DNA of 64,000 nucleotides from positions 7,316,001-7,380,000 of the forward strand of contig NZ_CP041244.1 in NCBI RefSeq assembly GCF_006547145.1, read 5' to 3'. The DNA comes from Actinomadura sp. WMMA1423 (lineage in GTDB: Bacteria > Actinomycetota > Actinomycetes > Streptosporangiales > Streptosporangiaceae). The position numbers and the translations under genes are program-made. This document shows positions 1 to 64,000 of this stretch, piece by piece. Under the pieces are notes generated by a model. It was not told the DNA's origin. It ran no database searches and worked only from the letters and a program-made list of their open reading frames with translations. The first letter of the stretch is position 1. Every line of letters starts with the position of its first letter.

Positions 1-818
1 CTCGCGACGTGCAGGTAGGTCGCGCCCGCCTCGGTCAGCGCCGTGAAGATCACCTCGGCGTCGTGGGCGCCACCGGGCCAGCGGTACCGGAAGTCGTTCA
101 CCTTGGTCTGTGAGAGCCGGACCCCGACGCACCAGTCCGGCCCCACCTCCGCGCGGATCGCCGCGACGACCTCCGCCGTCAGGCGCACCCGGTCGGCCAC
201 CGTCCCGCCGTAGGAGTCCTCGCGCAGGTTGGTGTAGTCGGTGAGGAACTGGTCCAGCAGGTAGCCGTTGGCCCCGTGGACCTCCACGCCGTCGAACCCG
301 GCGCGCCTGGCGTTCACGGCGGAGGCGACGAAACCGTCCACGGCCTCCCTGATATCGGCCGTGCTCATCTCCTTCGGCGCCGGCCAGGGGCCGTGCCCGC
401 CGTACTCGGGCATCCTGACACCCTGCGGCACCACCGCGGACGGCCCGGCGGTGCCGTCGCGGTAGGGGTTCCCCTGCGACAGCGCGCCCGCGTGCATCAG
501 CTGGGCGACGATGGTTCCCCCCGCCTCGTGCACCTCGGTGGTGGCCTCGCGCCAAGCGGTCACGTGCCGTTCCGACACCAGGCCCGGCTGGTTGAGGTAG
601 CCCTGGCTGTAGGCGGCGTCGGTGTAGACCCCCTCGGTGATGATCAGACCGAAGCCGCCGCGGGCGAACTCCGCGTAGTACTCGGCCATCTCGCGCGTCG
701 GCGTGCCGTCCGGCGCGGCCGACACCCGCGTCATCGGGGCCACCGCCATCCGGTTGGACGTCCGCAGCTCGCCCACGCGGCCCGGCTCGAGCGCCGGATG
801 CACGGTTGTGACGGTCAT
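1..818 (-). CDS. Old yellow enzyme family NADH:flavin oxidoreductase (3' end outside window)
   Basis: FMN-dependent ene-reductase of the old yellow enzyme family, a TIM barrel that reduces activated C=C bonds with NAD(P)H. About 272 residues are visible; the C-terminal part lies beyond base 1. The N-terminal MAPMTR-like stretch (AVAPMTRVSA) that contacts the flavin and the substrate-binding HGANGYLLDQFL motif (H181, N184) are both intact. The ATG at 818-816 is preceded by GAGAGG at a fitting distance. It follows the DUF1989 gene by 65 bases on the same strand, so the two may be cotranscribed. The natural substrate cannot be told from sequence. Confidence 0.9.
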   Translation of the reverse strand, partial: MTVTTVHPALEPGRVGELRTSNRMAVAPMTRVSAAPDGTPTREMAEYYAEFARGGFGLIITEGVYTDAAYSQGYLNQPGLVSERHVTAWREATTEVHEAGGTIVAQLMHAGALSQGNPYRDGTAGPSAVVPQGVRMPEYGGHGPWPAPKEMSTADIREAVDGFVASAVNARRAGFDGVEVHGANGYLLDQFLTDYTNLREDSYGGTVADRVRLTAEVVAAIRAEVGPDWCVGVRLSQTKVNDFRYRWPGGAHDAEVIFTALTEAGATYLHVA

Positions 819-883
819 CTCCGTTTTCCTCTCGTTCAGGTCGTGCACGGTCCGGTCGCGGCCCGGGTCCGGGCCGGTCCGGT

Positions 884-1540
884 TCACAGGACGTCGATGG
901 CCAGCGGGGTCGGGCCGTCGCCGTTGATGCCGTTCAGGTCCTGCGGGCACGCCGAAACGACGACCACGCAGTCCATGAGCGCCTCGAAGGTGACCGCGTC
1001 CCCCGCCCGGCTCTCGGCGGCCATCCACCGCAGCCGTCCGTCCTCCTCGACCGGGATCCGCATGAACACGTTGACCGGCTGCGGGGTGGCGGCGACGGCC
1101 GGCCTCGCCGCGGCCGGCCCCAGCCCCGCGAGCGCCGATTCCAGGTTCCGCGCGCACGAGGCGTGCCCGGGGACCCCGAGCGCCTCGTACCGCGCCGGGT
1201 CGCAGGCGGCGATCAGCATGTCGTGCGACCCCGGCGAGGTGTCGTCCACCAGGGCCAGGATCGGCCTCCGGCGGTCGGTGACGAACGCCTCGCCCACCAG
1301 GGGGAAGAGCCGGCTCGTCACGCTCCGGGTGTGCGCGGCGCTCAGATGCTCGTGCGGATCGAGCGCGGAGAACGCGAACAGGTCGCCGACCTGCCCGCCC
1401 TCCACGTCCACCACCCGCACGCGCCGCCCGGCGCCCACCCGTACCGCCCGGCCTTCTCCCGCGGGCACCATCGTCCGTCCCATCGTCACCATGCCGGCAA
1501 GCACACCATCGGCCGGAGCGTCCGAGCCATGGAGCTTCAT
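884..1540 (-). CDS. DUF1989 / urea carboxylase-associated family protein
   Basis: 218-residue protein of the DUF1989 family, whose members are often encoded with urea carboxylase and urea or guanidine utilisation genes. The conserved features seen are the VRVVDVEGGQVGDLFAF block, the AHTRSVTS segment, the CARNLESAL region with Cys and Asn, and the PVNVFMRIP strand near the C terminus. The biochemical activity of this family is poorly defined, so only family membership is claimed. No good ribosome binding site precedes the ATG at 1540; Met17 or Met20 are possible alternative starts. The urease operon lies 8 kb away, a loose thematic link only. Confidence 0.85.
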   Translation of the reverse strand: MKLHGSDAPADGVLAGMVTMGRTMVPAGEGRAVRVGAGRRVRVVDVEGGQVGDLFAFSALDPHEHLSAAHTRSVTSRLFPLVGEAFVTDRRRPILALVDDTSPGSHDMLIAACDPARYEALGVPGHASCARNLESALAGLGPAAARPAVAATPQPVNVFMRIPVEEDGRLRWMAAESRAGDAVTFEALMDCVVVVSACPQDLNGINGDGPTPLAIDVL

Positions 1541-1884
1541 CTAGGCTTGAGGAGAGAGAGTGGCTTTTCATCCATCATCTGTCGCGCGGAGCAGGCCCGA
1601 GTGCAGCCCTCGCGGCCGAGGGCCCGGCGACCGCACGGGCCGGATGGGCCACGACGCCGTGTGCACGCTCCGTCACCGCCGAAAGTCCGGCGAACCGGGG
1701 TTACTGGTGAGTCGGCTCCTGGTACGCGATCCGCCCGCCGGGCGCCGCCACCGGCCGGAGCCATTTCGGGCCGACCGCCGATGATCATGGTGGTAAGTCC
1801 GTTTCTCTCTGCTATGGGCGGTACTCTTCCCGCAGCGCACTTGCGTGCTGAAGAGGCCCGGCGGTCAGAGAGGGAGCACGGCTT
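1541..1884. other. Intergenic region between divergent genes
   Basis: No convincing gene. It must hold the promoters of the DUF1989 gene (leftward) and the Rsb operon (rightward). A GTTT at 1801 followed 16 bases later by GGTAC at 1820-1824 loosely resembles a SigB-type stress promoter, which would make sense ahead of an rsb module, but the match is too weak to call. Confidence 0.4.
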
Positions 1885-2718
1885 TTGAGCAAGGGAACAG
1901 GCGATGCGCATCTTCCGGAGCTGCTGCGCTCCCGGCGGGATGTCGTCCTTGACCGGTGGGTCGGGCTGGCCGTCGCGGGCGTGCGCGGCCGGATCACGGA
2001 GAGTGAGCTCAGGACCGAGCTCTCCGAGCTGTACGGGCTGATCGAGAGGTCGGCCGGCGGCGAGGGCGAGGCGGCCGGCGAGCTCCGGGCCGTGCTCACG
2101 GAGATCTCGCGCAGCCGGGCCCGGCAGGGGTTCAGCCCCACCGAGACCGCGGTGAGCGTGTTCGCGCTCAAGCAGGCGGTCCTGGAGCAGGTCGGCGCAG
2201 TCGGCGACGTGGCCGCCTACAGCGAGTTCGCGGCGTTCTCGTCGGAGATCGACGATCTGGGCCTGGTGACCTTCGAGACCTACGCCGCCGCGCGCGAGCA
2301 GGTCATCGCCGACCAGATGGAGCAGCTGCTGGAGCTGTCCACCCCGGTCGTGAAGCTGTGGGAGGGCATCCTCGGCGTGCCCCTGGTGGGCACGCTCGAC
2401 TCGGCGCGCACCCAGGTGGTCATGGAGACCCTGCTCGAGCGCCTGGTGGAGACCGGCTCGCAGTTCGCGGTGATCGACATCACCGGGGTTCCGGCGGTGG
2501 ACACCGAGGTGGCCCAGCACCTGCTGAAGACGGTCATGGCCGCCCGGCTGATGGGCACCGAATGCGTGATCTCCGGCATCAGACCGCAGATCGCCCAGAC
2601 CATCGTGGCGCTCGGGATCGAGTTCGGCGACATCCCGACGAAGGCGTCGCTGGCCGACGCCCTGGCGTGGGCGCTGGAGCGCAGCGGGGCCCGGGTCGTC
2701 GACGGGGCGGGTGCCTGA
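1885..2718 (+). CDS. RsbR-like stressosome/partner-switch scaffold (RsbRD N-terminal + STAS)
   Basis: 277 residues: an alpha-helical RsbRD-type N-terminal sensor region (about 1-150) and a C-terminal STAS domain (about 158-270). In the STAS domain the DITGVPAVDT stretch places Thr207 where RsbR paralogues carry the RsbT-phosphorylated threonine. In the family it scaffolds RsbS and sequesters RsbT until stress. The TTG start is chosen because AGGGAG lies 8 bases upstream and no ATG fits. Its stop overlaps the ATG of the next gene by one base, so the six genes 1885-7860 are probably one transcript. Confidence 0.88.
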   Translation: MSKGTGDAHLPELLRSRRDVVLDRWVGLAVAGVRGRITESELRTELSELYGLIERSAGGEGEAAGELRAVLTEISRSRARQGFSPTETAVSVFALKQAVLEQVGAVGDVAAYSEFAAFSSEIDDLGLVTFETYAAAREQVIADQMEQLLELSTPVVKLWEGILGVPLVGTLDSARTQVVMETLLERLVETGSQFAVIDITGVPAVDTEVAQHLLKTVMAARLMGTECVISGIRPQIAQTIVALGIEFGDIPTKASLADALAWALERSGARVVDGAGA

Positions 2719-3104
2719 TGGAGCGGGTGCCGATTCTCAAGATCGGTGACGTCCTGCTGGTGTCGATCCAGATCGACCTGCAGGACCAGAGCGTCCTGAC
2801 GCTCCAGGAGGACCTGGCGGACCGCATCGTCAAGACGGGCGCCCGCGGAGTGATCATCGACATCACCGCGGTGGACATCGTCGACTCCTTCATCGGCAGG
2901 ATGTTCGCCACCATCGCCTCGATGTCGCGGCTGATGGACGCGGAGACGGTCGTGGTGGGCATGCGGCCCGCCGTGGCGATCACCCTGGTCGAGCTGGGGC
3001 AGTCGCTCGGCGGCGTGCGCACCGCCCTGGACCTGGAGAAGGGCATGCGGCTGCTCGGTGCGCCGCTGCCGTCCGTCGGCTCGGGCACCGTGGGCAGCCC
3101 GTGA
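2718..3104 (+). CDS. rsbS: RsbS-like single STAS-domain antagonist
   Basis: 128-residue stand-alone STAS protein. The phosphoacceptor loop reads DITAVDIVDS with Ser57 in the position of the RsbS serine phosphorylated by RsbT. In the characterised systems unphosphorylated RsbS binds RsbT and phosphorylation releases it to activate the downstream phosphatase. It starts on the last base of the upstream stop codon (TGATG) and its own stop overlaps the GTG of rsbT (GTGA), a tightly coupled arrangement. Confidence 0.9.
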   Translation: MERVPILKIGDVLLVSIQIDLQDQSVLTLQEDLADRIVKTGARGVIIDITAVDIVDSFIGRMFATIASMSRLMDAETVVVGMRPAVAITLVELGQSLGGVRTALDLEKGMRLLGAPLPSVGSGTVGSP

Positions 3105-3511
3105 CCAGTCCGGCGGGCGATTCGCTTCCCATCGCCTCCAACGACGACGTGGTCCGGGTGCGGCAGCTGGTGCGGGCCGCCGCCGCGTCGGCCGGGATGT
3201 CGCTGGTCGACCAGACCAAGATCGTCACGGCGGCGAGCGAGCTGGCCCGCAACACCTTCGTGCACGGCGGAGGCGGCATGGCGCGTGTGGAGTCCGTCGT
3301 CAACGCGCGGGGCCGCGCGGGCGTCCGGCTGGTGTTCAGCGACGAGGGCGGAGGAATTCCCGACATCGCGCAGGCGCTGACAGAGGGATGGACGAGTGGG
3401 GGCGGCCTCGGCCTGGGGCTGCCGGGCGCGCGGCGCCTGGCCGACGAGTTCGAGCTGGAGACCGAGGTAGGGAAGGGCACCACGGTGACGGTGACCAAGT
3501 GGATCCGCTGA
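3101..3511 (+). CDS. rsbT: RsbT-like serine/threonine kinase switch protein (GHKL ATPase)
   Basis: 136-residue GHKL-fold kinase. The N box SELARN (Asn51) and the G1 box DEGGGIPD near residues 80-90 are intact, as is the G2 glycine cluster GGGLGLGLPG near 105-114, so ATP binding is expected. In the family it phosphorylates the RsbR and RsbS STAS domains and, once released, switches on a PP2C phosphatase. It overlaps rsbS by four bases (GTGA). Confidence 0.9.
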   Translation: MTSPAGDSLPIASNDDVVRVRQLVRAAAASAGMSLVDQTKIVTAASELARNTFVHGGGGMARVESVVNARGRAGVRLVFSDEGGGIPDIAQALTEGWTSGGGLGLGLPGARRLADEFELETEVGKGTTVTVTKWIR

Positions 3512-3525
3512 CCGGCACCGGATGG

Positions 3526-4554
3526 ATGACCAGCCCGCCATCCGATGACGCGGTGTGGCTGCGCGCCGAGGAGCCCAGTGCGGCGGCCGGCGCGCGGCGC
3601 CAGGCCGTCCGCATGGCCGAACGGCTCGGCTTCGCCGGGGAGCGCCTCGGCCAGATCCAGCTCGCGGTGACCGAGGCGGCCACCAACCTCTCCAAGCACG
3701 CGGTGCGGGGAGAGATCCTGGTGCGAATCGTCCGGACGGGCGAGGAGGCCGTGCTGGAGGTCGTGTGCGTGGACCACGGGCCCGGCATGACCGACGTCCG
3801 CGCGTCCCGGCTGGACGGCCACTCCACGTCCGGCACGCTCGGCCTGGGGCTCGGCTCGATCGAGCGGCTCGCCGACCGTACCGGCATGCACTCGCGACCG
3901 GGCGCCGGGACCGTGCTGTACGCCGGGTTCTCGCGGTCAGGCGACCGGGGCGCCGTCCCGGTGCCGGGACCGCCGTTCGCCGGCCTTAACCGGCCGATCG
4001 ACGGCGAGGAGGAGTGCGGCGACGCCTACGCCGCGCGGGTGGACGGCGGGACCGTCTACGCGATGGTCTGCGACGGCCTTGGGCACGGGCCGATGGCGGC
4101 GCGCGCCGCCCAGGAGGCCGTCCGTGCGATCCGCGAGGCCGTGCTGCCGGCGCGCCCCATCGACCTGCTGCGGCAGGTGCACCAGCGCCTCGGCGCGACC
4201 CGCGGCGGCGCGGTCGCGGTGGCGTCGGTGGACCGGGCGGCGGACACGGTGCGGTACGCGGGCCTCGGCAACGTCGCCGGATGGATCGTCGGCCCGGAAC
4301 GCCGGCACGGCATGATCTCGGTGCCGGGCATCGCCGGCGCGAAGACCAGGACGCTGCGCGAGCACTCCTACACCCTGCCGCCGGACGCGGCGGTGGTGAT
4401 GCACTCCGACGGGCTGACCGACAAGTGGGACGCCGCAGCCCTGCCCGCGCCCTCCCGCGGCCCGCTGCTGATCGCCGCGGACCTGCTGCGGTCCGCCGGG
4501 GTGCGGCACGACGACCGCTGCGTCCTCGCCGTGACGGCCCCCGGGCGGAGGTGA
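3526..4554 (+). CDS. GHKL anti-sigma-type kinase fused to RsbX-like PP2C (SpoIIE) phosphatase
   Basis: 342 residues joining two activities that are often separate. Residues 1-140 are a second GHKL ATPase domain (EAATNLSKH with Asn54, DHGPGMTD near 82-89, GTLGLGLGS). Residues 150-340 are a PP2C/SpoIIE domain with the metal-binding GDAY and CDGLGHG (about 181-187) and a distal HSDGLTDKW motif. RsbX in Bacillus resets the switch by dephosphorylating RsbR and RsbS, and this fusion is the best local candidate for that role. The start is ATG 3526; an in-frame GTG at 3499 would overlap rsbT by 13 bases and cannot be excluded. Confidence 0.85.
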   Translation: MTSPPSDDAVWLRAEEPSAAAGARRQAVRMAERLGFAGERLGQIQLAVTEAATNLSKHAVRGEILVRIVRTGEEAVLEVVCVDHGPGMTDVRASRLDGHSTSGTLGLGLGSIERLADRTGMHSRPGAGTVLYAGFSRSGDRGAVPVPGPPFAGLNRPIDGEEECGDAYAARVDGGTVYAMVCDGLGHGPMAARAAQEAVRAIREAVLPARPIDLLRQVHQRLGATRGGAVAVASVDRAADTVRYAGLGNVAGWIVGPERRHGMISVPGIAGAKTRTLREHSYTLPPDAAVVMHSDGLTDKWDAAALPAPSRGPLLIAADLLRSAGVRHDDRCVLAVTAPGRR

Positions 4555-4558
4555 GCCT

Positions 4559-6283
4559 ATGGCGGAGGAACTGCTGCGTTTGCGGGTGGCCGACGACGAG
4601 GGCGTCTTCGCCCTCCGGCAGGCAGGCCGGCAGGTCGCCGCGGCGGTCCGGCTGGACTTCCAGGACCAGGTCCGGGTCGCCACCGCGCTCAGCGAGATCG
4701 GCCGGGAGCTCGTGACCCACTCGGGCACGGTCTCGGTCGTCTTCTGCCTGGACCGGCGGCCGGTGCCGCGGCTGCTGATCGAGATCGAGTACGCGCCCGC
4801 TCCCGGGGCCGTCCGTCCCAAGGAGGGCGACGCCGCGGCCGCGCGCCTCCTGGACCTGGTGGAGGAGTCGGGGACGGGGACGCGGCGGGTCGTCCGGCTC
4901 GCCAAGGGCCTGCCCGCGGACGCCTCCGCGGTGTCCGGCCCGACGCTGGCCGACCTCCGGGCGCGGCTGGGCCGCCTGCAACCCGCCACCGCCCTGGAAG
5001 AGCTCCGGACCCAGAACGCCGAACTGCTGCGGGCACTTGAGGACGTGCGGCGGCAGAGCGAGGAACTCCGTTCGCTCAACAGCGAGCTGGAGGAGACGAA
5101 CCAGGGCGTGATGGCCCTCTACAACGAGCTGTCCACCGAGCTTGAGGAGACCAACCGGGGTGTGGTGGCCCTGTACGCCGAGCTGGAGGAGAAGTCCGAG
5201 CAGCTCCGCGACGCGGGCGAGGCCAAGAACCGCTTCTGGGCCAACATCAGCCACGAGCTGCGCACCCCCGTCAACGGGGTCATCGGCCTCACCCGGCTGC
5301 TCCTCGACCCCGCCGCCGAGCCCCTCACCGAGGAGCAGCGGCACCAGGTCTCGCTGATCGCCGGTGCGAGCGAGACCCTGCTTTCGCTGGTGAGCGAGCT
5401 GCTGGACATGGCCAAGGCCGAGCAGGGCAGGCTCGCGCCGCGCCGCAGCTTCGTCGAGGTGTCCTCGGTGCTGCGGCAGCTGGCCGACCTGATGACGCCC
5501 ATGGCCGCCCAGGCCGGGGTGCGGCTCGAGGTGGACGCCGCCGAGGCCGGGGCCCTCACCATGGTCACCGACGAGGTCATGCTGACCCGCATCCTGCGCA
5601 ACCTGGTGGCCAACGGGCTCAAGTTCACCGACGAGGGCGAGGTGCGCCTGACGACGCGGCGCGCCCCCGAGCACCTGGAGTTCGTCGTCGCCGACACCGG
5701 CGTGGGGATCCCGCCCGGCGAGCAGGAGCGCGTCTTCGAGGAGTTCTATCAGGTGCCCGGCGGCAAGCCCGGCGGGACGGGCCTCGGGCTGACCTACTCC
5801 CGCCGGCTCGCCCAGGCGCTCGGCGGCGACCTGACGCTGGAGAGCGAGGTGGGCGCGGGCACGACGGTGACCCTGCGCCTCCCCCCGTACCAGAGCCTGG
5901 CCGAACTCGGCCTCTCCCACGTCCTGATCGCCGACGGGGACGACGCCACGCGCCAGGTGCTGCGCGACATGCTGGGCGGCACCGCCGACCGCGTCAGCGA
6001 GGCCGCCGACCCGGGGGCCGTCCGCGACCTGGCCGCCTCCCCCGAGCCGCCCGACCTGATCGTGCTCGGCCCCGACATCTCCAGCGCCGACGCGGTCGGC
6101 GGGCAGGCCGAGCCGCCCCCCGCGACGGCCGTCGTGCTGGTCGCCTCCTCGGACGCGGCCTTCTCGGACGCGGCGCGGCCCGCGCGCGTCGACGCCGTCC
6201 TCGACCAGGCCCAGCTCGCCCCGGTCATGCTCGCCGACGCGGTGGCGCGGGCCCGAACCCGACGAACGGCCCGAACGCCATGA
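4559..6283 (+). CDS. Histidine kinase with degenerate N-terminal ATPase domain, coiled coil and pseudo-receiver
   Basis: 574 residues and no membrane segment, so cytosolic. Residues 1-130 look like a degenerate RsbT-type fold. A long heptad-rich coiled coil follows (about 145-225, with the repeated LEETN-G-VALY element). HisKA comes next, with the phosphoacceptor His232 in SHELRTPVNG, then a complete HATPase domain (N box near 356, GTGLGLTYS). The last 110 residues resemble a receiver, but the expected phospho-Asp is replaced (LIVLGPDIS), so it is probably a pseudo-receiver. GGAGG lies 7 bases before the ATG. It overlaps the next gene by ATGA and probably phosphorylates its receiver. Confidence 0.87.
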   Translation: MAEELLRLRVADDEGVFALRQAGRQVAAAVRLDFQDQVRVATALSEIGRELVTHSGTVSVVFCLDRRPVPRLLIEIEYAPAPGAVRPKEGDAAAARLLDLVEESGTGTRRVVRLAKGLPADASAVSGPTLADLRARLGRLQPATALEELRTQNAELLRALEDVRRQSEELRSLNSELEETNQGVMALYNELSTELEETNRGVVALYAELEEKSEQLRDAGEAKNRFWANISHELRTPVNGVIGLTRLLLDPAAEPLTEEQRHQVSLIAGASETLLSLVSELLDMAKAEQGRLAPRRSFVEVSSVLRQLADLMTPMAAQAGVRLEVDAAEAGALTMVTDEVMLTRILRNLVANGLKFTDEGEVRLTTRRAPEHLEFVVADTGVGIPPGEQERVFEEFYQVPGGKPGGTGLGLTYSRRLAQALGGDLTLESEVGAGTTVTLRLPPYQSLAELGLSHVLIADGDDATRQVLRDMLGGTADRVSEAADPGAVRDLAASPEPPDLIVLGPDISSADAVGGQAEPPPATAVVLVASSDAAFSDAARPARVDAVLDQAQLAPVMLADAVARARTRRTARTP

Positions 6284-7860
6284 CCGACGCGATACCGACC
6301 GCGACCACCCTGGTCGTCGACGACAACGAGACCAAGCGCTACATCATCGGCAGCTGGCTGCGCCGGGCCGGCCACACCGTCGTGGAGGCCGCGTCCGCCG
6401 CCCAGTGCTGGGAACGGCTGGCCGAGCACGAGGTCGACCTGGTCGTCCTGGACGTCCGGCTGCCCGACGCCAACGGCATGGAGGTCTGCGAGCAGATCAA
6501 GGCCGCCCCCGCCACGGCCTCGCTGCCCGTCGTGCACATCTCCGCCACGGCCGTCGACACCAACGACCGCACCAGCGGGCTGCGGCGCGGCGCCGACGCC
6601 TACATGACCGACCCCATCGACCCGGGCGAGTTCATCGCCACGGCCGAGGCCGTCCTGCGCTACTACCAGGCCCGGCGCCGCGCCGAGCGGATCGCCGAGC
6701 GGATGGCGGCCTTCACCCGCACCTCGCTGGCCATCAACGCCGCCCAGAGCTTCGACGGGCTCGCGTCGGTGGCGGTGCGCGGCGCCTTCGACATCTTCGG
6801 GGTGCCCGCGGCCGTGTTCGTCCACCCTCCGGACGGCCAGGTGAGGAGGAGCGTCCACCTGGGCGGCGACTCGTGGAACCGGCCCTGCCCTCCCGAGGTG
6901 CCGGCACGGCTCGCCGCGCTGGCCGGCCTCGGCGACGACACCGGCACCCGCATCGTCAGCGTGCCGGAGGAGCAGTGGCGGGAGATGCTGCCCGACAGCG
7001 CCTCCACGGGCGACGTCCTCCTCGTCACCTCGCGGGTCAAGCGCGACCGCCCTCCGATCGGGGTGGCGATCGAGGCCCGCGGCGCGGCCGACGAGGACTC
7101 CGTCCAGCTCCTGCGGCAGCTGGGGCAGGCGGTGGTCCTCGCGATGGAGGCGCTGCGCTCCTACACCGAGGAGCACCTGATCTCGCTGACGCTCCAGCGC
7201 AGCCTGCTGCCCGCCGTCCACCCGGCCATGCCGGGCTGGGCGTTCAGCGTCCGCTACGAGCCGGCCAGCGACCAGGCCGAGGTCGGCGGTGACTTCTACG
7301 AGGTCATCCACCGGGACGAGGACGTCCTGGTCGCGATCGGCGACGTCCAGGGGCACTCCCTGCACGCCGCGACCGTCATGGCCGAACTGCGGCACGCGAT
7401 GCGCGCCTTCGCCGCGGAGGGCCATGGCATCACCGACATCCTGCGGCTGCTCAACAACGTGATGCAGCGCTACCACGACGACCAGACGGCCACCATGTGC
7501 CTGATGTCGCTGGACCCGCGGACGGGACGGCTCCAGGTCGCCAACGCGGGACACCTCCCGCCCCTCCACATCGCCGGCGGGCAGGCCGAGTACGGATCCC
7601 GGGGCGGACTGCTGCTCGGCTTCCCCGCCGAGCGGCTCGGCCTGGAGGAGACGAGCGTCCCCCCGGGCGGGACCGTCGTCCTCATCACCGACGGGCTCAT
7701 CGAGGACCGCAACGTCGCCCTGGCCGCCAACCTCGAACGACTCAAGGCCATCGCCACGGACGTGGACGACGACCTGGAGGCCTACAGCGACCGCATCATC
7801 GCCGAGTTCGGGCACCGCGAGGACGACGTCGCCCTCATCATCCTGCGCCGCGACCCCTGA
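6280..7860 (+). CDS. Response regulator: receiver + GAF-like + PP2C (RsbU/SpoIIE) phosphatase
   Basis: 526 residues. An N-terminal receiver (1-125) carries Asp14/15 and phosphoacceptor Asp58 in VVLDVRLP. A GAF-like domain follows (about 150-290) and a C-terminal PP2C domain (about 300-525) with EVGGDFYE, GDVQGHS and ITDGLIEDR, the metal-binding set. The family output is dephosphorylation of a phosphorylated anti-anti-sigma factor, so this is the likely end point of the cascade. The usual receiver lysine after the GADAY motif is replaced (YMTDPIDP), which may change how phosphorylation is read. No sigma factor or anti-sigma pair is in this window, so its target is elsewhere. Confidence 0.9.
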   Translation: MTDAIPTATTLVVDDNETKRYIIGSWLRRAGHTVVEAASAAQCWERLAEHEVDLVVLDVRLPDANGMEVCEQIKAAPATASLPVVHISATAVDTNDRTSGLRRGADAYMTDPIDPGEFIATAEAVLRYYQARRRAERIAERMAAFTRTSLAINAAQSFDGLASVAVRGAFDIFGVPAAVFVHPPDGQVRRSVHLGGDSWNRPCPPEVPARLAALAGLGDDTGTRIVSVPEEQWREMLPDSASTGDVLLVTSRVKRDRPPIGVAIEARGAADEDSVQLLRQLGQAVVLAMEALRSYTEEHLISLTLQRSLLPAVHPAMPGWAFSVRYEPASDQAEVGGDFYEVIHRDEDVLVAIGDVQGHSLHAATVMAELRHAMRAFAAEGHGITDILRLLNNVMQRYHDDQTATMCLMSLDPRTGRLQVANAGHLPPLHIAGGQAEYGSRGGLLLGFPAERLGLEETSVPPGGTVVLITDGLIEDRNVALAANLERLKAIATDVDDDLEAYSDRIIAEFGHREDDVALIILRRDP

Positions 7861-9198
7861 TCAGGGCAGCGCGTCCTTGTAGATCCGGCCGTCCTTGACG
7901 ATGACCTTCAGGTTGGCGGGATCGGCGAGCAGGCTCAGGTCCCGGGTGGGGTCGCCGTCGACGAGCAGCAGATCGGCCCAGGCCCCCTCTGCGATGACGC
8001 CCAGGTGGGCGACGTGCGGCCCGTTCCCGTACGCGGCGACGTCGGCGGGCGCCGGGTTCTGGTAAGGGTCGCGCGCCCCGGACTTGCGGAACAGCTCGGC
8101 GTTGTCGGACGTGGCGATCTTCAACGCCGCCATGGGGCCGCCCGCGAGACCGGCCATCCGGGCGAGCATCTCGCTCTGCCTGGCACTGCGGGCCGGGTCC
8201 AGCATCAGGTCGGTGCCGAACGCCACCCGCACGCCGTGCTCCAGAGCCCACCCGAAGACGCGCTCGACCCCCTCGCACACCCGGCGGTTCTTCTCGGCCG
8301 ACGACGGGTCCGCGAAGGAGTGGTCGCTCTCCGCGAACGGCTGCCCGCACAGCCAGACGCCGTGTTCGGCCATGAAGGCGATGTCGTCCTCTCCGGCCAG
8401 GTGCCCGTGCTCGATCACCCGCACCCCGGCCCGGACCGCACGGCGGATCCCGGCGCCGGTGTAGACGTGCACCGCGACATAGGTGCCCCAGTCGGCCGCC
8501 GCCTGCACTCCGGCGCGCAGCTCCTCGGCGGTGTACTGCAGGACGTCCAGGTGGTCGTAGGCGGACGCGACCCCGCCCCCGGCCATCATCTTGATCTGCG
8601 AGGCCCCCTTCTTCAGCTGCTCGCGCACGCCCGCGAGCACCTGGGCCGTGCCGTCGGCGACCCGCATGAGCCCGAGCCGCTCGGCGTGCGAGGCGGCCCC
8701 GCCGAGGGCGGTCGGCACGTCGTACACCATGCCGAAGTCCCCGTGCCCGCCGGTCTGGGACAGGCCCGCCTGGCTGGGGTAGATCCGCGGGCCGGGCAGC
8801 GCGCCCGCGTCGATCAGGCGCTTGAGGTCGCCGGTGTCGCCGGCCATGTCGCGCACGGTCGTGAACCCGCGCATCAGCATCGCGCGGGCCTCCGCCGCGC
8901 CCCTGAGGTGCCCGACGCCCGCGCCGCCGAGCATCAGCTCGGCCTGCGTGGCTCCGGCCAGGAGCAGATGGACGTGGGCGTCGCTGAGCCCGGGGACGAG
9001 CGTCGCCCCGCGCCCGTCGATGACCGTTCCCGGCGCGTCCCCCTCCGCCGCGCCGGGCGGGGGCGGATCCCCTTCGCCCACGGCCCTGATCTTGGCTCCC
9101 TCGGTCACCACGTACCCGGTCCGCACCCGGTCGCTCAACCCGTCGAAGATCCGCACATCGCGGATCAGGATCGTCCCGGCGGGGCGCTGCTCGCTCAC
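7861..9198 (-). CDS. Metal-dependent amidohydrolase (imidazolonepropionase/prolidase-like)
   Basis: 445-residue amidohydrolase-superfamily enzyme. The metal ligands are visible: H75-x-H77 in SDAHVHLLL, a candidate bridging lysine in QIKMMAGGG, histidines in VAVHVYTG and VIEHGHLAG, and the Asp in AFGTDLML. The family includes dipeptidases, imidazolonepropionase-like and organophosphate hydrolases; the substrate is not predictable here. The GTG start has GCAGGA about 9 bases upstream. Its stop codon directly abuts that of the upstream module (7858-7863), a back-to-back convergent junction with no room for a long terminator. Confidence 0.88.
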   Translation of the reverse strand: MSEQRPAGTILIRDVRIFDGLSDRVRTGYVVTEGAKIRAVGEGDPPPPGAAEGDAPGTVIDGRGATLVPGLSDAHVHLLLAGATQAELMLGGAGVGHLRGAAEARAMLMRGFTTVRDMAGDTGDLKRLIDAGALPGPRIYPSQAGLSQTGGHGDFGMVYDVPTALGGAASHAERLGLMRVADGTAQVLAGVREQLKKGASQIKMMAGGGVASAYDHLDVLQYTAEELRAGVQAAADWGTYVAVHVYTGAGIRRAVRAGVRVIEHGHLAGEDDIAFMAEHGVWLCGQPFAESDHSFADPSSAEKNRRVCEGVERVFGWALEHGVRVAFGTDLMLDPARSARQSEMLARMAGLAGGPMAALKIATSDNAELFRKSGARDPYQNPAPADVAAYGNGPHVAHLGVIAEGAWADLLLVDGDPTRDLSLLADPANLKVIVKDGRIYKDALP

Positions 9199-9407
9199 GA
9201 CGGGGGTCCTGCCCGCCCGGCGGCCGGAGACAGGCCGATCGCCAAGGGATTGCGAAGCCTTGCCGAACCCGTGGCACCGCCGGCCCGCGCCGCCGGTTGA
9301 CCCAAAACGTGCACTTCCTTGGGCTAGTTGATCGGGCCTTCGGGAACCAGACCGGACGCAGGAAGTCCCGTCCGTCGATCACGCATGCCCGTTCAAGGAG
9401 TCGGCCA

Positions 9408-10409
9408 TTGTCCTCGGCACCCACTCCGCCGGACCCGTCCGAACCGCCCGAGCCGGCGGAAACGGCGGCGAATCCGGAGCGACGCCGAGGCCTTGACCGT
9501 CTGCTCACGATTCCGCGGGGCGTCGCCCAGGTCGATTTCCAGCCGAACTACTGGACCGGCCTGGTCTTCATCGTCGCGCTGTTCGTGGGCGGGTGGCAGT
9601 TCGGCGTCTTCGGGCTGCTGGGAACGGTGGCCGCCACGCTCACCGCCCATCTGCTGGGAGTCTCCTGGCGGGACCGGATCTCGCTGGGGCTGGAGGGCTT
9701 CTGCGGCACGCTGATCGGCGTCAGCCTCGTCCTCTACCTGGACATCCGGTGGATGACGGCCCTGCTCGTGGTCGGCGGCGCGATCGCCGGCAGCGTGCTC
9801 ACCGCGGCGCTGAGGGTCTTCCTGGCCCCGTACGACCTGCCCACCTTCACCGCTCCCTTCTGCGTGGTCACGTCCGTGATGGTGATCGGCGGGCCGTCCT
9901 TCGGCCGGATCTGGGCGGAGCACGCGGGCTCGGCCCCGCCGTCCGCGTCCGCTCCCGGGACGGCGATGACCTGGAACTACTTCTGGAAGGGCACCTTCAG
10001 CGGCGTCGGCCAGGTGTTCTTCCAGAACCAGTGGTACGTCGGACTGATTTTCCTGGCCGGGCTGGTCCTCGCCGGCTGGGTGACCGGGCTGGTGGCTCTG
10101 GCCTCCAGCCTCATCGGCCTGCTGACCGGCTGGGTCCTGGGCGCGCAGGCCGCGGACCTGGGAGCGGGCCTGTACGGCTACAACTCCGTGCTGACCGGCC
10201 TCGCGCTGTTCGGCACCTTCGTCGCGATCAGCCCGGTGAGCGCCGTGTACGCCGTGGTCGGCACGGTGGCGGCGGCCGGCCTGACGGCCGGCATCGGCAC
10301 CCTGTTCGAGGTGGTCGGAGGCCACACCCTCACCTGGCCGTTCGTGCTGGTCAGCTGGGTGTTCCTCGCCGCCGTCCCGATGCTCAAGAAGATCGAGCGC
10401 ACCGGTTGA
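9408..10409 (+). CDS. Urea transporter (UT family)
   Basis: 333-residue polytopic membrane protein with two repeat halves and about ten hydrophobic segments. The UT signature FxAPF is present as LPTFTAPFCV near 145, and the second half carries the conserved GLYGYNSVLTGLALFG motif. It should let urea enter the cell to feed the urease encoded next. The start is TTG 9408, because AAGGAG at 9395-9400 is correctly spaced for it; the longer reading upstream has no ribosome binding site. The cytosolic N terminus is Pro/Glu-rich. ureA follows after 35 bases. Confidence 0.9.
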   Translation: MSSAPTPPDPSEPPEPAETAANPERRRGLDRLLTIPRGVAQVDFQPNYWTGLVFIVALFVGGWQFGVFGLLGTVAATLTAHLLGVSWRDRISLGLEGFCGTLIGVSLVLYLDIRWMTALLVVGGAIAGSVLTAALRVFLAPYDLPTFTAPFCVVTSVMVIGGPSFGRIWAEHAGSAPPSASAPGTAMTWNYFWKGTFSGVGQVFFQNQWYVGLIFLAGLVLAGWVTGLVALASSLIGLLTGWVLGAQAADLGAGLYGYNSVLTGLALFGTFVAISPVSAVYAVVGTVAAAGLTAGIGTLFEVVGGHTLTWPFVLVSWVFLAAVPMLKKIERTG

Positions 10410-10444
10410 CCGTCGGTGGAGCCGGGCGCGGAAAGGAGCACTGA

Positions 10445-10753
10445 ATGAACCTCACCCCGCGGGAGATGGACAAGCTGGTCATCTTCACCGCCGCGCAGAT
10501 GGCGCAGCAGCGCCGGGACAGGGGCCTGAAGCTCAACTACGCCGAGACGGTGGCGCTGATCAGCTCGGCGATCGTGGAGGCCGCCCGGGACGGCCGGACC
10601 GTCGCGGAGTGCATGGAGCTCGGCAAGCGGGTCGTCGGGCCGGGCGACGTGCTGCCCGGCGTGCGCGCGATGCTGAAGCTGATCCAGATCGAGGCCGCCT
10701 TCGACGACGGCACCAAGCTGGTCTCCTGCCACGACCCGGTCGGCGGCAAGTAG
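10445..10753 (+). CDS. ureA: Urease gamma subunit
   Basis: 102-residue urease gamma subunit, full length for the family. It carries the typical [15 protein letters not shown] start and the [12 protein letters not shown] and [16 protein letters not shown] segments. It is a structural subunit of the Ni-dependent urease that splits urea to ammonia and carbamate. GGAAAGGAG precedes the ATG. The TAG stop overlaps the GTG of the following CbiX-like gene, so that insertion is translationally coupled to the urease operon. Confidence 0.97.
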
Positions 10754-11637
10754 TGCCCGGCGGCCGGAAGGTCATCCTGGTCGGCGGGCATGAGAGCCGG
10801 CAGGGCCGGTGCCTTCCGGCCCTGGTCGGGCTCGCCGGCCCGGACGTCCGCGCGCCGGGACGGGACCTTCACGCGGCGCTGCGGGGCGGCGACCGGATCG
10901 TGGCGGTGCCGATGACGCTCGGGCGCGACCCGGACCTGCCGGTCGTCACCGCGCAGACGCTGAGGTGGGCGGCCCGTGGCCGCGCGCCGGGGGATCTGCT
11001 GCTGGCCGGTCCGCTGGGCACCGCCGAGCACCTGGTCAGCTGGATCAGGGGCGCGGTGAACCGGGCGCTGGGCGACGGACCGGGAGAGCGCGCGGTGCTG
11101 CTGGCGGCGCCCGCCGCCGGGCCCGAGCCGGACGCCGACCTGTTCAGGGTGGCGCGGCTGGTGTGGCAGTACACGCCCGTCCGCTGGGTCGAGGTCGCGC
11201 TGGAGGGGGGCGAACCGGACGTGGACGAGGGGCTCGAACGCTGCCGCCGGCTGGGGGCGGGCGACGTCGTCCTGGTTCCCGCCTCCTTCGTTCCGGTGCC
11301 GCAGCGGCCCGGCGCCCGGACCGCGGGCCCGCTCCTGGGGAGGGCCTCTCTCGCCGCGCTGATCCGCGAACGGGTGGCCGAGGCGGAGCAACGGTGGAGC
11401 CGGCACGGCGACGACGGGCTGGCGCAGGCCGCCCACGGGCACGGCCACGGCCACGGGCACGGGCACGGCCATGAGGACGAGCAGAGTCACGCAGAGGAGC
11501 AGAGTCACGGGGACGAGCAGGGCCGCGGTCATGGGGACGAGCGCGGGCCGGGCCATGAGCAGGGCCACGGGCGAGTCCCGGAAATTCCACGCCGGGTGAT
11601 GGCGGACTTCAAAGGGGAGGGGTCCCATGTCGGATGA
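10753..11637 (+). CDS. CbiX/SirB-like protein with histidine-rich C-terminal tail, inside urease operon
   Basis: 294-residue two-lobed class II chelatase-like protein. The first lobe begins [12 protein letters not shown], where the family has the catalytic HGSR motif (here GHESR), and the second lobe has the [19 protein letters not shown] and VVLVPASFV pattern. From about residue 228 a tail of alternating His/Gly then acidic/His repeats follows (bases about 11437-11580, roughly 18 histidines), like the Ni-binding tails of UreE or HypB. It sits between ureA and ureB, overlapping both. No ureE is present. Inference: it stores or hands nickel to the urease assembly proteins. A tetrapyrrole chelatase role is the alternative. 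Confidence 0.82.
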
Positions 11638-12076
11638 CGTTTACATGTACGGCGAGGGCGATATCGAGCTGAACGCCGGTCAGCCCAGGGAGACCATCTT
11701 TGTGCAGAACACGGGGGACCGCGCCGTCCAGGTCGGGTCGCACTTCCATTTCTTCGAGACCAACCGGGCGCTGAAGTTCGATCGCGACAGGGCGTTCGGA
11801 AAGCGCCTGGACATCCCCTCGGGAACGGCGGTCCGGTTCGAACCCGGGGACACCAAGGAGGTGACCCTGGTCGAGTACGGCGGAGGGCTGCGGCTGGTGG
11901 GGTTCGGCGGCCTGCTCAACGGCAGCGTCCGGTCGAGCGAGGCGCACCGCACGGCGCTGCGGAGGCTGCACAAGCGCGGCTATCTCGACGAGCCGGTGGA
12001 AGCGCCGAAGAAGGCGTCCAGGAGGACGAAGTCCGCACGTTCGGGAAAGACCGCACGCTCCGGAAAGAAGGGCTGA
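11627..12076 (+). CDS. ureB: Urease beta subunit
   Basis: 149-residue urease beta subunit. It contains the conserved [11 protein letters not shown] start, [11 protein letters not shown] and the [16 protein letters not shown] segment. The C-terminal 40 residues add a Lys/Arg/Ser-rich extension ([13 protein letters not shown]-like repeats) not found in shorter homologues. The ATG at 11627 lies inside the end of the previous gene and has AAAGGGGAGGGG upstream. ureC follows after 6 bases. Confidence 0.96.
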
Positions 12077-12082
12077 GCCGCC

Positions 12083-13804
12083 ATGACCACGATGAGCCGT
12101 CAGCAGTACGCGTCCATGTACGGCCCGACGGTCGGCGACCGGCTCCGCCTCGGGGACACCAACCTCGTCGTCGAGGTGGAGAAGGACCACACCGAGGGGC
12201 ACTACGGGGACGAGGCCCAGTACGGGGGCGGCAAGACGGCCCGCGACGGCATGTCGGCCGACCCGGCGTCGGGGCGGTCGACCGCCCTGGACGTCGTGAT
12301 CACGAACGCGCTGATCCTCGACCCGGTGCTGGGCGTCGTCAAGGGCGACATCGGCATCAAGGACGGGAGGATCGCCGGGATCGGCAAGTCGGGCAACCCG
12401 CACACCCAGAACGGCGTCGACCGGCGCCTCATCATCAGCGCCACGACCGAGGTGGTCTCCGGCGAGAACTTCATCGCCACGCCGGGGGCGATCGACACCC
12501 ACGTCCACTTCATCTCGCCCCAGCAGGCCCAGCACGCGCTGAGCAACGGGATCACCACCCTGGTCGGCGGCGGCACCGGCCCGGCGGACGGCAGCCGCGG
12601 CTGCACCACCACACCCGGCCCGTGGAACATCGCCCGCATCCTCCAGGCCTACGAGGACATCCCGATCAACATCGCGGTCTACGGCAAGGGCAACAGCAGC
12701 CTGCCGGGCCCGCTGGAGGAGCAGATCGCCGCCGGCGCCGCCGGGCTGAAGGTGCACGAGGACTGGGGCTCCACCCCGGCCGTCATCGACTGCGCGCTGT
12801 CGGTCGCCGACGAGATGGACATCCAGATCAACATCCACACCGACACCCTGAACGAGGCCGGCTTCGTCGAGGACACCATCAACGCGATCAACGGCCGCGC
12901 GATCCACACCTACCACTCCGAGGGCGCGGGCGGCGGGCACGCCCCCGACATCCTGCGGGTGACCGGCGAGCCGAACGTGCTCCCGGCCTCCACGAACCCG
13001 ACGCTGCCCTACACCGCCAACTCGGTGGACGAGTTGCTGGACATGACGATGGTCTGCCACCACCTCAGCTACGACGTCCCCGAGGACGTGGCGTTCGCCG
13101 ACAGCCGCGTGCGCGCCGAGACCATCTCGGCCGAGACGGTGCTGCACGACCTCGGCGTCATCAGCATCATCGGCTCGGACTCCCAGGCGATGGGCCGGGT
13201 GGGCGAGTCGTTCACCCGCGCCTTCCAGGTGGCCCACCACAACAAGGACAAGAGGGGCGCGCTGCCCGAGGACTCGTCCCGCAACGACAACTTCCGGGTG
13301 CTGCGCTACCTGGCCAAGCTGACGATCAACCCCGCCCGCGTCTCCGGGATGGCGGACACGATCGGCTCGCTGGAGGACGGCAAGCTCGCCGACATCGTGC
13401 TGTGGCCGGTCCACTCCTTCGGCGCCAAGCCCTACATGGTCATCAAGGGCGGCCTGGTGAGCTGGGTGCAGATGGGCGACCCGAACGCGTCCCTGCCGAC
13501 GCCGCAGCCCGTCTACTACCGGCCCATGTACGGGGCCTTCGGCCGGGCGCTGTCGAGCACCTGCGTGACCTTCATGTCCGGCGCCGCGATCGAGGCGGGC
13601 GTGCCCGAGCGGCTCGAACTGAAGCGGCTGGTCCGGCCGGTGCGCCAGTGCCGGACCGTCGACAAGCGCCACATGCTCCGCAACTCGACGCTCGCCGAGA
13701 TCAAGGTCGATCCGGAGACGTACCGGGTGACCGTCGACGGGGAGCCCGCGCACATCGAGCCGGCCACGAAGCTGCCCCTTAACCGGCTGTTCTTCTTGGC
13801 ATGA
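12083..13804 (+). CDS. ureC: Urease alpha (catalytic) subunit
   Basis: 573-residue catalytic subunit that hydrolyses urea at a binuclear nickel centre. All the expected residues can be read: H140-x-H142 (DTHVHF), the carbamylated lysine K223 (GLKVHEDWG), H252 (NIHTDT), H278 (HTYHSEG), the flap Cys325 with H326 (MVCHHLSYD) and D366 (GSDSQAMGR). Length is normal. The stop overlaps the start of ureF (ATGA). The enzyme should be active once nickel is loaded by UreD, UreF and UreG. Confidence 0.98.
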
Positions 13805-14511
13805 GCGCGCGTCCGGGCACCGCGGACCTGGACCCGCTGCTGGCCCAGCTCCAGCTCACCGACTCCGGCTTCCCGAGCGGGATGTACACGCTGTCGCACG
13901 GGCTGGAGGGCTACGTCCAGCTGCGGATCACCGGGCCCGAGAACCTGCGGGAGCTGCTGGCCGACCTGCTGTACAACGCGGTGGGCCCCGCGGACGCGAC
14001 GGCGCTGGCGCTGGCGCACCGAGCGGCCCGCGAGGCGGACTGGGACGGGCTGGTCCGCGTCGACCGGCGACTGCACGCGATCAAGCTCAACCGCGAGCAG
14101 CGGGGCGCCTCGACCCGGACCGGGCGGCAGGTGCTCGCCACGGCGGCCTTCGCCTTCCCCGTGCCCGAGGCCGCCCGGCTGGCGGACCTGGTGGCGGAGA
14201 AGGCCACGCCGGGCAACCACGCGGTCGTGGTGGGCGCGCTCTACGCGGGCCTCGGCGTGCCGGCGGCGCACGCGGTCGCGGCCGACCTGTACGCGTTCGC
14301 CGCGAGCTGGACTGCGGCGGCGGTGCGGCTCGCCCGCACCGATTTCCGGCGAGCCCAGGGGCTGCTGCGGGAGATCCGCCCGGACCTCGCCCGGGTCGCG
14401 CGGGCCGCGCTCGCCGCCCGCGACCCGCGGGAGATGCACGGCTCGGTGCCCGTCGCCGACGTCGTCTCGGCCGCGCACGAGCGGGCCGCGGCCCGCCTGT
14501 TCGTCACCTGA
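13801..14511 (+). CDS. ureF: Urease accessory protein UreF
   Basis: 236-residue, mostly alpha-helical UreF. The family start [19 protein letters not shown] is intact. It acts in the UreD-UreF-UreG complex as the regulator of UreG GTPase during nickel delivery. It overlaps ureC by four bases and is followed after 23 bases by ureG. Confidence 0.95.
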
Positions 14512-14534
14512 CCCGTTGACACGAAGGAGACGTG

Positions 14535-15170
14535 ATGGAGCTGGAGAAGGTCTTCAAGGTGGGCGTCGGCGGCCCGGTCGGATCCGGCAAGACGGCGCTG
14601 ATCGAGGCCCTGGTCCCGCGGCTGCAGGGCCTCGGCCACCAGGTCGGCGTGATCACCAATGACATCTACACCCAGGAGGACGCCGAGCACGTCCGCCGCA
14701 CCCTGGCCGGGACGCTCGACCCCGAGCGGATCGTGGGGGTCGAGACGGGCGCGTGCCCGCACACCGCCGTCCGCGACGACCCGACGATGAACCTGGCGGC
14801 GGCGGCCGAGATGCTCGACCGCTTCCCCGAGCTCGACCTGCTGCTGTTCGAGAGCGGCGGAGACAACCTCACGCTCACCTTCAGCCCGGCGCTGGCCGAC
14901 GTGTACATCTTCGTCCTGGACACCGCCGAGGGCGAGAAGATGCCGCGCAAGCGCGGCCCCGGCACCACGGACTCCGACCTCCTGGTCATCAACAAGATCG
15001 ACATCGCCCCGTACGTCCGCACCGACCTCGCGGTCATGGAGCGGGACGCGCGGGCGGTGCGCGGCGAGGGCCCGGTCGCGCTCACCGACTGCCTCGTCGG
15101 TACCGGCGTCGCCGAGGTCGTGGACTTCATCGAGGCGCGGGCGGGGGCGGCGTGTACCTCGCCGGTGTAG
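14535..15170 (+). CDS. ureG: Urease accessory GTPase UreG
   Basis: 211-residue SIMIBI GTPase that powers nickel insertion. The P loop GPVGSGKT is at 13-20, the metal-binding CPH motif appears as [18 protein letters not shown] is the Walker B region, and NKIDIAPY gives guanine specificity. ATG 14535 is preferred over the adjacent GTG 14532 because AAGGAG at 14524-14529 is then 5 bases away. The gene after it (ureD) begins inside its last codons. Confidence 0.96.
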
Positions 15171-16120
15171 GGACGGTGAGCGGCTCCGGGGGGACCGACC
15201 GCCTCTCGCCCGAGCGGTACCTTCCCCGCTGGGTGCCGGACGCGGTGCGGCGGCACGCCTCGGCCGTGGACATGCTCCCGGTCGGCAGCCCCGGCAAGGT
15301 CGGGCTCCTCGACCTGGAGTTCGAGCGCGTCGGCGGCAGGACGGAGCTGACCGGCCGCTACCAGAAGGCGCCGCTGCACATCATCCGGCCGCTCTACCCC
15401 GACCCGGCGGTACCGGACCTGCCGTACGTCATGCTCATGTCGTCCGGAGGCGGGGTCCTCCAGGGCGACCGCTACCGCGTGGACGTCTCCTGCGGCGAGG
15501 GTGCGTCCGTGCACGTCACCACCCAGGGCGCCACCCGGCTCTACCGGATGGAGCAGGACTACGCCACGCAGATCGTCGGGCTCACGGTGGGCCCCGGCGG
15601 CTACCTGGAATACCTGCCGGACACGACCATCCCCTTCGGCGGGACCCGCTTCTACCAGCACGTCGCCATCACCGCCCACCCGGACTCGACCGTCGTGGTG
15701 GGCGAGACGATGCTGGCGGGCCGGCTCGCCCGCGGGGAACGGCACGCGTACACGGCGCTTTGCAGCGACGTGGAGGTGCACGACACCACGGGGCGGCTGC
15801 TGTTCGCCGACCCGCTCCACCTTGTGCCGGAAGAACGGGCGGTGACCGGCCCCGCGGTGATGGACGACTTCGGTGTTCTGGCGTCCCTGTACGTCGTCAC
15901 CACGGCCAGTCCCGCGCAGGACGTGGCCGACGCGATGCACGAGGCGCTCGCCGGCACCGGGCTGCGGGCCGGGGCCAGCGTCCTGCCCGGGGACCGGGGC
16001 GCCTGGGCGCGCGTCCTGGGGGAGTGGTCGCCCGAGGTCGAGACCGCCTTCATGGGGGCCTGGGACGCCGTCCGCCGCCTGCTGCTCGGAGTGCCCGCAC
16101 CTGACCGGCGCAGGTGGTGA
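15152..16120 (+). CDS. ureD: Urease accessory protein UreD/UreH
   Basis: About 322-residue UreD scaffold that binds apo-urease and channels nickel. Family features are [45 protein letters not shown] and the [14 protein letters not shown] block. The start is uncertain: GTG 15152 (overlapping ureG) or GTG 15176; neither has a strong ribosome binding site, which suggests coupling to ureG translation. The stop overlaps the GTG of the first fluoride channel gene. Confidence 0.92.
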
Positions 16121-16644
16121 CCCCGGCCATGGGGGACCCTGGAAGGGCGGAAGGACGCCTGCTCCACCGCGAGGCGGCCGAGACCTCCGTCCTGGACCGG
16201 GGGAGGAAAGGGCCGCTCCGGCACCCGGGGATAGCGCCGCGAGCGCTCCTCGACGTCGCCATCGGGGGCGCGGTCGGGGCCCTGGCTCGTGATCTGATCA
16301 TCAAGGCGATGCCCGGAGCGCGGCACGGCTTCCCCTGGGGGACCCTCCTGGTCAACATGCTCGGCTGCCTCTTCATCGGGATCCTGACGACGTACCTGCT
16401 CAAGGGGAGGCCGCACCCCGTCGCCCGGCCGCTGCTGGTGACCGGCTACCTCGGCGGGTTCACCACGTTCTCCCACCTCATCGACGGGGTGCACGCCCTC
16501 GGCCGCGCCGGGGTCTGGGACCAGAGCGCCGTCTACGCGGTGGTCAGCGTGGTGGGCGGCTGGATCGCGGTCGCCGTCGGCCTCTGGGGCGGCGGGCTCC
16601 TGCCCTACCGCGCGGCGGGGTCCGAGGACGGCGCGCCGCCATGA
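16114..16644 (+). CDS. crcB: CrcB/Fluc fluoride channel, long subunit
   Basis: 176-residue four-helix membrane protein of the CrcB/Fluc family, which exports fluoride. The motifs GGAVGALARD, PWGTLLVNMLGC and GGFTTFSHL are present. An N-terminal cytosolic extension of about 45 residues is longer than usual; ATG 16129 would shorten it slightly. The gene overlaps ureD and its stop overlaps the next crcB (ATGA). Tandem unequal crcB genes usually form one heterodimeric channel. Confidence 0.93.
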   Translation: MVTPAMGDPGRAEGRLLHREAAETSVLDRGRKGPLRHPGIAPRALLDVAIGGAVGALARDLIIKAMPGARHGFPWGTLLVNMLGCLFIGILTTYLLKGRPHPVARPLLVTGYLGGFTTFSHLIDGVHALGRAGVWDQSAVYAVVSVVGGWIAVAVGLWGGGLLPYRAAGSEDGAPP

Positions 16645-16997
16645 TCTACGTGCTGGTGCTCGTCGGAGGCGCGTTCGGCGCCATGCTGCGCTTCGTCCTC
16701 GACACGCTGGTCAAGCGGCGGTTCGGCAAGGCGTTCCCCTGGGGGACGCTGACGGTCAACCTCCTCGGCACGGGGATCCTAGGAGCGCTGCACGGCGCGA
16801 GCGTCAGCGCGGGCCCGGAGGGCCTGGTCGGTACGGGCTTCTGCGGGGCGCTGACCACGTTCAGCACGTTCGAGCTGGACACCGTTCACCTCTTCCAGGA
16901 CGGGAAGTACGCCAGGGGCGCGGCGAACGTGCTCCTCTCCCTGGGCCTCGGCATCGGCGTCTTCACGCTCCTGTACGCCGCGTTCCAAGCGGTCTGA
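16641..16997 (+). CDS. crcB: CrcB/Fluc fluoride channel, short subunit
   Basis: 118-residue second Fluc subunit, close to the usual family length. GGAFGAMLRF, PWGTLTVNLLGTG and the GALTTFSTFELD motif that lines the fluoride path are present. It overlaps the first crcB by four bases, so the two should be made together. No fluoride riboswitch was seen ahead of either gene; expression is therefore expected to follow the urease operon. Confidence 0.94.
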   Translation: MIYVLVLVGGAFGAMLRFVLDTLVKRRFGKAFPWGTLTVNLLGTGILGALHGASVSAGPEGLVGTGFCGALTTFSTFELDTVHLFQDGKYARGAANVLLSLGLGIGVFTLLYAAFQAV

Positions 16998-17012
16998 CGC
17001 GCGGGTGCGCGG

Positions 17013-18932
17013 ATGGGCGCCACACGGGTCGACGCCGGGAACTGGCTGAGCCGCGCGCTCGCGCTGTCCAAGGAGCCCGTGCACTGGCTCGACGCGGCCC
17101 GGACGGCGGTCGCGTTCGGCGCGGTGGTCGCGGTGGCGCTCGCCCTGGGCGAGGCCCGCGGCGGGTTGTTCGCCGCCTCCGGGATGGTGCTCGCGTCGAT
17201 GCGGCCCACCACCGGCCCGTACCGGTCGAGGGCGCTCGGCCTGCTCGTCCCGCAACTGGCGGGTGCTGCGGGCCTGGTCATCGGCCAGCTCGCCGACAAC
17301 GGCGGCTGGCGGACGGTGCTGATGACCACGGCGGTGGCCCTGCTGTCCGGGCTGCTCAGCTCGATCGGCAAGGTCATGTCGGGGGCCGCGCTGGCACTGC
17401 TGTTCCTGAACGTGATCGGCACCGGGCTGCCCGACGTCGGGTCGTGGTGGTTCCCGCCGCTCTGCCAGCTCGCGGGCGGTGCCTTCTTCGTCATCCTGGC
17501 GCTGCTGGTCTGGCGGCCGTGGAGGCTGGGCCCGGGGCCCGAGCACCGGGCGGTCGCCGAGGTCTACGACAGGGCGGCCGATCTGATCGACGCCGCCCCC
17601 CGCCCGGCCGACGCCCGGCTCGCGCTCAGCATGGCCATGGACGCCGCTCAGGACGCCCTGATGCGTCATCACCTCCGGAGGCCCGAGCACTGGGACGGGG
17701 AGACGCGGTGGCTGGTCGGCCTGCTCAACGCGGCACTGCCCCTGCTGGAGGCGCTCACGCCGCTCGTCCGGTCCGCGCGGCCCGCGCCGCCGGGGCTGCC
17801 CGAGGCCGTGCGGCGGATCGCCGGCGCCGTCCGGGGAGGGAACAGGCACGCGGAGATCCCGCCCTTCCAGGGGGACCCGCAGTTCGCGCGGCCCTACGAG
17901 TTCATCCGGCGGCGGATCCCGGAGGCACGCCCCGGGGATCCCGACTGGCTCGGCCTGCCGAAACCACTGGCGACCCGGGCCCACCGGGCCGCCCTGATGG
18001 CCGTCACGTCCCCGGAGGCCTGGCGGTACGGGCTCCGGCTGGCCCTGTGCATGGCGATCGCCTCGGCGATCGTCGAGTTCCCGGACGTGCTCCACGGCCT
18101 GGGACTCTCCACGGTGCATTCGCTCTGGCTCCCCCTGACGGTCGCCGTGGTGCTGAAGCCCGACTTCGGCTCGGTCTTCGTCCGCTCGCTGCTGCGGGCG
18201 CTCGGGACCATCGTCGCGACCGTCCCGACCCTGCTGGTGCTGGTGGCCGTCCCGCGCGGCTGGGCCGCGGTCCCCCTCGCGGCGTTCTTCGGCGGTCTGA
18301 TCCCGGTGCTGAAGGACAAGTCCTACGCCCTGCGGACGGTGGCGATCACCCCGCTGATGCTCTTCCTGTTCGACATGATCTCGCCGACCCCCGCCGACGA
18401 ACTCGTGCTCGCCCGCCTGGCCGACACCCTCCTCGGCTGCCTGATCGTGCTGGTGTTCGGCTACGCCGTATGGCCGGGAGGCCGCCGGGTCTGGATCGGC
18501 GAGCGGTTCTCCACCGGGTTCCGGGCGCTCGCCGACTACCTCGACGAGGCCTTCACCGGTTCGCGGGACGTGCGGGAGAGGGACCGGCGGGCGCTGCACC
18601 GCAGCCTCAACGCCGCCCGGGTCGATCTGCGCCGGGCGCAGGCCGAGCCCCCGCCGGCCGGCCGCACGGCCGCCGCCTGGTTGCCGGTCCTGGGCGCGCT
18701 CGACGCGCTCGTGGACACCGTCACCGCCGCGTCCGTCGAGGTCGGCGGCGGCGCCGAGCCCCCGCCGGAGCAGGAGGCCGGCGCCATCTCGTCGTATCTT
18801 CGCGAGATGGCGGCGGCGGTACGGGAGGAACGGTCGCCGCGGACTTGGGACCTGCCCGATCCGCCCTCCGGCGACGTCCTCGGCGACGCCGTCGTCCAGA
18901 TCCGGCGCCTGCGCAGGGCACTTCCGCTGTGA
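17013..18932 (+). CDS. FUSC family membrane protein (aromatic acid exporter-like)
   Basis: 639 residues with two transmembrane bundles (about 25-170 and about 345-480) separated and followed by soluble segments, the layout of the FUSC/YccS/AaeB family linked to efflux of aromatic acids and other small molecules. The second bundle has the FUSC core VVLKPDFGSVFVRSLLRALGT. It starts 15 bases after crcB, same strand, so it may be the last gene of the urease transcript. The substrate is unknown. Confidence 0.82.
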   Translation: MGATRVDAGNWLSRALALSKEPVHWLDAARTAVAFGAVVAVALALGEARGGLFAASGMVLASMRPTTGPYRSRALGLLVPQLAGAAGLVIGQLADNGGWRTVLMTTAVALLSGLLSSIGKVMSGAALALLFLNVIGTGLPDVGSWWFPPLCQLAGGAFFVILALLVWRPWRLGPGPEHRAVAEVYDRAADLIDAAPRPADARLALSMAMDAAQDALMRHHLRRPEHWDGETRWLVGLLNAALPLLEALTPLVRSARPAPPGLPEAVRRIAGAVRGGNRHAEIPPFQGDPQFARPYEFIRRRIPEARPGDPDWLGLPKPLATRAHRAALMAVTSPEAWRYGLRLALCMAIASAIVEFPDVLHGLGLSTVHSLWLPLTVAVVLKPDFGSVFVRSLLRALGTIVATVPTLLVLVAVPRGWAAVPLAAFFGGLIPVLKDKSYALRTVAITPLMLFLFDMISPTPADELVLARLADTLLGCLIVLVFGYAVWPGGRRVWIGERFSTGFRALADYLDEAFTGSRDVRERDRRALHRSLNAARVDLRRAQAEPPPAGRTAAAWLPVLGALDALVDTVTAASVEVGGGAEPPPEQEAGAISSYLREMAAAVREERSPRTWDLPDPPSGDVLGDAVVQIRRLRRALPL

Positions 18933-18968
18933 TCGCCGGGTCCTCGCCGGGAGTTCAGCCGGGCGCGC

Positions 18969-20183
<1,215 letters not shown>

Positions 20184-20459
20184 GCCCAACTCCTGGCTTC
20201 AGGCAACACCATTGAGGTATGGGCATGGGGTGAGCACGTGAAACGCGCGGGCGGCGTGCACCGGACAAAATTCCGGTCATCGGACTTTGCCGTCGGTCGG
20301 CCCGGCCGGACGATCCGTTTCCTTTCGAATGTTCGGGCGTGCCGGGTTCAGAATTCACTTGCCGGAGAGCGTCCTCGGCGAAGGGACAAAAGACGTCCGG
20401 GCCGCGCCGGACGGTATTCGTCGGGACGCGCGGGGGCGTCGCCCGCTGCCGGGCCCCGG

Positions 20460-21242
20460 TCAGCGGGTGGGGTCTCCGGGGCCGAGGGCCGGGCCGTGGT
20501 CGAAGGTGAAGCGCGGCCCGGGCAGCCCGCTCGGCCTGGCTCGCGACGCCTCCGCGGCGCCCCGCCCGCCCAGGCGGTAGGCGAACAGGCGGTAGGCGAC
20601 CTGGTCGCGGAGCCGCGGCAGCAGCGCGTACAGGGCGTCGCCGGGGCAGGAGGTGCCGTTGTAGTCGCGGTGCCCGACGATCGCCGCGTGCGGATCGAGA
20701 TCGTAGACGTCGCAAAGCCACGCGCAGGTCGCGACGAGCCTTCGCCACAGCGCTGCGGTGGGCTCCGCGGTCATGTAGGTGCCCTCGTTCTCGATCCCGA
20801 TCGTGTGGTCGTTCTGGCCGAGGGTGTGCGCACCGACGACGTGCCTCCTGGTGCAGACGGCCTCGAGGGTGCGGTTACGGCCCTCCATGAGGTGGCCGCC
20901 GCGGCTGATGGTGAGCTGCTCGCCGATGTCGTCCCAGCCGTTGGCGTCCATGTGGAAGTCCTGGATCGCCCGGGACAGGGCGAGGGCGTGGTCCGGCGAG
21001 TAGTCGGTGGAGTTCGCCGAGGCCGTGTGGTGGACCACGATGTGGTCGGGGGCCCGGTCCAGCACGGTCGCCGGCACCTTGGGAGGCCGCGCCTTCCAAT
21101 CGGCGCGGGTGCGCAGGCGGGGCGTCGCCTGCGCCGAGGCCGCGGCGGGCGACCCGGCGACGGGGCCCAGCAGCGCGCCGCCCACGAGGGCGGCGGTGCC
21201 GCTGAGCAGGCCGCGGCGGGGGAGATGCAGATGTGCGGGCAT
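20460..21242 (-). CDS. Secreted N-acetylmuramoyl-L-alanine amidase (PGRP/amidase_2 fold)
   Basis: 260 residues. The N terminus has a twin arginine and hydrophobic stretch (RRGLLSG then Ala/Gly/Leu-rich to about residue 38), suggesting Tat export. The rest is a zinc amidase/PGRP domain: first zinc His in IVVHHTAS, the GRGG-like region as SRGGHLMEGR, GIENEG, and the second ligands in GHRDYNGTSCPG (His and Cys). It should cut the amide between muramic acid and the peptide. GGAGGGAA precedes the ATG. Confidence 0.92.
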   Translation of the reverse strand: MPAHLHLPRRGLLSGTAALVGGALLGPVAGSPAAASAQATPRLRTRADWKARPPKVPATVLDRAPDHIVVHHTASANSTDYSPDHALALSRAIQDFHMDANGWDDIGEQLTISRGGHLMEGRNRTLEAVCTRRHVVGAHTLGQNDHTIGIENEGTYMTAEPTAALWRRLVATCAWLCDVYDLDPHAAIVGHRDYNGTSCPGDALYALLPRLRDQVAYRLFAYRLGGRGAAEASRARPSGLPGPRFTFDHGPALGPGDPTR

Positions 21243-21371
21243 GAGCGTTCCCTCCGGTCGTCGATCAGCCGACGGCGCGGTGTCCCGGGAGGACGACCGC
21301 GATGGCGGGCCGCCCGCCGGCCGGGCCGATGACCACGATCTTGCCCGGGAGCGCGATCGGCGAATCGGAGA

Positions 21372-21938
21372 CTAGCGCCGCGGCGGCAGCCACAGACGCG
21401 CCTTGGCCTTGGGGGCCTGCTTGCAGTCGACGCTCACGGGAGCGTAGGCGTCCGGGTCGAGGGCCCCTTCCGCGGCCGCGGCGCGGTAGAGGTGGTCGGA
21501 CACGACCATGCCGAGGTCGGCGTCCCGTGCGTCGGCCATGGCCAGCTTGAACGCGGGGGCGTCCAGCAGCCGGAAGAGGTGCGTGACGTCCTGGCCGAGC
21601 ACGCCGTGCGCGTCATGGTGGACCTCGCCGCAGTGCACGGCCATCCGCAGCCGGAGGCGGGTGATGTCGTTGGCGAGCCGGTTGCTGCGGCGCAGCAGCG
21701 CCGTCAGGTGGTGGGCCAGGGGATCCAGTGCGGCGTAGGGGGCCACGGTCGGCGGCGCGACGATCAGCGCACCGTCGCCGCGGTCCTCGCGGTGGCAGTC
21801 CCGCCAGGGCAGCCGCGTCATGGCGAAGGACTCCTCCAGTTGCGCGTACATCGTGGCGCGGAGGAGGCGCTGGACGTCGTGGGTACGGCGCGGGTCGCCG
21901 AAGTTGGGAATGTCCAGTGCGATCAGGGTGGTGTTCAT
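21372..21938 (-). CDS. Short class III nucleotidyl cyclase-like protein
   Basis: 188 residues resembling a single class III cyclase catalytic domain without any sensor. The first metal Asp fits LIALDIPNFGD (Asp9) and the second REDRGDGALIV; RLRMAVHCGEVHHDAHG is the usual central beta-strand/arm region and GQDVTHLFRLLDAP follows as in the family. Whether the transition-state Asn/Arg pair is present is unclear, so activity is uncertain. It starts 13 bases after the small gene upstream on the same strand and is likely cotranscribed with it. Confidence 0.7.
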   Translation of the reverse strand: MNTTLIALDIPNFGDPRRTHDVQRLLRATMYAQLEESFAMTRLPWRDCHREDRGDGALIVAPPTVAPYAALDPLAHHLTALLRRSNRLANDITRLRLRMAVHCGEVHHDAHGVLGQDVTHLFRLLDAPAFKLAMADARDADLGMVVSDHLYRAAAAEGALDPDAYAPVSVDCKQAPKAKARLWLPPRR

Positions 21939-21951
21939 ATTCGGAGCGGGC

Positions 21952-22176
21952 TCACTTGCCTGGGGCCGAAGGAAACGCGGATTCGTCTGAGATCAGGTGA
22001 TCTGCCCAGAATTCTTCGAGTTCCTCTGCACTGAGCTCGTTCACGGGGACGGCCGGCAAAGGACGACCGGTGTGTATCGCCCATACCGTCATAAGTACCA
22101 GTGCCATGTACGCGTCCTCGCCGGCCGGTTCGCCGGCGGTGCGAGGGACGTCGCAGGCGCAACTCTGGTGGTGCAT
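21952..22176 (-). CDS. Small hypothetical protein, partner of the cyclase-like gene
   Basis: 74 residues starting MHHQSCACDVP, with two close cysteines, a short hydrophobic patch (YMALVLMTVWAIH) and an acidic end. AAGGA six bases before ATG 22176 supports this start. No family is recognised with certainty. Its position just ahead of the cyclase-like gene suggests a two-gene unit. Confidence 0.6.
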   Translation of the reverse strand: MHHQSCACDVPRTAGEPAGEDAYMALVLMTVWAIHTGRPLPAVPVNELSAEELEEFWADHLISDESAFPSAPGK

Positions 22177-22482
22177 CCCTGTCCTTCCCCGAAGTTTCGT
22201 ACGGACGGGGTCAACCTTGGCGCTTCGGCGCCGCAAGTGAGACGAGAACGCCGAACCCCGGATGACTCGGACGAGGCGGGGTTACCATCCAGTACATCCG
22301 GAATTCATCCGGGATGGTCCGGAGGTATCCCGGTTGCTGGCTGATGTTCCTTCAACGAGGCACTTGGTGTTTCCTGTAACCACCGCTACGAAATGTGTCA
22401 TGTGACCGGACCGTCCCTGTCGGAACTGGCAGCATGTCCCTGCTGTAGACCCACAGAGGCTCTATCGTGGACGGAGTCGATC
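22177..22482. other. Divergent promoter region with dyad and direct repeats
   Basis: No gene seen. It separates the leftward small-gene/cyclase pair from the rightward regulator. It contains two CATCCGG copies at 22295-22301 and 22306-22312 four bases apart, enclosed by an inverted repeat ACCATCC (22284-22290)/GGATGGT (22312-22318). This compact arrangement could be a regulator binding site. Confidence 0.4.
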
Positions 22483-23649
22483 ATGGCGGACGGGGTTTCC
22501 GGCAGCAGCTTCGCGCCGGTGGTCGCCCTTCTGGAGCACAACCGGCGCGCCGCGGGCGCGCCCAGTTATCAGGAGATCGAGGATATCTCGGCCGATTTGG
22601 CGAAAATCGGGCGCCCGGTTCATGGCATTTTCGTGTGCCGTGTTCCGCACTCGACTGCGCATGACCTCTTCAGGAAGTCCAGCCGGCGGATCCCGCGATG
22701 GGAGCTGCTGGAGTCCCTTTGGGCGACGTTGTATCGCTATGCCGAGATCAGGGGGCGCGAGACGGACCTGATGTTCTCCTGGGCCGATCTGGAGCGCAGC
22801 TACAAGGAGGCGCAGAACGCTCCCGACGATCCCGTCGAGAGGGCGCACCGCCGCGCGGCGCCCGTCCCCGCCCCCGAGGACGGCCCCGATGCCGGGCCGG
22901 GCGACGTGGAGCTCCGCGGTCCGATGGACTGGCACTCCTGCCTCGCCGGTTCGCCGTCGCCGGGCGGGGGTGTCGCCGGGAGCGACGGGCCTGCCGAGAC
23001 CCGCCTCCGGGAGGTGGACGAGGAGTTCGTCGCCGAACTCCAGAAGCGCGGAGGCCGGACCCTGGTGCAGGCCTACCGGGACGTGATCCCGGACTGGTTC
23101 GAGCTCTACGTGCTGGCGGAACCGGAACTGGCCGAGATCAGGGCGTACGCGCCGCTCCGGGTGCCGGGCCTGCTGCAGACCGGCGAGTACGCCCGCCTGG
23201 TCATCGCGCATGACCTTCGCGGCATCCCCGAACCGGAACTGCGGCGCAGAGTGGATCTCCGGCTGAGCCGGCAGGACGTCCTGTACCGCCCCGGCGGCCC
23301 GAGGGTATGGGTGATCATGCATGAGCGCGCCCTGCGCGATGATCTGGGGAGCCCGGCGGTGCTGCGGGCGCAGATCCGGCATCTGATCGGGCTCGCGGGT
23401 TATGCGGACATCACGCTCCAGGTCATTCCCGCCCGGGAGACGGGCCGGCCCTTCGTAGACGGCCCGCTGACGGTGATGCGGTTCCCCGAAGCCCACATCA
23501 ACGACATGATCTTCCTTGAGTTCCCCGGATACGGGCTATATCTGCGCCACCGGCGGGACACCCTTTTCTTCTGCGAGCATTTCGCGACTTTCATGATCGG
23601 TGCCCTGTCCCCGGACGAGAGCATTCGCTTCCTGCACGGCCTCCTGTGA
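22483..23649 (+). CDS. Scr1/DUF5753-type transcriptional regulator
   Basis: 388 residues. The first 110 resemble a divergent helix-turn-helix region (SFAPVVALLEHNRRAAGAPSYQEIE...), and residues about 200-388 are the DUF5753 domain common to hundreds of Streptomyces-type regulators (PGLLQTGEYARLV, RQDVLYRPGGPRVWVIMHE, LQVIPARETGRP). ATG 22483 has GGAG six bases upstream and is preferred to the 5'-extended reading. DUF5753 regulators usually have a small DUF397 partner; none is seen. A SAM methyltransferase follows after 101 bases. Confidence 0.85.
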   Translation: MADGVSGSSFAPVVALLEHNRRAAGAPSYQEIEDISADLAKIGRPVHGIFVCRVPHSTAHDLFRKSSRRIPRWELLESLWATLYRYAEIRGRETDLMFSWADLERSYKEAQNAPDDPVERAHRRAAPVPAPEDGPDAGPGDVELRGPMDWHSCLAGSPSPGGGVAGSDGPAETRLREVDEEFVAELQKRGGRTLVQAYRDVIPDWFELYVLAEPELAEIRAYAPLRVPGLLQTGEYARLVIAHDLRGIPEPELRRRVDLRLSRQDVLYRPGGPRVWVIMHERALRDDLGSPAVLRAQIRHLIGLAGYADITLQVIPARETGRPFVDGPLTVMRFPEAHINDMIFLEFPGYGLYLRHRRDTLFFCEHFATFMIGALSPDESIRFLHGLL

Positions 23650-23750
23650 CCGCCTCCAGCCATCGGAATCGGACCTGGTGCTTTCATCCCCGATCTCTGG
23701 TCTCATGGTGGAGGAAGCGATCAGTCCCCGAAGGCTTCTGGAGGATCACG

Positions 23751-24578
23751 ATGTCGAGCGGTCCCGAAGGGATCCAGGGCAGAGCCGACAAGGACCTCAT
23801 GCGCGGGATCGACACCAGCGTCCCCCACTCGTCGCGTATCTGGAACTACTGGCTCGGCGGCAAGGACAACTTCGCCGTCGACCAGGAGGCCGGCGACCAG
23901 TACGCCCGCCTCTTCCCCGGAATCTTCGACCTGGCGAAAGCCGAGCGGGCCTTTCTCGGCCGCGTGATCCGCTACCTGGTCGGCGAGGCGGGCGTCCAGC
24001 AGTTCCTGGACGTCGGCACCGGCCTGCCCACCGAGGACAACACCCACCAGGTCGCCCAGTCCCTGGCACCCGAATGCCGCGTCATCTACGTCGACAGCGA
24101 CCCTCTCGTCCTGGCCCACGCCCAGGCCCTGCTGGTGAGCAGCCCGGAGGGCGCCACCGCCTACATCGACGCCGACATGCGGGATCCCTACCGGATTCTC
24201 GACCAGACCATGTCCCTGCTGGACTTCGACCGGCCCATCGGCCTGCTCTTCATGGGCGTCCTGGGGCACATCACCGACGACGACGAGGCCCGGGGCATCA
24301 TCTCGGCGCTGCTGGAGGCGCTCCCCTCCGGCAGTTACCTCGCCGTCAACGACGGCACCGACACCGACGCCGAATTCAACCGGGCGCAGCAGAGCTACGA
24401 CGACACCGGTGCCGTTCCGTACCGGCTGCGCAGCCCCGAGGGCATCCGGCGCTTCTTCGAGGGCCTGGAGGTGGTCGACCCGGGCGTCGTTCCCCTGCCG
24501 CTGTGGCGTCCTGATCTCGGTGACCCGCGGACGCCCCGGTCGATGAACGCGGTCGGCGGCGTCGCCAGAAAGCCGTAG
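23751..24578 (+). CDS. SAM-dependent methyltransferase (DUF574-type)
   Basis: 275-residue class I methyltransferase of the actinomycete S-adenosyl methyltransferase family. Signatures are SVPHSSRIWNYWLGGKDNFA near the N terminus, the SAM-binding FLDVGTGLPTEDNTHQ, IYVDSDPLVLAHA, and the LLFMGVLGHI strand. These proteins are very abundant near regulators in actinomycetes but their substrates are unknown. GGAGG lies five bases before the ATG. Confidence 0.9.
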   Translation: MSSGPEGIQGRADKDLMRGIDTSVPHSSRIWNYWLGGKDNFAVDQEAGDQYARLFPGIFDLAKAERAFLGRVIRYLVGEAGVQQFLDVGTGLPTEDNTHQVAQSLAPECRVIYVDSDPLVLAHAQALLVSSPEGATAYIDADMRDPYRILDQTMSLLDFDRPIGLLFMGVLGHITDDDEARGIISALLEALPSGSYLAVNDGTDTDAEFNRAQQSYDDTGAVPYRLRSPEGIRRFFEGLEVVDPGVVPLPLWRPDLGDPRTPRSMNAVGGVARKP

Positions 24579-24701
24579 TCCGGCGGCCTCCGGTCGGCGG
24601 CCTCAACCCGCCCGGATTCTGAAGAATGATGCGGACGCCGGAAATGAAAGGGTTCTCGCTGATCAAACGTAATCCCCGGCGAAGCGGATATCGATTCGAG
24701 C

Positions 24702-24730
24702 TTGAGGGAGGACGCGGACGCTGTTAGCTT
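24702..24730 (+). promoter_or_regulatory. Sigma-70-type promoter, leaderless
   Basis: TTGAGG (24702-24707) and TAGCTT (24725-24730) are 17 bases apart. The GTG of the next gene begins seven bases after the -10 box, so transcription should start at the start codon. Confidence 0.55.
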
Positions 24731-24736
24731 CACCCG

Positions 24737-25687
24737 GTGGACGACATGCGTGCACAGGCGGACGCGGTCGCGGGGTTCGCGGCGGCTCTGCGGGAACTGC
24801 GCGAATCGGTGGGCAATCCGCCTTTCCGGGAGATGTCCGGACGGTCGGGAGCGATCTCGCACACCACGCTGCATGAGGCCACGAAGGGCAACCGGCTTCC
24901 GAGCTGGGCGACCACCGCCGAGTTCGTCAAGGCGTGCGGCGAAGACCCGGCGGCGTACCGCGAACGCTGGGAGAGGGCGAACCTGGCGGTCAGGTCGGCG
25001 GGCGCCGAGCCGCAGACGCCCGGGACGGTCGAGGAGACGGCCGCGTCCGTGCCCGCTCCGCGGCCGGTCCCCGAGACGGCGGGGGAGACCCGGCCGCCCT
25101 CGCCCGTCCCGGACCGGCGAGGGCGCTCGCGGCCGGCCCGCCTGGCGAAGATCGCGCTCGTGACCGCGGTCATCGGGGCCGCGACGGGGGCCGCGGTCGT
25201 GTTCGCGGTCGACCGGGGCTCCGGGTCGGGCAAGGACGGCTCCGGCCCGTCCGAGCGGGCCAAGGCCGCGCTCTCCCCGGCGGACTGCCCGGTGCACGCG
25301 ACCAACCCGGCGCCGGCTCCGCCCACCCACAAGGGCGATGCCGCCAGGTTCGTCGCGGACATCACGCTCCCCGACTGCACGCGGGTCGGCGCCGGGAAGA
25401 CCGTGACCAAGGTATGGCGGCTCAAGAACACCGGGACGGTCCCGTGGGAGGGCTACTCGCTGCGCCGCCTCGACCTCCCGCAGAGGGCCGGCGACTGCCA
25501 GACCATCTCCGAGGTGCCGATCGCCGACACGGCGCCGGGCCGGGTGGTCGACATCCGGACCGACATCACCACGCCCAAGAAGCCGGCCCTGTGCTACGTG
25601 CGGTTCAAGATGGTGGACGGCGCGGGGCGGGTCGCCTTCCCCGGGAGCCGGCCCGTCAACTTCCAGGTCATCGTCGAAGGACCCTGA
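24737..25687 (+). CDS. Membrane-anchored HTH protein with NBR1-like Ig domain
   Basis: 316 residues in three parts: an N-terminal XRE-like region (1-75: FAAALRELRESVG, HTTLHEATKGNRLPSW), one transmembrane helix near 137-156, and an extracytoplasmic NBR1 Ig-like domain (about 200-314) with the hallmark KVWRLKNTGTVPWEGYSL and a paired cysteine set. Such proteins are widespread in actinomycetes but unexplained. The GTG start is supported by a promoter whose -10 box ends six bases before it, with no ribosome binding site. It ends in a strong hairpin shared with the convergent operon. Confidence 0.82.
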   Translation: MDDMRAQADAVAGFAAALRELRESVGNPPFREMSGRSGAISHTTLHEATKGNRLPSWATTAEFVKACGEDPAAYRERWERANLAVRSAGAEPQTPGTVEETAASVPAPRPVPETAGETRPPSPVPDRRGRSRPARLAKIALVTAVIGAATGAAVVFAVDRGSGSGKDGSGPSERAKAALSPADCPVHATNPAPAPPTHKGDAARFVADITLPDCTRVGAGKTVTKVWRLKNTGTVPWEGYSLRRLDLPQRAGDCQTISEVPIADTAPGRVVDIRTDITTPKKPALCYVRFKMVDGAGRVAFPGSRPVNFQVIVEGP

Positions 25688-25723
25688 TCCCCCGCCGCGG
25701 AGGGGCGCGGCGGGGAACCAGGG
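25681..25723. terminator. Bidirectional hairpin terminator
   Basis: A perfect 9-bp inverted repeat, CCCCGCCGC (25690-25698) and GCGGCGGGG (25707-25715), with an 8-base loop. The stem extends imperfectly outward through ACCCTG/CAGGGT. It lies between two convergent genes ending at 25687 and 25741. Confidence 0.7.
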
Positions 25724-25740
25724 TCCGGGGAGCGGCGGGA

Positions 25741-26691
25741 TCAGGAGAGGGTGATCCCGCTGTAGTAGGCCTTGAGGATGGTGGAGTAGCTCTGCCCCGC
25801 GTTGGCCTTGTCACGGGAGCCGTACTGCGACATCCAGTCCCCGGTGACCCAGCCGCCGCACGCCGTCGTCGTGGAGCAGTAGTGGGCCTCGAGGATCTTT
25901 CCGCCCCGGGTCATGCGGGTGCCCCACGTCGCGTCCACCGCGGAGCTCGTCGACGCCTTGGCGGAGCCGGGCTTGTACACCTGGCTCGACGTGGTGTCGT
26001 AGACGTCGAAGCACTGGCCGCCCGGCGTCTTGCGCGTCGAGTGCAGCGCCCAGTACCAGCCGTGGCTCTTGACGGCCATCGCCCCGGCCTTCAGGGACTC
26101 GGTGGGCCAGCTCGACACCCACTCGTTGGGCAGGACGTTCTTGACGTAGGTCTTGAACGTCACCCGGTCCACCCGATTGAGGGACACCCGGTACACCAGG
26201 ATCGACGAGGGGAGCTTGCTGTCGGTCCCGTCCGTCTTGCATCCGGTCGGCGGCTCGGTTGAGCTCAGGAACTTGTGCGAGGCGTTCTGGTTCTTCAGGC
26301 TGGAGTTCAGGTTGCCCTTGGCCCCGGCCTTGAAGTCCTGGTACGTGCCGCCGTAGTTGCTGTTGTAGTAGACGCGGACGGTCTTTGTGCTGCGGTTCCA
26401 GACCGAGGCGGCCTGGTTCTTGACGCACTTCCCCTGCCCGTTGCCCGCTCCCTTGAAGTCGTAGCAGGAGGGCTGGGCGGTGCCGTAGTCGGCGACCGAT
26501 CCGGTGAAGTCCGAGACCGACCCTTCGTTGCCGCTGTTGAAGTAGTAGCAGAACTCGCCGCCGTCGCAGACGCCGTCGCGGCCCGCCGCCGAGGCGGGCG
26601 CGGACGCCGAGACGAGGGCCGCTCCGCCGAGCGCCATCGCGGCGGTCGTCGCGGTGAGACGCGAGACGAGCCGCACGGTTCGTGTCGACAC
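25741..26691 (-). CDS. Secreted inhibitor-I36-like domain fused to SpoIID-like domain
   Basis: 316 residues. A Sec-type signal peptide (about 1-38, ending ASAPASAAG) is followed by a beta-gamma-crystallin-like peptidase-inhibitor-I36 domain (about 40-135; EFCYYFNSG, SVSDFTGS, VRVYYNSNYGGTYQDF, conserved cysteines). A SpoIID-like domain follows (about 150-316; YVKNVLPNEW, ESLKAGAMAVKSHGWYWA), related to lytic peptidoglycan enzymes of sporulation. GTG 26691 is chosen because AGGAGAGGAA lies 8 bases upstream. It is the last gene of a three-gene operon of wall-acting proteins. How the I36 part works here is unknown; wall binding is one option. Confidence 0.85.
   Translation of the reverse strand: MSTRTVRLVSRLTATTAAMALGGAALVSASAPASAAGRDGVCDGGEFCYYFNSGNEGSVSDFTGSVADYGTAQPSCYDFKGAGNGQGKCVKNQAASVWNRSTKTVRVYYNSNYGGTYQDFKAGAKGNLNSSLKNQNASHKFLSSTEPPTGCKTDGTDSKLPSSILVYRVSLNRVDRVTFKTYVKNVLPNEWVSSWPTESLKAGAMAVKSHGWYWALHSTRKTPGGQCFDVYDTTSSQVYKPGSAKASTSSAVDATWGTRMTRGGKILEAHYCSTTTACGGWVTGDWMSQYGSRDKANAGQSYSTILKAYYSGITLS
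26275..26414. repeat. 140-bp identical repeat, copy A
   Basis: Identical base for base to 27214-27353 (offset 939). It encodes the middle of the I36-like domain. Flanking parts of the domain match at lower identity, and the C-terminal domains do not match at all. Confidence 0.9.
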
Positions 26692-26727
26692 AGTCGTCTT
26701 CCTCTCCTGGAGGATGCTCACGGCGCT

Positions 26728-27618
26728 CTACTTGACGTTGTAGCCCTGGGAGTTCCAGAACGAGGTCGGGTTCGGGTTGTCGAGGACCGGGTCGTTGACG
26801 CTCTTGGACGCGTGGGTCTGCTGCCCGGGACGCATCTCGACGTGGGTGTGCGCGCCCGAGCTGGACGACACGCCGTGCCACGACTCGTCGGCGATGATCT
26901 GGCCGCGGCTGATCGACTGGCCCACGGCCAGCGAGGAGCGCGGAGCGGTGTGCAGGTAGATGACCGTCTTGTTCGCCGCGGAGTTGTAGACGGCGATCGT
27001 GGACAGCCCCGAACCGCCGGTGGCCCCCCGCGCGACGTAGGTGATCTTACCGGCGACCAGGGCGTGGACGTCGGATCCGACGCCGCGGGCGATGTCGATG
27101 CCCTCGTGCCGGCCGGGGGTGCTGGTGTAGCCGTCGAAGCCGCAGGTGATCCGGCCGCCGCTCGCCTTGTACAGCGCGTAGGACATGTTCGTGCGCGACG
27201 AGGGCGAGAACTGGTGCGAGGCGTTCTGGTTCTTCAGGCTGGAGTTCAGGTTGCCCTTGGCCCCGGCCTTGAAGTCCTGGTACGTGCCGCCGTAGTTGCT
27301 GTTGTAGTAGACGCGGACGGTCTTTGTGCTGCGGTTCCAGACCGAGGCGGCCTCGTTCTTGATGCACTTGCCCTTGCCGTTGCCCGCTCCCTTGAAGTCG
27401 TAGCAGGAGGGCTGGGTGGTGCCGTAGTCGGCGACCGATCCGGTGAAGTCCGAGATCGACCCCTGGTTGTCGCTGTTGTAGTAGTAGCAGAACTCGCCGC
27501 TGTCGCAGACGCCGTCGCGGCTCGCCGCCGAGGCGGGGGACATGGCGAGGGCCGCCGTCCCGCCGAGCGCGACGGCGGCGCTCGCCGTCGCGGTGAAGAC
27601 CTTGTTGAGCGTGTTCAT
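26728..27618 (-). CDS. Secreted inhibitor-I36-like domain fused to M23 peptidase
   Basis: 296 residues. Signal peptide (1-32, ending AMSPASAAS), an I36-like domain almost identical to that of the next gene, and a C-terminal M23 metallopeptidase domain (about 165-280). The zinc motifs HEGIDIA (H-x3-D) and HTHVEMRPG (H-x-H) are intact, as is the lid His in VIYLHTAP. M23 enzymes cut peptidoglycan cross-bridges. ATG 27618 has GGGAG seven bases upstream. It lies between the PG-binding protein gene and the SpoIID-like gene, with 41- and 36-base gaps. Confidence 0.88.
   Translation of the reverse strand: MNTLNKVFTATASAAVALGGTAALAMSPASAASRDGVCDSGEFCYYYNSDNQGSISDFTGSVADYGTTQPSCYDFKGAGNGKGKCIKNEAASVWNRSTKTVRVYYNSNYGGTYQDFKAGAKGNLNSSLKNQNASHQFSPSSRTNMSYALYKASGGRITCGFDGYTSTPGRHEGIDIARGVGSDVHALVAGKITYVARGATGGSGLSTIAVYNSAANKTVIYLHTAPRSSLAVGQSISRGQIIADESWHGVSSSSGAHTHVEMRPGQQTHASKSVNDPVLDNPNPTSFWNSQGYNVK
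27214..27353. repeat. 140-bp identical repeat, copy B
   Basis: Identical to 26275-26414 inside the I36-like coding region of the M23 gene. The exact identity in third positions points to recent duplication or gene conversion. Confidence 0.9.
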
Positions 27619-27659
27619 GCTGTTCTCCCTGTGTATGCGTAACATCGTTTTCCGGCCGA

Positions 27660-28505
27660 TCAGCGGCGCTGGTACTCCTCCCAGGTGCGGATGGTCACTT
27701 TCGGGCCGTCGTCCGGGCCGCGTCCGGAGAGCCCGTTCTGCCCCAGGTAGTAGTCACCGGTCTGGTGCTGGGCCTGGCTGGACAGGTCGGTGTCGTTGAT
27801 GGCGACGGCGTGGATGTGCCACGGCCAGTCGCCCTGGTCGGGACTGCGGACCCAGGCGGCGAAGCCGACCTGCCGCAGCGAGCGGGCGACGCAGGTGCGG
27901 GTGGCGGAGGTCATCCCCTTCACCGAGATGTCGACGACGCCGCCGCCGTCATGGGTGCCCGCTGACGTGGGGTCGCCGCCGGGGTTGTAGGAGCCCTGGT
28001 CCAGGACGAGGGGCCGGCCGAGCAGCCGCTTCGCCTCGGCCAGCATGCTCTGCGTCCGCGTGTTGATCACGACGCCGCCGCTGGAGACCCGGGCGCCCGG
28101 CTCGATGACGTCGGCGACCGTGAATCGGCCGGCTCCGAGCCTGGCGAGCGAGGTCCTGCCCGGCAGCCCGTTGGCCCCGAGACCGCTGTAGCCGAGGGAC
28201 TTCTGGTACTTGGCGTAGGCGGCGACCGTCGTTGTGCCGAAGTAGCCGTCCACCCACTTCGCGTCGAGCAGGTCCCGGTCGCGCAGCGCCCGCTCGACGA
28301 GGAGCACGCTCGCCTTCGCGCCGGGGGTCAGCGTGTCGTCGGCCCGCCGCGGGTCGATCTGGGCCGCCTTGACGGTGGCCTCCATGTTCACGCTCGGCAG
28401 GGCCGTGGTCCCGCCCGTCTGGGCCGCCGACGTCACGGCCGTTCCGGTGAGCGGGGTGAGCAGGGTCGCCGCCACCAGCGTGGCGGCGTACGAAGGCAGC
28501 TTCAT
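27660..28505 (-). CDS. Secreted peptidoglycan-binding protein with M15-like C-terminal domain
   Basis: 281 residues with a signal peptide (1-28) and a peptidoglycan-binding-1 domain (about 50-120; VDGYFGTTTVAAYAKYQKSLG). The C-terminal domain has GTHDGGGVVDIS and WPWHIHAVAI, a pattern of His/Asp then H-x-H reminiscent of M15 D,D-carboxypeptidases. First gene of the wall operon, starting opposite the aldo/keto reductase gene with 250 bases between. Together the three genes supply wall binding, endopeptidase and SpoIID-type functions, perhaps for sporulation, germination or competition. Confidence 0.82.
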   Translation of the reverse strand: MKLPSYAATLVAATLLTPLTGTAVTSAAQTGGTTALPSVNMEATVKAAQIDPRRADDTLTPGAKASVLLVERALRDRDLLDAKWVDGYFGTTTVAAYAKYQKSLGYSGLGANGLPGRTSLARLGAGRFTVADVIEPGARVSSGGVVINTRTQSMLAEAKRLLGRPLVLDQGSYNPGGDPTSAGTHDGGGVVDISVKGMTSATRTCVARSLRQVGFAAWVRSPDQGDWPWHIHAVAINDTDLSSQAQHQTGDYYLGQNGLSGRGPDDGPKVTIRTWEEYQRR

Positions 28506-28755
28506 CGGGTCTCCTGGTGGGGGTGCTTGGGGGCGAAGCCCGCGGCGGGACCACCGTCACCCGGCTGCTCACGTGTTCACAAGCGGATCGGTGTTGTCAG
28601 CCTGTTCGCCAGGCATTTCCGTACAGCGGGACACAGGATCTGACAGTCGAGACAACGGCGGACAACACGCCCAGACGCCCACATCGGGCGGTGTTCGGCG
28701 TGCCTGACACGGCCGGTCCGGTGAGGGGCGGAGCGGGCCGGGCAGAATGCGGTAC

Positions 28756-29532
28756 ATGACTCGGACTGTGAGCCTGCCCGGCGGCGCCGCGCTGCCGCTG
28801 ATCGGTTTCGGGACCTGGCAACTGCGGCCCAAGAAGGCGTACGAGGCGGTGCGCGCGGCACTCGAGATCGGGTACCGGCACATCGACACCGCGACCCTCT
28901 ACGGCAACGAGGCGGACGTCGGCCGGGCGGTGAAGGACAGCGGCGTGGACCGGGAGCAGGTCTTCGTCACCACCAAGCTGCGCCCGCAGGACGCGCGGCA
29001 CGCCCGCCGCACGCTGGAGTCGAGCCTCCGCCTGCTCGGCACCGGGCACGTGGACCTCTGGCTGATCCACTGGCCGACCGGCCGGGACGACCTCGTCCCG
29101 ACATGGCGGGACCTGCTGTCCGCCCAGGACGCGGGGCTCGCCCGCGACGTGGGGGTGAGCAACTTCAGCCCCGCGCAGATCGACCTGCTGACCGAGGCCA
29201 CCGGCCGGCAGCCGGCGGTCAACCAGATCCCGTGGAGCCCGGGGCAGCACGACCCGGAGCTGCTGGACGAGCACCGCCGCCGGGGGATCGTCGTGGAGGG
29301 CTACAGCGGCCTCAAGAACACCGACCTGGGCGACCCGGTCCTCACCGAGATCGCCCGGCGGCACGGCGCCACGCCGGCCCAGGTCGTCCTCCGCTGGCAC
29401 CTGGAACACGACATCGTGATCCTCCCGAGGTCCTCGCGCCGAGAGCACATCGCCGCCAACTTCGACCTCGAAGGCATCACGCTCACGCCCGAGGACGTCG
29501 CCGCCGTCGACGCCCTCGCCCGATCCACCTGA
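28756..29532 (+). CDS. Aldo/keto reductase
   Basis: 258-residue NADPH-dependent oxidoreductase, short AKR form. The catalytic tetrad is readable: Asp in DTATLYGNE, Tyr in the same motif, Lys in VTTKLRPQ and His in LIHWPTG. The C-terminal phosphate-binding LPRSSRREHIAAN is typical. ATG 28756 is chosen because CAGAAT (28743-28748) sits seven bases upstream like a leaderless -10 box; ATG 28747 is the alternative. The substrate is unknown. Confidence 0.9.
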   Translation: MTRTVSLPGGAALPLIGFGTWQLRPKKAYEAVRAALEIGYRHIDTATLYGNEADVGRAVKDSGVDREQVFVTTKLRPQDARHARRTLESSLRLLGTGHVDLWLIHWPTGRDDLVPTWRDLLSAQDAGLARDVGVSNFSPAQIDLLTEATGRQPAVNQIPWSPGQHDPELLDEHRRRGIVVEGYSGLKNTDLGDPVLTEIARRHGATPAQVVLRWHLEHDIVILPRSSRREHIAANFDLEGITLTPEDVAAVDALARST

Positions 29533-29556
29533 CCGGGGGAGCCGGGCGCCCGCGTC

Positions 29557-30402
29557 CTACACGGGAGTGCGAGGCGGGGGCGGCCAGGCGATGTCGTCGA
29601 TCGCGAGCCAGGGCGCGGCGGCCACACCCGCGGGAGTGAGCCCGGTGAACGTCCTGACCTCGCGGTGGAGGTGCGACTGGTCGGCGTAGCCGCTCTCGGC
29701 GGCGACGCCGGCCGGGGCCCGCCCCGCCGCGAGGAGGTGGGCGGCGTGGTCGAAGCGCACGAGGCGGGCGGCGCGCTTGGGCGTGAGGCCGACCTGGGCC
29801 CGGAAGCGCGCCCACAGGCGCTTGCGGCTCCAGCCGACCTCGTCCGCCAGGCCCTCCACCCGCACCCGCCCCCGGCCGGTGAGCGTCCGCCGCCAGATGT
29901 GGGCCACTTCCGGATCGACCGGCGGCCCGGACCCCAGCCGGCGGCCGAGGACTTCCGCAGCGATCGCGAACCGCTCGTCCCACGTCGCGGCGGCGCGCAG
30001 CCGGTCCTCGACACCGGCGGCGTCGCGGCCCCACACGTCCTCGAAGGGGGCCACCGAGCCGGTGAGCTCGGCCGGCGCGCCGAGCACGGCGGCCGCCGCG
30101 ACCGGGCCCAGGCGGATCTGGAGGCACTCTCCCACCCGGCCGCCCGTCCGGAGGTCGCCGGGAAGGAGCCCGGCGACGAAGCTGCCGCGCCTGCTCCGGC
30201 CGCGGGTGCCGTAGGCGATGCCCTCGCCGTCGCTCAGGTCGAGCAGGAGGGTGACGGACGGGTGCGCGACCATGGCGATGTCCACGTGCGCGGGGAGGCG
30301 CTGGCGGAACCCCGCCATGGCGACCCCCGGCAGCCGGAGCGCCGGGCGCGGGACGGCGATGTCCACCGCCGCCCAGTCGGGGGGCGTCCCGGTCGGCAGC
30401 AC
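29557..30402 (-). CDS. AraC family transcriptional regulator
   Basis: 281 residues. The N-terminal part is a ligand or self-association domain of unclear type (includes a GRSRRGSFVAGLLPGD stretch). The C-terminal 100 residues are the AraC double HTH (VEGLADEVGWSRKRLWARF, ARLVRFDHAAHLL, AAESGYADQSHLHREVRTFTG). The GTG start has TAGACT six bases upstream on its strand and no ribosome binding site, which fits a leaderless transcript. It converges with the aldo/keto reductase gene, 24 bases away. Confidence 0.9.
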   Translation of the reverse strand: MLPTGTPPDWAAVDIAVPRPALRLPGVAMAGFRQRLPAHVDIAMVAHPSVTLLLDLSDGEGIAYGTRGRSRRGSFVAGLLPGDLRTGGRVGECLQIRLGPVAAAAVLGAPAELTGSVAPFEDVWGRDAAGVEDRLRAAATWDERFAIAAEVLGRRLGSGPPVDPEVAHIWRRTLTGRGRVRVEGLADEVGWSRKRLWARFRAQVGLTPKRAARLVRFDHAAHLLAAGRAPAGVAAESGYADQSHLHREVRTFTGLTPAGVAAAPWLAIDDIAWPPPPRTPV

Positions 30403-30439
30403 GTGACCAGTCTAAGTCGGGGGTCCGCGCGGCGGCGGG

Positions 30440-31249
30440 TCAGCGGCCCGCGGCCGTGAAGGCCAGCAGCAGCTCGCAGGTCGCCTCGGGCGCTTCGAGG
30501 ACGGGGAGGTGCCCGACGTCCGGCAGCATCTCGACCCGCGCGTGCGGCACCGCCTCGTACCGGCGCGCCGATGACGGATCCCAGCGGGGGTCGGCGGCAC
30601 CGAAGATCACCAGGACGGGCGCCTCCAGGGCGGCGAGGCGCTCGGGGACGCTGCGCTCGGCGACGTAGTCGGTGTTCCGGCGCAGGACCGTCCTCATCGA
30701 GCGGTAGGTGATGGCCTGGACGCCGGCGACCAGGTCGTCCGGGACGTCCACCGGGCTCGCGGCCGTGGCGGCGATCCCGCGGCGGATCATCGCGTCCGAA
30801 CGCATCGCCCACAGGAGCGGGCCGAGCGGCGGGGACAGCAGGACGCGGAGCAGGAGCGGCTGCCGCAGGAGCGCGTCGAGACTCGGGCCGCTGCTGATCA
30901 GCACCAGCGGGCCCACGAGGTCGGGGCGCCGCTCGGCGAGCGCGGTGGCGACGTAGCCGCCGCTGGAGTGCCCGGCCACGGCGGCGTGCCGCAGCCCGAG
31001 GTCGTCCAGCAGTCCGGCCACGCGGTCCGCCTGGTCGGGCACGCCGTACGACGGCGCGGGCGGGGACTGCCCGCAGCCGGGGAGGTCGACCCGGATGACG
31101 TGGTGGCGGGCGGCGAGCGTCGGGATCATGGGGTTCCAGGTGCCGCCCGAGGCCCCCGACCCGTGGATGAGCACCAGCGGCGGCGCCTGCCGCGGTCCGT
31201 CGTGGACCACGTGCATCCCGTGCGAGCGCTCGACATCGGCTTCCGTCAT
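30440..31249 (-). CDS. Alpha/beta hydrolase
   Basis: 269-residue alpha/beta-hydrolase. The oxyanion region is LVLIHGSGASGGTW, the nucleophile elbow is GHSSGG, the acid is likely the Asp of FGAADPRWD and the base is the His of DVGHLPVLE. No signal peptide. ATG 31249 is used because sequence upstream is not protein-like. Substrate unknown; a general esterase or C-C hydrolase role is possible. Confidence 0.88.
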   Translation of the reverse strand: MTEADVERSHGMHVVHDGPRQAPPLVLIHGSGASGGTWNPMIPTLAARHHVIRVDLPGCGQSPPAPSYGVPDQADRVAGLLDDLGLRHAAVAGHSSGGYVATALAERRPDLVGPLVLISSGPSLDALLRQPLLLRVLLSPPLGPLLWAMRSDAMIRRGIAATAASPVDVPDDLVAGVQAITYRSMRTVLRRNTDYVAERSVPERLAALEAPVLVIFGAADPRWDPSSARRYEAVPHARVEMLPDVGHLPVLEAPEATCELLLAFTAAGR

Positions 31250-31435
31250 GCGGCGACCATGCCGGGCCCGGCGCCCACCGGTCTTGAACGAATGTTCCCG
31301 CCGTCCCCGTTCACCCCTGCCCCGGCGGCGGCCGAACACCTCCGTGCTCGGCCGCCGCTCGGCTGAACCTATCCCGATCGGGACGCCGCGCAGCGGGCCG
31401 TCCGGCAGCCCCCGGGCCGCCTCGTCGCTCTCTCC

Positions 31436-31846
31436 TCATCCGCGGGGCCGGGGACGGGGGGCGCGGCGGTCCCGCCGCTGCCGGAGTTCCTCGTCGCCCA
31501 CCAGCGTGAGCATCGGCTGACCTGGGACGCACATCATCACGGCGACGAAGCGGCTCCAGCCGTCCGCGAGGTTGTTGCCCGCCTGGTAGTGGATGACGTC
31601 GCCGCCGGGTTCCCAGAACGTCTCCCCTACGTGGACCACCCGCTCGGGCTCGCCTTCGAGCTCGAAGACCATCTCTCCCTGGAGCATGTAGCCGAACACC
31701 GGGCCCGCGTGGCGGTGCGGCGGGGTGCCCGGATCGCCCGGCGGTAGTTCGATGAGGACCGTCGTCGCGCAGGCCCCGTCGGGGATCGACGGATGCTGCT
31801 CGGCGAGCACCGTCAGGACGGTGCCCGACCCTTGTGTTCGTTCCAT
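31436..31846 (-). CDS. Single-domain cupin
   Basis: 136-residue cupin. Motif 1 reads PPHRHAGPVFGYMLQGE with two His and a downstream Glu, motif 2 DVIHYQAGN supplies another His, so a metal site is likely. ATG 31846 is preceded by TAGCGT at seven bases, the leaderless pattern; an in-frame GTG lies 9 bases upstream. The C-terminal 15 residues are Arg-rich. Function unknown: many such proteins bind small signals or act as isomerases or dioxygenases. Confidence 0.85.
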   Translation of the reverse strand: MERTQGSGTVLTVLAEQHPSIPDGACATTVLIELPPGDPGTPPHRHAGPVFGYMLQGEMVFELEGEPERVVHVGETFWEPGGDVIHYQAGNNLADGWSRFVAVMMCVPGQPMLTLVGDEELRQRRDRRAPRPRPRG

Positions 31847-31946
31847 GCACGGCACGCTAGGCCGGGACCGGCCCCATCCGATGGGCCGTTCACCGTTCGG
31901 ATCATTGGGCCGCTCGCTCGCCGGCGCGGCCGGCCGCCCACGCCGG

Positions 31947-33386
31947 TCAGGCGGCTCCGAGTTCGCGCAGCCGGCCGACGAGGGCGTCGATCGCGGGCCG
32001 GTAGCCGCGCGCCGGCGGGGTGCCGTAGCCGACGACCAGCGACGGGGGCCGCCGCTCGTGGTCGAGGGGAGCGCGCAGGTAGGCGCCGAGCGCGTGCACG
32101 TCGACCGACGCGGATCGGAGGGCCGCCAGCACCGCCGCCTCGTCCGGGACGCCGGACGGCAGCCGCAGGATGGCGTGCAGGCCCGCCTCGATGCCGAGGA
32201 CCCGGGTGCGCGGCAGCCGGGAGCGCACCGCCTCCGCGAGCAGGTCCCGGCGCCGGCGGTAGGCGCGGCGGACCCCGCGCAGGTGGCGGTCGTAGCCGCC
32301 GGAGTCGATCAGGCGGGCGAGCGCGAGCTGTTCGAGCGGGCTCGTCGGCTGCGCCCGGCGCTTGGCCTCGACCAGCGGTTCGAGCAGCGCCGGCGGGCAG
32401 GCGATCCAGCCGAGCCGCACCGCCGGGCCGAGGCTCTTGCTGGCCGAACCGGCGTACACCACGCGGGACGGCCGGCGGGCCTGCAATGCCCCGACCGGCT
32501 TGCGGTCGTAGCGGAACTCCCCGTCGTAGTCGTCCTCGACGATCCAGCCGAGGTTCTCCTCCGCCCACGCCAGCAGGCCGGCGCGGCGCGCGGGCGCCAT
32601 GCTCATCCCGAGCGGGAACTGGTGCGCCGGCGTGCACACCGCGACCCCGGCCCCGGACGCGGCCAGCTCGGCGCAGGACATGCCCTCGGCGTCCACGGCG
32701 ATGTCGGCCACGTCCAGCCGGGAGGCGACGACGCGGACGTGGTTGCCGACCGCCGGGTTCTCCATCGCGGCCCGGCCCACCCCGAGCTCCGCGAAGACCT
32801 CGGTGAGCAGGCCGAGCGCCTGCGTGAACCCGGAGCAGACGAGTACGTGGGACGGGTCGACGCGGACTCCGCGCACGCGGCCCAGATAGGCGGCGAGCGT
32901 CGTGCGCAGCTCCAGGCGCCCCCGGGCGTCGCCGCGGCCGAAGGCGTCGGCCGGTGCCTCCCGCAGGACGTGCCGCATGGCGCGGGCCCAGGCGTCCCGG
33001 GGGAAGGCGCCGCCGTCGGTTCGGCCGGGGCGCAGGTCATGGCTCGGCGCGGCGGACGGGGCCGCGCGCACCGGCGCGGCCGCGGGCGGGCTGGAGGCCC
33101 CCGCCGCGACGCGCGTGCCGGATCCGGAACGGGACGTGAGCCAGCCCTCGGCGACCAGCTGCTCGTAGGCGGCAGCCACGGTCCCGCGTGCCAGCCCCAG
33201 CTGGGAGGCCAGCTCCCGGCTGGAGGGCAGCCGCGTTCCGGCCCTGAGGCGTCCGCCGCGGATCGCGACCCGCAGCGCCTCCTCGACCGCCTGCCGCCGC
33301 CCGCCCCTGGGCGGGACCTGGAGCAGCAGTTCAGGGCCGAAGCCCGGTCCCAGGGGAGGCGCGAAGCTGTCCAATCTTTCGTCCAT
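31947..33386 (-). CDS. MocR/PdxR-type regulator (GntR HTH + aminotransferase domain)
   Basis: 479 residues. An N-terminal GntR winged helix (about 20-95; RLPSSRELASQLGLARGTVAAAYEQLV) is joined by an Ala/Pro linker to a fold-type I aminotransferase domain. The PLP lysine lies in VYAGSASKSLGPAVRLGW and the PLP Asp in IVEDDYDGEF. MocR proteins sense PLP or PLP-amino acid adducts and often control vitamin B6, GABA or taurine genes. No pdx gene is adjacent; the divergent neighbour is a nucleoside-sugar-type epimerase. Confidence 0.92.
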   Translation of the reverse strand: MDERLDSFAPPLGPGFGPELLLQVPPRGGRRQAVEEALRVAIRGGRLRAGTRLPSSRELASQLGLARGTVAAAYEQLVAEGWLTSRSGSGTRVAAGASSPPAAAPVRAAPSAAPSHDLRPGRTDGGAFPRDAWARAMRHVLREAPADAFGRGDARGRLELRTTLAAYLGRVRGVRVDPSHVLVCSGFTQALGLLTEVFAELGVGRAAMENPAVGNHVRVVASRLDVADIAVDAEGMSCAELAASGAGVAVCTPAHQFPLGMSMAPARRAGLLAWAEENLGWIVEDDYDGEFRYDRKPVGALQARRPSRVVYAGSASKSLGPAVRLGWIACPPALLEPLVEAKRRAQPTSPLEQLALARLIDSGGYDRHLRGVRRAYRRRRDLLAEAVRSRLPRTRVLGIEAGLHAILRLPSGVPDEAAVLAALRSASVDVHALGAYLRAPLDHERRPPSLVVGYGTPPARGYRPAIDALVGRLRELGAA

Positions 33387-33392
33387 GCAATG

Positions 33393-33408
33393 GCCCAGTG
33401 TAATGGGC
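33393..33408. promoter_or_regulatory. Inverted repeat, putative MocR operator
   Basis: GCCCA (33393-33397) and TGGGC (33404-33408) around a 6-base core, 7 bases upstream of the MocR start codon and in the divergent region. A TACACT box for the leftward gene overlaps it, so binding would block its own promoter. Confidence 0.4.
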
Positions 33409-33515
33409 TGTTCCGGTCATACCTTGGCGGTGCCCGGGAGGCCGGAGCCGTTCGGTGCCCCGTGGGGCCCGGCTCCCGGGCTTCCACCGGACGACCGCAG
33501 AGAAAGGAGCCCGTC

Positions 33516-34430
33516 GTGCGCGTCTTCGTCGCCGGCGCCACCGGCGCCGTGGGCCGGATCCTGGTGCCGCTTCTCCTCGACGCCGGACACCAGGTCACCG
33601 GCACCGCCCGGAGCCGGACAGGGCTGGACCGGCTGCGCGCTCAGGGAGCGACCCCCGTCCAGGCCGACGTGTTCGACGCCGAGGGCCTGGCCGGGGCGGT
33701 CGCGGCCGCCTCCCCCGACACCGTGATCCACCAGCTCACCGCGCTGGCGAAGGGCACGCCAGCCGACAACGGGCGGATCCGCAGGGAGGGCACGCGCAAC
33801 CTCGTCGACGCCGCGGTGCGCGCCGGCGTCACCCGCGTCATCGCGCAGTCGGTCGCCTGGGCCTACGAGCCCGGTGACACCCCGGCCGCGGAGGACACGC
33901 CCCTCGACGTCACGGCCCCGCCACCCCGGGCGAACATGGTCGGCGGCATCAGGGTCCTGGAGGAGACGGCCGCCGAGCTGGACGAGCATGTCATCCTGCG
34001 CTACGGCACCTTCTACGGACCGGGGACCTGGTACTCGCCGGAGGGTCTCGTCGCCGACCTGCTCCGCGGGGAAGGGGCGGCCCAGCGTGCCGCCGCGTTC
34101 GTCGGGCCGCTGCGGGCCGACGACGCCGTCTCCTCGTTCGTCCACGTCGAGGACGCCGCCAGGGCCGCCGTCGCCGCCCTCGACTGGCCGAGCGGCCAGG
34201 TCAACGTCGTCGACGACGAGCCGGCGGCCGCCCGTGACTGGCTGCCCGTCCTGGCCCGCGCGCTCGGCGCCCCGCCGCCGCCCCCGGCCACCGGCCGGGC
34301 CGGCTGGGAGCGCGGCGCGAGCAACGCCCGCGCGAGATCGCTCGGCTGGCTGCCGCGCCGTTCCAGCTGGCGGACCGGCTTCACCGCGATGAGCCCGGCC
34401 GGCGCCGCCGGACCGGCCTCATCCAGGTGA
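33516..34430 (+). CDS. NAD(P)-dependent epimerase/dehydratase family protein
   Basis: 304-residue extended short-chain dehydrogenase. The Rossmann motif GATGAVGRI is at residues 7-15, and YEPGDTPAAEDTPLD plus RYGTFYGPGTWYS follow the atypical-SDR pattern. GTG 33516 has AAAGGAG six bases upstream. It diverges from the MocR gene and its last 12 bases overlap the convergent tetR gene. Substrate unknown. Confidence 0.88.
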   Translation: MRVFVAGATGAVGRILVPLLLDAGHQVTGTARSRTGLDRLRAQGATPVQADVFDAEGLAGAVAAASPDTVIHQLTALAKGTPADNGRIRREGTRNLVDAAVRAGVTRVIAQSVAWAYEPGDTPAAEDTPLDVTAPPPRANMVGGIRVLEETAAELDEHVILRYGTFYGPGTWYSPEGLVADLLRGEGAAQRAAAFVGPLRADDAVSSFVHVEDAARAAVAALDWPSGQVNVVDDEPAAARDWLPVLARALGAPPPPPATGRAGWERGASNARARSLGWLPRRSSWRTGFTAMSPAGAAGPASSR

Positions 34431-34985
34431 GGTCGCGGGGAGCATGGCGGCCAGGTACTCGCGGACGGTGAGGCGGAGGTCGTCCAGGCCGGGTACGCGT
34501 CCCGCGCCCGCGACGGCGTCGAACATCACGCCTTCCATGAAGGCGACGAGGGCGTGCCCGTGCCGGTCGGGGTCGGTCGAGCCGGCCGCGGCCATGACCG
34601 AGACGGTCGCACGGCGGATGTCGCGTCCGATCGCGTCGTAGATCGCGCGCAGCTCCGGGCGGCGGGTGGCCTCGAGCGCCAGCTCGTACCTGGCCAGCGT
34701 GCGCTGCCGGTCCTCGTGCAGGGCGCCGTGCAGGAACCGCGCCAGCGCCTCGGCGAGGTCGCCGCCGTCCCGGCCGAGGCCGGCGATGGTGCGCCTCTCC
34801 AGCTCGGTGAGGCGGGCGAGGGCGAGTTCGAGGAGCGCGGCGCGGCTCCGGGCGACGTTGGACGTGGAGCCGGGAGGGAGCCCGGCCGCCTCGTCGACGG
34901 CGCGGTGGGTGAGCCCGCGCATGCCGCGCTCGGCGAGCAGGGTGATGGCGGCTTCGGCGACGAGCGTCGCCCGGGTCGAGGGCAC
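34419..34985 (-). CDS. TetR family regulator
   Basis: 188 residues with an N-terminal TetR HTH (about 8-55; EAAITLLAERGMRGLTHRAVDEAAGLPPGSTSN). The C-terminal ligand domain has a TetR_C-like helix LARYELALEATRRPELRAIY. The GTG start has TAGTCT (34992-34997, its strand) six bases upstream, so it is probably leaderless. This -10 box lies inside the tandem dyads at 34994-35042, pointing to autorepression together with control of the divergent FAD monooxygenase. Confidence 0.92.
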   Translation of the reverse strand: MPSTRATLVAEAAITLLAERGMRGLTHRAVDEAAGLPPGSTSNVARSRAALLELALARLTELERRTIAGLGRDGGDLAEALARFLHGALHEDRQRTLARYELALEATRRPELRAIYDAIGRDIRRATVSVMAAAGSTDPDRHGHALVAFMEGVMFDAVAGAGRVPGLDDLRLTVREYLAAMLPATSPG

Positions 34986-34993
34986 CAGGTCAG

Positions 34994-35042
34994 ACTACTC
35001 ATGTAGTGAAACTATTGATGTAGTGCCACTATGGATGTAGTG
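34994..35042. promoter_or_regulatory. Tandem TetR operator array (17-bp period)
   Basis: ATGTAGTG occurs at 35001, 35018 and 35035, exactly 17 bases apart. Each is part of a dyad: ACTAC-TCAT-GTAGT at 34994-35007, TAGT-GAA-ACTA at 35004-35014, TAGTG-C-CACTA at 35021-35031. The array lies between tetR and the FAD monooxygenase gene and covers the tetR -10 box. Confidence 0.7.
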
Positions 35043-35084
35043 ACGCGGGTAAGGGCGCGATGGCAGCGGCGGGGAGGGATGGCG

Positions 35085-36230
35085 ATGGCGAACGCGATCG
35101 TGATCGGCGGCGGGATCGGCGGCCTGACGGTTGCGGCGGCCCTGAGCCGCGACGGGTGGACGGTGACCCTGCACGAGCGGGCCTCCTCGCTGGAGCCGAT
35201 CGGGTCCGGTCTCGCGCTCGGCCCCAACGCCCTGCGCGCGCTCGACACCATCGGCGCGGGTGACGCGGTGCGGGAGCTCGCGGTGATGCAGGGCGACGGC
35301 GGCCTGCGCACGTCGGGTGGCACTTGGCTGAGTCGCACCAGCGCGGAGGCCGTGGCGGCGCGCTACGGCGACCCGACGGTGGTGCTCATGCGCAGCGCGC
35401 TCGTCGATCTGCTGGCGGAGCGGCTGCCCGAAGGCGCCCTCAAGCTCGGGTCCACGGTGACGTCGGTGTCGCCGGAGGACGGCATCGTGGTCACGGGGGA
35501 GGGCGAGGAGCGGGCGGACCTGGTCGTCGCGGCGGACGGCGTCCACTCGGCCGTCCGGTCGGCGCTGTTTCCCGGGCCGTCCCCCGTCCGGTACACGGGG
35601 CTGACCGCGTGGCGTGCCGTCACCCCCGAGTCCGTGGGGGACGTCGCTGGAAGTGAGGCTTGGGGACGCGGCCGCGTGTTCGGCATGACCCGGTTGGCGG
35701 GCGGGCTCGCCTACCTCTACGCCACGGCCGAGGCTCCGGAGGGCGCCCGCGCCCGGGACGAGCGCGCCGAGCTGCTCAGGCTGTTCGGGGACTGGCACGA
35801 CCCGATCCCGGTGCTGCTGAGGTCGCTGTCGCCGGACCGCCTGATCCGCAACGATCTCTACGCGATGGAGCGCCCGCTGCCGTCCTTCCACCGCGGCAAG
35901 GTCGCCCTGCTGGGCGACGCCGCCCACCCGATGACCCCGAACCTCGGGCAGGGCGCCTGCCAGGCCGTCGAGGACGCGGTCGTGCTGGCCCACGAAGTGT
36001 CGTCGGGCGGGGGAGGGCTGCCCGCCTACACCGCGGCGAGGCTTCCCCGCACCACCGCCGTCATGCGCCGCTCCCTCCAGATCGCCCGTCTCACCGCGCT
36101 CTCGGGCGCCGTGCCGGTCGCGGCGCGCAACGCGATGGTGTGGCTGGGCGGCCGGCTCGGTCCCACCGCGGTGATGCGCCAGGCGGAGCAGCTCTACCGC
36201 TGGTCACCGCCGGAGGCCGCGTCCCGTTGA
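35085..36230 (+). CDS. FAD-dependent monooxygenase (PHBH-type)
   Basis: 381-residue class A flavoprotein monooxygenase. The FAD-binding GGGIGGLTVAAAL is at the N terminus, VVAADGVHSAVR is the DG motif near 145-156, and GKVALLGDAAHPMTPNLGQG the second FAD motif. ATG 35085 is chosen because GGGGAGGG lies about 6 bases upstream; ATG 35079 and 35031 are alternatives, the last falling inside the operator array. Likely derepressed when TetR binds a ligand, perhaps the enzyme's own aromatic or antibiotic substrate. Confidence 0.9.
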   Translation: MANAIVIGGGIGGLTVAAALSRDGWTVTLHERASSLEPIGSGLALGPNALRALDTIGAGDAVRELAVMQGDGGLRTSGGTWLSRTSAEAVAARYGDPTVVLMRSALVDLLAERLPEGALKLGSTVTSVSPEDGIVVTGEGEERADLVVAADGVHSAVRSALFPGPSPVRYTGLTAWRAVTPESVGDVAGSEAWGRGRVFGMTRLAGGLAYLYATAEAPEGARARDERAELLRLFGDWHDPIPVLLRSLSPDRLIRNDLYAMERPLPSFHRGKVALLGDAAHPMTPNLGQGACQAVEDAVVLAHEVSSGGGGLPAYTAARLPRTTAVMRRSLQIARLTALSGAVPVAARNAMVWLGGRLGPTAVMRQAEQLYRWSPPEAASR

Positions 36231-36288
36231 CCCCGCCGGGGCCACCCGCTGCGCGGCGGCGGGACGCCCGGGTGCAGGATCGGGTCCC

Positions 36289-36834
36289 ATGACGTCGCCA
36301 TTGCTCGACAGATTCCTGGAGCGCGCCGGCCTGGCCCCCGACGCCCGCCTCGAAGACGTGGTCGGGGCCGTCCAGGGCATCCCTTACGGCCGTCCTCGCG
36401 ACCGCTCGCCGGAGGGTGTCCTGACCGACTGGACCGGGACCTGCTCCACCAAGCACGCCCTGCTGGCGAGGCTGATCCGTGAGCGCTGGCCGGAGCGGGA
36501 CCCCCGCCTCGTCCATCGGGTCTACCGCGTCGATCGCGAGACGGCACGCGACCGGTACGGCGCCGGGCCGGCCGCCGCGGTGCCCGACGAGGGGCTGACC
36601 GACGTCCACCGCTACCTGCTCCTTCGCTGCGACGGCCGGGACGTGGCCATCGACGTCACCTTCCCCGGCGACGCCCCCTGGGACGGACGGACCGACATGC
36701 CGCTGGCGTGCGGGCCCGGCCGGGACCATCCCGCCGGGCTCGATCCGGACGCCGAGAAGGCCATCCTGGAAGCTGCCCACTGCGACCCCGAGGTGCGGGA
36801 ACCCTTCATCGCGGCGCTTTCCCACGTCTCCTGA
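36289..36834 (+). CDS. Transglutaminase-like (papain-fold) hypothetical protein
   Basis: 181 residues without signal peptide. DWTGTCSTKHALLARLI gives a Cys at the start of a helix, DVHRYLLL gives a His and VAIDVTFP an Asp, matching the Cys-His-Asp order of the transglutaminase/papain fold. This is a structural guess, not a family assignment. It stands alone between the monooxygenase and the CapA gene. Confidence 0.65.
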   Translation: MTSPLLDRFLERAGLAPDARLEDVVGAVQGIPYGRPRDRSPEGVLTDWTGTCSTKHALLARLIRERWPERDPRLVHRVYRVDRETARDRYGAGPAAAVPDEGLTDVHRYLLLRCDGRDVAIDVTFPGDAPWDGRTDMPLACGPGRDHPAGLDPDAEKAILEAAHCDPEVREPFIAALSHVS

Positions 36835-36933
36835 ACCGCCGCAAGCACCTCCGGTATGCGCCGTACATGATCTTGACAAAGGATCACTCGCAATTCTCCA
36901 CCTTCCGGTAAATGGTCGTTTCGAGTGAAATTT

Positions 36934-36950
36934 GCTGCTGATACAGCAGC
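36934..36950. repeat. Perfect 7-bp inverted repeat at the CapA start
   Basis: GCTGCTG (36934-36940), ATA, CAGCAGC (36944-36950), ending one base before ATG 36952. If the true start is GTG 36925 this is coding; otherwise it is a hairpin or operator that would cover the initiation site. Confidence 0.4.
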
Positions 36951-36951
36951 T

Positions 36952-38166
36952 ATGGACAGGTTGAGAACCGCTCGAAAGCCGCCGGCCGGAAAACGGCCCA
37001 CCGGAGCCGCGCGCGCGACGAGTGCCCTGCTGGCCGGAGCGCTCGCGCTCGCCGTACTGCCGGGGTGCGACAGTGATGAGCACCGTTCCGCGAGCCTGCA
37101 ACGAGCGACCCCGTCAGAACGTCCTAGAACAGAACAATTCACCGTTGCGGCGACGGGTGACTTCCTGCTGCACCGGATCTTGATGGACCAGGCGGCCGCC
37201 GACGCGCGCGGCGGGAGGCGGGGCGGATTCGACTTCATGCCGATGCTCGCCCGGCTCGACCCTGTGATCGGCCAGGCGGACCTGGGCGTCTGCCACGTCG
37301 AGACGCCTCTGGCGCCGCGCTCGGGGCCCTTCCTCGGCTACCCGGCGTTCAGCTCGCCTCCGCAGATCGTGGACGCGATCCGGCGGCTCGGCTACGACAC
37401 CTGCTCCACCGCCTCCAACCACGCCATCGACCAGGGAGAGGCGGGTGTGCGCCGCACGCTCGCCGCCCTGGACAGGGCGGGCGTCAGGCATGCCGGAACG
37501 GCCCGCAACGCGGCAGAGGCGGCCAAGACGAACATCCTGGACGTCAAGGGCGTCAAGGTCGCGCATCTCTCCTACACGTACGGCACCAACGGCATACCCA
37601 AGCCCGAAGGCGAACCCTGGATCGTGAACGCCGGGCTGGACTCCGGCAGAATCCTCGCGGACGCGGCGCGCGCCAAGAGGTCGGGCGCCGACGTCGTCCT
37701 GGTCAGCCTCCACTGGGGCGAGGAATACCAGCACGAGGCCACCCCTGAGCAGCGGCGGCTGGCGGCGGCGCTGCTGCGTTCTCGCGATGTCGACCTCATC
37801 CTCGGCGACCACGCGCACGTCGTTCAGCCTTTCGAGCGGATCAACGGCAAGTGGGTCGTGTACGGGATGGGCAACCAGGTCGCCAATCCGAGCGCGAACA
37901 TCCAGGCGACCCACGAAGGCCTCGTGGCCATGTTCACCTTCACATGGGATCCCCGCGTTCGGCGCTGGGGGGCGCGGCCCTCCTTCGTCCCCACCCTCGT
38001 CGCGGCCGGACCGCCCATCAGGCTCCGGACCCTGGTCCGCGGCGACTCGGGCGACCAGGCGTCCATCGACGCCACGACACGGGTCGTCCGCAGCCTCGGA
38101 TTCAAGGTCCCCGACGCCTCGGACCAGGTCACCGCGGTGAAGGTCCAACGGCCCGGGGGCCACTGA
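36952..38166 (+). CDS. CapA family lipoprotein (poly-gamma-glutamate synthesis-like phosphoesterase)
   Basis: 404 residues. The N terminus is Arg-rich, then hydrophobic, ending in a lipobox (LAVLPGC), so it is probably a lipoprotein. The rest is a CapA/PGA_cap metallophosphoesterase-like domain: GDFLLHR, the TASNHAIDQG block, SLHWGEEYQ and LGDHAHVVQP. CapA proteins take part in poly-gamma-glutamate export or anchoring in Bacillus; no capBC genes are nearby, so the role here is open. The start is uncertain (GTG 36925 or ATG 36952). Confidence 0.85.
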   Translation: MDRLRTARKPPAGKRPTGAARATSALLAGALALAVLPGCDSDEHRSASLQRATPSERPRTEQFTVAATGDFLLHRILMDQAAADARGGRRGGFDFMPMLARLDPVIGQADLGVCHVETPLAPRSGPFLGYPAFSSPPQIVDAIRRLGYDTCSTASNHAIDQGEAGVRRTLAALDRAGVRHAGTARNAAEAAKTNILDVKGVKVAHLSYTYGTNGIPKPEGEPWIVNAGLDSGRILADAARAKRSGADVVLVSLHWGEEYQHEATPEQRRLAAALLRSRDVDLILGDHAHVVQPFERINGKWVVYGMGNQVANPSANIQATHEGLVAMFTFTWDPRVRRWGARPSFVPTLVAAGPPIRLRTLVRGDSGDQASIDATTRVVRSLGFKVPDASDQVTAVKVQRPGGH

Positions 38167-38187
38167 GCCCTTCCGGCGGCCGCCGGG

Positions 38188-38832
38188 TCAGGCGGAGGTG
38201 ATCTGCGGGTGCGCGCCCTGGCCGTTGGTGACGACGTAGGTGCCGCCGAGCGAGGCCGGGTGTCCGGTGGAGACGAAGCCGAGGCAGCCGGCGGTCACGT
38301 TGTGGAACCTCAGGTTGGTGCTCCCGGTCAACGCCAGCTCGCCGGTCGCGTTGTCATAGCCGACTTCGCTCTGACCGGTGCTGGAGCCCGCGCCGCCGGG
38401 TCCGTCGAGGTCCGCTTGGCACAGGCCGCCGGCGGCCGAGGCGTGCATGGAGACGCCGGTGAGGACGCCCGGCGTCCGCCCGCCCGAGGTGAGCCCGGTG
38501 ACCTTGATCTTCCAACGGGCGAGGTTGGAGATCTTCGGGGTCAGGGCGAAGTTGAACCCGCTCCCGGCGCAGAGCGAGAAGCGGATGGCGCCGATCGAGC
38601 CCACCTCGGCCAGCGCGGTGCCGTTCGGGACGTCGCCGGAGCCGGTGGAGGTCGGGCAGGTGATCGTCCTGCCGTTGACCGGGTCGGTGACGACGATGCC
38701 GGTGGAGGCGGCGAGGGTGACGGGCCCGCCGCCGGTGACGACGACGGTCGAGGCGTGGGCGGTCGCGCTGAGGAGAAGGCCGACGGCCGCGGTGCTCCCG
38801 GCGGTCGCGGCCGCTGCGGCGATCTTGCGCAT
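38188..38832 (-). CDS. Secreted hypothetical protein
   Basis: 214 residues with a clear signal peptide (about 1-27, AAAAATAGSTAAVGLLLSA then ATAHAS). The mature part is Gly/Thr/Ser-rich and predicted beta, with four cysteines (TITCPTST, FSLCAGSG, GLCQADL, AGCLGFVST), perhaps two disulfides. No family recognised. It converges with the CapA gene; a perfect 14-bp palindrome CCGGCGGCCGCCGG (38173-38186) lies between the stops. Confidence 0.75.
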   Translation of the reverse strand: MRKIAAAAATAGSTAAVGLLLSATAHASTVVVTGGGPVTLAASTGIVVTDPVNGRTITCPTSTGSGDVPNGTALAEVGSIGAIRFSLCAGSGFNFALTPKISNLARWKIKVTGLTSGGRTPGVLTGVSMHASAAGGLCQADLDGPGGAGSSTGQSEVGYDNATGELALTGSTNLRFHNVTAGCLGFVSTGHPASLGGTYVVTNGQGAHPQITSA

Positions 38833-39055
38833 GGCGGAATGCCTTTCGGGGGCACGGGGTTCCCGAGCGGGCCGGCTTCCGGCTCACTTCCGAGTCGGCG
38901 CCGACACGGTAGGCAGACGGCTCGTCCGCGGACAAGAGAGGACGGGCCGCCGGACGGCCGCGCGCGGCAACTCTGTCACCGGGTGAGCGCGGCCGCCGCG
39001 TCGTAGTGTGAATCCCTGACAGCCGTCCAGGTGCTCGCGGACCGCCCGACGCCGA

Positions 39056-40197
<1,142 letters not shown>

Positions 40198-40418
40198 ACG
40201 ATTCTCCAAGGCTTGTCGGCCTTCACCCGATTGTCGGGACAGTCGTAGAGAACCACGTCGAAGGGACGCTGTCCCTACGCTCCGGTGGCCGGTTCAAGCC
40301 GCGGGGAGGACCTTCACCGGCCGGCACTCTGACTCGGCGGGCGAGCTCGGCCGGAACGCGGCGCGTGGCATGGCGGGTTGTCGCGACGCCGGCCCGGCGC
40401 GGTGAAAGGATGATCGGC

Positions 40419-40859
40419 ATGGGACAAGTCGTGGTGAACGCAGAGAGAACGCTGAAAGCGAGCCCGGCCCAGGTGCTCGGGGCGCTCGGCGACTACACGG
40501 GGGTGCGATCCCGGATGCTCACCGAGCACTTCAGCGAGTACGAGGTGCGGGAAGGCGGCCAGGGGGAGGGCACGGTGGTGCACTGGAAGCTGGCGGCGAC
40601 CAGCAAGCGGGTGCGCGACTGCCTGTTCACCGTGAGCGCCCCGGCCGGTGACCGCCTGGTGGAACGGGACGCCAACTCCTCCATGGTCACCACGTGGACG
40701 GTGACCCCGGCCGCCGAGGGCTCGCGCGTCCACGTCACCACCACCTGGGACGGAGCGGGCGGAATCGGGGGCTTCTTCGAACGGACCTTCGCCCCCAAGG
40801 GGCTGCAGCGCATCTACGACGCCCAGCTGGCCAAGCTGGACTCCGCGCTGGGCACGTGA
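40419..40859 (+). CDS. SRPBCC (START-like) family protein
   Basis: 146 residues of the polyketide-cyclase/START-like SRPBCC fold: VVVNAERTLKASPAQVLGAL at the start, a central beta sheet, and the long C-terminal helix GLQRIYDAQLAKLDSAL. The fold binds hydrophobic ligands; the ligand is unknown. AAGGA lies about 8 bases before ATG 40419. The stop overlaps the GTG of the Nudix gene (GTGA). Confidence 0.82.
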   Translation: MGQVVVNAERTLKASPAQVLGALGDYTGVRSRMLTEHFSEYEVREGGQGEGTVVHWKLAATSKRVRDCLFTVSAPAGDRLVERDANSSMVTTWTVTPAAEGSRVHVTTTWDGAGGIGGFFERTFAPKGLQRIYDAQLAKLDSALGT

Positions 40860-41371
40860 CCAGCGCGCCGGCCGACGAGGTCTACCGGCGGCGCACCGCC
40901 CGCGTGCTGCTGGTGGACGACGCAGACCGCGTCCTGCTGTTCCGCTGGCCGAGGGACGCCCGCAGGCCGGAGGCGGGCCACTGCTGGATCACTCCGGGCG
41001 GAGGCGTCGAGCAGGGGGAGACCCTGCGCGTCGCCGCGGCCCGCGAACTGCGTGAGGAGACCGGCCTGATCGTCTCCCCCGACGACCTCGGCCCCCAGGT
41101 CGCCCTGTCCTCCGGCCACGCGGACCTCGGCTGGGCCAACGGCCTGTTCCGGGACGACTTCTTCATGCTCCGCACGCCCGCCTACGACATCGACACAGCG
41201 GGCTTCACCGCGATCGAACGCGAGCACGTGGGCGCCCACCGCTGGTGGTCGCTCGAGGAACTGACGAACGCGCGAGAACCGGTCTACCCGCTCATGCTCG
41301 CCGAACTCCTCACCAGCCTCCTCGCCGGTCACGCCCCCTCCGACCCGATCCGCCTCCCCTGGCACCACTGA
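40856..41371 (+). CDS. Nudix hydrolase
   Basis: 171-residue Nudix enzyme with a complete Nudix box: GGGVEQGET at its start and ARELREETG at its end (residues about 48-70). These hydrolyse nucleoside diphosphates linked to another moiety. No extra specificity domain. Translationally coupled to the SRPBCC gene. Confidence 0.92.
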   Translation: MTSAPADEVYRRRTARVLLVDDADRVLLFRWPRDARRPEAGHCWITPGGGVEQGETLRVAAARELREETGLIVSPDDLGPQVALSSGHADLGWANGLFRDDFFMLRTPAYDIDTAGFTAIEREHVGAHRWWSLEELTNAREPVYPLMLAELLTSLLAGHAPSDPIRLPWHH

Positions 41372-41517
41372 CGCGGGGGAGGGGGCCGCCCAACGCCGTG
41401 CGGCGGCGGCCTGCCGCTGCTCGGCACCCGGGAGATCGTCCGATCCCGGCGCGCCGCCCGCCCGTCCATCCGGATGATCTCCCCGCCGGCCTCGGGCCCC
41501 GGACGCTCGGCCGTCGC

Positions 41518-41964
41518 TCAGGGCCGGGCGGGGCCGCGGTAGGGCAGCGTCTGGCTGTAGACGACGCTGGTGCTCGTGGTGCCGAAGCCGCACAACTCGT
41601 CCACGAGCTGCTCCAGGTGCGCCATGGAGGTCGCGCCCACCTTCAGCGTGTAGCAGTCGTCTCCGGTGGTGCGCAGGCACTCGAGGATCTCCCGGCGCTC
41701 GACGAGCAGCCGGCGCAACGGCTGGTGATGGTTGCCGCGGTACTTCAACCGGACCAGGGCCAGGACGGGGTAGCCGATCTTGTCCAGGTCGACGGTCGCC
41801 TGGTAACCGGTGATGACGCCCTGCGCCTCGAGTTGCCGCACCCGTTCGGTGGTGGCCGACGCGCTGAGGTTCACGCGCCGTCCCAGCTCGCTCAGGGAGA
41901 TCCGCGCCTCCTGCTGCAGCTGGTCGATGATCGCCCAATCGACGGCATCGAGATTCGCGGTCAT
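41518..41964 (-). CDS. Lrp/AsnC family regulator
   Basis: 148 residues: an N-terminal HTH (AIIDQLQQEARISLSELGRR, SASATTERVRQLE) and a RAM ligand-binding domain (TTGDDCYTLKVGAT). These form octamers that respond to amino acids. TAAAGT stands six bases before the ATG on its strand and there is no ribosome binding site, so the mRNA may be leaderless. An 8-bp dyad at 41974-42014 in the divergent region is a likely self-operator. Confidence 0.94.
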   Translation of the reverse strand: MTANLDAVDWAIIDQLQQEARISLSELGRRVNLSASATTERVRQLEAQGVITGYQATVDLDKIGYPVLALVRLKYRGNHHQPLRRLLVERREILECLRTTGDDCYTLKVGATSMAHLEQLVDELCGFGTTSTSVVYSQTLPYRGPARP

Positions 41965-41973
41965 CTCGCGACT

Positions 41974-42014
41974 TTACCGGCAGATCCACGAAAAATCGCA
42001 GCTACAGCCGGTAA
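41974..42014. promoter_or_regulatory. Dyad TTACCGGC / GCCGGTAA, putative AsnC operator
   Basis: TTACCGGC (41974-41981) and GCCGGTAA (42007-42014), perfect inverted repeat with 25 bases between, in the divergent region of the AsnC gene and the F420-type oxidoreductase gene; it overlaps the AsnC -10 box. Confidence 0.5.
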
Positions 42015-42057
42015 CAGTTGGTTCCCTGCCGCTTACAGGGCGATATAGCCTCACGTC

Positions 42058-42873
42058 ATGCAACTCGGCGTCAACGTACCGAACTTCGGACCTGGAACCG
42101 ATCCCGGCATGCTGCGCGAGTGGGCCGGGGTCGTGGAGGGGCTCGGATTCGACCTCCTCATGATGTCGGACCACGTGGCCATCACGCCGGACGTGGCCGA
42201 GCAGTACCCGGAGCCGTTCTACGAGCCGTTCACCACCCTGTCCTGGATGGCCGGCATCACCACCAGGGTGCGGCTGGGCACGACCGTGCTCATCCTGCCC
42301 TACCGGCATCCGCGTCTGGTGGCGCGCATGGCCGGCAACCTCCACCAGTTGAGCGGCGGCCGGCTCGTGCTCGGCGTGGGCGTCGGCTGGGCGCGCCAGG
42401 AGTTCGAGGCGCTCGACGTCCCGTTCGCCGAGCGCGGCAAGCTGATGGACGAGTACCTGGCGGTCCTGAACGACACCTGGTCCGCCGACGGCGGGGACGC
42501 CGACTCAGTGCCCATCTGGATCGGCGGGAACAGCGACGTGGCGATCCGGCGTGCCATCCGCTTCGGCCTCCCCTGGCATCCCCTGCGGAAGACCATGCCC
42601 TGGCTCCGCTCCGCCTTGGCCGAACACTCGCCGCCCGCGTTCGTGCCCCGCATCGTCCTGCGACTGACCACCGAGCCCGTCGAAGACGATGAGCGGCCCG
42701 CCGGCGTCGGCACCATCGACCAGATCCTGGACGATCTCGACCAGCTCCGCTCGCTGGGCGCCGAGACCGTCGTGCTCGACCCCTTCAGCGGTGATCCGGA
42801 AGAGACGCGCAGGCCCGAAGAGGCATGGAAGGCGCTCACCGCCGTGGCCACACACTGGAGAACACAATCATGA
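42058..42873 (+). CDS. LLM-class F420-dependent oxidoreductase
   Basis: 271-residue luciferase-like TIM-barrel oxidoreductase of the F420-type (LGVNVPNFGPG, VRLGTTVLILPYRHP, LVLGVGVGWARQEF, and VPIWIGGN). It probably uses coenzyme F420, common in actinomycetes. TAGCCT lies six bases before the ATG (leaderless pattern). Its stop overlaps the ATG of the deaminase-like gene, so the pair is coupled and both may answer to the divergent AsnC regulator. Confidence 0.9.
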   Translation: MQLGVNVPNFGPGTDPGMLREWAGVVEGLGFDLLMMSDHVAITPDVAEQYPEPFYEPFTTLSWMAGITTRVRLGTTVLILPYRHPRLVARMAGNLHQLSGGRLVLGVGVGWARQEFEALDVPFAERGKLMDEYLAVLNDTWSADGGDADSVPIWIGGNSDVAIRRAIRFGLPWHPLRKTMPWLRSALAEHSPPAFVPRIVLRLTTEPVEDDERPAGVGTIDQILDDLDQLRSLGAETVVLDPFSGDPEETRRPEEAWKALTAVATHWRTQS

Positions 42874-43316
42874 TCACCGCTTCCGACGAGGAGTTCCTGC
42901 GGCGTGCGATCGCCATCGCGGCCCACGCCGTCACCCTGGGCGACGCGCCGTACGGCTCCCTCCTGGTGGGCCCGGACGGGACGATCCTCATAGAGGCCCA
43001 CAACACGGTCCAACGCGACAACGACATCAGCGCCCACCCGGAACTGAAGCTGGCCCGCTGGGCGGCCCGCGAACTCGACCCGCGCACCGCCGCGGGCACC
43101 ACCATGTACACCAGCTGCCAGCCCTGCGGCATGTGCACCGGCGGCATCGCCCGCTCGGGACTGGGCCGTGTCGTCTACGCCCTCGCCACCGAGCAGCTCG
43201 TCGAACTCAACCCGTCAGGAACCTGGCCGACGGTCCCGCAGGACGGGCCGGCCCTGTTCGACCAGGCACGCGTCCCCATCGACGACTTCTACAAGCCCGG
43301 CTCCGCCGGCGCCTGA
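42870..43316 (+). CDS. Cytidine/deoxycytidylate deaminase-fold nucleoside deaminase
   Basis: 148 residues of the zinc deaminase fold. PCGMC in TSCQPCGMCTGG supplies two zinc cysteines. The first motif reads SAHPELKLA, with Pro in place of Ala in the usual HAE; His and catalytic Glu are retained, so activity is plausible. Guanine, cytosine and tRNA adenosine deaminases share this fold; the substrate is unknown. Overlaps the LLM gene by ATGA. Confidence 0.88.
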   Translation: MITASDEEFLRRAIAIAAHAVTLGDAPYGSLLVGPDGTILIEAHNTVQRDNDISAHPELKLARWAARELDPRTAAGTTMYTSCQPCGMCTGGIARSGLGRVVYALATEQLVELNPSGTWPTVPQDGPALFDQARVPIDDFYKPGSAGA

Positions 43317-43362
43317 CAGGCGGCGGATCTACAGAAAGGAGGGTGGGGCCACGGGATTCCCT

Positions 43363-43860
43363 CTACTCCGGGACGTATCCGGGAGTGGATCCATACCCAC
43401 CCCCGCCGTCAGGCCCGGCGAGCCCGCTCAGAGCACTCCGAATTGCAATAGCGACCGTCCGGCCGGACGTGGCCGGTTTGTTCTGAGAACGGTTGATCGT
43501 CGCTTGTGAGCCGCGCAGTGGTCCCGACACCCACAGCAGCGTCCCGTCCGGGACGGCGATGACCTGCAGGTTCATGTCGTGACGGCGATGCTTTTACTCG
43601 GGGCCGGTCGGCGGTGACCCGTTCGATCGAGATCAGGGTGCCGTCCAGCACCAGCTAAAGGCAGCCCGTCCCCGGCCGCTTTGGCAAGCGCCGCGCCGAG
43701 CTTGGGTGATCGGGCTGCCAGTAGGTCGACGGTCTCGGTGACGTAGCGCCGCGCGGTGGTGGGAGGCGGCGAATCCGGTGGCCAGTTCGGCGTAGGCCTC
43801 GCCCTTGCGCAGGGAGACCAGGGGCATCAGGGCCTGCATGCCCGGGGGCAGGTACCGTCC
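43363..43860 (-). pseudogene. Decayed IS5-type transposase
   Basis: Fragments in different leftward frames line up as one transposase. First comes LVSLRKGEAYAELATGF (HTH region, 43839-43633), then VLDGTLISIERVTADRP (first catalytic Asp, about 43650), then HDMNLQVIAVPDGTLLWVSG (about 43577-43510). At least two frameshifts separate them, and everything after the second catalytic region is missing. Terminal inverted repeats were not found. It marks the left edge of the accessory island. Confidence 0.8.
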
Positions 43861-44068
43861 ACCCGTCCGCGATCATGCTGTGATCGGCGGCCCCGAACCT
43901 GCCGCTGAAAGGGCTCACTGTTCAGGCCGTCGAAGTGGGCTCGCTGCAGGCCTTGCTCGACGCCCTCTGGCCGCGGCGGCCGCCTTTCGGCATCGGTTAC
44001 CGCGACCTTCTCCAGGAGCTTCGGAATGCGTTCGGCCTCCAGCCGGGAGGCGGACGTGGAGGAGGGCC

Positions 44069-44074
44069 TAGACT
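44069..44074 (+). promoter_or_regulatory. -10 box of a possible leaderless transcript
   Basis: TAGACT ends seven bases before ATG 44082. No clear -35 box was found 17 bases upstream. Confidence 0.4.
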
Positions 44075-44081
44075 GTCGCTC

Positions 44082-44108
44082 ATGACATTCTTCTTCCACC
44101 TGCGTTAG
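44082..44108 (+). CDS. Possible leader peptide MTFFFHLR
   Basis: A nine-codon frame (ATG to TAG) encoding MTFFFHLR, directly downstream of a TAGACT box, 93 bases before the methyltransferase gene. Three consecutive Phe codons plus His resemble a transcription-attenuation leader. The stretch after it repeats CGTCGGCGA (44113-44121 and 44138-44146) and is very GC-rich, so alternative hairpins are possible. Short frames like this also occur by chance. Confidence 0.4.
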   Translation: MTFFFHLR

Positions 44109-44201
44109 CACGCCGTCGGCGAAGCGAGGATCACCCGTCGTCGGCGAGGCGGGGCGGCGGAGCGCTGCCCCGGGTGCTGACGTGGGAGAAGAACGATCAT
44201 C

Positions 44202-45326
44202 ATGCGCATTCCGCGCACCTGCCTGGTCGCCCGCTGCGTGCGCGGCCTGGAGTCCGAAGTCGCCGCCGAGGTCCTGGAGTCGGGGCTCGGCTCCGTCACT
44301 CGCCTCGGTCATCGCGAGGTCCACTTCCGTCTCCGCTCGTCGAGACCGAAGCCGATCCCGGCGCTGCGCACAGCCGACGACCTGTTCCTGGCGGCCGCGC
44401 GCCGGCCCGACATCGGGACGACGAAGCATGACCTGCCCGCCCTCGCCGAGCTCGCCGCCCTGGCCGACCCCGAGCTGCTGGTGCGCCTGCGCCGCGCGCT
44501 GACGCGGGCGCCGGCCGAGGTGCCGGGTATCGATGTCTCCGCCTCCTTCCTCGGGCGGCGCACCTTCAGCCGGTACGACGCCGAGGATGCCGTGGGCACG
44601 GCTTTGGCCGGGCGGCTCGACGTCCCCTACCACTCGCGGCGCACGGGCGCCGCGCCCCCGCCGGGGTCCTGGGGGTGGCGGTTGACCATGGACGGGGCGC
44701 ACGCCGCGCTCATGATGAGGGTCGGCGACCGACCGCTGCACCGCCGCGACTACAAGCAGCGGATGATCAAGGGCACCCTGCACCCGCCGCTGGCCGCGGC
44801 CATGGCGGTGCTGGCCGGCATCCGCCCGGACCACACCGTCCTGGACCCGTGCTGCGGCGCGGGAACCCTGCTGATCGAGGCCGCGCTCGCCCGGCCCGGC
44901 GCCCGCCTGTACGGCTTCGACCTTTCGCCCGATGCCGTCGCGGCGGCACGGGCGAACGCCGCCGCCGTGCCCGTCCGCGTGGACCGCGGCGACGCCGGCC
45001 GCCTCCCACTCCCCGACGCCAGTGTCGACCGCGTCCTGTGCAACCCGCCCTGGGGCGTCCAGGTCCACCCCCGCGGGCTGCTCGCCGACTCCCCGTCCCG
45101 CTGGTGGACGGAGCTTCGCCGAGTACTGGTTCCGGACGGCAAGGCCGTGCTCCTCCTGCCTACCTCCGAGACCCTGACCGACGCCATCCGGCACGGCCTC
45201 GTCCCGGTCCACGTCCAGGGCGTCCGTATCTCCGGCGCTCAATCCTTCATCGTCGGCCTACGCGCGGCGGCGTCCACCAAAGCCCAAAGACGCACGCCGA
45301 GCCGGACGGAACGAAAGTCAAAATGA
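44202..45326 (+). CDS. THUMP-type RNA (guanine-N2)-methyltransferase
   Basis: 374 residues. The N-terminal half (1-170) is a THUMP-like RNA-binding region (CLVARCVRGLESEVAAEVLE, REVHFRL). The C-terminal half is a Rossmann methyltransferase with motif I VLDPCCGAGTLLIEA (about 212-226) and the catalytic NPPW motif in CNPPWGVQV, typical of m2G enzymes such as TrmN/Trm14. The likely target is tRNA. The last 20 residues are basic and low-complexity. It lies between the transposase remnant and the integrase scar. Confidence 0.88.
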   Translation: MRIPRTCLVARCVRGLESEVAAEVLESGLGSVTRLGHREVHFRLRSSRPKPIPALRTADDLFLAAARRPDIGTTKHDLPALAELAALADPELLVRLRRALTRAPAEVPGIDVSASFLGRRTFSRYDAEDAVGTALAGRLDVPYHSRRTGAAPPPGSWGWRLTMDGAHAALMMRVGDRPLHRRDYKQRMIKGTLHPPLAAAMAVLAGIRPDHTVLDPCCGAGTLLIEAALARPGARLYGFDLSPDAVAAARANAAAVPVRVDRGDAGRLPLPDASVDRVLCNPPWGVQVHPRGLLADSPSRWWTELRRVLVPDGKAVLLLPTSETLTDAIRHGLVPVHVQGVRISGAQSFIVGLRAAASTKAQRRTPSRTERKSK

Positions 45327-45949
45327 GGTAACGAGCGGAGCGGAGTTGAAGGTGGGGCAGGACACGCCGGGTCATTCCAGCAGGGGAACAGCTACGAACC
45401 CGGTGACAGCGCGATCGGCACAGGTCTTGTCGGCGCTGTCGTAGGAACCGTGGTGGGAGCAGCGCTTGACGCAGTGCGCCGCGCCAGGGATCGCGATGGC
45501 TCCGATCCCTGATGGGACGGGTAGGGGCCGGTGACCGTCGGCGCGACCGGTTGACGGGTCGGAGGCGTCGCGATGTACGGCTCGGCGCACATGTTGCCTG
45601 TTTACGCTGAGTGGATAGACAGGCCACTTGACGTCGCCGCCAGTGCGTCGAGGACGCGTTGGTGTGATCGCAATCGACGTGGAGGTATTCCGGAGCCCCT
45701 CTTCGCGTCTTGGCTGACCTGCGGAAACGTGGGCCCTTCAGGCCGCGTCTACTACGGGAACAGTGTCGCGTGGCTGCGTTCCAAGGCATCTGGCGCGCAG
45801 GCGGAACGATAAACTGGATCGTGGTGGATTCAGCAATTATCTCCTTCTTGATAAACACGACAAGATCTTCTATCGTCAGAATCCGCGCTTGATCCGAGGA
45901 AGTGCAAGGGATGTCTGCGGTATGAGGCCAAGAAGCAGGGGAGGTGTTG
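45327..45949. other. Non-coding stretch holding an integrase scar
   Basis: No intact gene. 45327-45590 shows nothing recognisable. From 45591 the sequence matches the 3' end of the integrase pseudogene at 48310 and its downstream flank. The last 100 bases are AT-richer than the surroundings and hold the promoter and GGGGAGG ribosome binding site of the next gene. Confidence 0.6.
45591..45796 (+). pseudogene. Scar of a tyrosine integrase 3' end and its flank (copy 1)
   Basis: Reads LPVYAEWID (the VYA box containing the catalytic Tyr), then DVA and after a small deletion VEDALV before a stop, parallel to VYAKCIDGQQDVANQ and IEDALA at 48938-49006. Homology continues about 140 bases past the stop: CTGCGGAAACGTGG, then GGGAACAGTG and GGCTGCGTTC, then GGCATCTGGC. 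Confidence 0.7.
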
Positions 45950-46825
45950 ATGTTTAACGCGCCATTGTCTGATGAGAGTCGCGGTTCCTACTGCCCGCAG
46001 ATGCATTCTCTTGCTGAGTGCATCCTTCGGCAGGCAGGGCGGGATGCGACTCTCGGGGAGATTATTGAGCTTTTTGAGTGGGCCTCGTATGGGACTTTTC
46101 CTGCACCGCTCGTGTTCGAGGTCAAGTTGGCGGGGGGCGGGCGTTACGATCGGCAATCGGACTCGTGTGTGGCGGAGTTCGGTGATTCAGTCTTTGCGAA
46201 CGCCGGCGACCTCGTAGCTCAGATCGCGGCGACAGCAGGCGAAGAACTCCGCCCATCGGATCTGGCGTCCACTCTTCTGGTGCTCCTCAAGCAGTGCCAG
46301 GTCCCCGTGGCGGACATCGACCCTGCGAAAATTCTGCGAATAATCCCCAGACCCTCGAAGGGTGCAAGGCCTGAGCCTGGCGACGTTCTGGCTCTTCCCG
46401 TCAGCGGAGAGAAATTTGGTCTGGCCGTCGTGCTGACACGGAATCGTTTCGGCACGGCTCTCGGGCTTCTGAGGGGAGCGCTCCTGTCGCCTAGGCCGAG
46501 GAAAGGTCAGTATGCGCCAACCCCCTGTGTGCCGATATACACTGACGAGCGCTTGCTGGCAGACGGCACATGGAGGAAGATAGATCACGACGAGCAGTTG
46601 CTGGCCCACTTTCCGGAAGATCCGGAGATCTATCATTCGCCGGATCTGCAATGGCCAGGAGTTGAACTTGGAGAGTTCGGCGCGGCAGAAAATTCTGCGG
46701 GCAGGCTCCGGTTCATTGACGCGACGGAGGCACGCACTGTCGGGATTCTAGACGGATCTTACCGTCAGGCGCGGACCGGGGAGGAGGTCCAGGATCTCCT
46801 GAGCGAACTCCAGCCGCCAAAATGA
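45950..46825 (+). CDS. Hypothetical protein with Imm26-like C-terminal region
   Basis: 291 residues, clearly less GC-rich and with more varied codons than its neighbours, a sign of transfer. The first 60 residues are helical (LAECILRQAGRDATLGEII). Residues about 140-200 (RPEPGDVLALPVSGEKFGLAVVLTRN) resemble the Imm26 fold of polymorphic-toxin immunity proteins; this is a pattern impression, not a search result. ATG 45950 is chosen because AGGGGAGG lies 6 bases upstream. No toxin gene is next to it; it sits alone between two integrase-element scars, as orphan immunity genes often do. Confidence 0.6.
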   Translation: MFNAPLSDESRGSYCPQMHSLAECILRQAGRDATLGEIIELFEWASYGTFPAPLVFEVKLAGGGRYDRQSDSCVAEFGDSVFANAGDLVAQIAATAGEELRPSDLASTLLVLLKQCQVPVADIDPAKILRIIPRPSKGARPEPGDVLALPVSGEKFGLAVVLTRNRFGTALGLLRGALLSPRPRKGQYAPTPCVPIYTDERLLADGTWRKIDHDEQLLAHFPEDPEIYHSPDLQWPGVELGEFGAAENSAGRLRFIDATEARTVGILDGSYRQARTGEEVQDLLSELQPPK

Positions 46826-47439
46826 TGTCCTCGACTGAACGTCTTCTGCGGTTGGCCGTGTGCACACCTGCCAGCCGATCTGAACGCCCGTCGGCACGGG
46901 ACTGCAGAACGGGCCCCTGCGGGACCGTCTTGCCAGGGCCAACGGGTGCTGGGTTGACCAAGTAGCCGCCGAGGCCGGCTCCCACCCTTGTGCGGCGTTG
47001 CCGGACGGGGCCGCTGCCACGTTCGTGACCTGGCCGGCGGTTGGAAGGCCGACAACCGCTTGCGCGGCGGCGTTCCAGGTACCGCCTGGTTGATGGGGCC
47101 CGAGCGGCGGCTGGACGGGCGATCGCAACGATTCGCAGGGGTGGAGGCGACAGGTCCGCGACAGCCGAGCGAATGCGGAGACGTATCGGGACGGAAATCT
47201 GGATCTCGGCAGCGGCAAGACCGCAGGTCAGGATGTTGCGCGCCCGGCAGGACTCGAACCCGCGACCGTCGGATCAGAAGTCCGAGGTTCTCCGACGACC
47301 CCGTACCCCGGCCCACCTGGGCACACTCCTCAGCAGCCCGTCACCGCCCACAAGATCATTCCGCACATACTCCGGATCTTGCTCGTGGCCCTGCGGGGGA
47401 GTCCCGTCCCCGTCTGCGGCACACGGGTAGATTGACATC
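46826..47439. other. Non-coding stretch with the att-like tRNA copy
   Basis: No gene could be supported on either strand. It contains the 48-bp copy of the tRNA-Arg 3' half at 47238-47285. Just before the next gene TAGATT (47428-47433) forms a leaderless-type -10 box. Confidence 0.6.
47238..47285 (-). repeat. Putative att site: copy of the 3' half of tRNA-Arg(TCT)
   Basis: Matches 49214-49261 at 46 of 48 positions and covers the anticodon arm, variable loop, T arm and acceptor 3' strand of the tRNA gene, then diverges abruptly. The 5' half of a tRNA is absent, so it is not a gene. It is in direct orientation with the intact tRNA, as expected for attL/attR of an element that integrated into the tRNA 3' end. 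Confidence 0.8.
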
Positions 47440-47739
47440 ATGACCGGTCAGCCCGAGGAACCGGCCGCATCGCGGGATCCTGGAGAGGATCCGGCTGCGA
47501 TCTTCGATGCGCTCCCGCCGTCGCATCGCGATCAGTTCCGGGCCGAGTATGACGAGGCGCTCGACGCCGCGCACGACCTGGCGCGCTTCAAGCAGGTTCA
47601 GACGCTGCTACGCCGCTGGCGCCTGCGGGCAATCGCCTACGCCCGTCCCGGCTACGAAGAGGCTGTGCAAGACGCCCTGCAAGGCCGGGAAGACACCTTC
47701 GTCCGCTACACCCCGCCTGGCTGGGAAGGCCAGGTGTGA
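47440..47739 (+). CDS. DUF6247-type protein, candidate antitoxin
   Basis: 99 residues. The core ALPPSHRDQFRAEYDEALDAA followed by LLRRWRLRAIAYARPGYEEA fits the DUF6247 family of small helical actinobacterial proteins, usually encoded just before a small toxin-like gene. TAGATT six bases before the ATG and the lack of a ribosome binding site suggest a leaderless mRNA. Stop and next start overlap (GTGA). Confidence 0.72.
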   Translation: MTGQPEEPAASRDPGEDPAAIFDALPPSHRDQFRAEYDEALDAAHDLARFKQVQTLLRRWRLRAIAYARPGYEEAVQDALQGREDTFVRYTPPGWEGQV

Positions 47740-47993
47740 CGTACCGCTTCGACGGCTTCCACGGCCGTGCGCTGTACGAGTTGAACGGACTCCCCGAGGA
47801 GGTCCGCAACGGGCCGCTCCTCGAACGCCTCCTCCAGCTCCTCGAAGCTCCATGGGACGCGGTACCGGAACGGGCAGATCAGACAGCGGTCCGGCACGCC
47901 TTCTTCGGTGCCGGCGGCGAAGGCATGCTCACGCTCCTGGTGGACGAGAAGACAGAGACGCTGCGCATCCTCGACATTCTCTGGCTGGGGTAG
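47736..47993 (+). CDS. Small RelE-like protein, candidate toxin
   Basis: 85 residues with alternating strands and a helix: FDGFHGRALYELNGL, then LLERLLQLLEAPWD, and an end ETLRILDILWL typical in shape of RelE/ParE-type toxins. Overlap with the DUF6247 gene supports a toxin-antitoxin pair. No catalytic residue can be assigned with confidence. A hairpin follows 34 bases after the stop. Confidence 0.6.
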   Translation: MTYRFDGFHGRALYELNGLPEEVRNGPLLERLLQLLEAPWDAVPERADQTAVRHAFFGAGGEGMLTLLVDEKTETLRILDILWLG

Positions 47994-48026
47994 CGGCGCA
48001 GCCGCTGTTCTTCCCCCACCTTCCTT

Positions 48027-48064
48027 CCCCGACCCGCCGCTATCCTGACTACCCCGGGTCGGGG
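48027..48064. terminator. 10-bp hairpin after the DUF6247 pair
   Basis: CCCCGACCCG (48027-48036) and CGGGTCGGGG (48055-48064) form a perfect stem with an 18-base loop, 34 bases past the last gene. No T-run follows, as is usual at this GC content. The rest of 47994-48309 shows no gene. Confidence 0.5.
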
Positions 48065-48309
48065 GAGCCCTGTGCCATTCCAGGCCAAGTAACAGCGTCC
48101 TTAATGCCGGCGAAGTCTTCCAGCCCGGACGGATGGCCTCCAGCCTTGGGCGGCAGCGCGCCCCCGCGACCGCCGGCGGCTGACGGACGGGGCGGCGGTG
48201 GCACGGTCGCGGCCCGGCCGTCCGGTGACCGGCACCCACGCCGCACGCTCCGGGCGGCCAGGCGCGGGGGGCCGCGCGACGGCCTGAGCGCCGCCGCCCT
48301 TTTGATCGG

Positions 48310-49006
48310 GTGAAGTGGCGTCCGCCGAAGCAGAACGGGGCCGTTGACCGGCGCGTCGTCGTGAACTTGGCTCAAGCTCGGGAGCTTCTGACGGCGGTGT
48401 CCTATGTCGGCCGGTCGCGTGGGCCTCGGCTGCGGGCGATGTTCGCGTGCATGTACTTCGCCGGCCTTCGTCCGGCTGAGGCGGCGGGACTTCGGCGGCA
48501 GGACTGCGAACTTCCGGCAACCGGCTGGGGGCTGATCACGCTCAAGAAGACCCGGCCCCAGACCAACAAGCGCTACACCGACTCGGGGGAGACCTTCGAT
48601 GATCGGGGCCTCAAGCATCGGGAGGACGACATCGTCCGGCCGGTCCCGATTCCTCCTGAGCTGGTGGTGATCCTCCGGGAACACCTCGACGCCTTCGGGA
48701 TGGCCGAGGATGGGCGGCTCTTCGTCACAAGCGGCGGACAGGCGTTCTCCGGCTCGGCCTACTCGCAGGTGTGGAAGCGGGCTCGCGCCCTGGCGCTGAC
48801 TCCCGATCAGGTCGAATCGCCGTTGGCGGCCCGGCCGTATGACCTGCGGCATGCGGCGGTGTCGCTGTGGCTGAATGCGGGTGCCCATGCGCCCGAAGGG
48901 GCCGAACGTGCTGGGCACGGGGGCGACGTGATGTTGTGTTTACGCTAAGTGCATAGATGGGCAACAGGACGTCGCAAACCAGCGCATCGAGGACGCGTTG
49001 GCATGA
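48310..49006 (+). pseudogene. Tyrosine recombinase (integrase), truncated and frameshifted
   Basis: The catalytic domain of an actinomycete element integrase. The first catalytic Arg is in AGLRPAEAAGLR, and the RHAAVSLWL motif and AERAGHGGDV follow. One extra base at about 48937 then shifts the frame and ends it early at 48948. In the shifted frame the sequence resumes as VYAKCIDGQQDVANQ (the Tyr box) and stops at 49006. The N-terminal DNA-binding half is missing. It stands about 200 bases from the tRNA-Arg, where an integrase next to its att site would be. Confidence 0.85.
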
Positions 49007-49147
49007 TCGGCAACCATCGTGGAGAGTCTCCGGAGCGTTCCGGGGGCCTCTCCACGCGTTTGGGCTGAGCTGCGGAAACGTGGTCCGAGTCATTCCGCGT
49101 ATGTTCCGGGAGCAGTGCCGTGCGGCTGCGTTCGGTGGCATCTGGCT
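48931..49147. repeat. Integrase 3' end plus flank (copy 2)
   Basis: Diverged direct repeat of 45591-45796. Identical blocks include CGAGGACGCGTTGG, CTGCGGAAACGTGG and GGCTGCGTTC. It overlaps the end of the integrase pseudogene. Confidence 0.75.
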
Positions 49148-49211
49148 GCATCCGGCGTGACGGCGGCGAGAAACGTTCTCGCAGGTCAGCGCGTAGATGG
49201 CCTGGTTGTGA

Positions 49212-49288
49212 TGGCGCGCCCGGCAGGATTCGAACCCGCGACCGTCGGATTAGAAGTCCGATGCTCTGTCCAGCTGAGCTACGGGCGC
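49212..49288 (-). tRNA. tRNA-Arg (anticodon TCT)
   Basis: Full cloverleaf on the minus strand: acceptor GCGCCCG/CGGGCGC, D arm GCTC/GAGC, anticodon stem TCGGA/TCCGA with loop CTTCTAA (anticodon TCT), T arm with TTCGAAT, and an encoded 3' CCA (49214-49212). It reads AGA codons, rare in such genomes. Its 3' half is duplicated at 47238-47285, marking it as an integration target. Confidence 0.95.
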
Positions 49289-49393
49289 TCGGCGCCCGGC
49301 GGGACGCCGGGACACAGTGTAAGGGTGCACGTCGTCCGGCTCCACCTCCATAACGGCGTTACCGCTGTGGCGGGGGTTCTATCTTGGGGTGCT

Positions 49394-50185
49394 GTGGCGG
49401 TGAACATCGAGGTGCCGCTCTCCGGTGGGGCCGTGTCGGAGGGTGTGGTTCGGGTCGGGGAGACGGTGCGGCGGCCGCTTCGGGCGCATGCGCCGGCGGT
49501 CCACGGGTTGCTGCGGCATCTGGAGGCCGTGGGGTTCGAGGGGGCGCCGCGGGTGCTGGGGATCGATGAGCTGGGGCGCGAGGTGCTCAGCTGGGTGCCG
49601 GGGGAGGTGCCGCAGCGGCCGCTGCCTCCGTGGGTGGTGTCGGAGGACGTGCTGCGGGGCGTCGGGCGGCTGCTCAGGCGCTACCACGAGGCCGTCGCGT
49701 CGTACGAGGCGCCGGTCGGGGCGCCGTGGGACGCGGAGACGTCCAACCTGGACGGGGAGCCCGAGGTCATCGGGCATTGCGATGTGACTCCGGAGAACGT
49801 GGTCTTCCGTGGTGGGAAGCCGGTCGCGTTGATCGATTTCGACCTGGCGCGGCCTACCACGCGGTTGTTCGACGTGGTCACGGCGCTGCGGCACTGGGGG
49901 CCCATCGAGGATCCCGCCGATCGCGACGCCGTGCTCTACGGGGCGGACGTGGGGCGCAGGCTGCGGATCTTCTGTGACGCCTACGGGCTGGACCAGGAGC
50001 GGCGGCGGGAGGTGCTGCCGGCGGCGCGGGTGCGGTTCGAGCGGTCCTACCGGGCGATGCGGGAGCGGGCTGAGCGCGGTGGGGGATGGGCGCGGATCTG
50101 GCAGGCGGGCGCCGGGCCCCGGATACGGCGTGCCCAGGACTGGCTGGAGTGGCACTGGGATGAGCTCGATGCGCGTCTCTGGTGA
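49394..50185 (+). CDS. APH-family phosphotransferase
   Basis: 263 residues of the aminoglycoside/choline kinase-like fold. The catalytic loop is GHCDVTPENVVF (H-x-D-x4-N) and the metal Asp is in ALIDFDLA. The N-terminal lobe is short. Targets of this family range from aminoglycosides to metabolites; being encoded just ahead of cobD and cobQ does not decide it. Start GTG 49394 or 49400, both weakly supported. Its end overlaps cobD by 26 bases. Confidence 0.85.
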   Translation: MAVNIEVPLSGGAVSEGVVRVGETVRRPLRAHAPAVHGLLRHLEAVGFEGAPRVLGIDELGREVLSWVPGEVPQRPLPPWVVSEDVLRGVGRLLRRYHEAVASYEAPVGAPWDAETSNLDGEPEVIGHCDVTPENVVFRGGKPVALIDFDLARPTTRLFDVVTALRHWGPIEDPADRDAVLYGADVGRRLRIFCDAYGLDQERRREVLPAARVRFERSYRAMRERAERGGGWARIWQAGAGPRIRRAQDWLEWHWDELDARLW

Positions 50186-51065
50186 GGGGCTGGTTCTCGG
50201 GGTCGCGCTTGACGCTGTTCTCGGGGACCCGAAGCGGTGGCATCCCGTGGCCGGGTTCGGCCGGGTGGCGTCCGGGGTGGAGGGCCGGGTCTATGGGGAT
50301 TCGCGGTGGAGGGGTGTTCTCTACGCCGGGGTCCTGGTGGGGGGTGCCGGGCTCGCGGGGGTCGCGATCGAGCGGGTGAGCCGGCGGCCTCTCGTGCATT
50401 GCCTTGTCACTGCGGGCGTCACCTGGGCCGTGCTCGGCGGGACGTCTTTGGGCCGTGAAGGGCTCTACATGGCGCGGGTGCTGGAGCGGGGGGATGTGGA
50501 GGCGGCGAGGGAGCGGCTTTCCCACCTGTGCGCGCGGGATCCCCGGGGCTTGGACGCGCGTGATCTGAGCCGCGCGGTGGTGGAGTCGGTGGCCGAGAAC
50601 ACGTCGGACGCGTCCATCGCGCCTTTGGTGTGGGGCGCGGTGGCGGGCATTCCGGGGTTGCTCATGTACCGCGCCGTGAACACGCTGGACGCCATGGTGG
50701 GATATCGGAGTCCGAGATACGAGCGGTTCGGGTGGGCGGCGGCGAAGCTCGATGATGTCGCCAACTGGGTTCCGGCGAGGGTCACCGGGGGATTGGTCGC
50801 TCTCTGTTCGGGACGGGAGGCCTGGCGCGTTCTGAGGAGGGACGGGGCGAAGCATCCGAGTCCCAATGCCGGACGGTGCGAGGCCGCTTTCGCCGGGGCG
50901 CTCGGAGTGCGGCTCGGCGGGGTCAACGCCTATGGCGGAAGGGTCGAGCGGAGGCCGGAGATGGGGGACGGCCGGGCGCCCGAGGTCAGGGACATCCGCA
51001 GGGCCGTACGGCTTTCGGCGGCGGTGACGTTCGCGGCGGCGGCCGTGGTCTGGAGCGTGCGATGA
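50160..51065 (+). CDS. cobD: Adenosylcobinamide-phosphate synthase CobD/CbiB
   Basis: 301-residue integral membrane enzyme that attaches aminopropanol (phosphate) to cobyric acid in cobalamin synthesis. Family motifs are [17 protein letters not shown] near the N terminus, [16 protein letters not shown], and [18 protein letters not shown], plus the [19 protein letters not shown] block. The start may be ATG 50160 or 50169. The stop overlaps cobQ (ATGA). No cobalamin riboswitch was recognised upstream. Confidence 0.95.
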
Positions 51066-52573
51066 GCGGGCTGCTGGTCGCCGGGACCACGTCGGACGCG
51101 GGGAAGAGCGTCGTCACGGCGGGGCTGTGCCGGTGGCTGGCCCGCCAGGGCGTGAAGGTCGCGCCGTTCAAGGCCCAGAACATGTCGCTGAACTCGATGG
51201 TGACGAGCGACGGGGCGGAGATCGGGCGGGCTCAGTACATGCAGGCGCAGGCCGCGGGAGTGGAGCCCGCGGCGCTGATGAATCCGGTGCTGCTCAAGCC
51301 GGGAAGCGACCGCAGAAGCCAGGTCGTGGTGCTGGGAAGGCCGGTGGCGGAGGTCGACGCCCTCCAGTACGGGGCGCACAAGGAACGGCTCAAGGGGGTC
51401 GTGCTGGAGAGCCTCGACGAGCTGCGGGCCAAGTACGACGTGGTCGTGTGCGAGGGGGCCGGGAGTCCCGCGGAGATCAATCTGCGGGGCGGCGACATCG
51501 TGAACATGGGGCTGGCGCGGGCCGCGAACCTGCCGGTGGTGGTGGTCGGCGACATCGACCGCGGCGGCGTCTTCGCGTCGCTCTACGGCACGGTCGCCCT
51601 GCTGGAGCCGGCGGACCAGGCGCTGATCGCGGGGTTCGTCATCAACAAGTTCCGGGGGGCGGAGGAGCTTCTGGCGCCGGGGCTGGAGCAGCTCGCGATG
51701 CTCACCGGGCGGCCGACGCTTGGTGTGCTGCCCTGGAAACTCGGCTTGTACCTCGATTCCGAGGACACCCTGGCCCTGGACGCTCCGAGGCCCGACGCGA
51801 AAGGGCCGTACGGGAAGCAGACGCTGCGCATCGCCGTCGTCCGGTTTCCGCGCATCTCCAATTTCACCGACATGGACGCGCTGGCCTGCGAGCCCGGTGT
51901 CGTCGTCCGGTACGCGGCGAGCGCCGGCGACCTCGCGGAGGCCGATCTGGTGGTGCTGCCGGGCACCCGGGCCACGGTCTCCGATCTGGCGTGGCTCCGC
52001 GAGCGGGGAATGGCGGACGAGGTCCGGAGAAGGGCCGAAGAGGGACGGCCGGTGCTCGGTATCTGCGGTGGCTACCAGATGCTCGCCGAAGAGATCGTGG
52101 ACGACGTCGAGTCCAAGCGGGGGAGGACGAGGGGGCTCGGCCTCCTTCCCGCGAGCGTCGAATTCCAGAAGGAGAAGACCCTAGGGAGGCCGACGGGAAG
52201 CGCGTACGGGGAGCCCGTGCACGCTTACGAAATCCACCACGGCATCGTGACCGCGCAAGGGGAGCCTTTCCTCGACGGCTGCCGGAAAGGCGCCGTCTGG
52301 GGAACGACTTGGCACGGCGCGATGGAGAACGACGGTTTCAGGAGGGCGTTCCTCGCCGATGTCGCCCGGACGGCGGAGCGTGAGTTCGTCCCGGCCCCGG
52401 ACGTGTCGTTCGACGCGCTGCGGGAGGCGACCCTCGACGCGCTCGGCGACCTCGTCGAGGAGCACATGGACACGGACGCGTTGTGGCGGGTCATCGAGCA
52501 CGGCGCGCCCGTCGGCCTGCCCGTCGTCCCGCCCGGGGGAGCCCCGGAACCGCCCGCCGCGGCGGTAGTGTGA
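51062..52573 (+). CDS. cobQ: Cobyric acid synthase CobQ
   Basis: 503-residue ATP- and glutamine-dependent amidase of cobalamin synthesis. N-terminal dethiobiotin-synthetase-like domain with [18 protein letters not shown] and [14 protein letters not shown]-terminal class I glutaminase with the nucleophile Cys in [10 protein letters not shown] and the catalytic His near HAYEIHHG. Length is normal. Translationally coupled to cobD. The other cob genes are outside the window. Confidence 0.96.
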
Positions 52574-52610
52574 TCCACTCACCGGCGCACAGCACCAGGA
52601 GGAACGCCCC

Positions 52611-53243
52611 GTGACCGACCCGCGGTCCAAGCTGATCGTCCCGCTGATGAAGGCGCGGGTCCCGGCCGAGGTCCAGCTGGAGTTCCCGCTCCCGGCGGAC
52701 GAGGAGCCGATCCGCGACCCGTTCGCCGCCGACCTCTACGTCACCTACGCGCTGGAGATCGCCGACGAGGGCGCCCCGGGCGGCCGCCGCTACGAGCACG
52801 TGGCGCGCCGGCACTGCGCCGACCTCGGCGTCGCGCCGGACGAGCTTCGCCGCCACGCGGTGATCAACCTGCGCGACCTGCGCCCCGAGCTGAGCCTCAG
52901 CTGGTACCCGGACGCGCGCGCGGTGACGGTGTCGCTCGGCGGCACCGCGCGCGGCGGGACGCTGGAGTCGGGCCTGCTGCTCGACGAGGGCTTCCTCGAG
53001 AAGCTGGCGCAGGACGTGGACGGCGACCTCGTCGTCGCGGCACCCGCCCGGGACGTGTTCGTCGCGTCCGGGACCGGGCATCCGGACGGTGTCGACAAGC
53101 TCCGCTGGGCGGTCTCGCAGGTCTGGGCCGAGGACCGCGGAGACGACGCCCCCGATCCGGTGTGGGACGTCCCCGCCGGGAGCCTTCTCACGCACAACCT
53201 GCTGGTCCGCCGCGCCGGCGCCTGGGACGTCCTCGCGGTCTGA
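52611..53243 (+). CDS. Conserved hypothetical protein
   Basis: 210 residues with no signal peptide and no recognised family. Acidic overall (VPLMKARVPAEVQLEF, DLRPELSLSWYPD, WDVPAGSLLTHNLLV). An excellent AGGAGGAA lies six bases before the GTG. It is a free-standing gene after cobQ; no function is proposed. Confidence 0.75.
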   Translation: MTDPRSKLIVPLMKARVPAEVQLEFPLPADEEPIRDPFAADLYVTYALEIADEGAPGGRRYEHVARRHCADLGVAPDELRRHAVINLRDLRPELSLSWYPDARAVTVSLGGTARGGTLESGLLLDEGFLEKLAQDVDGDLVVAAPARDVFVASGTGHPDGVDKLRWAVSQVWAEDRGDDAPDPVWDVPAGSLLTHNLLVRRAGAWDVLAV

Positions 53244-53308
53244 GCCCCCGCGTCCGCCCCCGGAAAATTGGGTGGGACGACCTGACCGGAATGCGTACCG
53301 TGCCGTGC

Positions 53309-53947
53309 ATGGTGTCCATTCATCAGCTTCTGGCGTTCTCCGCGATGGCGCTGGTCATCGTCCTGATCCCGGGGCCGTCGGTCCTCTTCGTCGTCGGCCG
53401 GGCGCTGGCGCACGGCCGCCGCACCGCCCTCGCCGGGGTGCTCGGCGGGGTGCTCGCCGCCCTGGTCCTGACCTCGGCGGTCGCGGTCGGCATCGGGTCG
53501 ATCGTGGAACGCTCCGTCGTCGTGTTCACCGTGCTGAAGATCGTCGGCGCGGTCTACATCGTCTACCTCGGGGTGCAGGCGATCCGGCACCGGCGCTCGC
53601 TCCAGGAGGCGATCGCCGGGAACGAGGCGGAGCGCGGCGGCGGCCGGGCGCTGCTGCAGGGCTTCATCGTGGGCATGACCAACCCGAAGACCACCGTGTT
53701 CTTCGCGGCCGTCCTGCCGCAGTTCGTGGTGCGCGAGAACGGGCACGTCGCGCTCCAGATGATGGTCTTCGGCGCGATCTTCGCGCTGATCGCGCTGTGC
53801 TGCGACAGCGTGTGGGGCGTCGCGGCGGGGACGGCCCGCGACTGGTTCGCCCGGTCGCCGCGGCGCCTGGCGGCGATCGGCGGCACCGGCGGCCTGATGA
53901 TGATCGGCCTCGGCGTCACCGTCGCGGCGACCGGCCGCAAGGACTGA
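53309..53947 (+). CDS. LysE/RhtB family exporter
   Basis: 212-residue six-helix amino-acid/metabolite exporter. The LysE signature IPGPSVLFVVGRAL is near residue 20-33 and GFIVGMTNPKTTVFFAAVLPQF in the middle. Several in-frame starts exist (ATG 53291, GTG 53300, ATG 53309); the last gives the family-length N terminus. The cargo cannot be predicted. Confidence 0.9.
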   Translation: MVSIHQLLAFSAMALVIVLIPGPSVLFVVGRALAHGRRTALAGVLGGVLAALVLTSAVAVGIGSIVERSVVVFTVLKIVGAVYIVYLGVQAIRHRRSLQEAIAGNEAERGGGRALLQGFIVGMTNPKTTVFFAAVLPQFVVRENGHVALQMMVFGAIFALIALCCDSVWGVAAGTARDWFARSPRRLAAIGGTGGLMMIGLGVTVAATGRKD

Positions 53948-53960
53948 GGGCCCCGCCGGG

Positions 53961-55880
53961 TCAGACCTCGCAGAGCGCGAAGTCGTCGAAGAGCGCCCGG
54001 GCCAGCCCGGTGGAGCCTTCGGAGCGGACGGCCAGCAGGCCGCTCCAGCCGGGCGCGCCGGGCGGCGGGGTGGCGGTGGACGACGCGACCGGGTCGCCGT
54101 TCACCCACATCGCGAGGTCGATGCCGCCGTCGCCCCGCTTGACGCAGGCGGCCTGGAGCCGGTACTCGTCGCGCACCTTCCGGACCCTTCCGGACGCCAG
54201 GGTCTGCGCCTGCCCGGACGCCAGCCTGGCGATGCGGGCGCGCCCGTCCGCGCGCAGGAGGAACGCGTATCCGGAGCTTCCGCGGCAGAAGACGCCCGCC
54301 TCGCCGTTGGGGTCCGCCGGGAAGACCTTCGCCCCCATGAGCTGGGACTCGGGGATCCTGCTCACCGGTGCGCCGACCGTCGTGCTCGCGGTGTTCGGGA
54401 GGACGCGGACCTCGTACTCCTTGTCCTGGTAGGACGCGTCCCAGTCCGGCGTGGCGGCCGTCTTCCAGCCGGAGTCCTCGTGGCTGAACCCGTCGTCGAA
54501 GATCTTGTCCTTGACCTCCGGCGGTTCGTCGCCGAGGCCGGTCGCGCCGGACCCGGAGGCGTTCGAGGAGCCGTCGCCGTCCGGGACGCCGAGGGCTCCG
54601 ATCATCGCGGCGGCGGCGACCACGCCGGCCGCGACGGCCAGCAGGCCGTGCTTGCGGTGCCGGGCCGGCCTCTTGGCCCGAGGCGCCGGAACGGAGATGC
54701 CGGCCGGGCTCGTCGGAGGCACGGCGTCCGCGCCCATCGCGGCCGCGACCGCGGGCTCCGGCGCGGGGACGGATCCCTGCTCGGTGGCAGGTATCGGCGG
54801 AACGGGCTCCTGCTCGGCGGCGGGCGGCGGAGGAGTCGCGGACTCCAGCTGGGCCGCGCTCTCCGGTGGAGGCGCGGACTTCGGCTGGGCCGCGGGCTCT
54901 GGCGAAGGTGCGGGCCGCTGCTCGGCCTCGGTCTCCGGTGACGGCGCGGGCTGTTGTCCGGCGGCAGGCGTCGGTGCGGGTGCGGGCCCCGGGGGCGGCA
55001 TCAGGGGCGGCCCTGGGGCCGGCGCCGGGGCCGGCGGCGGCAGTTCGACCGTGGGCGGTGTCGCGGGCGGCTCGTCCTCACCGGTCAGGGCCTGGATCAG
55101 CTGCTTCACCGTGGGACGCTTCGCGGGGTCCTTCGCCAGCGACCGGGCGACCACGTCGTGGACGGCCGGGTCGAGGCCCTCCAGGTCGGGGTCGGCGGTC
55201 ATCACCCGGTTGATGACCTCATGGAGCCGCCCGCCGCCGAACGGGGCGCGCCCGGTTCCCGCGTAGGCGACGACGCAGCCCCAGGAGAACACGTCGGCGG
55301 CCGGCGTGATCTCCTCGCCCTGCATGAGTTCGGGCGCGATGTAGGCGGGCGTGCCGACGAACTGGCCGGTCCTGGTCGGGCCCTCGGTGGCGTCCAGCGC
55401 CCGGGCGATGCCGAAGTCGATCACGCGCGGCCCGGTCGCGGACAGCAGCACGTTGGACGGCTTGAGGTCGCGGTGCACGATCCCCGCGCCGTGGATGGCG
55501 AGAAGCGCCGTCGCGATGTTGACCGCGAGGGCCTCCAGGTCGCCGCCGCGCAGCGGCCCGTTCGCCTTGACGGCCTCCTCGACGGACGGCCCGTTCACGT
55601 ACTCGGTCACCACGTAGAGCGGGTCGCCGTCGAGGCGGGCGTCCAGGACGGCGGCCGTGCAGAACCGGCTGACCTGCCGCGCGGCCGTCACCTCCCGGCG
55701 GAACCGGTCGTGGAAGGCCTCGTCGTCGGTCAGTTCGGCGTTGATGACCTTGACCGCGACCTGCCGCCCCGCGTCGTCCTCGCCGAGGAAGACGGTGCCC
55801 ATGCCGCCCCGGCCGAGCCGAGCGGTGAGCACGTAGGGGCCGAGGAGACGCGGGTCTCGATCACGAAGGGACGTCCGCAT
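53961..55880 (-). CDS. Receptor-type Ser/Thr protein kinase with Pro/Ala-rich linker and extracellular beta domain
   Basis: 639 residues. The N-terminal PknB-like kinase (about 14-275) has G loop GRGGMG (23-28), Lys44, HRDLKPSN (H136-D138), DFG as DFGIA and APE as APELMQG, so it is active in principle. A 130-residue Pro/Ala/Glu linker and one transmembrane helix (about 409-430) lead to an extracytoplasmic laminin-G/DUF1080-like domain (GVFCRGSSGYAFLLRADG, DEYRLQAACVKRG) instead of PASTA repeats. ATG 55880 is preferred over the upstream extension. First of three related kinases in 6 kb. Confidence 0.92.
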   Translation of the reverse strand: MRTSLRDRDPRLLGPYVLTARLGRGGMGTVFLGEDDAGRQVAVKVINAELTDDEAFHDRFRREVTAARQVSRFCTAAVLDARLDGDPLYVVTEYVNGPSVEEAVKANGPLRGGDLEALAVNIATALLAIHGAGIVHRDLKPSNVLLSATGPRVIDFGIARALDATEGPTRTGQFVGTPAYIAPELMQGEEITPAADVFSWGCVVAYAGTGRAPFGGGRLHEVINRVMTADPDLEGLDPAVHDVVARSLAKDPAKRPTVKQLIQALTGEDEPPATPPTVELPPPAPAPAPGPPLMPPPGPAPAPTPAAGQQPAPSPETEAEQRPAPSPEPAAQPKSAPPPESAAQLESATPPPPAAEQEPVPPIPATEQGSVPAPEPAVAAAMGADAVPPTSPAGISVPAPRAKRPARHRKHGLLAVAAGVVAAAAMIGALGVPDGDGSSNASGSGATGLGDEPPEVKDKIFDDGFSHEDSGWKTAATPDWDASYQDKEYEVRVLPNTASTTVGAPVSRIPESQLMGAKVFPADPNGEAGVFCRGSSGYAFLLRADGRARIARLASGQAQTLASGRVRKVRDEYRLQAACVKRGDGGIDLAMWVNGDPVASSTATPPPGAPGWSGLLAVRSEGSTGLARALFDDFALCEV

Positions 55881-55980
55881 GGCTCGGCTCCCGGGGGTGT
55901 GCTGATATTCAGTATGTCCTGCGGTCAGAATCTTTGACGTCCGGCCGCGGGGCAATGGTTCGCGGACCGCGGGAGGAAAA

Positions 55981-56965
55981 TTGGACGTGACGGCGGACGT
56001 GCTCGGTGCCGGGTACGAGGCGATCGAGCTGCCGATGGGCCGCGACGCCGAGGGCGAGGTCGTGGCGACGCTCGTGCGGCGGCGCGGCGGCGGCGACCCG
56101 TCCCGGCGGGCGGTGCTGTACCTGCACGGGTTCGTCGACTACTTCTTCCAGCGGCACCTCGCCGACTTCTACGTCGAGCTCGGCTTCGACTTCTACGCGC
56201 TCGACCTGCGCAAGTACGGCCGCTCGCTGCGCCCGCACCAGACCCCGAACTACGTCGAGAGCCTGTCGGACTACTTCCCCGAGATCGACGAGGCGGTGCG
56301 GATCGTCCGGGACGTGGACGGGCACGACACCCTCCTGCTGAACGGCCATTCGACCGGCGGCCTCGTCGCCGCCCTGTGGGCCGACCGGGCGAAGGGCAAG
56401 GGCCTGGTCGACGGCATGTTCCTCAACAGCCCGTTCCTGGACATCGCCGAGCCGCTGGTGATGCGCAAGGTCGGCGCGGGCCTGGCGCGGGCGCTGCGGC
56501 CCCGTTTCCCGAAGGCGAAGCTGCCCGCCGGCGTGTCCGACCGGTACCCGCGCAGCATCCACCGCGACCACGAGGGCGAGTGGGACTTCGACCTCGCCTG
56601 GAAGCCGATCACCGGGTTCCCCGTGCGGGCGGCGTGGCTGGCGGCGGTCCGCCGGGGGCAGCTGCGCCTGCACCGCGGCCTGGACGTCGACGTCCCGGTG
56701 CTGGTGATGGCGTCGACGCGCAGCGTCCGCCCGACCCGCAAGGTGCTGGACGTGACGGGCGCCGACGCCGTCCTGGACGTCGAGCACATGGCGAGGTGGG
56801 CGCCGCGGATCGGGCGGCACGTCACGCTCGTGCGGATCGACGGGGGCCTGCACGACCTGGTGCTGTCCGCGGAACCGGCCCGCACGCGGGTCTTCGAGGA
56901 GCTGACCCGCTGGACGAACGGCTACCTGCCGCCCCGGCCGGGGCCGGGGCGCGGCCCCGACCCGG

Positions 56966-56973
<8 letters not shown>
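55981..56973 (+). CDS. Alpha/beta hydrolase (serine aminopeptidase/monoacylglycerol lipase-like)
   Basis: 330-residue S33-type hydrolase. LYLHGFVDYFFQRHL is the oxyanion region, GHSTGG the nucleophile elbow, DAVLDVEH the likely acid and GGLHDLVLS the catalytic His. The TTG start is supported by GGGAGGA about five bases upstream. Its stop overlaps the stop of the convergent second kinase by 8 bases. Divergent from the first kinase. Confidence 0.86.
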
Positions 56974-58675
<1,702 letters not shown>

Positions 58676-58750
58676 CACGTTCCTGAGGGCGAATCGGGAG
58701 TCTTTGCGTAGAACCCTAGCGGTCCATGGTTACTCGGACGCGCCAACGCG

Positions 58751-60067
<1,317 letters not shown>

Positions 60068-60138
60068 GGGGGGCGGCGCTCCTCGAAAGATCGTCTGTCC
60101 GGGCCAGCCTAGGGGAGGCGGCGGCGCCGGGCGGGCGG

Positions 60139-61101
60139 TCAGGGGATCAGCAGGAGCTTGCCGGTGCTGCGCCTCGCCTCCAGGTCGGCGTGCGCGCCGG
60201 CGGCCTCGGCGAGGTCGTAGCGGCGGCCGACGTGGACCTTCACGGCGCCCGACTCCACCCACGCGTAGACGTCGGCGGCGCGCTCCAGCAGCTCCCCGCG
60301 CTCCTCGACGTAGTGGCCGAGGGACGGCCGGGTCAGGAACACCGAGCCGGCCCGGTTGAGGCGCTGCGGGTCGAACGGCGGGACGGGGCCGCCCGCCGCC
60401 CCGTACAGGGCCAGGGTGCCGCGCCGCCGGAGGCTCTCCAGGCTCCCGTCGAACGTGGGCGCCCCGACGCCGTCGTACACCACGGCGACGCCCTCGCCGC
60501 CGGTCAGCTCCCGCACCCGCGCGGCGAAACCGTCATAGCCCATCGTGACGTCCGCGCCCGCGTCCTTCGCCAGCTTCTCCTTCTCCGGGGTGGACGCCGT
60601 CGCGAGCACCCTGGCGCCGAGGGCCTTGGCCGCCTGCGTGAGCAGCAGCCCCATCCCGCCCGCCGCCGCGTGCACGAGGACGGTGTCGCCCTCCCGGACC
60701 GGATAGGTCGCCCTGGTCAGGTAGTGCGCGGTCATGCCCTGGAGCAGCGACGCGGCCGCGTCCTCCAGGCCGACGCCCTCCGGCACGGGGACGACCTTGT
60801 CCGCCGGGACGACGGCCTTCTCGGCATAGCCGCCCTGCACGTTCGCCCAGGCGACGCGGTCGCCCACCGAGAACTCGCCGACGCCCTCGCCGACCGCCGC
60901 GACCGTCCCGGCCGCCTCGACGCCCGGCGTGTACGGGGTCTCCTGCGGGTACGCGCCCGTCCGGAAGTACACGTCGATGAAGTTGACCCCGGCGGCGGCG
61001 ACGTCGATCAGCACCTCGCCCGGCCCGGGCTCCGGGGCGGGGCGCTCGGACGCCTCCAGCACCTCCGGGCCGCCGTTGCGGGTGATGACGATCGCGCGCA
61101 T
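60139..61101 (-). CDS. NADPH:quinone oxidoreductase (zeta-crystallin-like MDR)
   Basis: 320-residue zinc-free medium-chain reductase. AAGVNFIDVYFRTGAYP, PGVEAAGTVAAVGEGV, the Rossmann AAAGGMGLLLTQAAKALGA and TVLVHAAAGG are typical of QorA. ATG 61101 has AGGAGG five bases upstream. A TetR gene follows upstream on the same strand (start 61983), suggesting it could control this enzyme. Confidence 0.93.
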   Translation of the reverse strand: MRAIVITRNGGPEVLEASERPAPEPGPGEVLIDVAAAGVNFIDVYFRTGAYPQETPYTPGVEAAGTVAAVGEGVGEFSVGDRVAWANVQGGYAEKAVVPADKVVPVPEGVGLEDAAASLLQGMTAHYLTRATYPVREGDTVLVHAAAGGMGLLLTQAAKALGARVLATASTPEKEKLAKDAGADVTMGYDGFAARVRELTGGEGVAVVYDGVGAPTFDGSLESLRRRGTLALYGAAGGPVPPFDPQRLNRAGSVFLTRPSLGHYVEERGELLERAADVYAWVESGAVKVHVGRRYDLAEAAGAHADLEARRSTGKLLLIP

Positions 61102-61217
61102 GTGGTCCTCCTGACGGTCGGTTCGCGTTGACGCTCCCGGAAACCCGGTGCGCCCAGGGGCTATTCCGCCTGCCGTGGCGCCCGAACCCGGCGCCGGGGA
61201 TGTTCGTACGCCGGGGC

Positions 61218-61298
61218 GCTCGCACACCCGCCGCCCGGGTGCTCGCACACCTGCCGCCCGGGGGTGCTCACACACCTGCCGCCCGGGTGCTCACACCC
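61218..61298. repeat. Imperfect 23-25-bp tandem repeat
   Basis: Units begin GCTC(G/A)CACAC and end CCGCCCGGG(T), at 61218, 61241, 61266 and a partial one at 61289. It sits between the tetR stop and the oxidoreductase gene and runs over the last tetR codons. Confidence 0.8.
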
Positions 61299-61983
61299 AG
61301 TCGCGCATGGTCCGGCTGACCTGGGCCACGGCCTCCTCCACGCGGGCCGCGACCGTTCCGGCGTCCCAGATGTCCCGGCGGGCGCAGTCCTCGAAGGCGA
61401 CCTTGGTCGTGGCCAGGTAGAACGACACGACGACCCGCGGCCGCAGGTCCTGCTCCATGTCGACGCCCTCGCGGCGCGCGATCTCGGCGGCGAGCGCCTC
61501 CGCCGACGCCGAGTACCTGGCCATCTGCGCCGCCATCAGCGCCGGCGTCGCCTCGATCACCTGCCGGACGCGGCGGAACCGGGCGCCGTGGGCCGGGTCG
61601 CTCTCGGCGATCGTCCGCAGCACGACGCGCAGCGACTCGAACAGCGCGGTGAACGGCCGCTCCCCGGGCGGGCGGGCCGCGAGCGCCTCCTCCAGCACCT
61701 GGTCGTGCTCGCTGAGGAAGCTCGTGACCACGTCCTCCTTGGTGCCGAAGTAGCGGAAGAAGGTGCGCTGCGACACCTCCACCGCCGCGACGATCTCGTC
61801 GATCGTCGTCGCCTCGTACCCCTTGGCGAGGAACAGCTCCAGGGCCGCGTCGATGAGGGCGAGGCGGGTCCGCTGCTTCTTGCGCTCGCGGAGCCCGGCG
61901 AGGGCGCGGCCCTGCTCCGGGCCGTGCCCGTGGACGCCGTGGTCGGTGTGGCCTGACGGGTCGCCGGCGGGGACGGCGCTCAT
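61291..61983 (-). CDS. TetR family regulator
   Basis: 230 residues with a His-rich start (GHTDHGVHGHG) and a TetR HTH (about 38-85; ALELFLAKGYEATTIDEIVAA, VSQRTFFRYFGTKED). The C-terminal ligand domain is of the AcrR-like type. GAAGGAG lies 8 bases before the ATG. Its last codons lie within the tandem repeat at 61218-61298. Likely target: itself and the quinone oxidoreductase. Confidence 0.93.
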   Translation of the reverse strand: MSAVPAGDPSGHTDHGVHGHGPEQGRALAGLRERKKQRTRLALIDAALELFLAKGYEATTIDEIVAAVEVSQRTFFRYFGTKEDVVTSFLSEHDQVLEEALAARPPGERPFTALFESLRVVLRTIAESDPAHGARFRRVRQVIEATPALMAAQMARYSASAEALAAEIARREGVDMEQDLRPRVVVSFYLATTKVAFEDCARRDIWDAGTVAARVEEAVAQVSRTMRDWV

Positions 61984-62297
61984 CGGCTCGCTCCTTCTAT
62001 TGGGCTGACGCGGGCGATGCCCGCCTCACAGAGGCTTCTATCACGGACGGGGCCTCCCCATACGGGCCGGGTTCCGGCGACCGGAAGGCCGCCGCGCGGC
62101 GATTGGCGCATATCGCGCCGGTCCGTTCCGCCGCCTCCCCGGACCATCCCCTTACGGCCGGGGTACACCCGTCCCCACTCTCGGGATTCTCCCTCCACGG
62201 CCCTCGGAATCGGGTCATGCTGATTACCGGTCACCAACCGTCGCCGGGTGATCGCACAAGGTCATCGCGGCGGCTCGGACCTGCTGAGGCGGCTGAT
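61984..62297. other. Divergent intergenic region
   Basis: No gene supported. It carries the tetR promoter leftward and whatever drives the small gene at 62298. No strong dyad or terminator was seen. Confidence 0.4.
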
Positions 62298-62570
62298 GTG
62301 TCTGTAGTCGGTGGGCGGGAGATCGACGAGGTGCGCCGGCGCCACCTCGTGGCGCTCGCGTGCGAGGTCGAGGCCCGGGGCCTGGCCTGGCGGTTCGCCG
62401 GGCCGGGGGAGTCCCTGCTCGCCGTCTCCATGCCGGGGACGGGGCGGCACCTGATCGTCCTCGCCACCCCCTCCGGCGACGGCTGGTACTACCTGTGGCC
62501 CGCGGGCGGCATGGCCGACGTGGCCCGGCTCACCGAGGTCGCCGACCGCATCCGCACCCTTCTCCGCTGA
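62298..62570 (+). CDS. Small conserved hypothetical protein
   Basis: 90 residues: IDEVRRRHLVALACEVEARGLAW, then a beta region LLAVSMPGTGRHLIVLATPSGDGWYYLWP and a helical end. GTG 62298 has GAGG 8 bases upstream. Family not identified; the shape resembles small phage or regulatory accessory proteins. Confidence 0.62.
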   Translation: MSVVGGREIDEVRRRHLVALACEVEARGLAWRFAGPGESLLAVSMPGTGRHLIVLATPSGDGWYYLWPAGGMADVARLTEVADRIRTLLR

Positions 62571-62613
62571 CCCCGCCTTGCTCCCCGGGCCCGGGGTTCC
62601 CTAGACTCGGGTG

Positions 62614-62627
62614 CGAACGTCTGTTCG
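62614..62627. promoter_or_regulatory. LexA (SOS) box
   Basis: CGAAC-GTCT-GTTCG, a perfect dyad matching the actinobacterial SOS box core CGAAC-N4-GTTCG, 48 bases before the DUF6504 start codon. A DNA-damage-inducible transcript for DUF6504 and dnaE2 is expected. Confidence 0.8.
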
Positions 62628-62675
62628 AAGTTCCGCATGTCCTTCCCCCGTGCGGTGAGCGCGAGGGGGAGGCAG

Positions 62676-62951
62676 ATGACGCGCGTTTTCGGCGATCCGG
62701 TCGACGTCTGGGTGAATGATGGGCGTCCGGTCCGGTTCGTCTGGCGTGGCCGGCTCTACAGCGTCCGGCGGGTGCTGGAGCACTGGGTCACGACCCGCGA
62801 CTGGTGGCGGGAGCGGCAGCCCGACGGCGAGGCCACCGGCGAGCGGGAGTTCTGGCGGGTCGAGGCGACCCCGGACCGGGAGATCGGCGTCTACGAGCTG
62901 CGTTATGACGTGGCCGCCGACAGCTGGCTGCTATCCCGGGTATGGGACTGA
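62676..62951 (+). CDS. DUF6504 family protein, SOS cassette
   Basis: 91 residues. DVWVNDGRPVRFVWRGRLYSVRRVLEHWV, WRERQPDGEATGEREFWRVEA and the end YDVAADSWLLSRVWD fit DUF6504, a small family usually next to imuB/dnaE2 in actinobacteria. GGGGGAGG lies before the ATG. It is followed after one base by dnaE2 and both lie behind the LexA box. Its function is unknown. Confidence 0.85.
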   Translation: MTRVFGDPVDVWVNDGRPVRFVWRGRLYSVRRVLEHWVTTRDWWRERQPDGEATGEREFWRVEATPDREIGVYELRYDVAADSWLLSRVWD

Positions 62952-62952
62952 C

Positions 62953-64000
62953 GTGCATATTCATGTCGCTTCGTCCTATTCGCTCCGGTTCGGCGTGGCG
63001 CCGCCCGCGGCGCTGGCGGAGCGCGCGGCGGTCCTCGGCATGCAGACTCTGGCGCTGACCGACCGCGACGGCCTCTACGGGGCCGTCCGGCACGTGCGGG
63101 CATGCGCGGACGCGGGGATCGGCGCCGTCGTCGGCGCCGACCTCAGGGTCGCCTCCACCGGGGAGGAGCGCGTCGTGGTCCTCGCCGAGGGGCGCGCGGG
63201 GTGGCGGTCGCTGTGCCGGCTGGTGACGGCGGCGCACGCGGCGGGCGAGCGCGGCCGCCCGCTGGTGACCAGGGAGATGGTCGCCGCGCACGCCGAGGGT
63301 CTCGTCGTCCTGCTCGGCCCGGCCTCCGACGTCGGACGGGCCCTCACCGGGCGGCGCCCGGACGTGGCGGCGGACCGGCTCGCCGCGTGGCGGGCCGCCG
63401 CCGAGACCGTGATCGAGATCGTCGACCACCGGGACAAGGGCGACGGGCCGCGGGCGGCGCGGATGCTCGCGCTCGCCCGCGAGGCCGGGGTCCCCGCCGT
63501 GCTGGGCAACGCCGTCCGCTACCTGGACCCCTCCGACCACCCGGTCGCGCAGGTCCTGGACGTGACGCGCCGCCTCGTCCCGCTGGACCGGCGGCACCTG
63601 GACGACCGCACCGGCCAGGCCTACCTGAAGTCGGTCCCCGAGATGCGCCGGGTCGCGGAGGCGAGCTGCGGCCCGGACGAGGCGGACGCGCTGCTCGCGG
63701 CCACCCGGCGGCTGTCGGAGCGCTGCGTCCTCGATCCCGGCCGCGACCTCGGCATGGACGAGGTCCACCTGCCGGCCGTCGAGGGCGATCCGCACGCCAG
63801 GCTCGCCGCCATGTGCGAGGAGGGGATGGCGCGGCGCGGGCTCGGCGGGTCGCGCGAGGCCGCGGCCCGGCTCGACCAGGAGCTCGGCGTGATCGGCCGC
63901 AAGGGCCTGGCGCCGTACTTCCTCACCGTCGCGGACGCCGCCGCGCTGATCAGGGCCCGCGGCATCCGCTGCGCGATCCGCGGCTCGGGCGCGGGCAGCC
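62953..64000 (+). CDS. dnaE2: Error-prone DNA polymerase III alpha DnaE2 (5' part)
   Basis: The first 349 codons; the gene runs off the window. It opens with the PHP-domain motif MHIHVASSYSLRFG, continues with LTDRDGLYG, and reaches HVHLPAVEGDP-type and GLAPYFLTVADAA, IRCAIRGSGAG at the start of the catalytic palm. DnaE2 performs mutagenic translesion synthesis with ImuA' and ImuB. The upstream LexA box and DUF6504 support that role. imuA'/imuB are not in the window. Confidence 0.92.
   Translation, partial: MHIHVASSYSLRFGVAPPAALAERAAVLGMQTLALTDRDGLYGAVRHVRACADAGIGAVVGADLRVASTGEERVVVLAEGRAGWRSLCRLVTAAHAAGERGRPLVTREMVAAHAEGLVVLLGPASDVGRALTGRRPDVAADRLAAWRAAAETVIEIVDHRDKGDGPRAARMLALAREAGVPAVLGNAVRYLDPSDHPVAQVLDVTRRLVPLDRRHLDDRTGQAYLKSVPEMRRVAEASCGPDEADALLAATRRLSERCVLDPGRDLGMDEVHLPAVEGDPHARLAAMCEEGMARRGLGGSREAAARLDQELGVIGRKGLAPYFLTVADAAALIRARGIRCAIRGSGAGS

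Follow-up and report, generated by a model that had tools for sequence, protein, structure and literature searches.

The histidine-rich tail of K. aerogenes UreE is described as a dispensable store (PMC7055735), a statement that was counted here against the role proposed below for X. As described in PMC2770081, genomes without UreE mostly bear a His stretch on UreG, and UreE and the UreG stretch replace each other; UreG of M. tuberculosis is given there as carrying such a stretch, Frankia CcI3 as having neither UreE nor the stretch, and HypB was proposed for UreE-less cases whose UreG is not His-rich. The exchange between UreE and the UreG His stretch is thus already published, and what is new here is the proposal of a third carrier, the product of a gene (X) that lies within the urease operon and is related to those of tetrapyrrole chelatases. 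For these enzymes, the metal ligands of SirB are reported to be His10, Glu43 and His76, and CfbA is presented as a homodimer of small chains in which His9 and His75 form a pair (PMC11301274). No published description of a CbiX-like protein in a urease operon was recognised in the literature searched, as judged mostly from search summaries.

Gene content and layout of the urease cluster

The analyzed stretch of DNA (hereafter the window, 64,000 nucleotides in full) belongs to the genome of Actinomadura sp. WMMA1423, 9.5 Mb in one contig. A urease cluster was found at positions 9297-16120 of the window, with all genes on the forward strand, in the order urea transporter, ureA, X, ureB, ureC, ureF, ureG and ureD. 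The urea transporter gene (UT, 9297..10409; PF03253, start codon uncertain), which lies 5' of ureA in X operons, is followed by ureA (10445..10753; urease gamma subunit, PF00547) and by X (10753..11637), a gene encoding 294 residues from a GTG start and recognized by its open reading frame, PF01903, the AlphaFold2 model, the fold search and its orthologues. Next come ureB (11627..12076; beta subunit, PF00699), whose start overlaps the end of X, ureC (12083..13804; alpha subunit, PF00449 and PF01979), ureF (13801..14511; PF01730), ureG (14532..15170; TIGR00101 and PF02492, likely Met start at 14535) and ureD (15176..16120; PF01774, approximate start). The urease genes of this cluster and the lack of ureE among them had been noted in an earlier sequence-only reading; Pfam searches confirmed the genes, and no recognisable ureE was found in the cluster or in the genome. 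A single ureA was found in the genome, so by this search no other urease is present besides the cluster. The encoded UreG has the CPH motif and the P-loop and lacks a His-rich N-terminus.

At 10753 the GTG start of X and the TAG stop of ureA have one base in common, and X overlaps ureB by 11 bases, from the ureB ATG at 11627 to the end of the X stop codon at 11637. The ureB ATG and a purine run lie inside the last codons of X, and the C-terminal end of X (K-G-x-x-S-H-V-G) is alike among near relatives; to judge from this arrangement, start signals of ureB may be the reason for the conserved end. Past its Pfam domain, which ends at residue 99 of 149, the ureB product has a Lys/Arg/Ser-rich C-terminal extension. 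On the 3' side of ureD (16114-16997 of the window), two short overlapping ORFs resemble, by eye, a CrcB/Fluc fluoride-channel pair.

Fold of X and its histidine-rich tail

The Pfam scan of X gave a match to CbiX (PF01903; 27.2 bits, cut-off 22) over residues 124-177 only, one sub-threshold DUF and nothing else; neither a UreE_N nor a UreE_C domain was found in that scan, nor a P-loop GTPase domain of the cobW/HypB/UreG kind with Pfam and NCBIfam. PF01903 was matched at E ≤ 0.01 by 29 of 30 aligned X orthologues, and X was not among the matches of a genome-wide six-frame search with this profile at E ≤ 0.001. The AlphaFold2 model (30 sequences) showed a two-domain chelatase fold with pLDDT ≥ 90 at 208 of 294 residues, confidence being mostly above 90 in the core and low from about residue 220 on, where the chain is predicted to be disordered. 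The best solved match by VIA-align 2 was B. subtilis SirB (Z 14.4, 215 aligned residues, rmsd 4.7, 14% identity), other near structures being coproporphyrin ferrochelatases/CpfC and CbiK; Foldseek placed FetB, ferrochelatases, SirB and CbiK in its top ranks, and the best result of a profile search of PDB sequences was only E 0.22. A CbiX/SirB-fold protein between ureA and ureB and overlapping both, as the sequence-only reading had it, is therefore confirmed by the Pfam match, the model and the two overlaps.

The disordered tail (residues 220-294, positions 11410..11634) contains 13 His. The His-rich tail noted earlier is real, but the claim of about 18 His in the last 65 residues was an overcount: 12 were found there, 13 in the last 70 residues and 17 over the full length of X. 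No stretch of 65 residues in any of the seven other cluster proteins has more than five His. Tail length is very variable across X and some members have long H-G repeats, as would be seen if the tail were low-complexity repeat sequence evolving neutrally in a GC-rich genome. That explanation is hardly credible, given that His is kept across X lineages while its partner residue varies among Gly, Asp and His, that codons are mixed in the tail of the window (nine CAC and four CAT; Gly as GGG, GGC, GGT and GGA), and that the fewest tail His occur in the three X proteins without adjoining urease described below. At one locus (L235, genome G1042) an apparent frame shift was seen in the His tail of X, with reading on for hundreds of residues, due to either a sequencing error or a real frameshift.

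The PF01903 match, the SirB fold and the first metal-binding His (SirB His10, X His13), which is kept in 46 of 48 urease-linked X rows, would also fit an ordinary sirohydrochlorin chelatase for iron, cobalt or nickel located in a nitrogen-assimilation operon, providing for example siroheme for nitrite reductase. Yet the second metal-binding His (SirB His76) is absent from X in all rows read, the YH..DIP stretch being missing with G-R-D/E in its place, and the chelatase HGSR motif is HESR. Moreover, the source genome encodes two further CbiX proteins with both metal-binding motifs intact, one beside a cysH-like gene and the other beside a HemD-like gene (both neighbours were named by eye), so that X does not have to be the source of siroheme; dependence on X had been named earlier as a finding that would speak against a nickel role. 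The loss of the His76 equivalent together with the two intact CbiX proteins elsewhere makes tetrapyrrole chelation by X unlikely, and its linkage is to urease, not to siroheme genes. A siroheme chelatase was rejected on these grounds, and we consider the broader reading as a sirohydrochlorin chelatase very improbable. A PF01903 match, then, need not mean sirohydrochlorin chelatase. The analogy with nickel insertion by CfbA, on which the nickel hypothesis had partly been built, is weak for the same reason, the second metal-binding His being gone. Another weak CbiX-like protein was observed in the source genome (L109, 5169-6272; G000:C1 near 2882591; 22.4 bits, cut-off 22).

Distribution and gene order

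A clear X orthologue was found in 34 of the 298 genomes of the family (core query, E < 1e-25); the next matches in the family jump to E 3e-12 and weaker, and were taken as other CbiX proteins. The gene order described above was complete, from UT to ureD, in 28 of the 34, and in three others (G061, G224 and G071) it was the same as far as the contigs reach; the remaining three (G001, G068 and G099) had X without adjoining urease genes. Among 396 genomes sampled from the phylum, the X profile was matched at E ≤ 1e-15 only by the genome of the window and by G543. X was detected in 17 of 189 genomes of the genus of G543, at 18 loci, 15 of which had the same gene order while the other three were cut by contig ends. 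The number of genomes had been 18 before G969 (L249) was dropped as another CbiX relative (2.5e-16, 36% identity, no urease genes in the region). L207 was also dropped, as a duplicate of L246, and alignment A1 was made without L009, L011, L013 and L014, which are the window itself and duplicates of L008, L007 and L006. In addition, X was found on a plasmid of Streptomyces sp. NBC_01237 and on a second plasmid, from Embleya sp. NBC_00896 (L208, NZ_CP108777.1), where it occurs with ureB and a UT fragment and with no ureA or ureC within the 14.6 kb read. The co-occurrence with urease that had been suggested as a check is thus evident both in the family and in the genus of G543, and the conclusion that X is a constant member of one type of urease operon in soil actinomycetes is supported.

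UreC sequences from X operons of the family shared 71-95% identity with UreC of the window, vs. 49-54% in 39 of 40 sampled X-less clusters of the family and approximately 31% in the other (L146), which was retained as an exception. These 40 operons are a hand-picked subset of the listed ureA places, 12 from X-bearing genomes and 28 from others; ureA occurs more than once in several X genomes. UreF and UreD of the window, used as queries, were each matched in only 5 of the 40 X-less regions, and no urea transporter was found in these regions (reaching approximately 2 kb 5' of ureA) with the window protein as query. X operons made up one side of a branch both in the UreC tree, built by a quick method (32 of 90 rows, SH-aLRT 99), and in the UreG tree (31 of 84 rows, support 99/97). 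A UreE row adjoins the X operons in the trees, and both UreE rows are long branches for which the program issued a false-join warning.

Absence of UreE and the His stretch of UreG

In the source genome, UreE_N had no match at E ≤ 0.01 and the best match to UreE_C (E 0.125, 15.8 bits) was below the cut-off; a ureE elsewhere in the genome, which the sequence-only reading had considered capable of overturning its proposal, was accordingly not found. UreE_N exceeded the cut-off in none of the 298 family genomes, where seven sub-threshold fragments were obtained at E ≤ 0.01 (control positive in 2 of 14), and ureA was present in 211 of them. UreE is hence absent family-wide, with or without X, and X operons are not set apart by lacking it; the candidate rule that UreE is missing only where X is was rejected, and the tie between X and UreE absence expected from the earlier neighbourhood check did not hold. 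At the level of the class UreE was over the cut-off in 2 of 246 genomes, making it rare among the actinomycetes sampled.

UreG of X operons begins 10-12 residues before the P-loop, and this segment has no His in 27 and one His in 4 of the 31 family operons, and none at 14 further X loci in the genus of G543 (0-1 His in all 45 X operons). X-less operons of the family, by comparison, have 2-7 His before the P-loop in 39 of the 40 sampled, and in these the usual His carrier is UreG. Fisher's test of this contrast (0/31 vs. 39/40) gave 2.5e-19, a value to be read with the relatedness of the rows in mind, since the contrast is mainly one clade against others and the rows do not represent independent cases. 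The start of each UreG was set by rule (the nearest ATG before the P-loop, or else an alternative start; the nearest Met for the genus of G543) and is uncertain for some class-level rows. Both class-level UreE operons had a short, His-less UreG, with no X found, and one of their genomes (G371) holds a second urease without UreE whose UreG has three His. Among 18 other class-level urease loci, UreG was readable in 16, with at least two His in 10 and 0-1 His in 6. The latter (L197, L198, L200, L201, L202 and L203, by the start rule) have neither UreE nor X, which indicates that a His carrier is not always needed. The nickel chaperone on a chelatase fold proposed in the sequence-only reading is therefore backed by the operon linkage and by the reciprocity with the UreG His stretch, but not by the missing UreE, which is not specific to X operons.

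HypA and a HypB with approximately eight His before the P-loop are also encoded in the source genome, side by side (HypB: L210, G000:C1:3590290-3590907). They might constitute an alternative source of nickel, either feeding X or bypassing it.

X without adjoining urease and the conserved His93

The three X genes without adjoining urease genes differ in their surroundings. In G001 (L095, approximately 325-375) the ureA before an intact X is reduced to a short remnant with its first and last residues only, and no ureB was found 3' of X on the 5.7-kb contig. In both G068 (L101) and G099 (L102), which carry one genus label, X comes immediately after UT, with no urease genes near. A ureA elsewhere in the genome was not found in G068, and one each was found in G001 and G099. 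X is intact in all three and its tail has three His each, vs. 11 in G121, a genome with the full operon that shares its genus label with G068 and G099. The lowest tail count in urease-linked X is four His (L100), so that the tail alone separates the two groups only narrowly.

A scan of 55 core columns (at least 90% conserved in urease-linked X; 51 rows, with G071 contributing two rows as two fragments) singled out one position: only His93 differs in all three urease-less X. Position 93 (codon 11029..11031) is His in 50 of 50 urease-linked rows, vs. Asp, Asp and Glu in the urease-less ones, in a scan that was made after the losses had been seen and in which the three genomes amount to two lineages. 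The residue lies close to where helix 91-105 begins in the AlphaFold2 model. X of Embleya sp. NBC_00896 keeps His93 and 11 tail His despite having no ureA or ureC nearby, and its cluster may have decayed recently.

The core columns other than His93 stay conserved in urease-less X, and dN/dS of the G068/G099 pair was 0.37 compared with 0.41 for a pair with urease, which is a hint only, coming from a simple counting method and few pairs. Being kept under such a value without adjoining urease, the X core may have another role, and in G068 and G099 X may retain it, perhaps with the urea transporter. This persistence beside UT, as well as the overlap of X with both ureA and ureB, would be in line with X serving the structure or folding of the urease subunits or of the transporter, or having some other core function, with the His tail of minor importance. 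We judge such a role improbable, as urease gamma and beta subunits assemble without X in X-less operons of the same family, and a reciprocity of His stretches with UreG would not be expected from it.

The tail is the clearest metal-binding feature predicted for X and is very variable, so X might act as a nickel buffer only, storing or detoxifying nickel near urease with no hand-over, while maturation is fed by HypA/HypB or by free nickel. The presence of HypA and His-bearing HypB in the source genome agrees with this, as does the published proposal of HypB for cases with neither UreE nor a UreG His stretch. A storage tail would, however, leave unexplained both an invariant core His that is altered only where urease is lost and the fixed place of X between ureA and ureB, and we regard pure buffering as unlikely.

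Proposed role of X and comparison with known systems

X is rather probably a urease maturation factor, which would gather Ni(II) and hand it over to the UreDFG-apo-urease complex, taking the place of UreE with a scaffold unrelated to it. Support for a nickel role comes from the operon linkage, from the reciprocity with the His stretch of UreG, and from the two changes that accompany urease loss, an altered residue 93 and a shorter His tail. The identity of the metal as nickel, its transfer, the partner for docking and the function of His93 are inferred by us. By analogy with UreE, the disordered tail would collect nickel as a store of variable size, and the core, presumably no longer inserting metal into tetrapyrroles, would present one nickel ion at or near the old cleft. 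His93 is the best candidate ligand, perhaps with the acidic residue 59 or Cys164 as co-ligands. Docking might take place on UreG or on the urease subunits (apo-urease), translated from the same overlapping genes and message.

If this is true, X would newly account for nickel supply in an entire urease lineage, cases lacking both UreE and a UreG His stretch having been left to the HypB guess, and a chelatase fold would have been turned into a protein metallochaperone with His93 as the single residue of interest. There is, in our estimation, an even chance that X founds a class of protein metallochaperones derived from a tetrapyrrole chelatase, in which the cleft was rebuilt (second His lost, His93 invariant) so as to load nickel into an apo-enzyme rather than a ring, providing urease with a third nickel supplier.

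Compared with the SirB/CbiX class II chelatases (PF01903), X has the fold, the Pfam match and the first metal-binding His in common, but lacks the second one, has a long His tail, and is encoded in a urease operon instead of among siroheme or cobalamin genes. The sirohydrochlorin nickelochelatase CfbA resembles it in a related half-domain (6m28_A, Z 11.7 over 100 residues) and in the nickel theme, whereas X consists of two domains in one 294-residue chain and is devoid of a His75 equivalent and thus of the His9-His75 pair. UreG with a His-rich N-terminus, reported from actinomycetes, plants and fungi (PMC2770081), likewise bears a His stretch in UreE-less urease systems; it is, however, a GTPase, and UreG of X operons has lost or never had the stretch, which is carried by X instead. 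UreE (PF02814/PF05194) is similarly encoded in the urease operon and has a His-rich C-terminal tail in many, not all, cases, and one conserved His of its core is regarded as the ligand of the transferred nickel (PMC7055735), the proposed counterpart in X being His93; unlike UreE, X has no UreE domain and adopts a class II chelatase fold. Most likely, as predicted from genomes, X adds to UreE and His-rich UreG a third kind of nickel carrier for urease.
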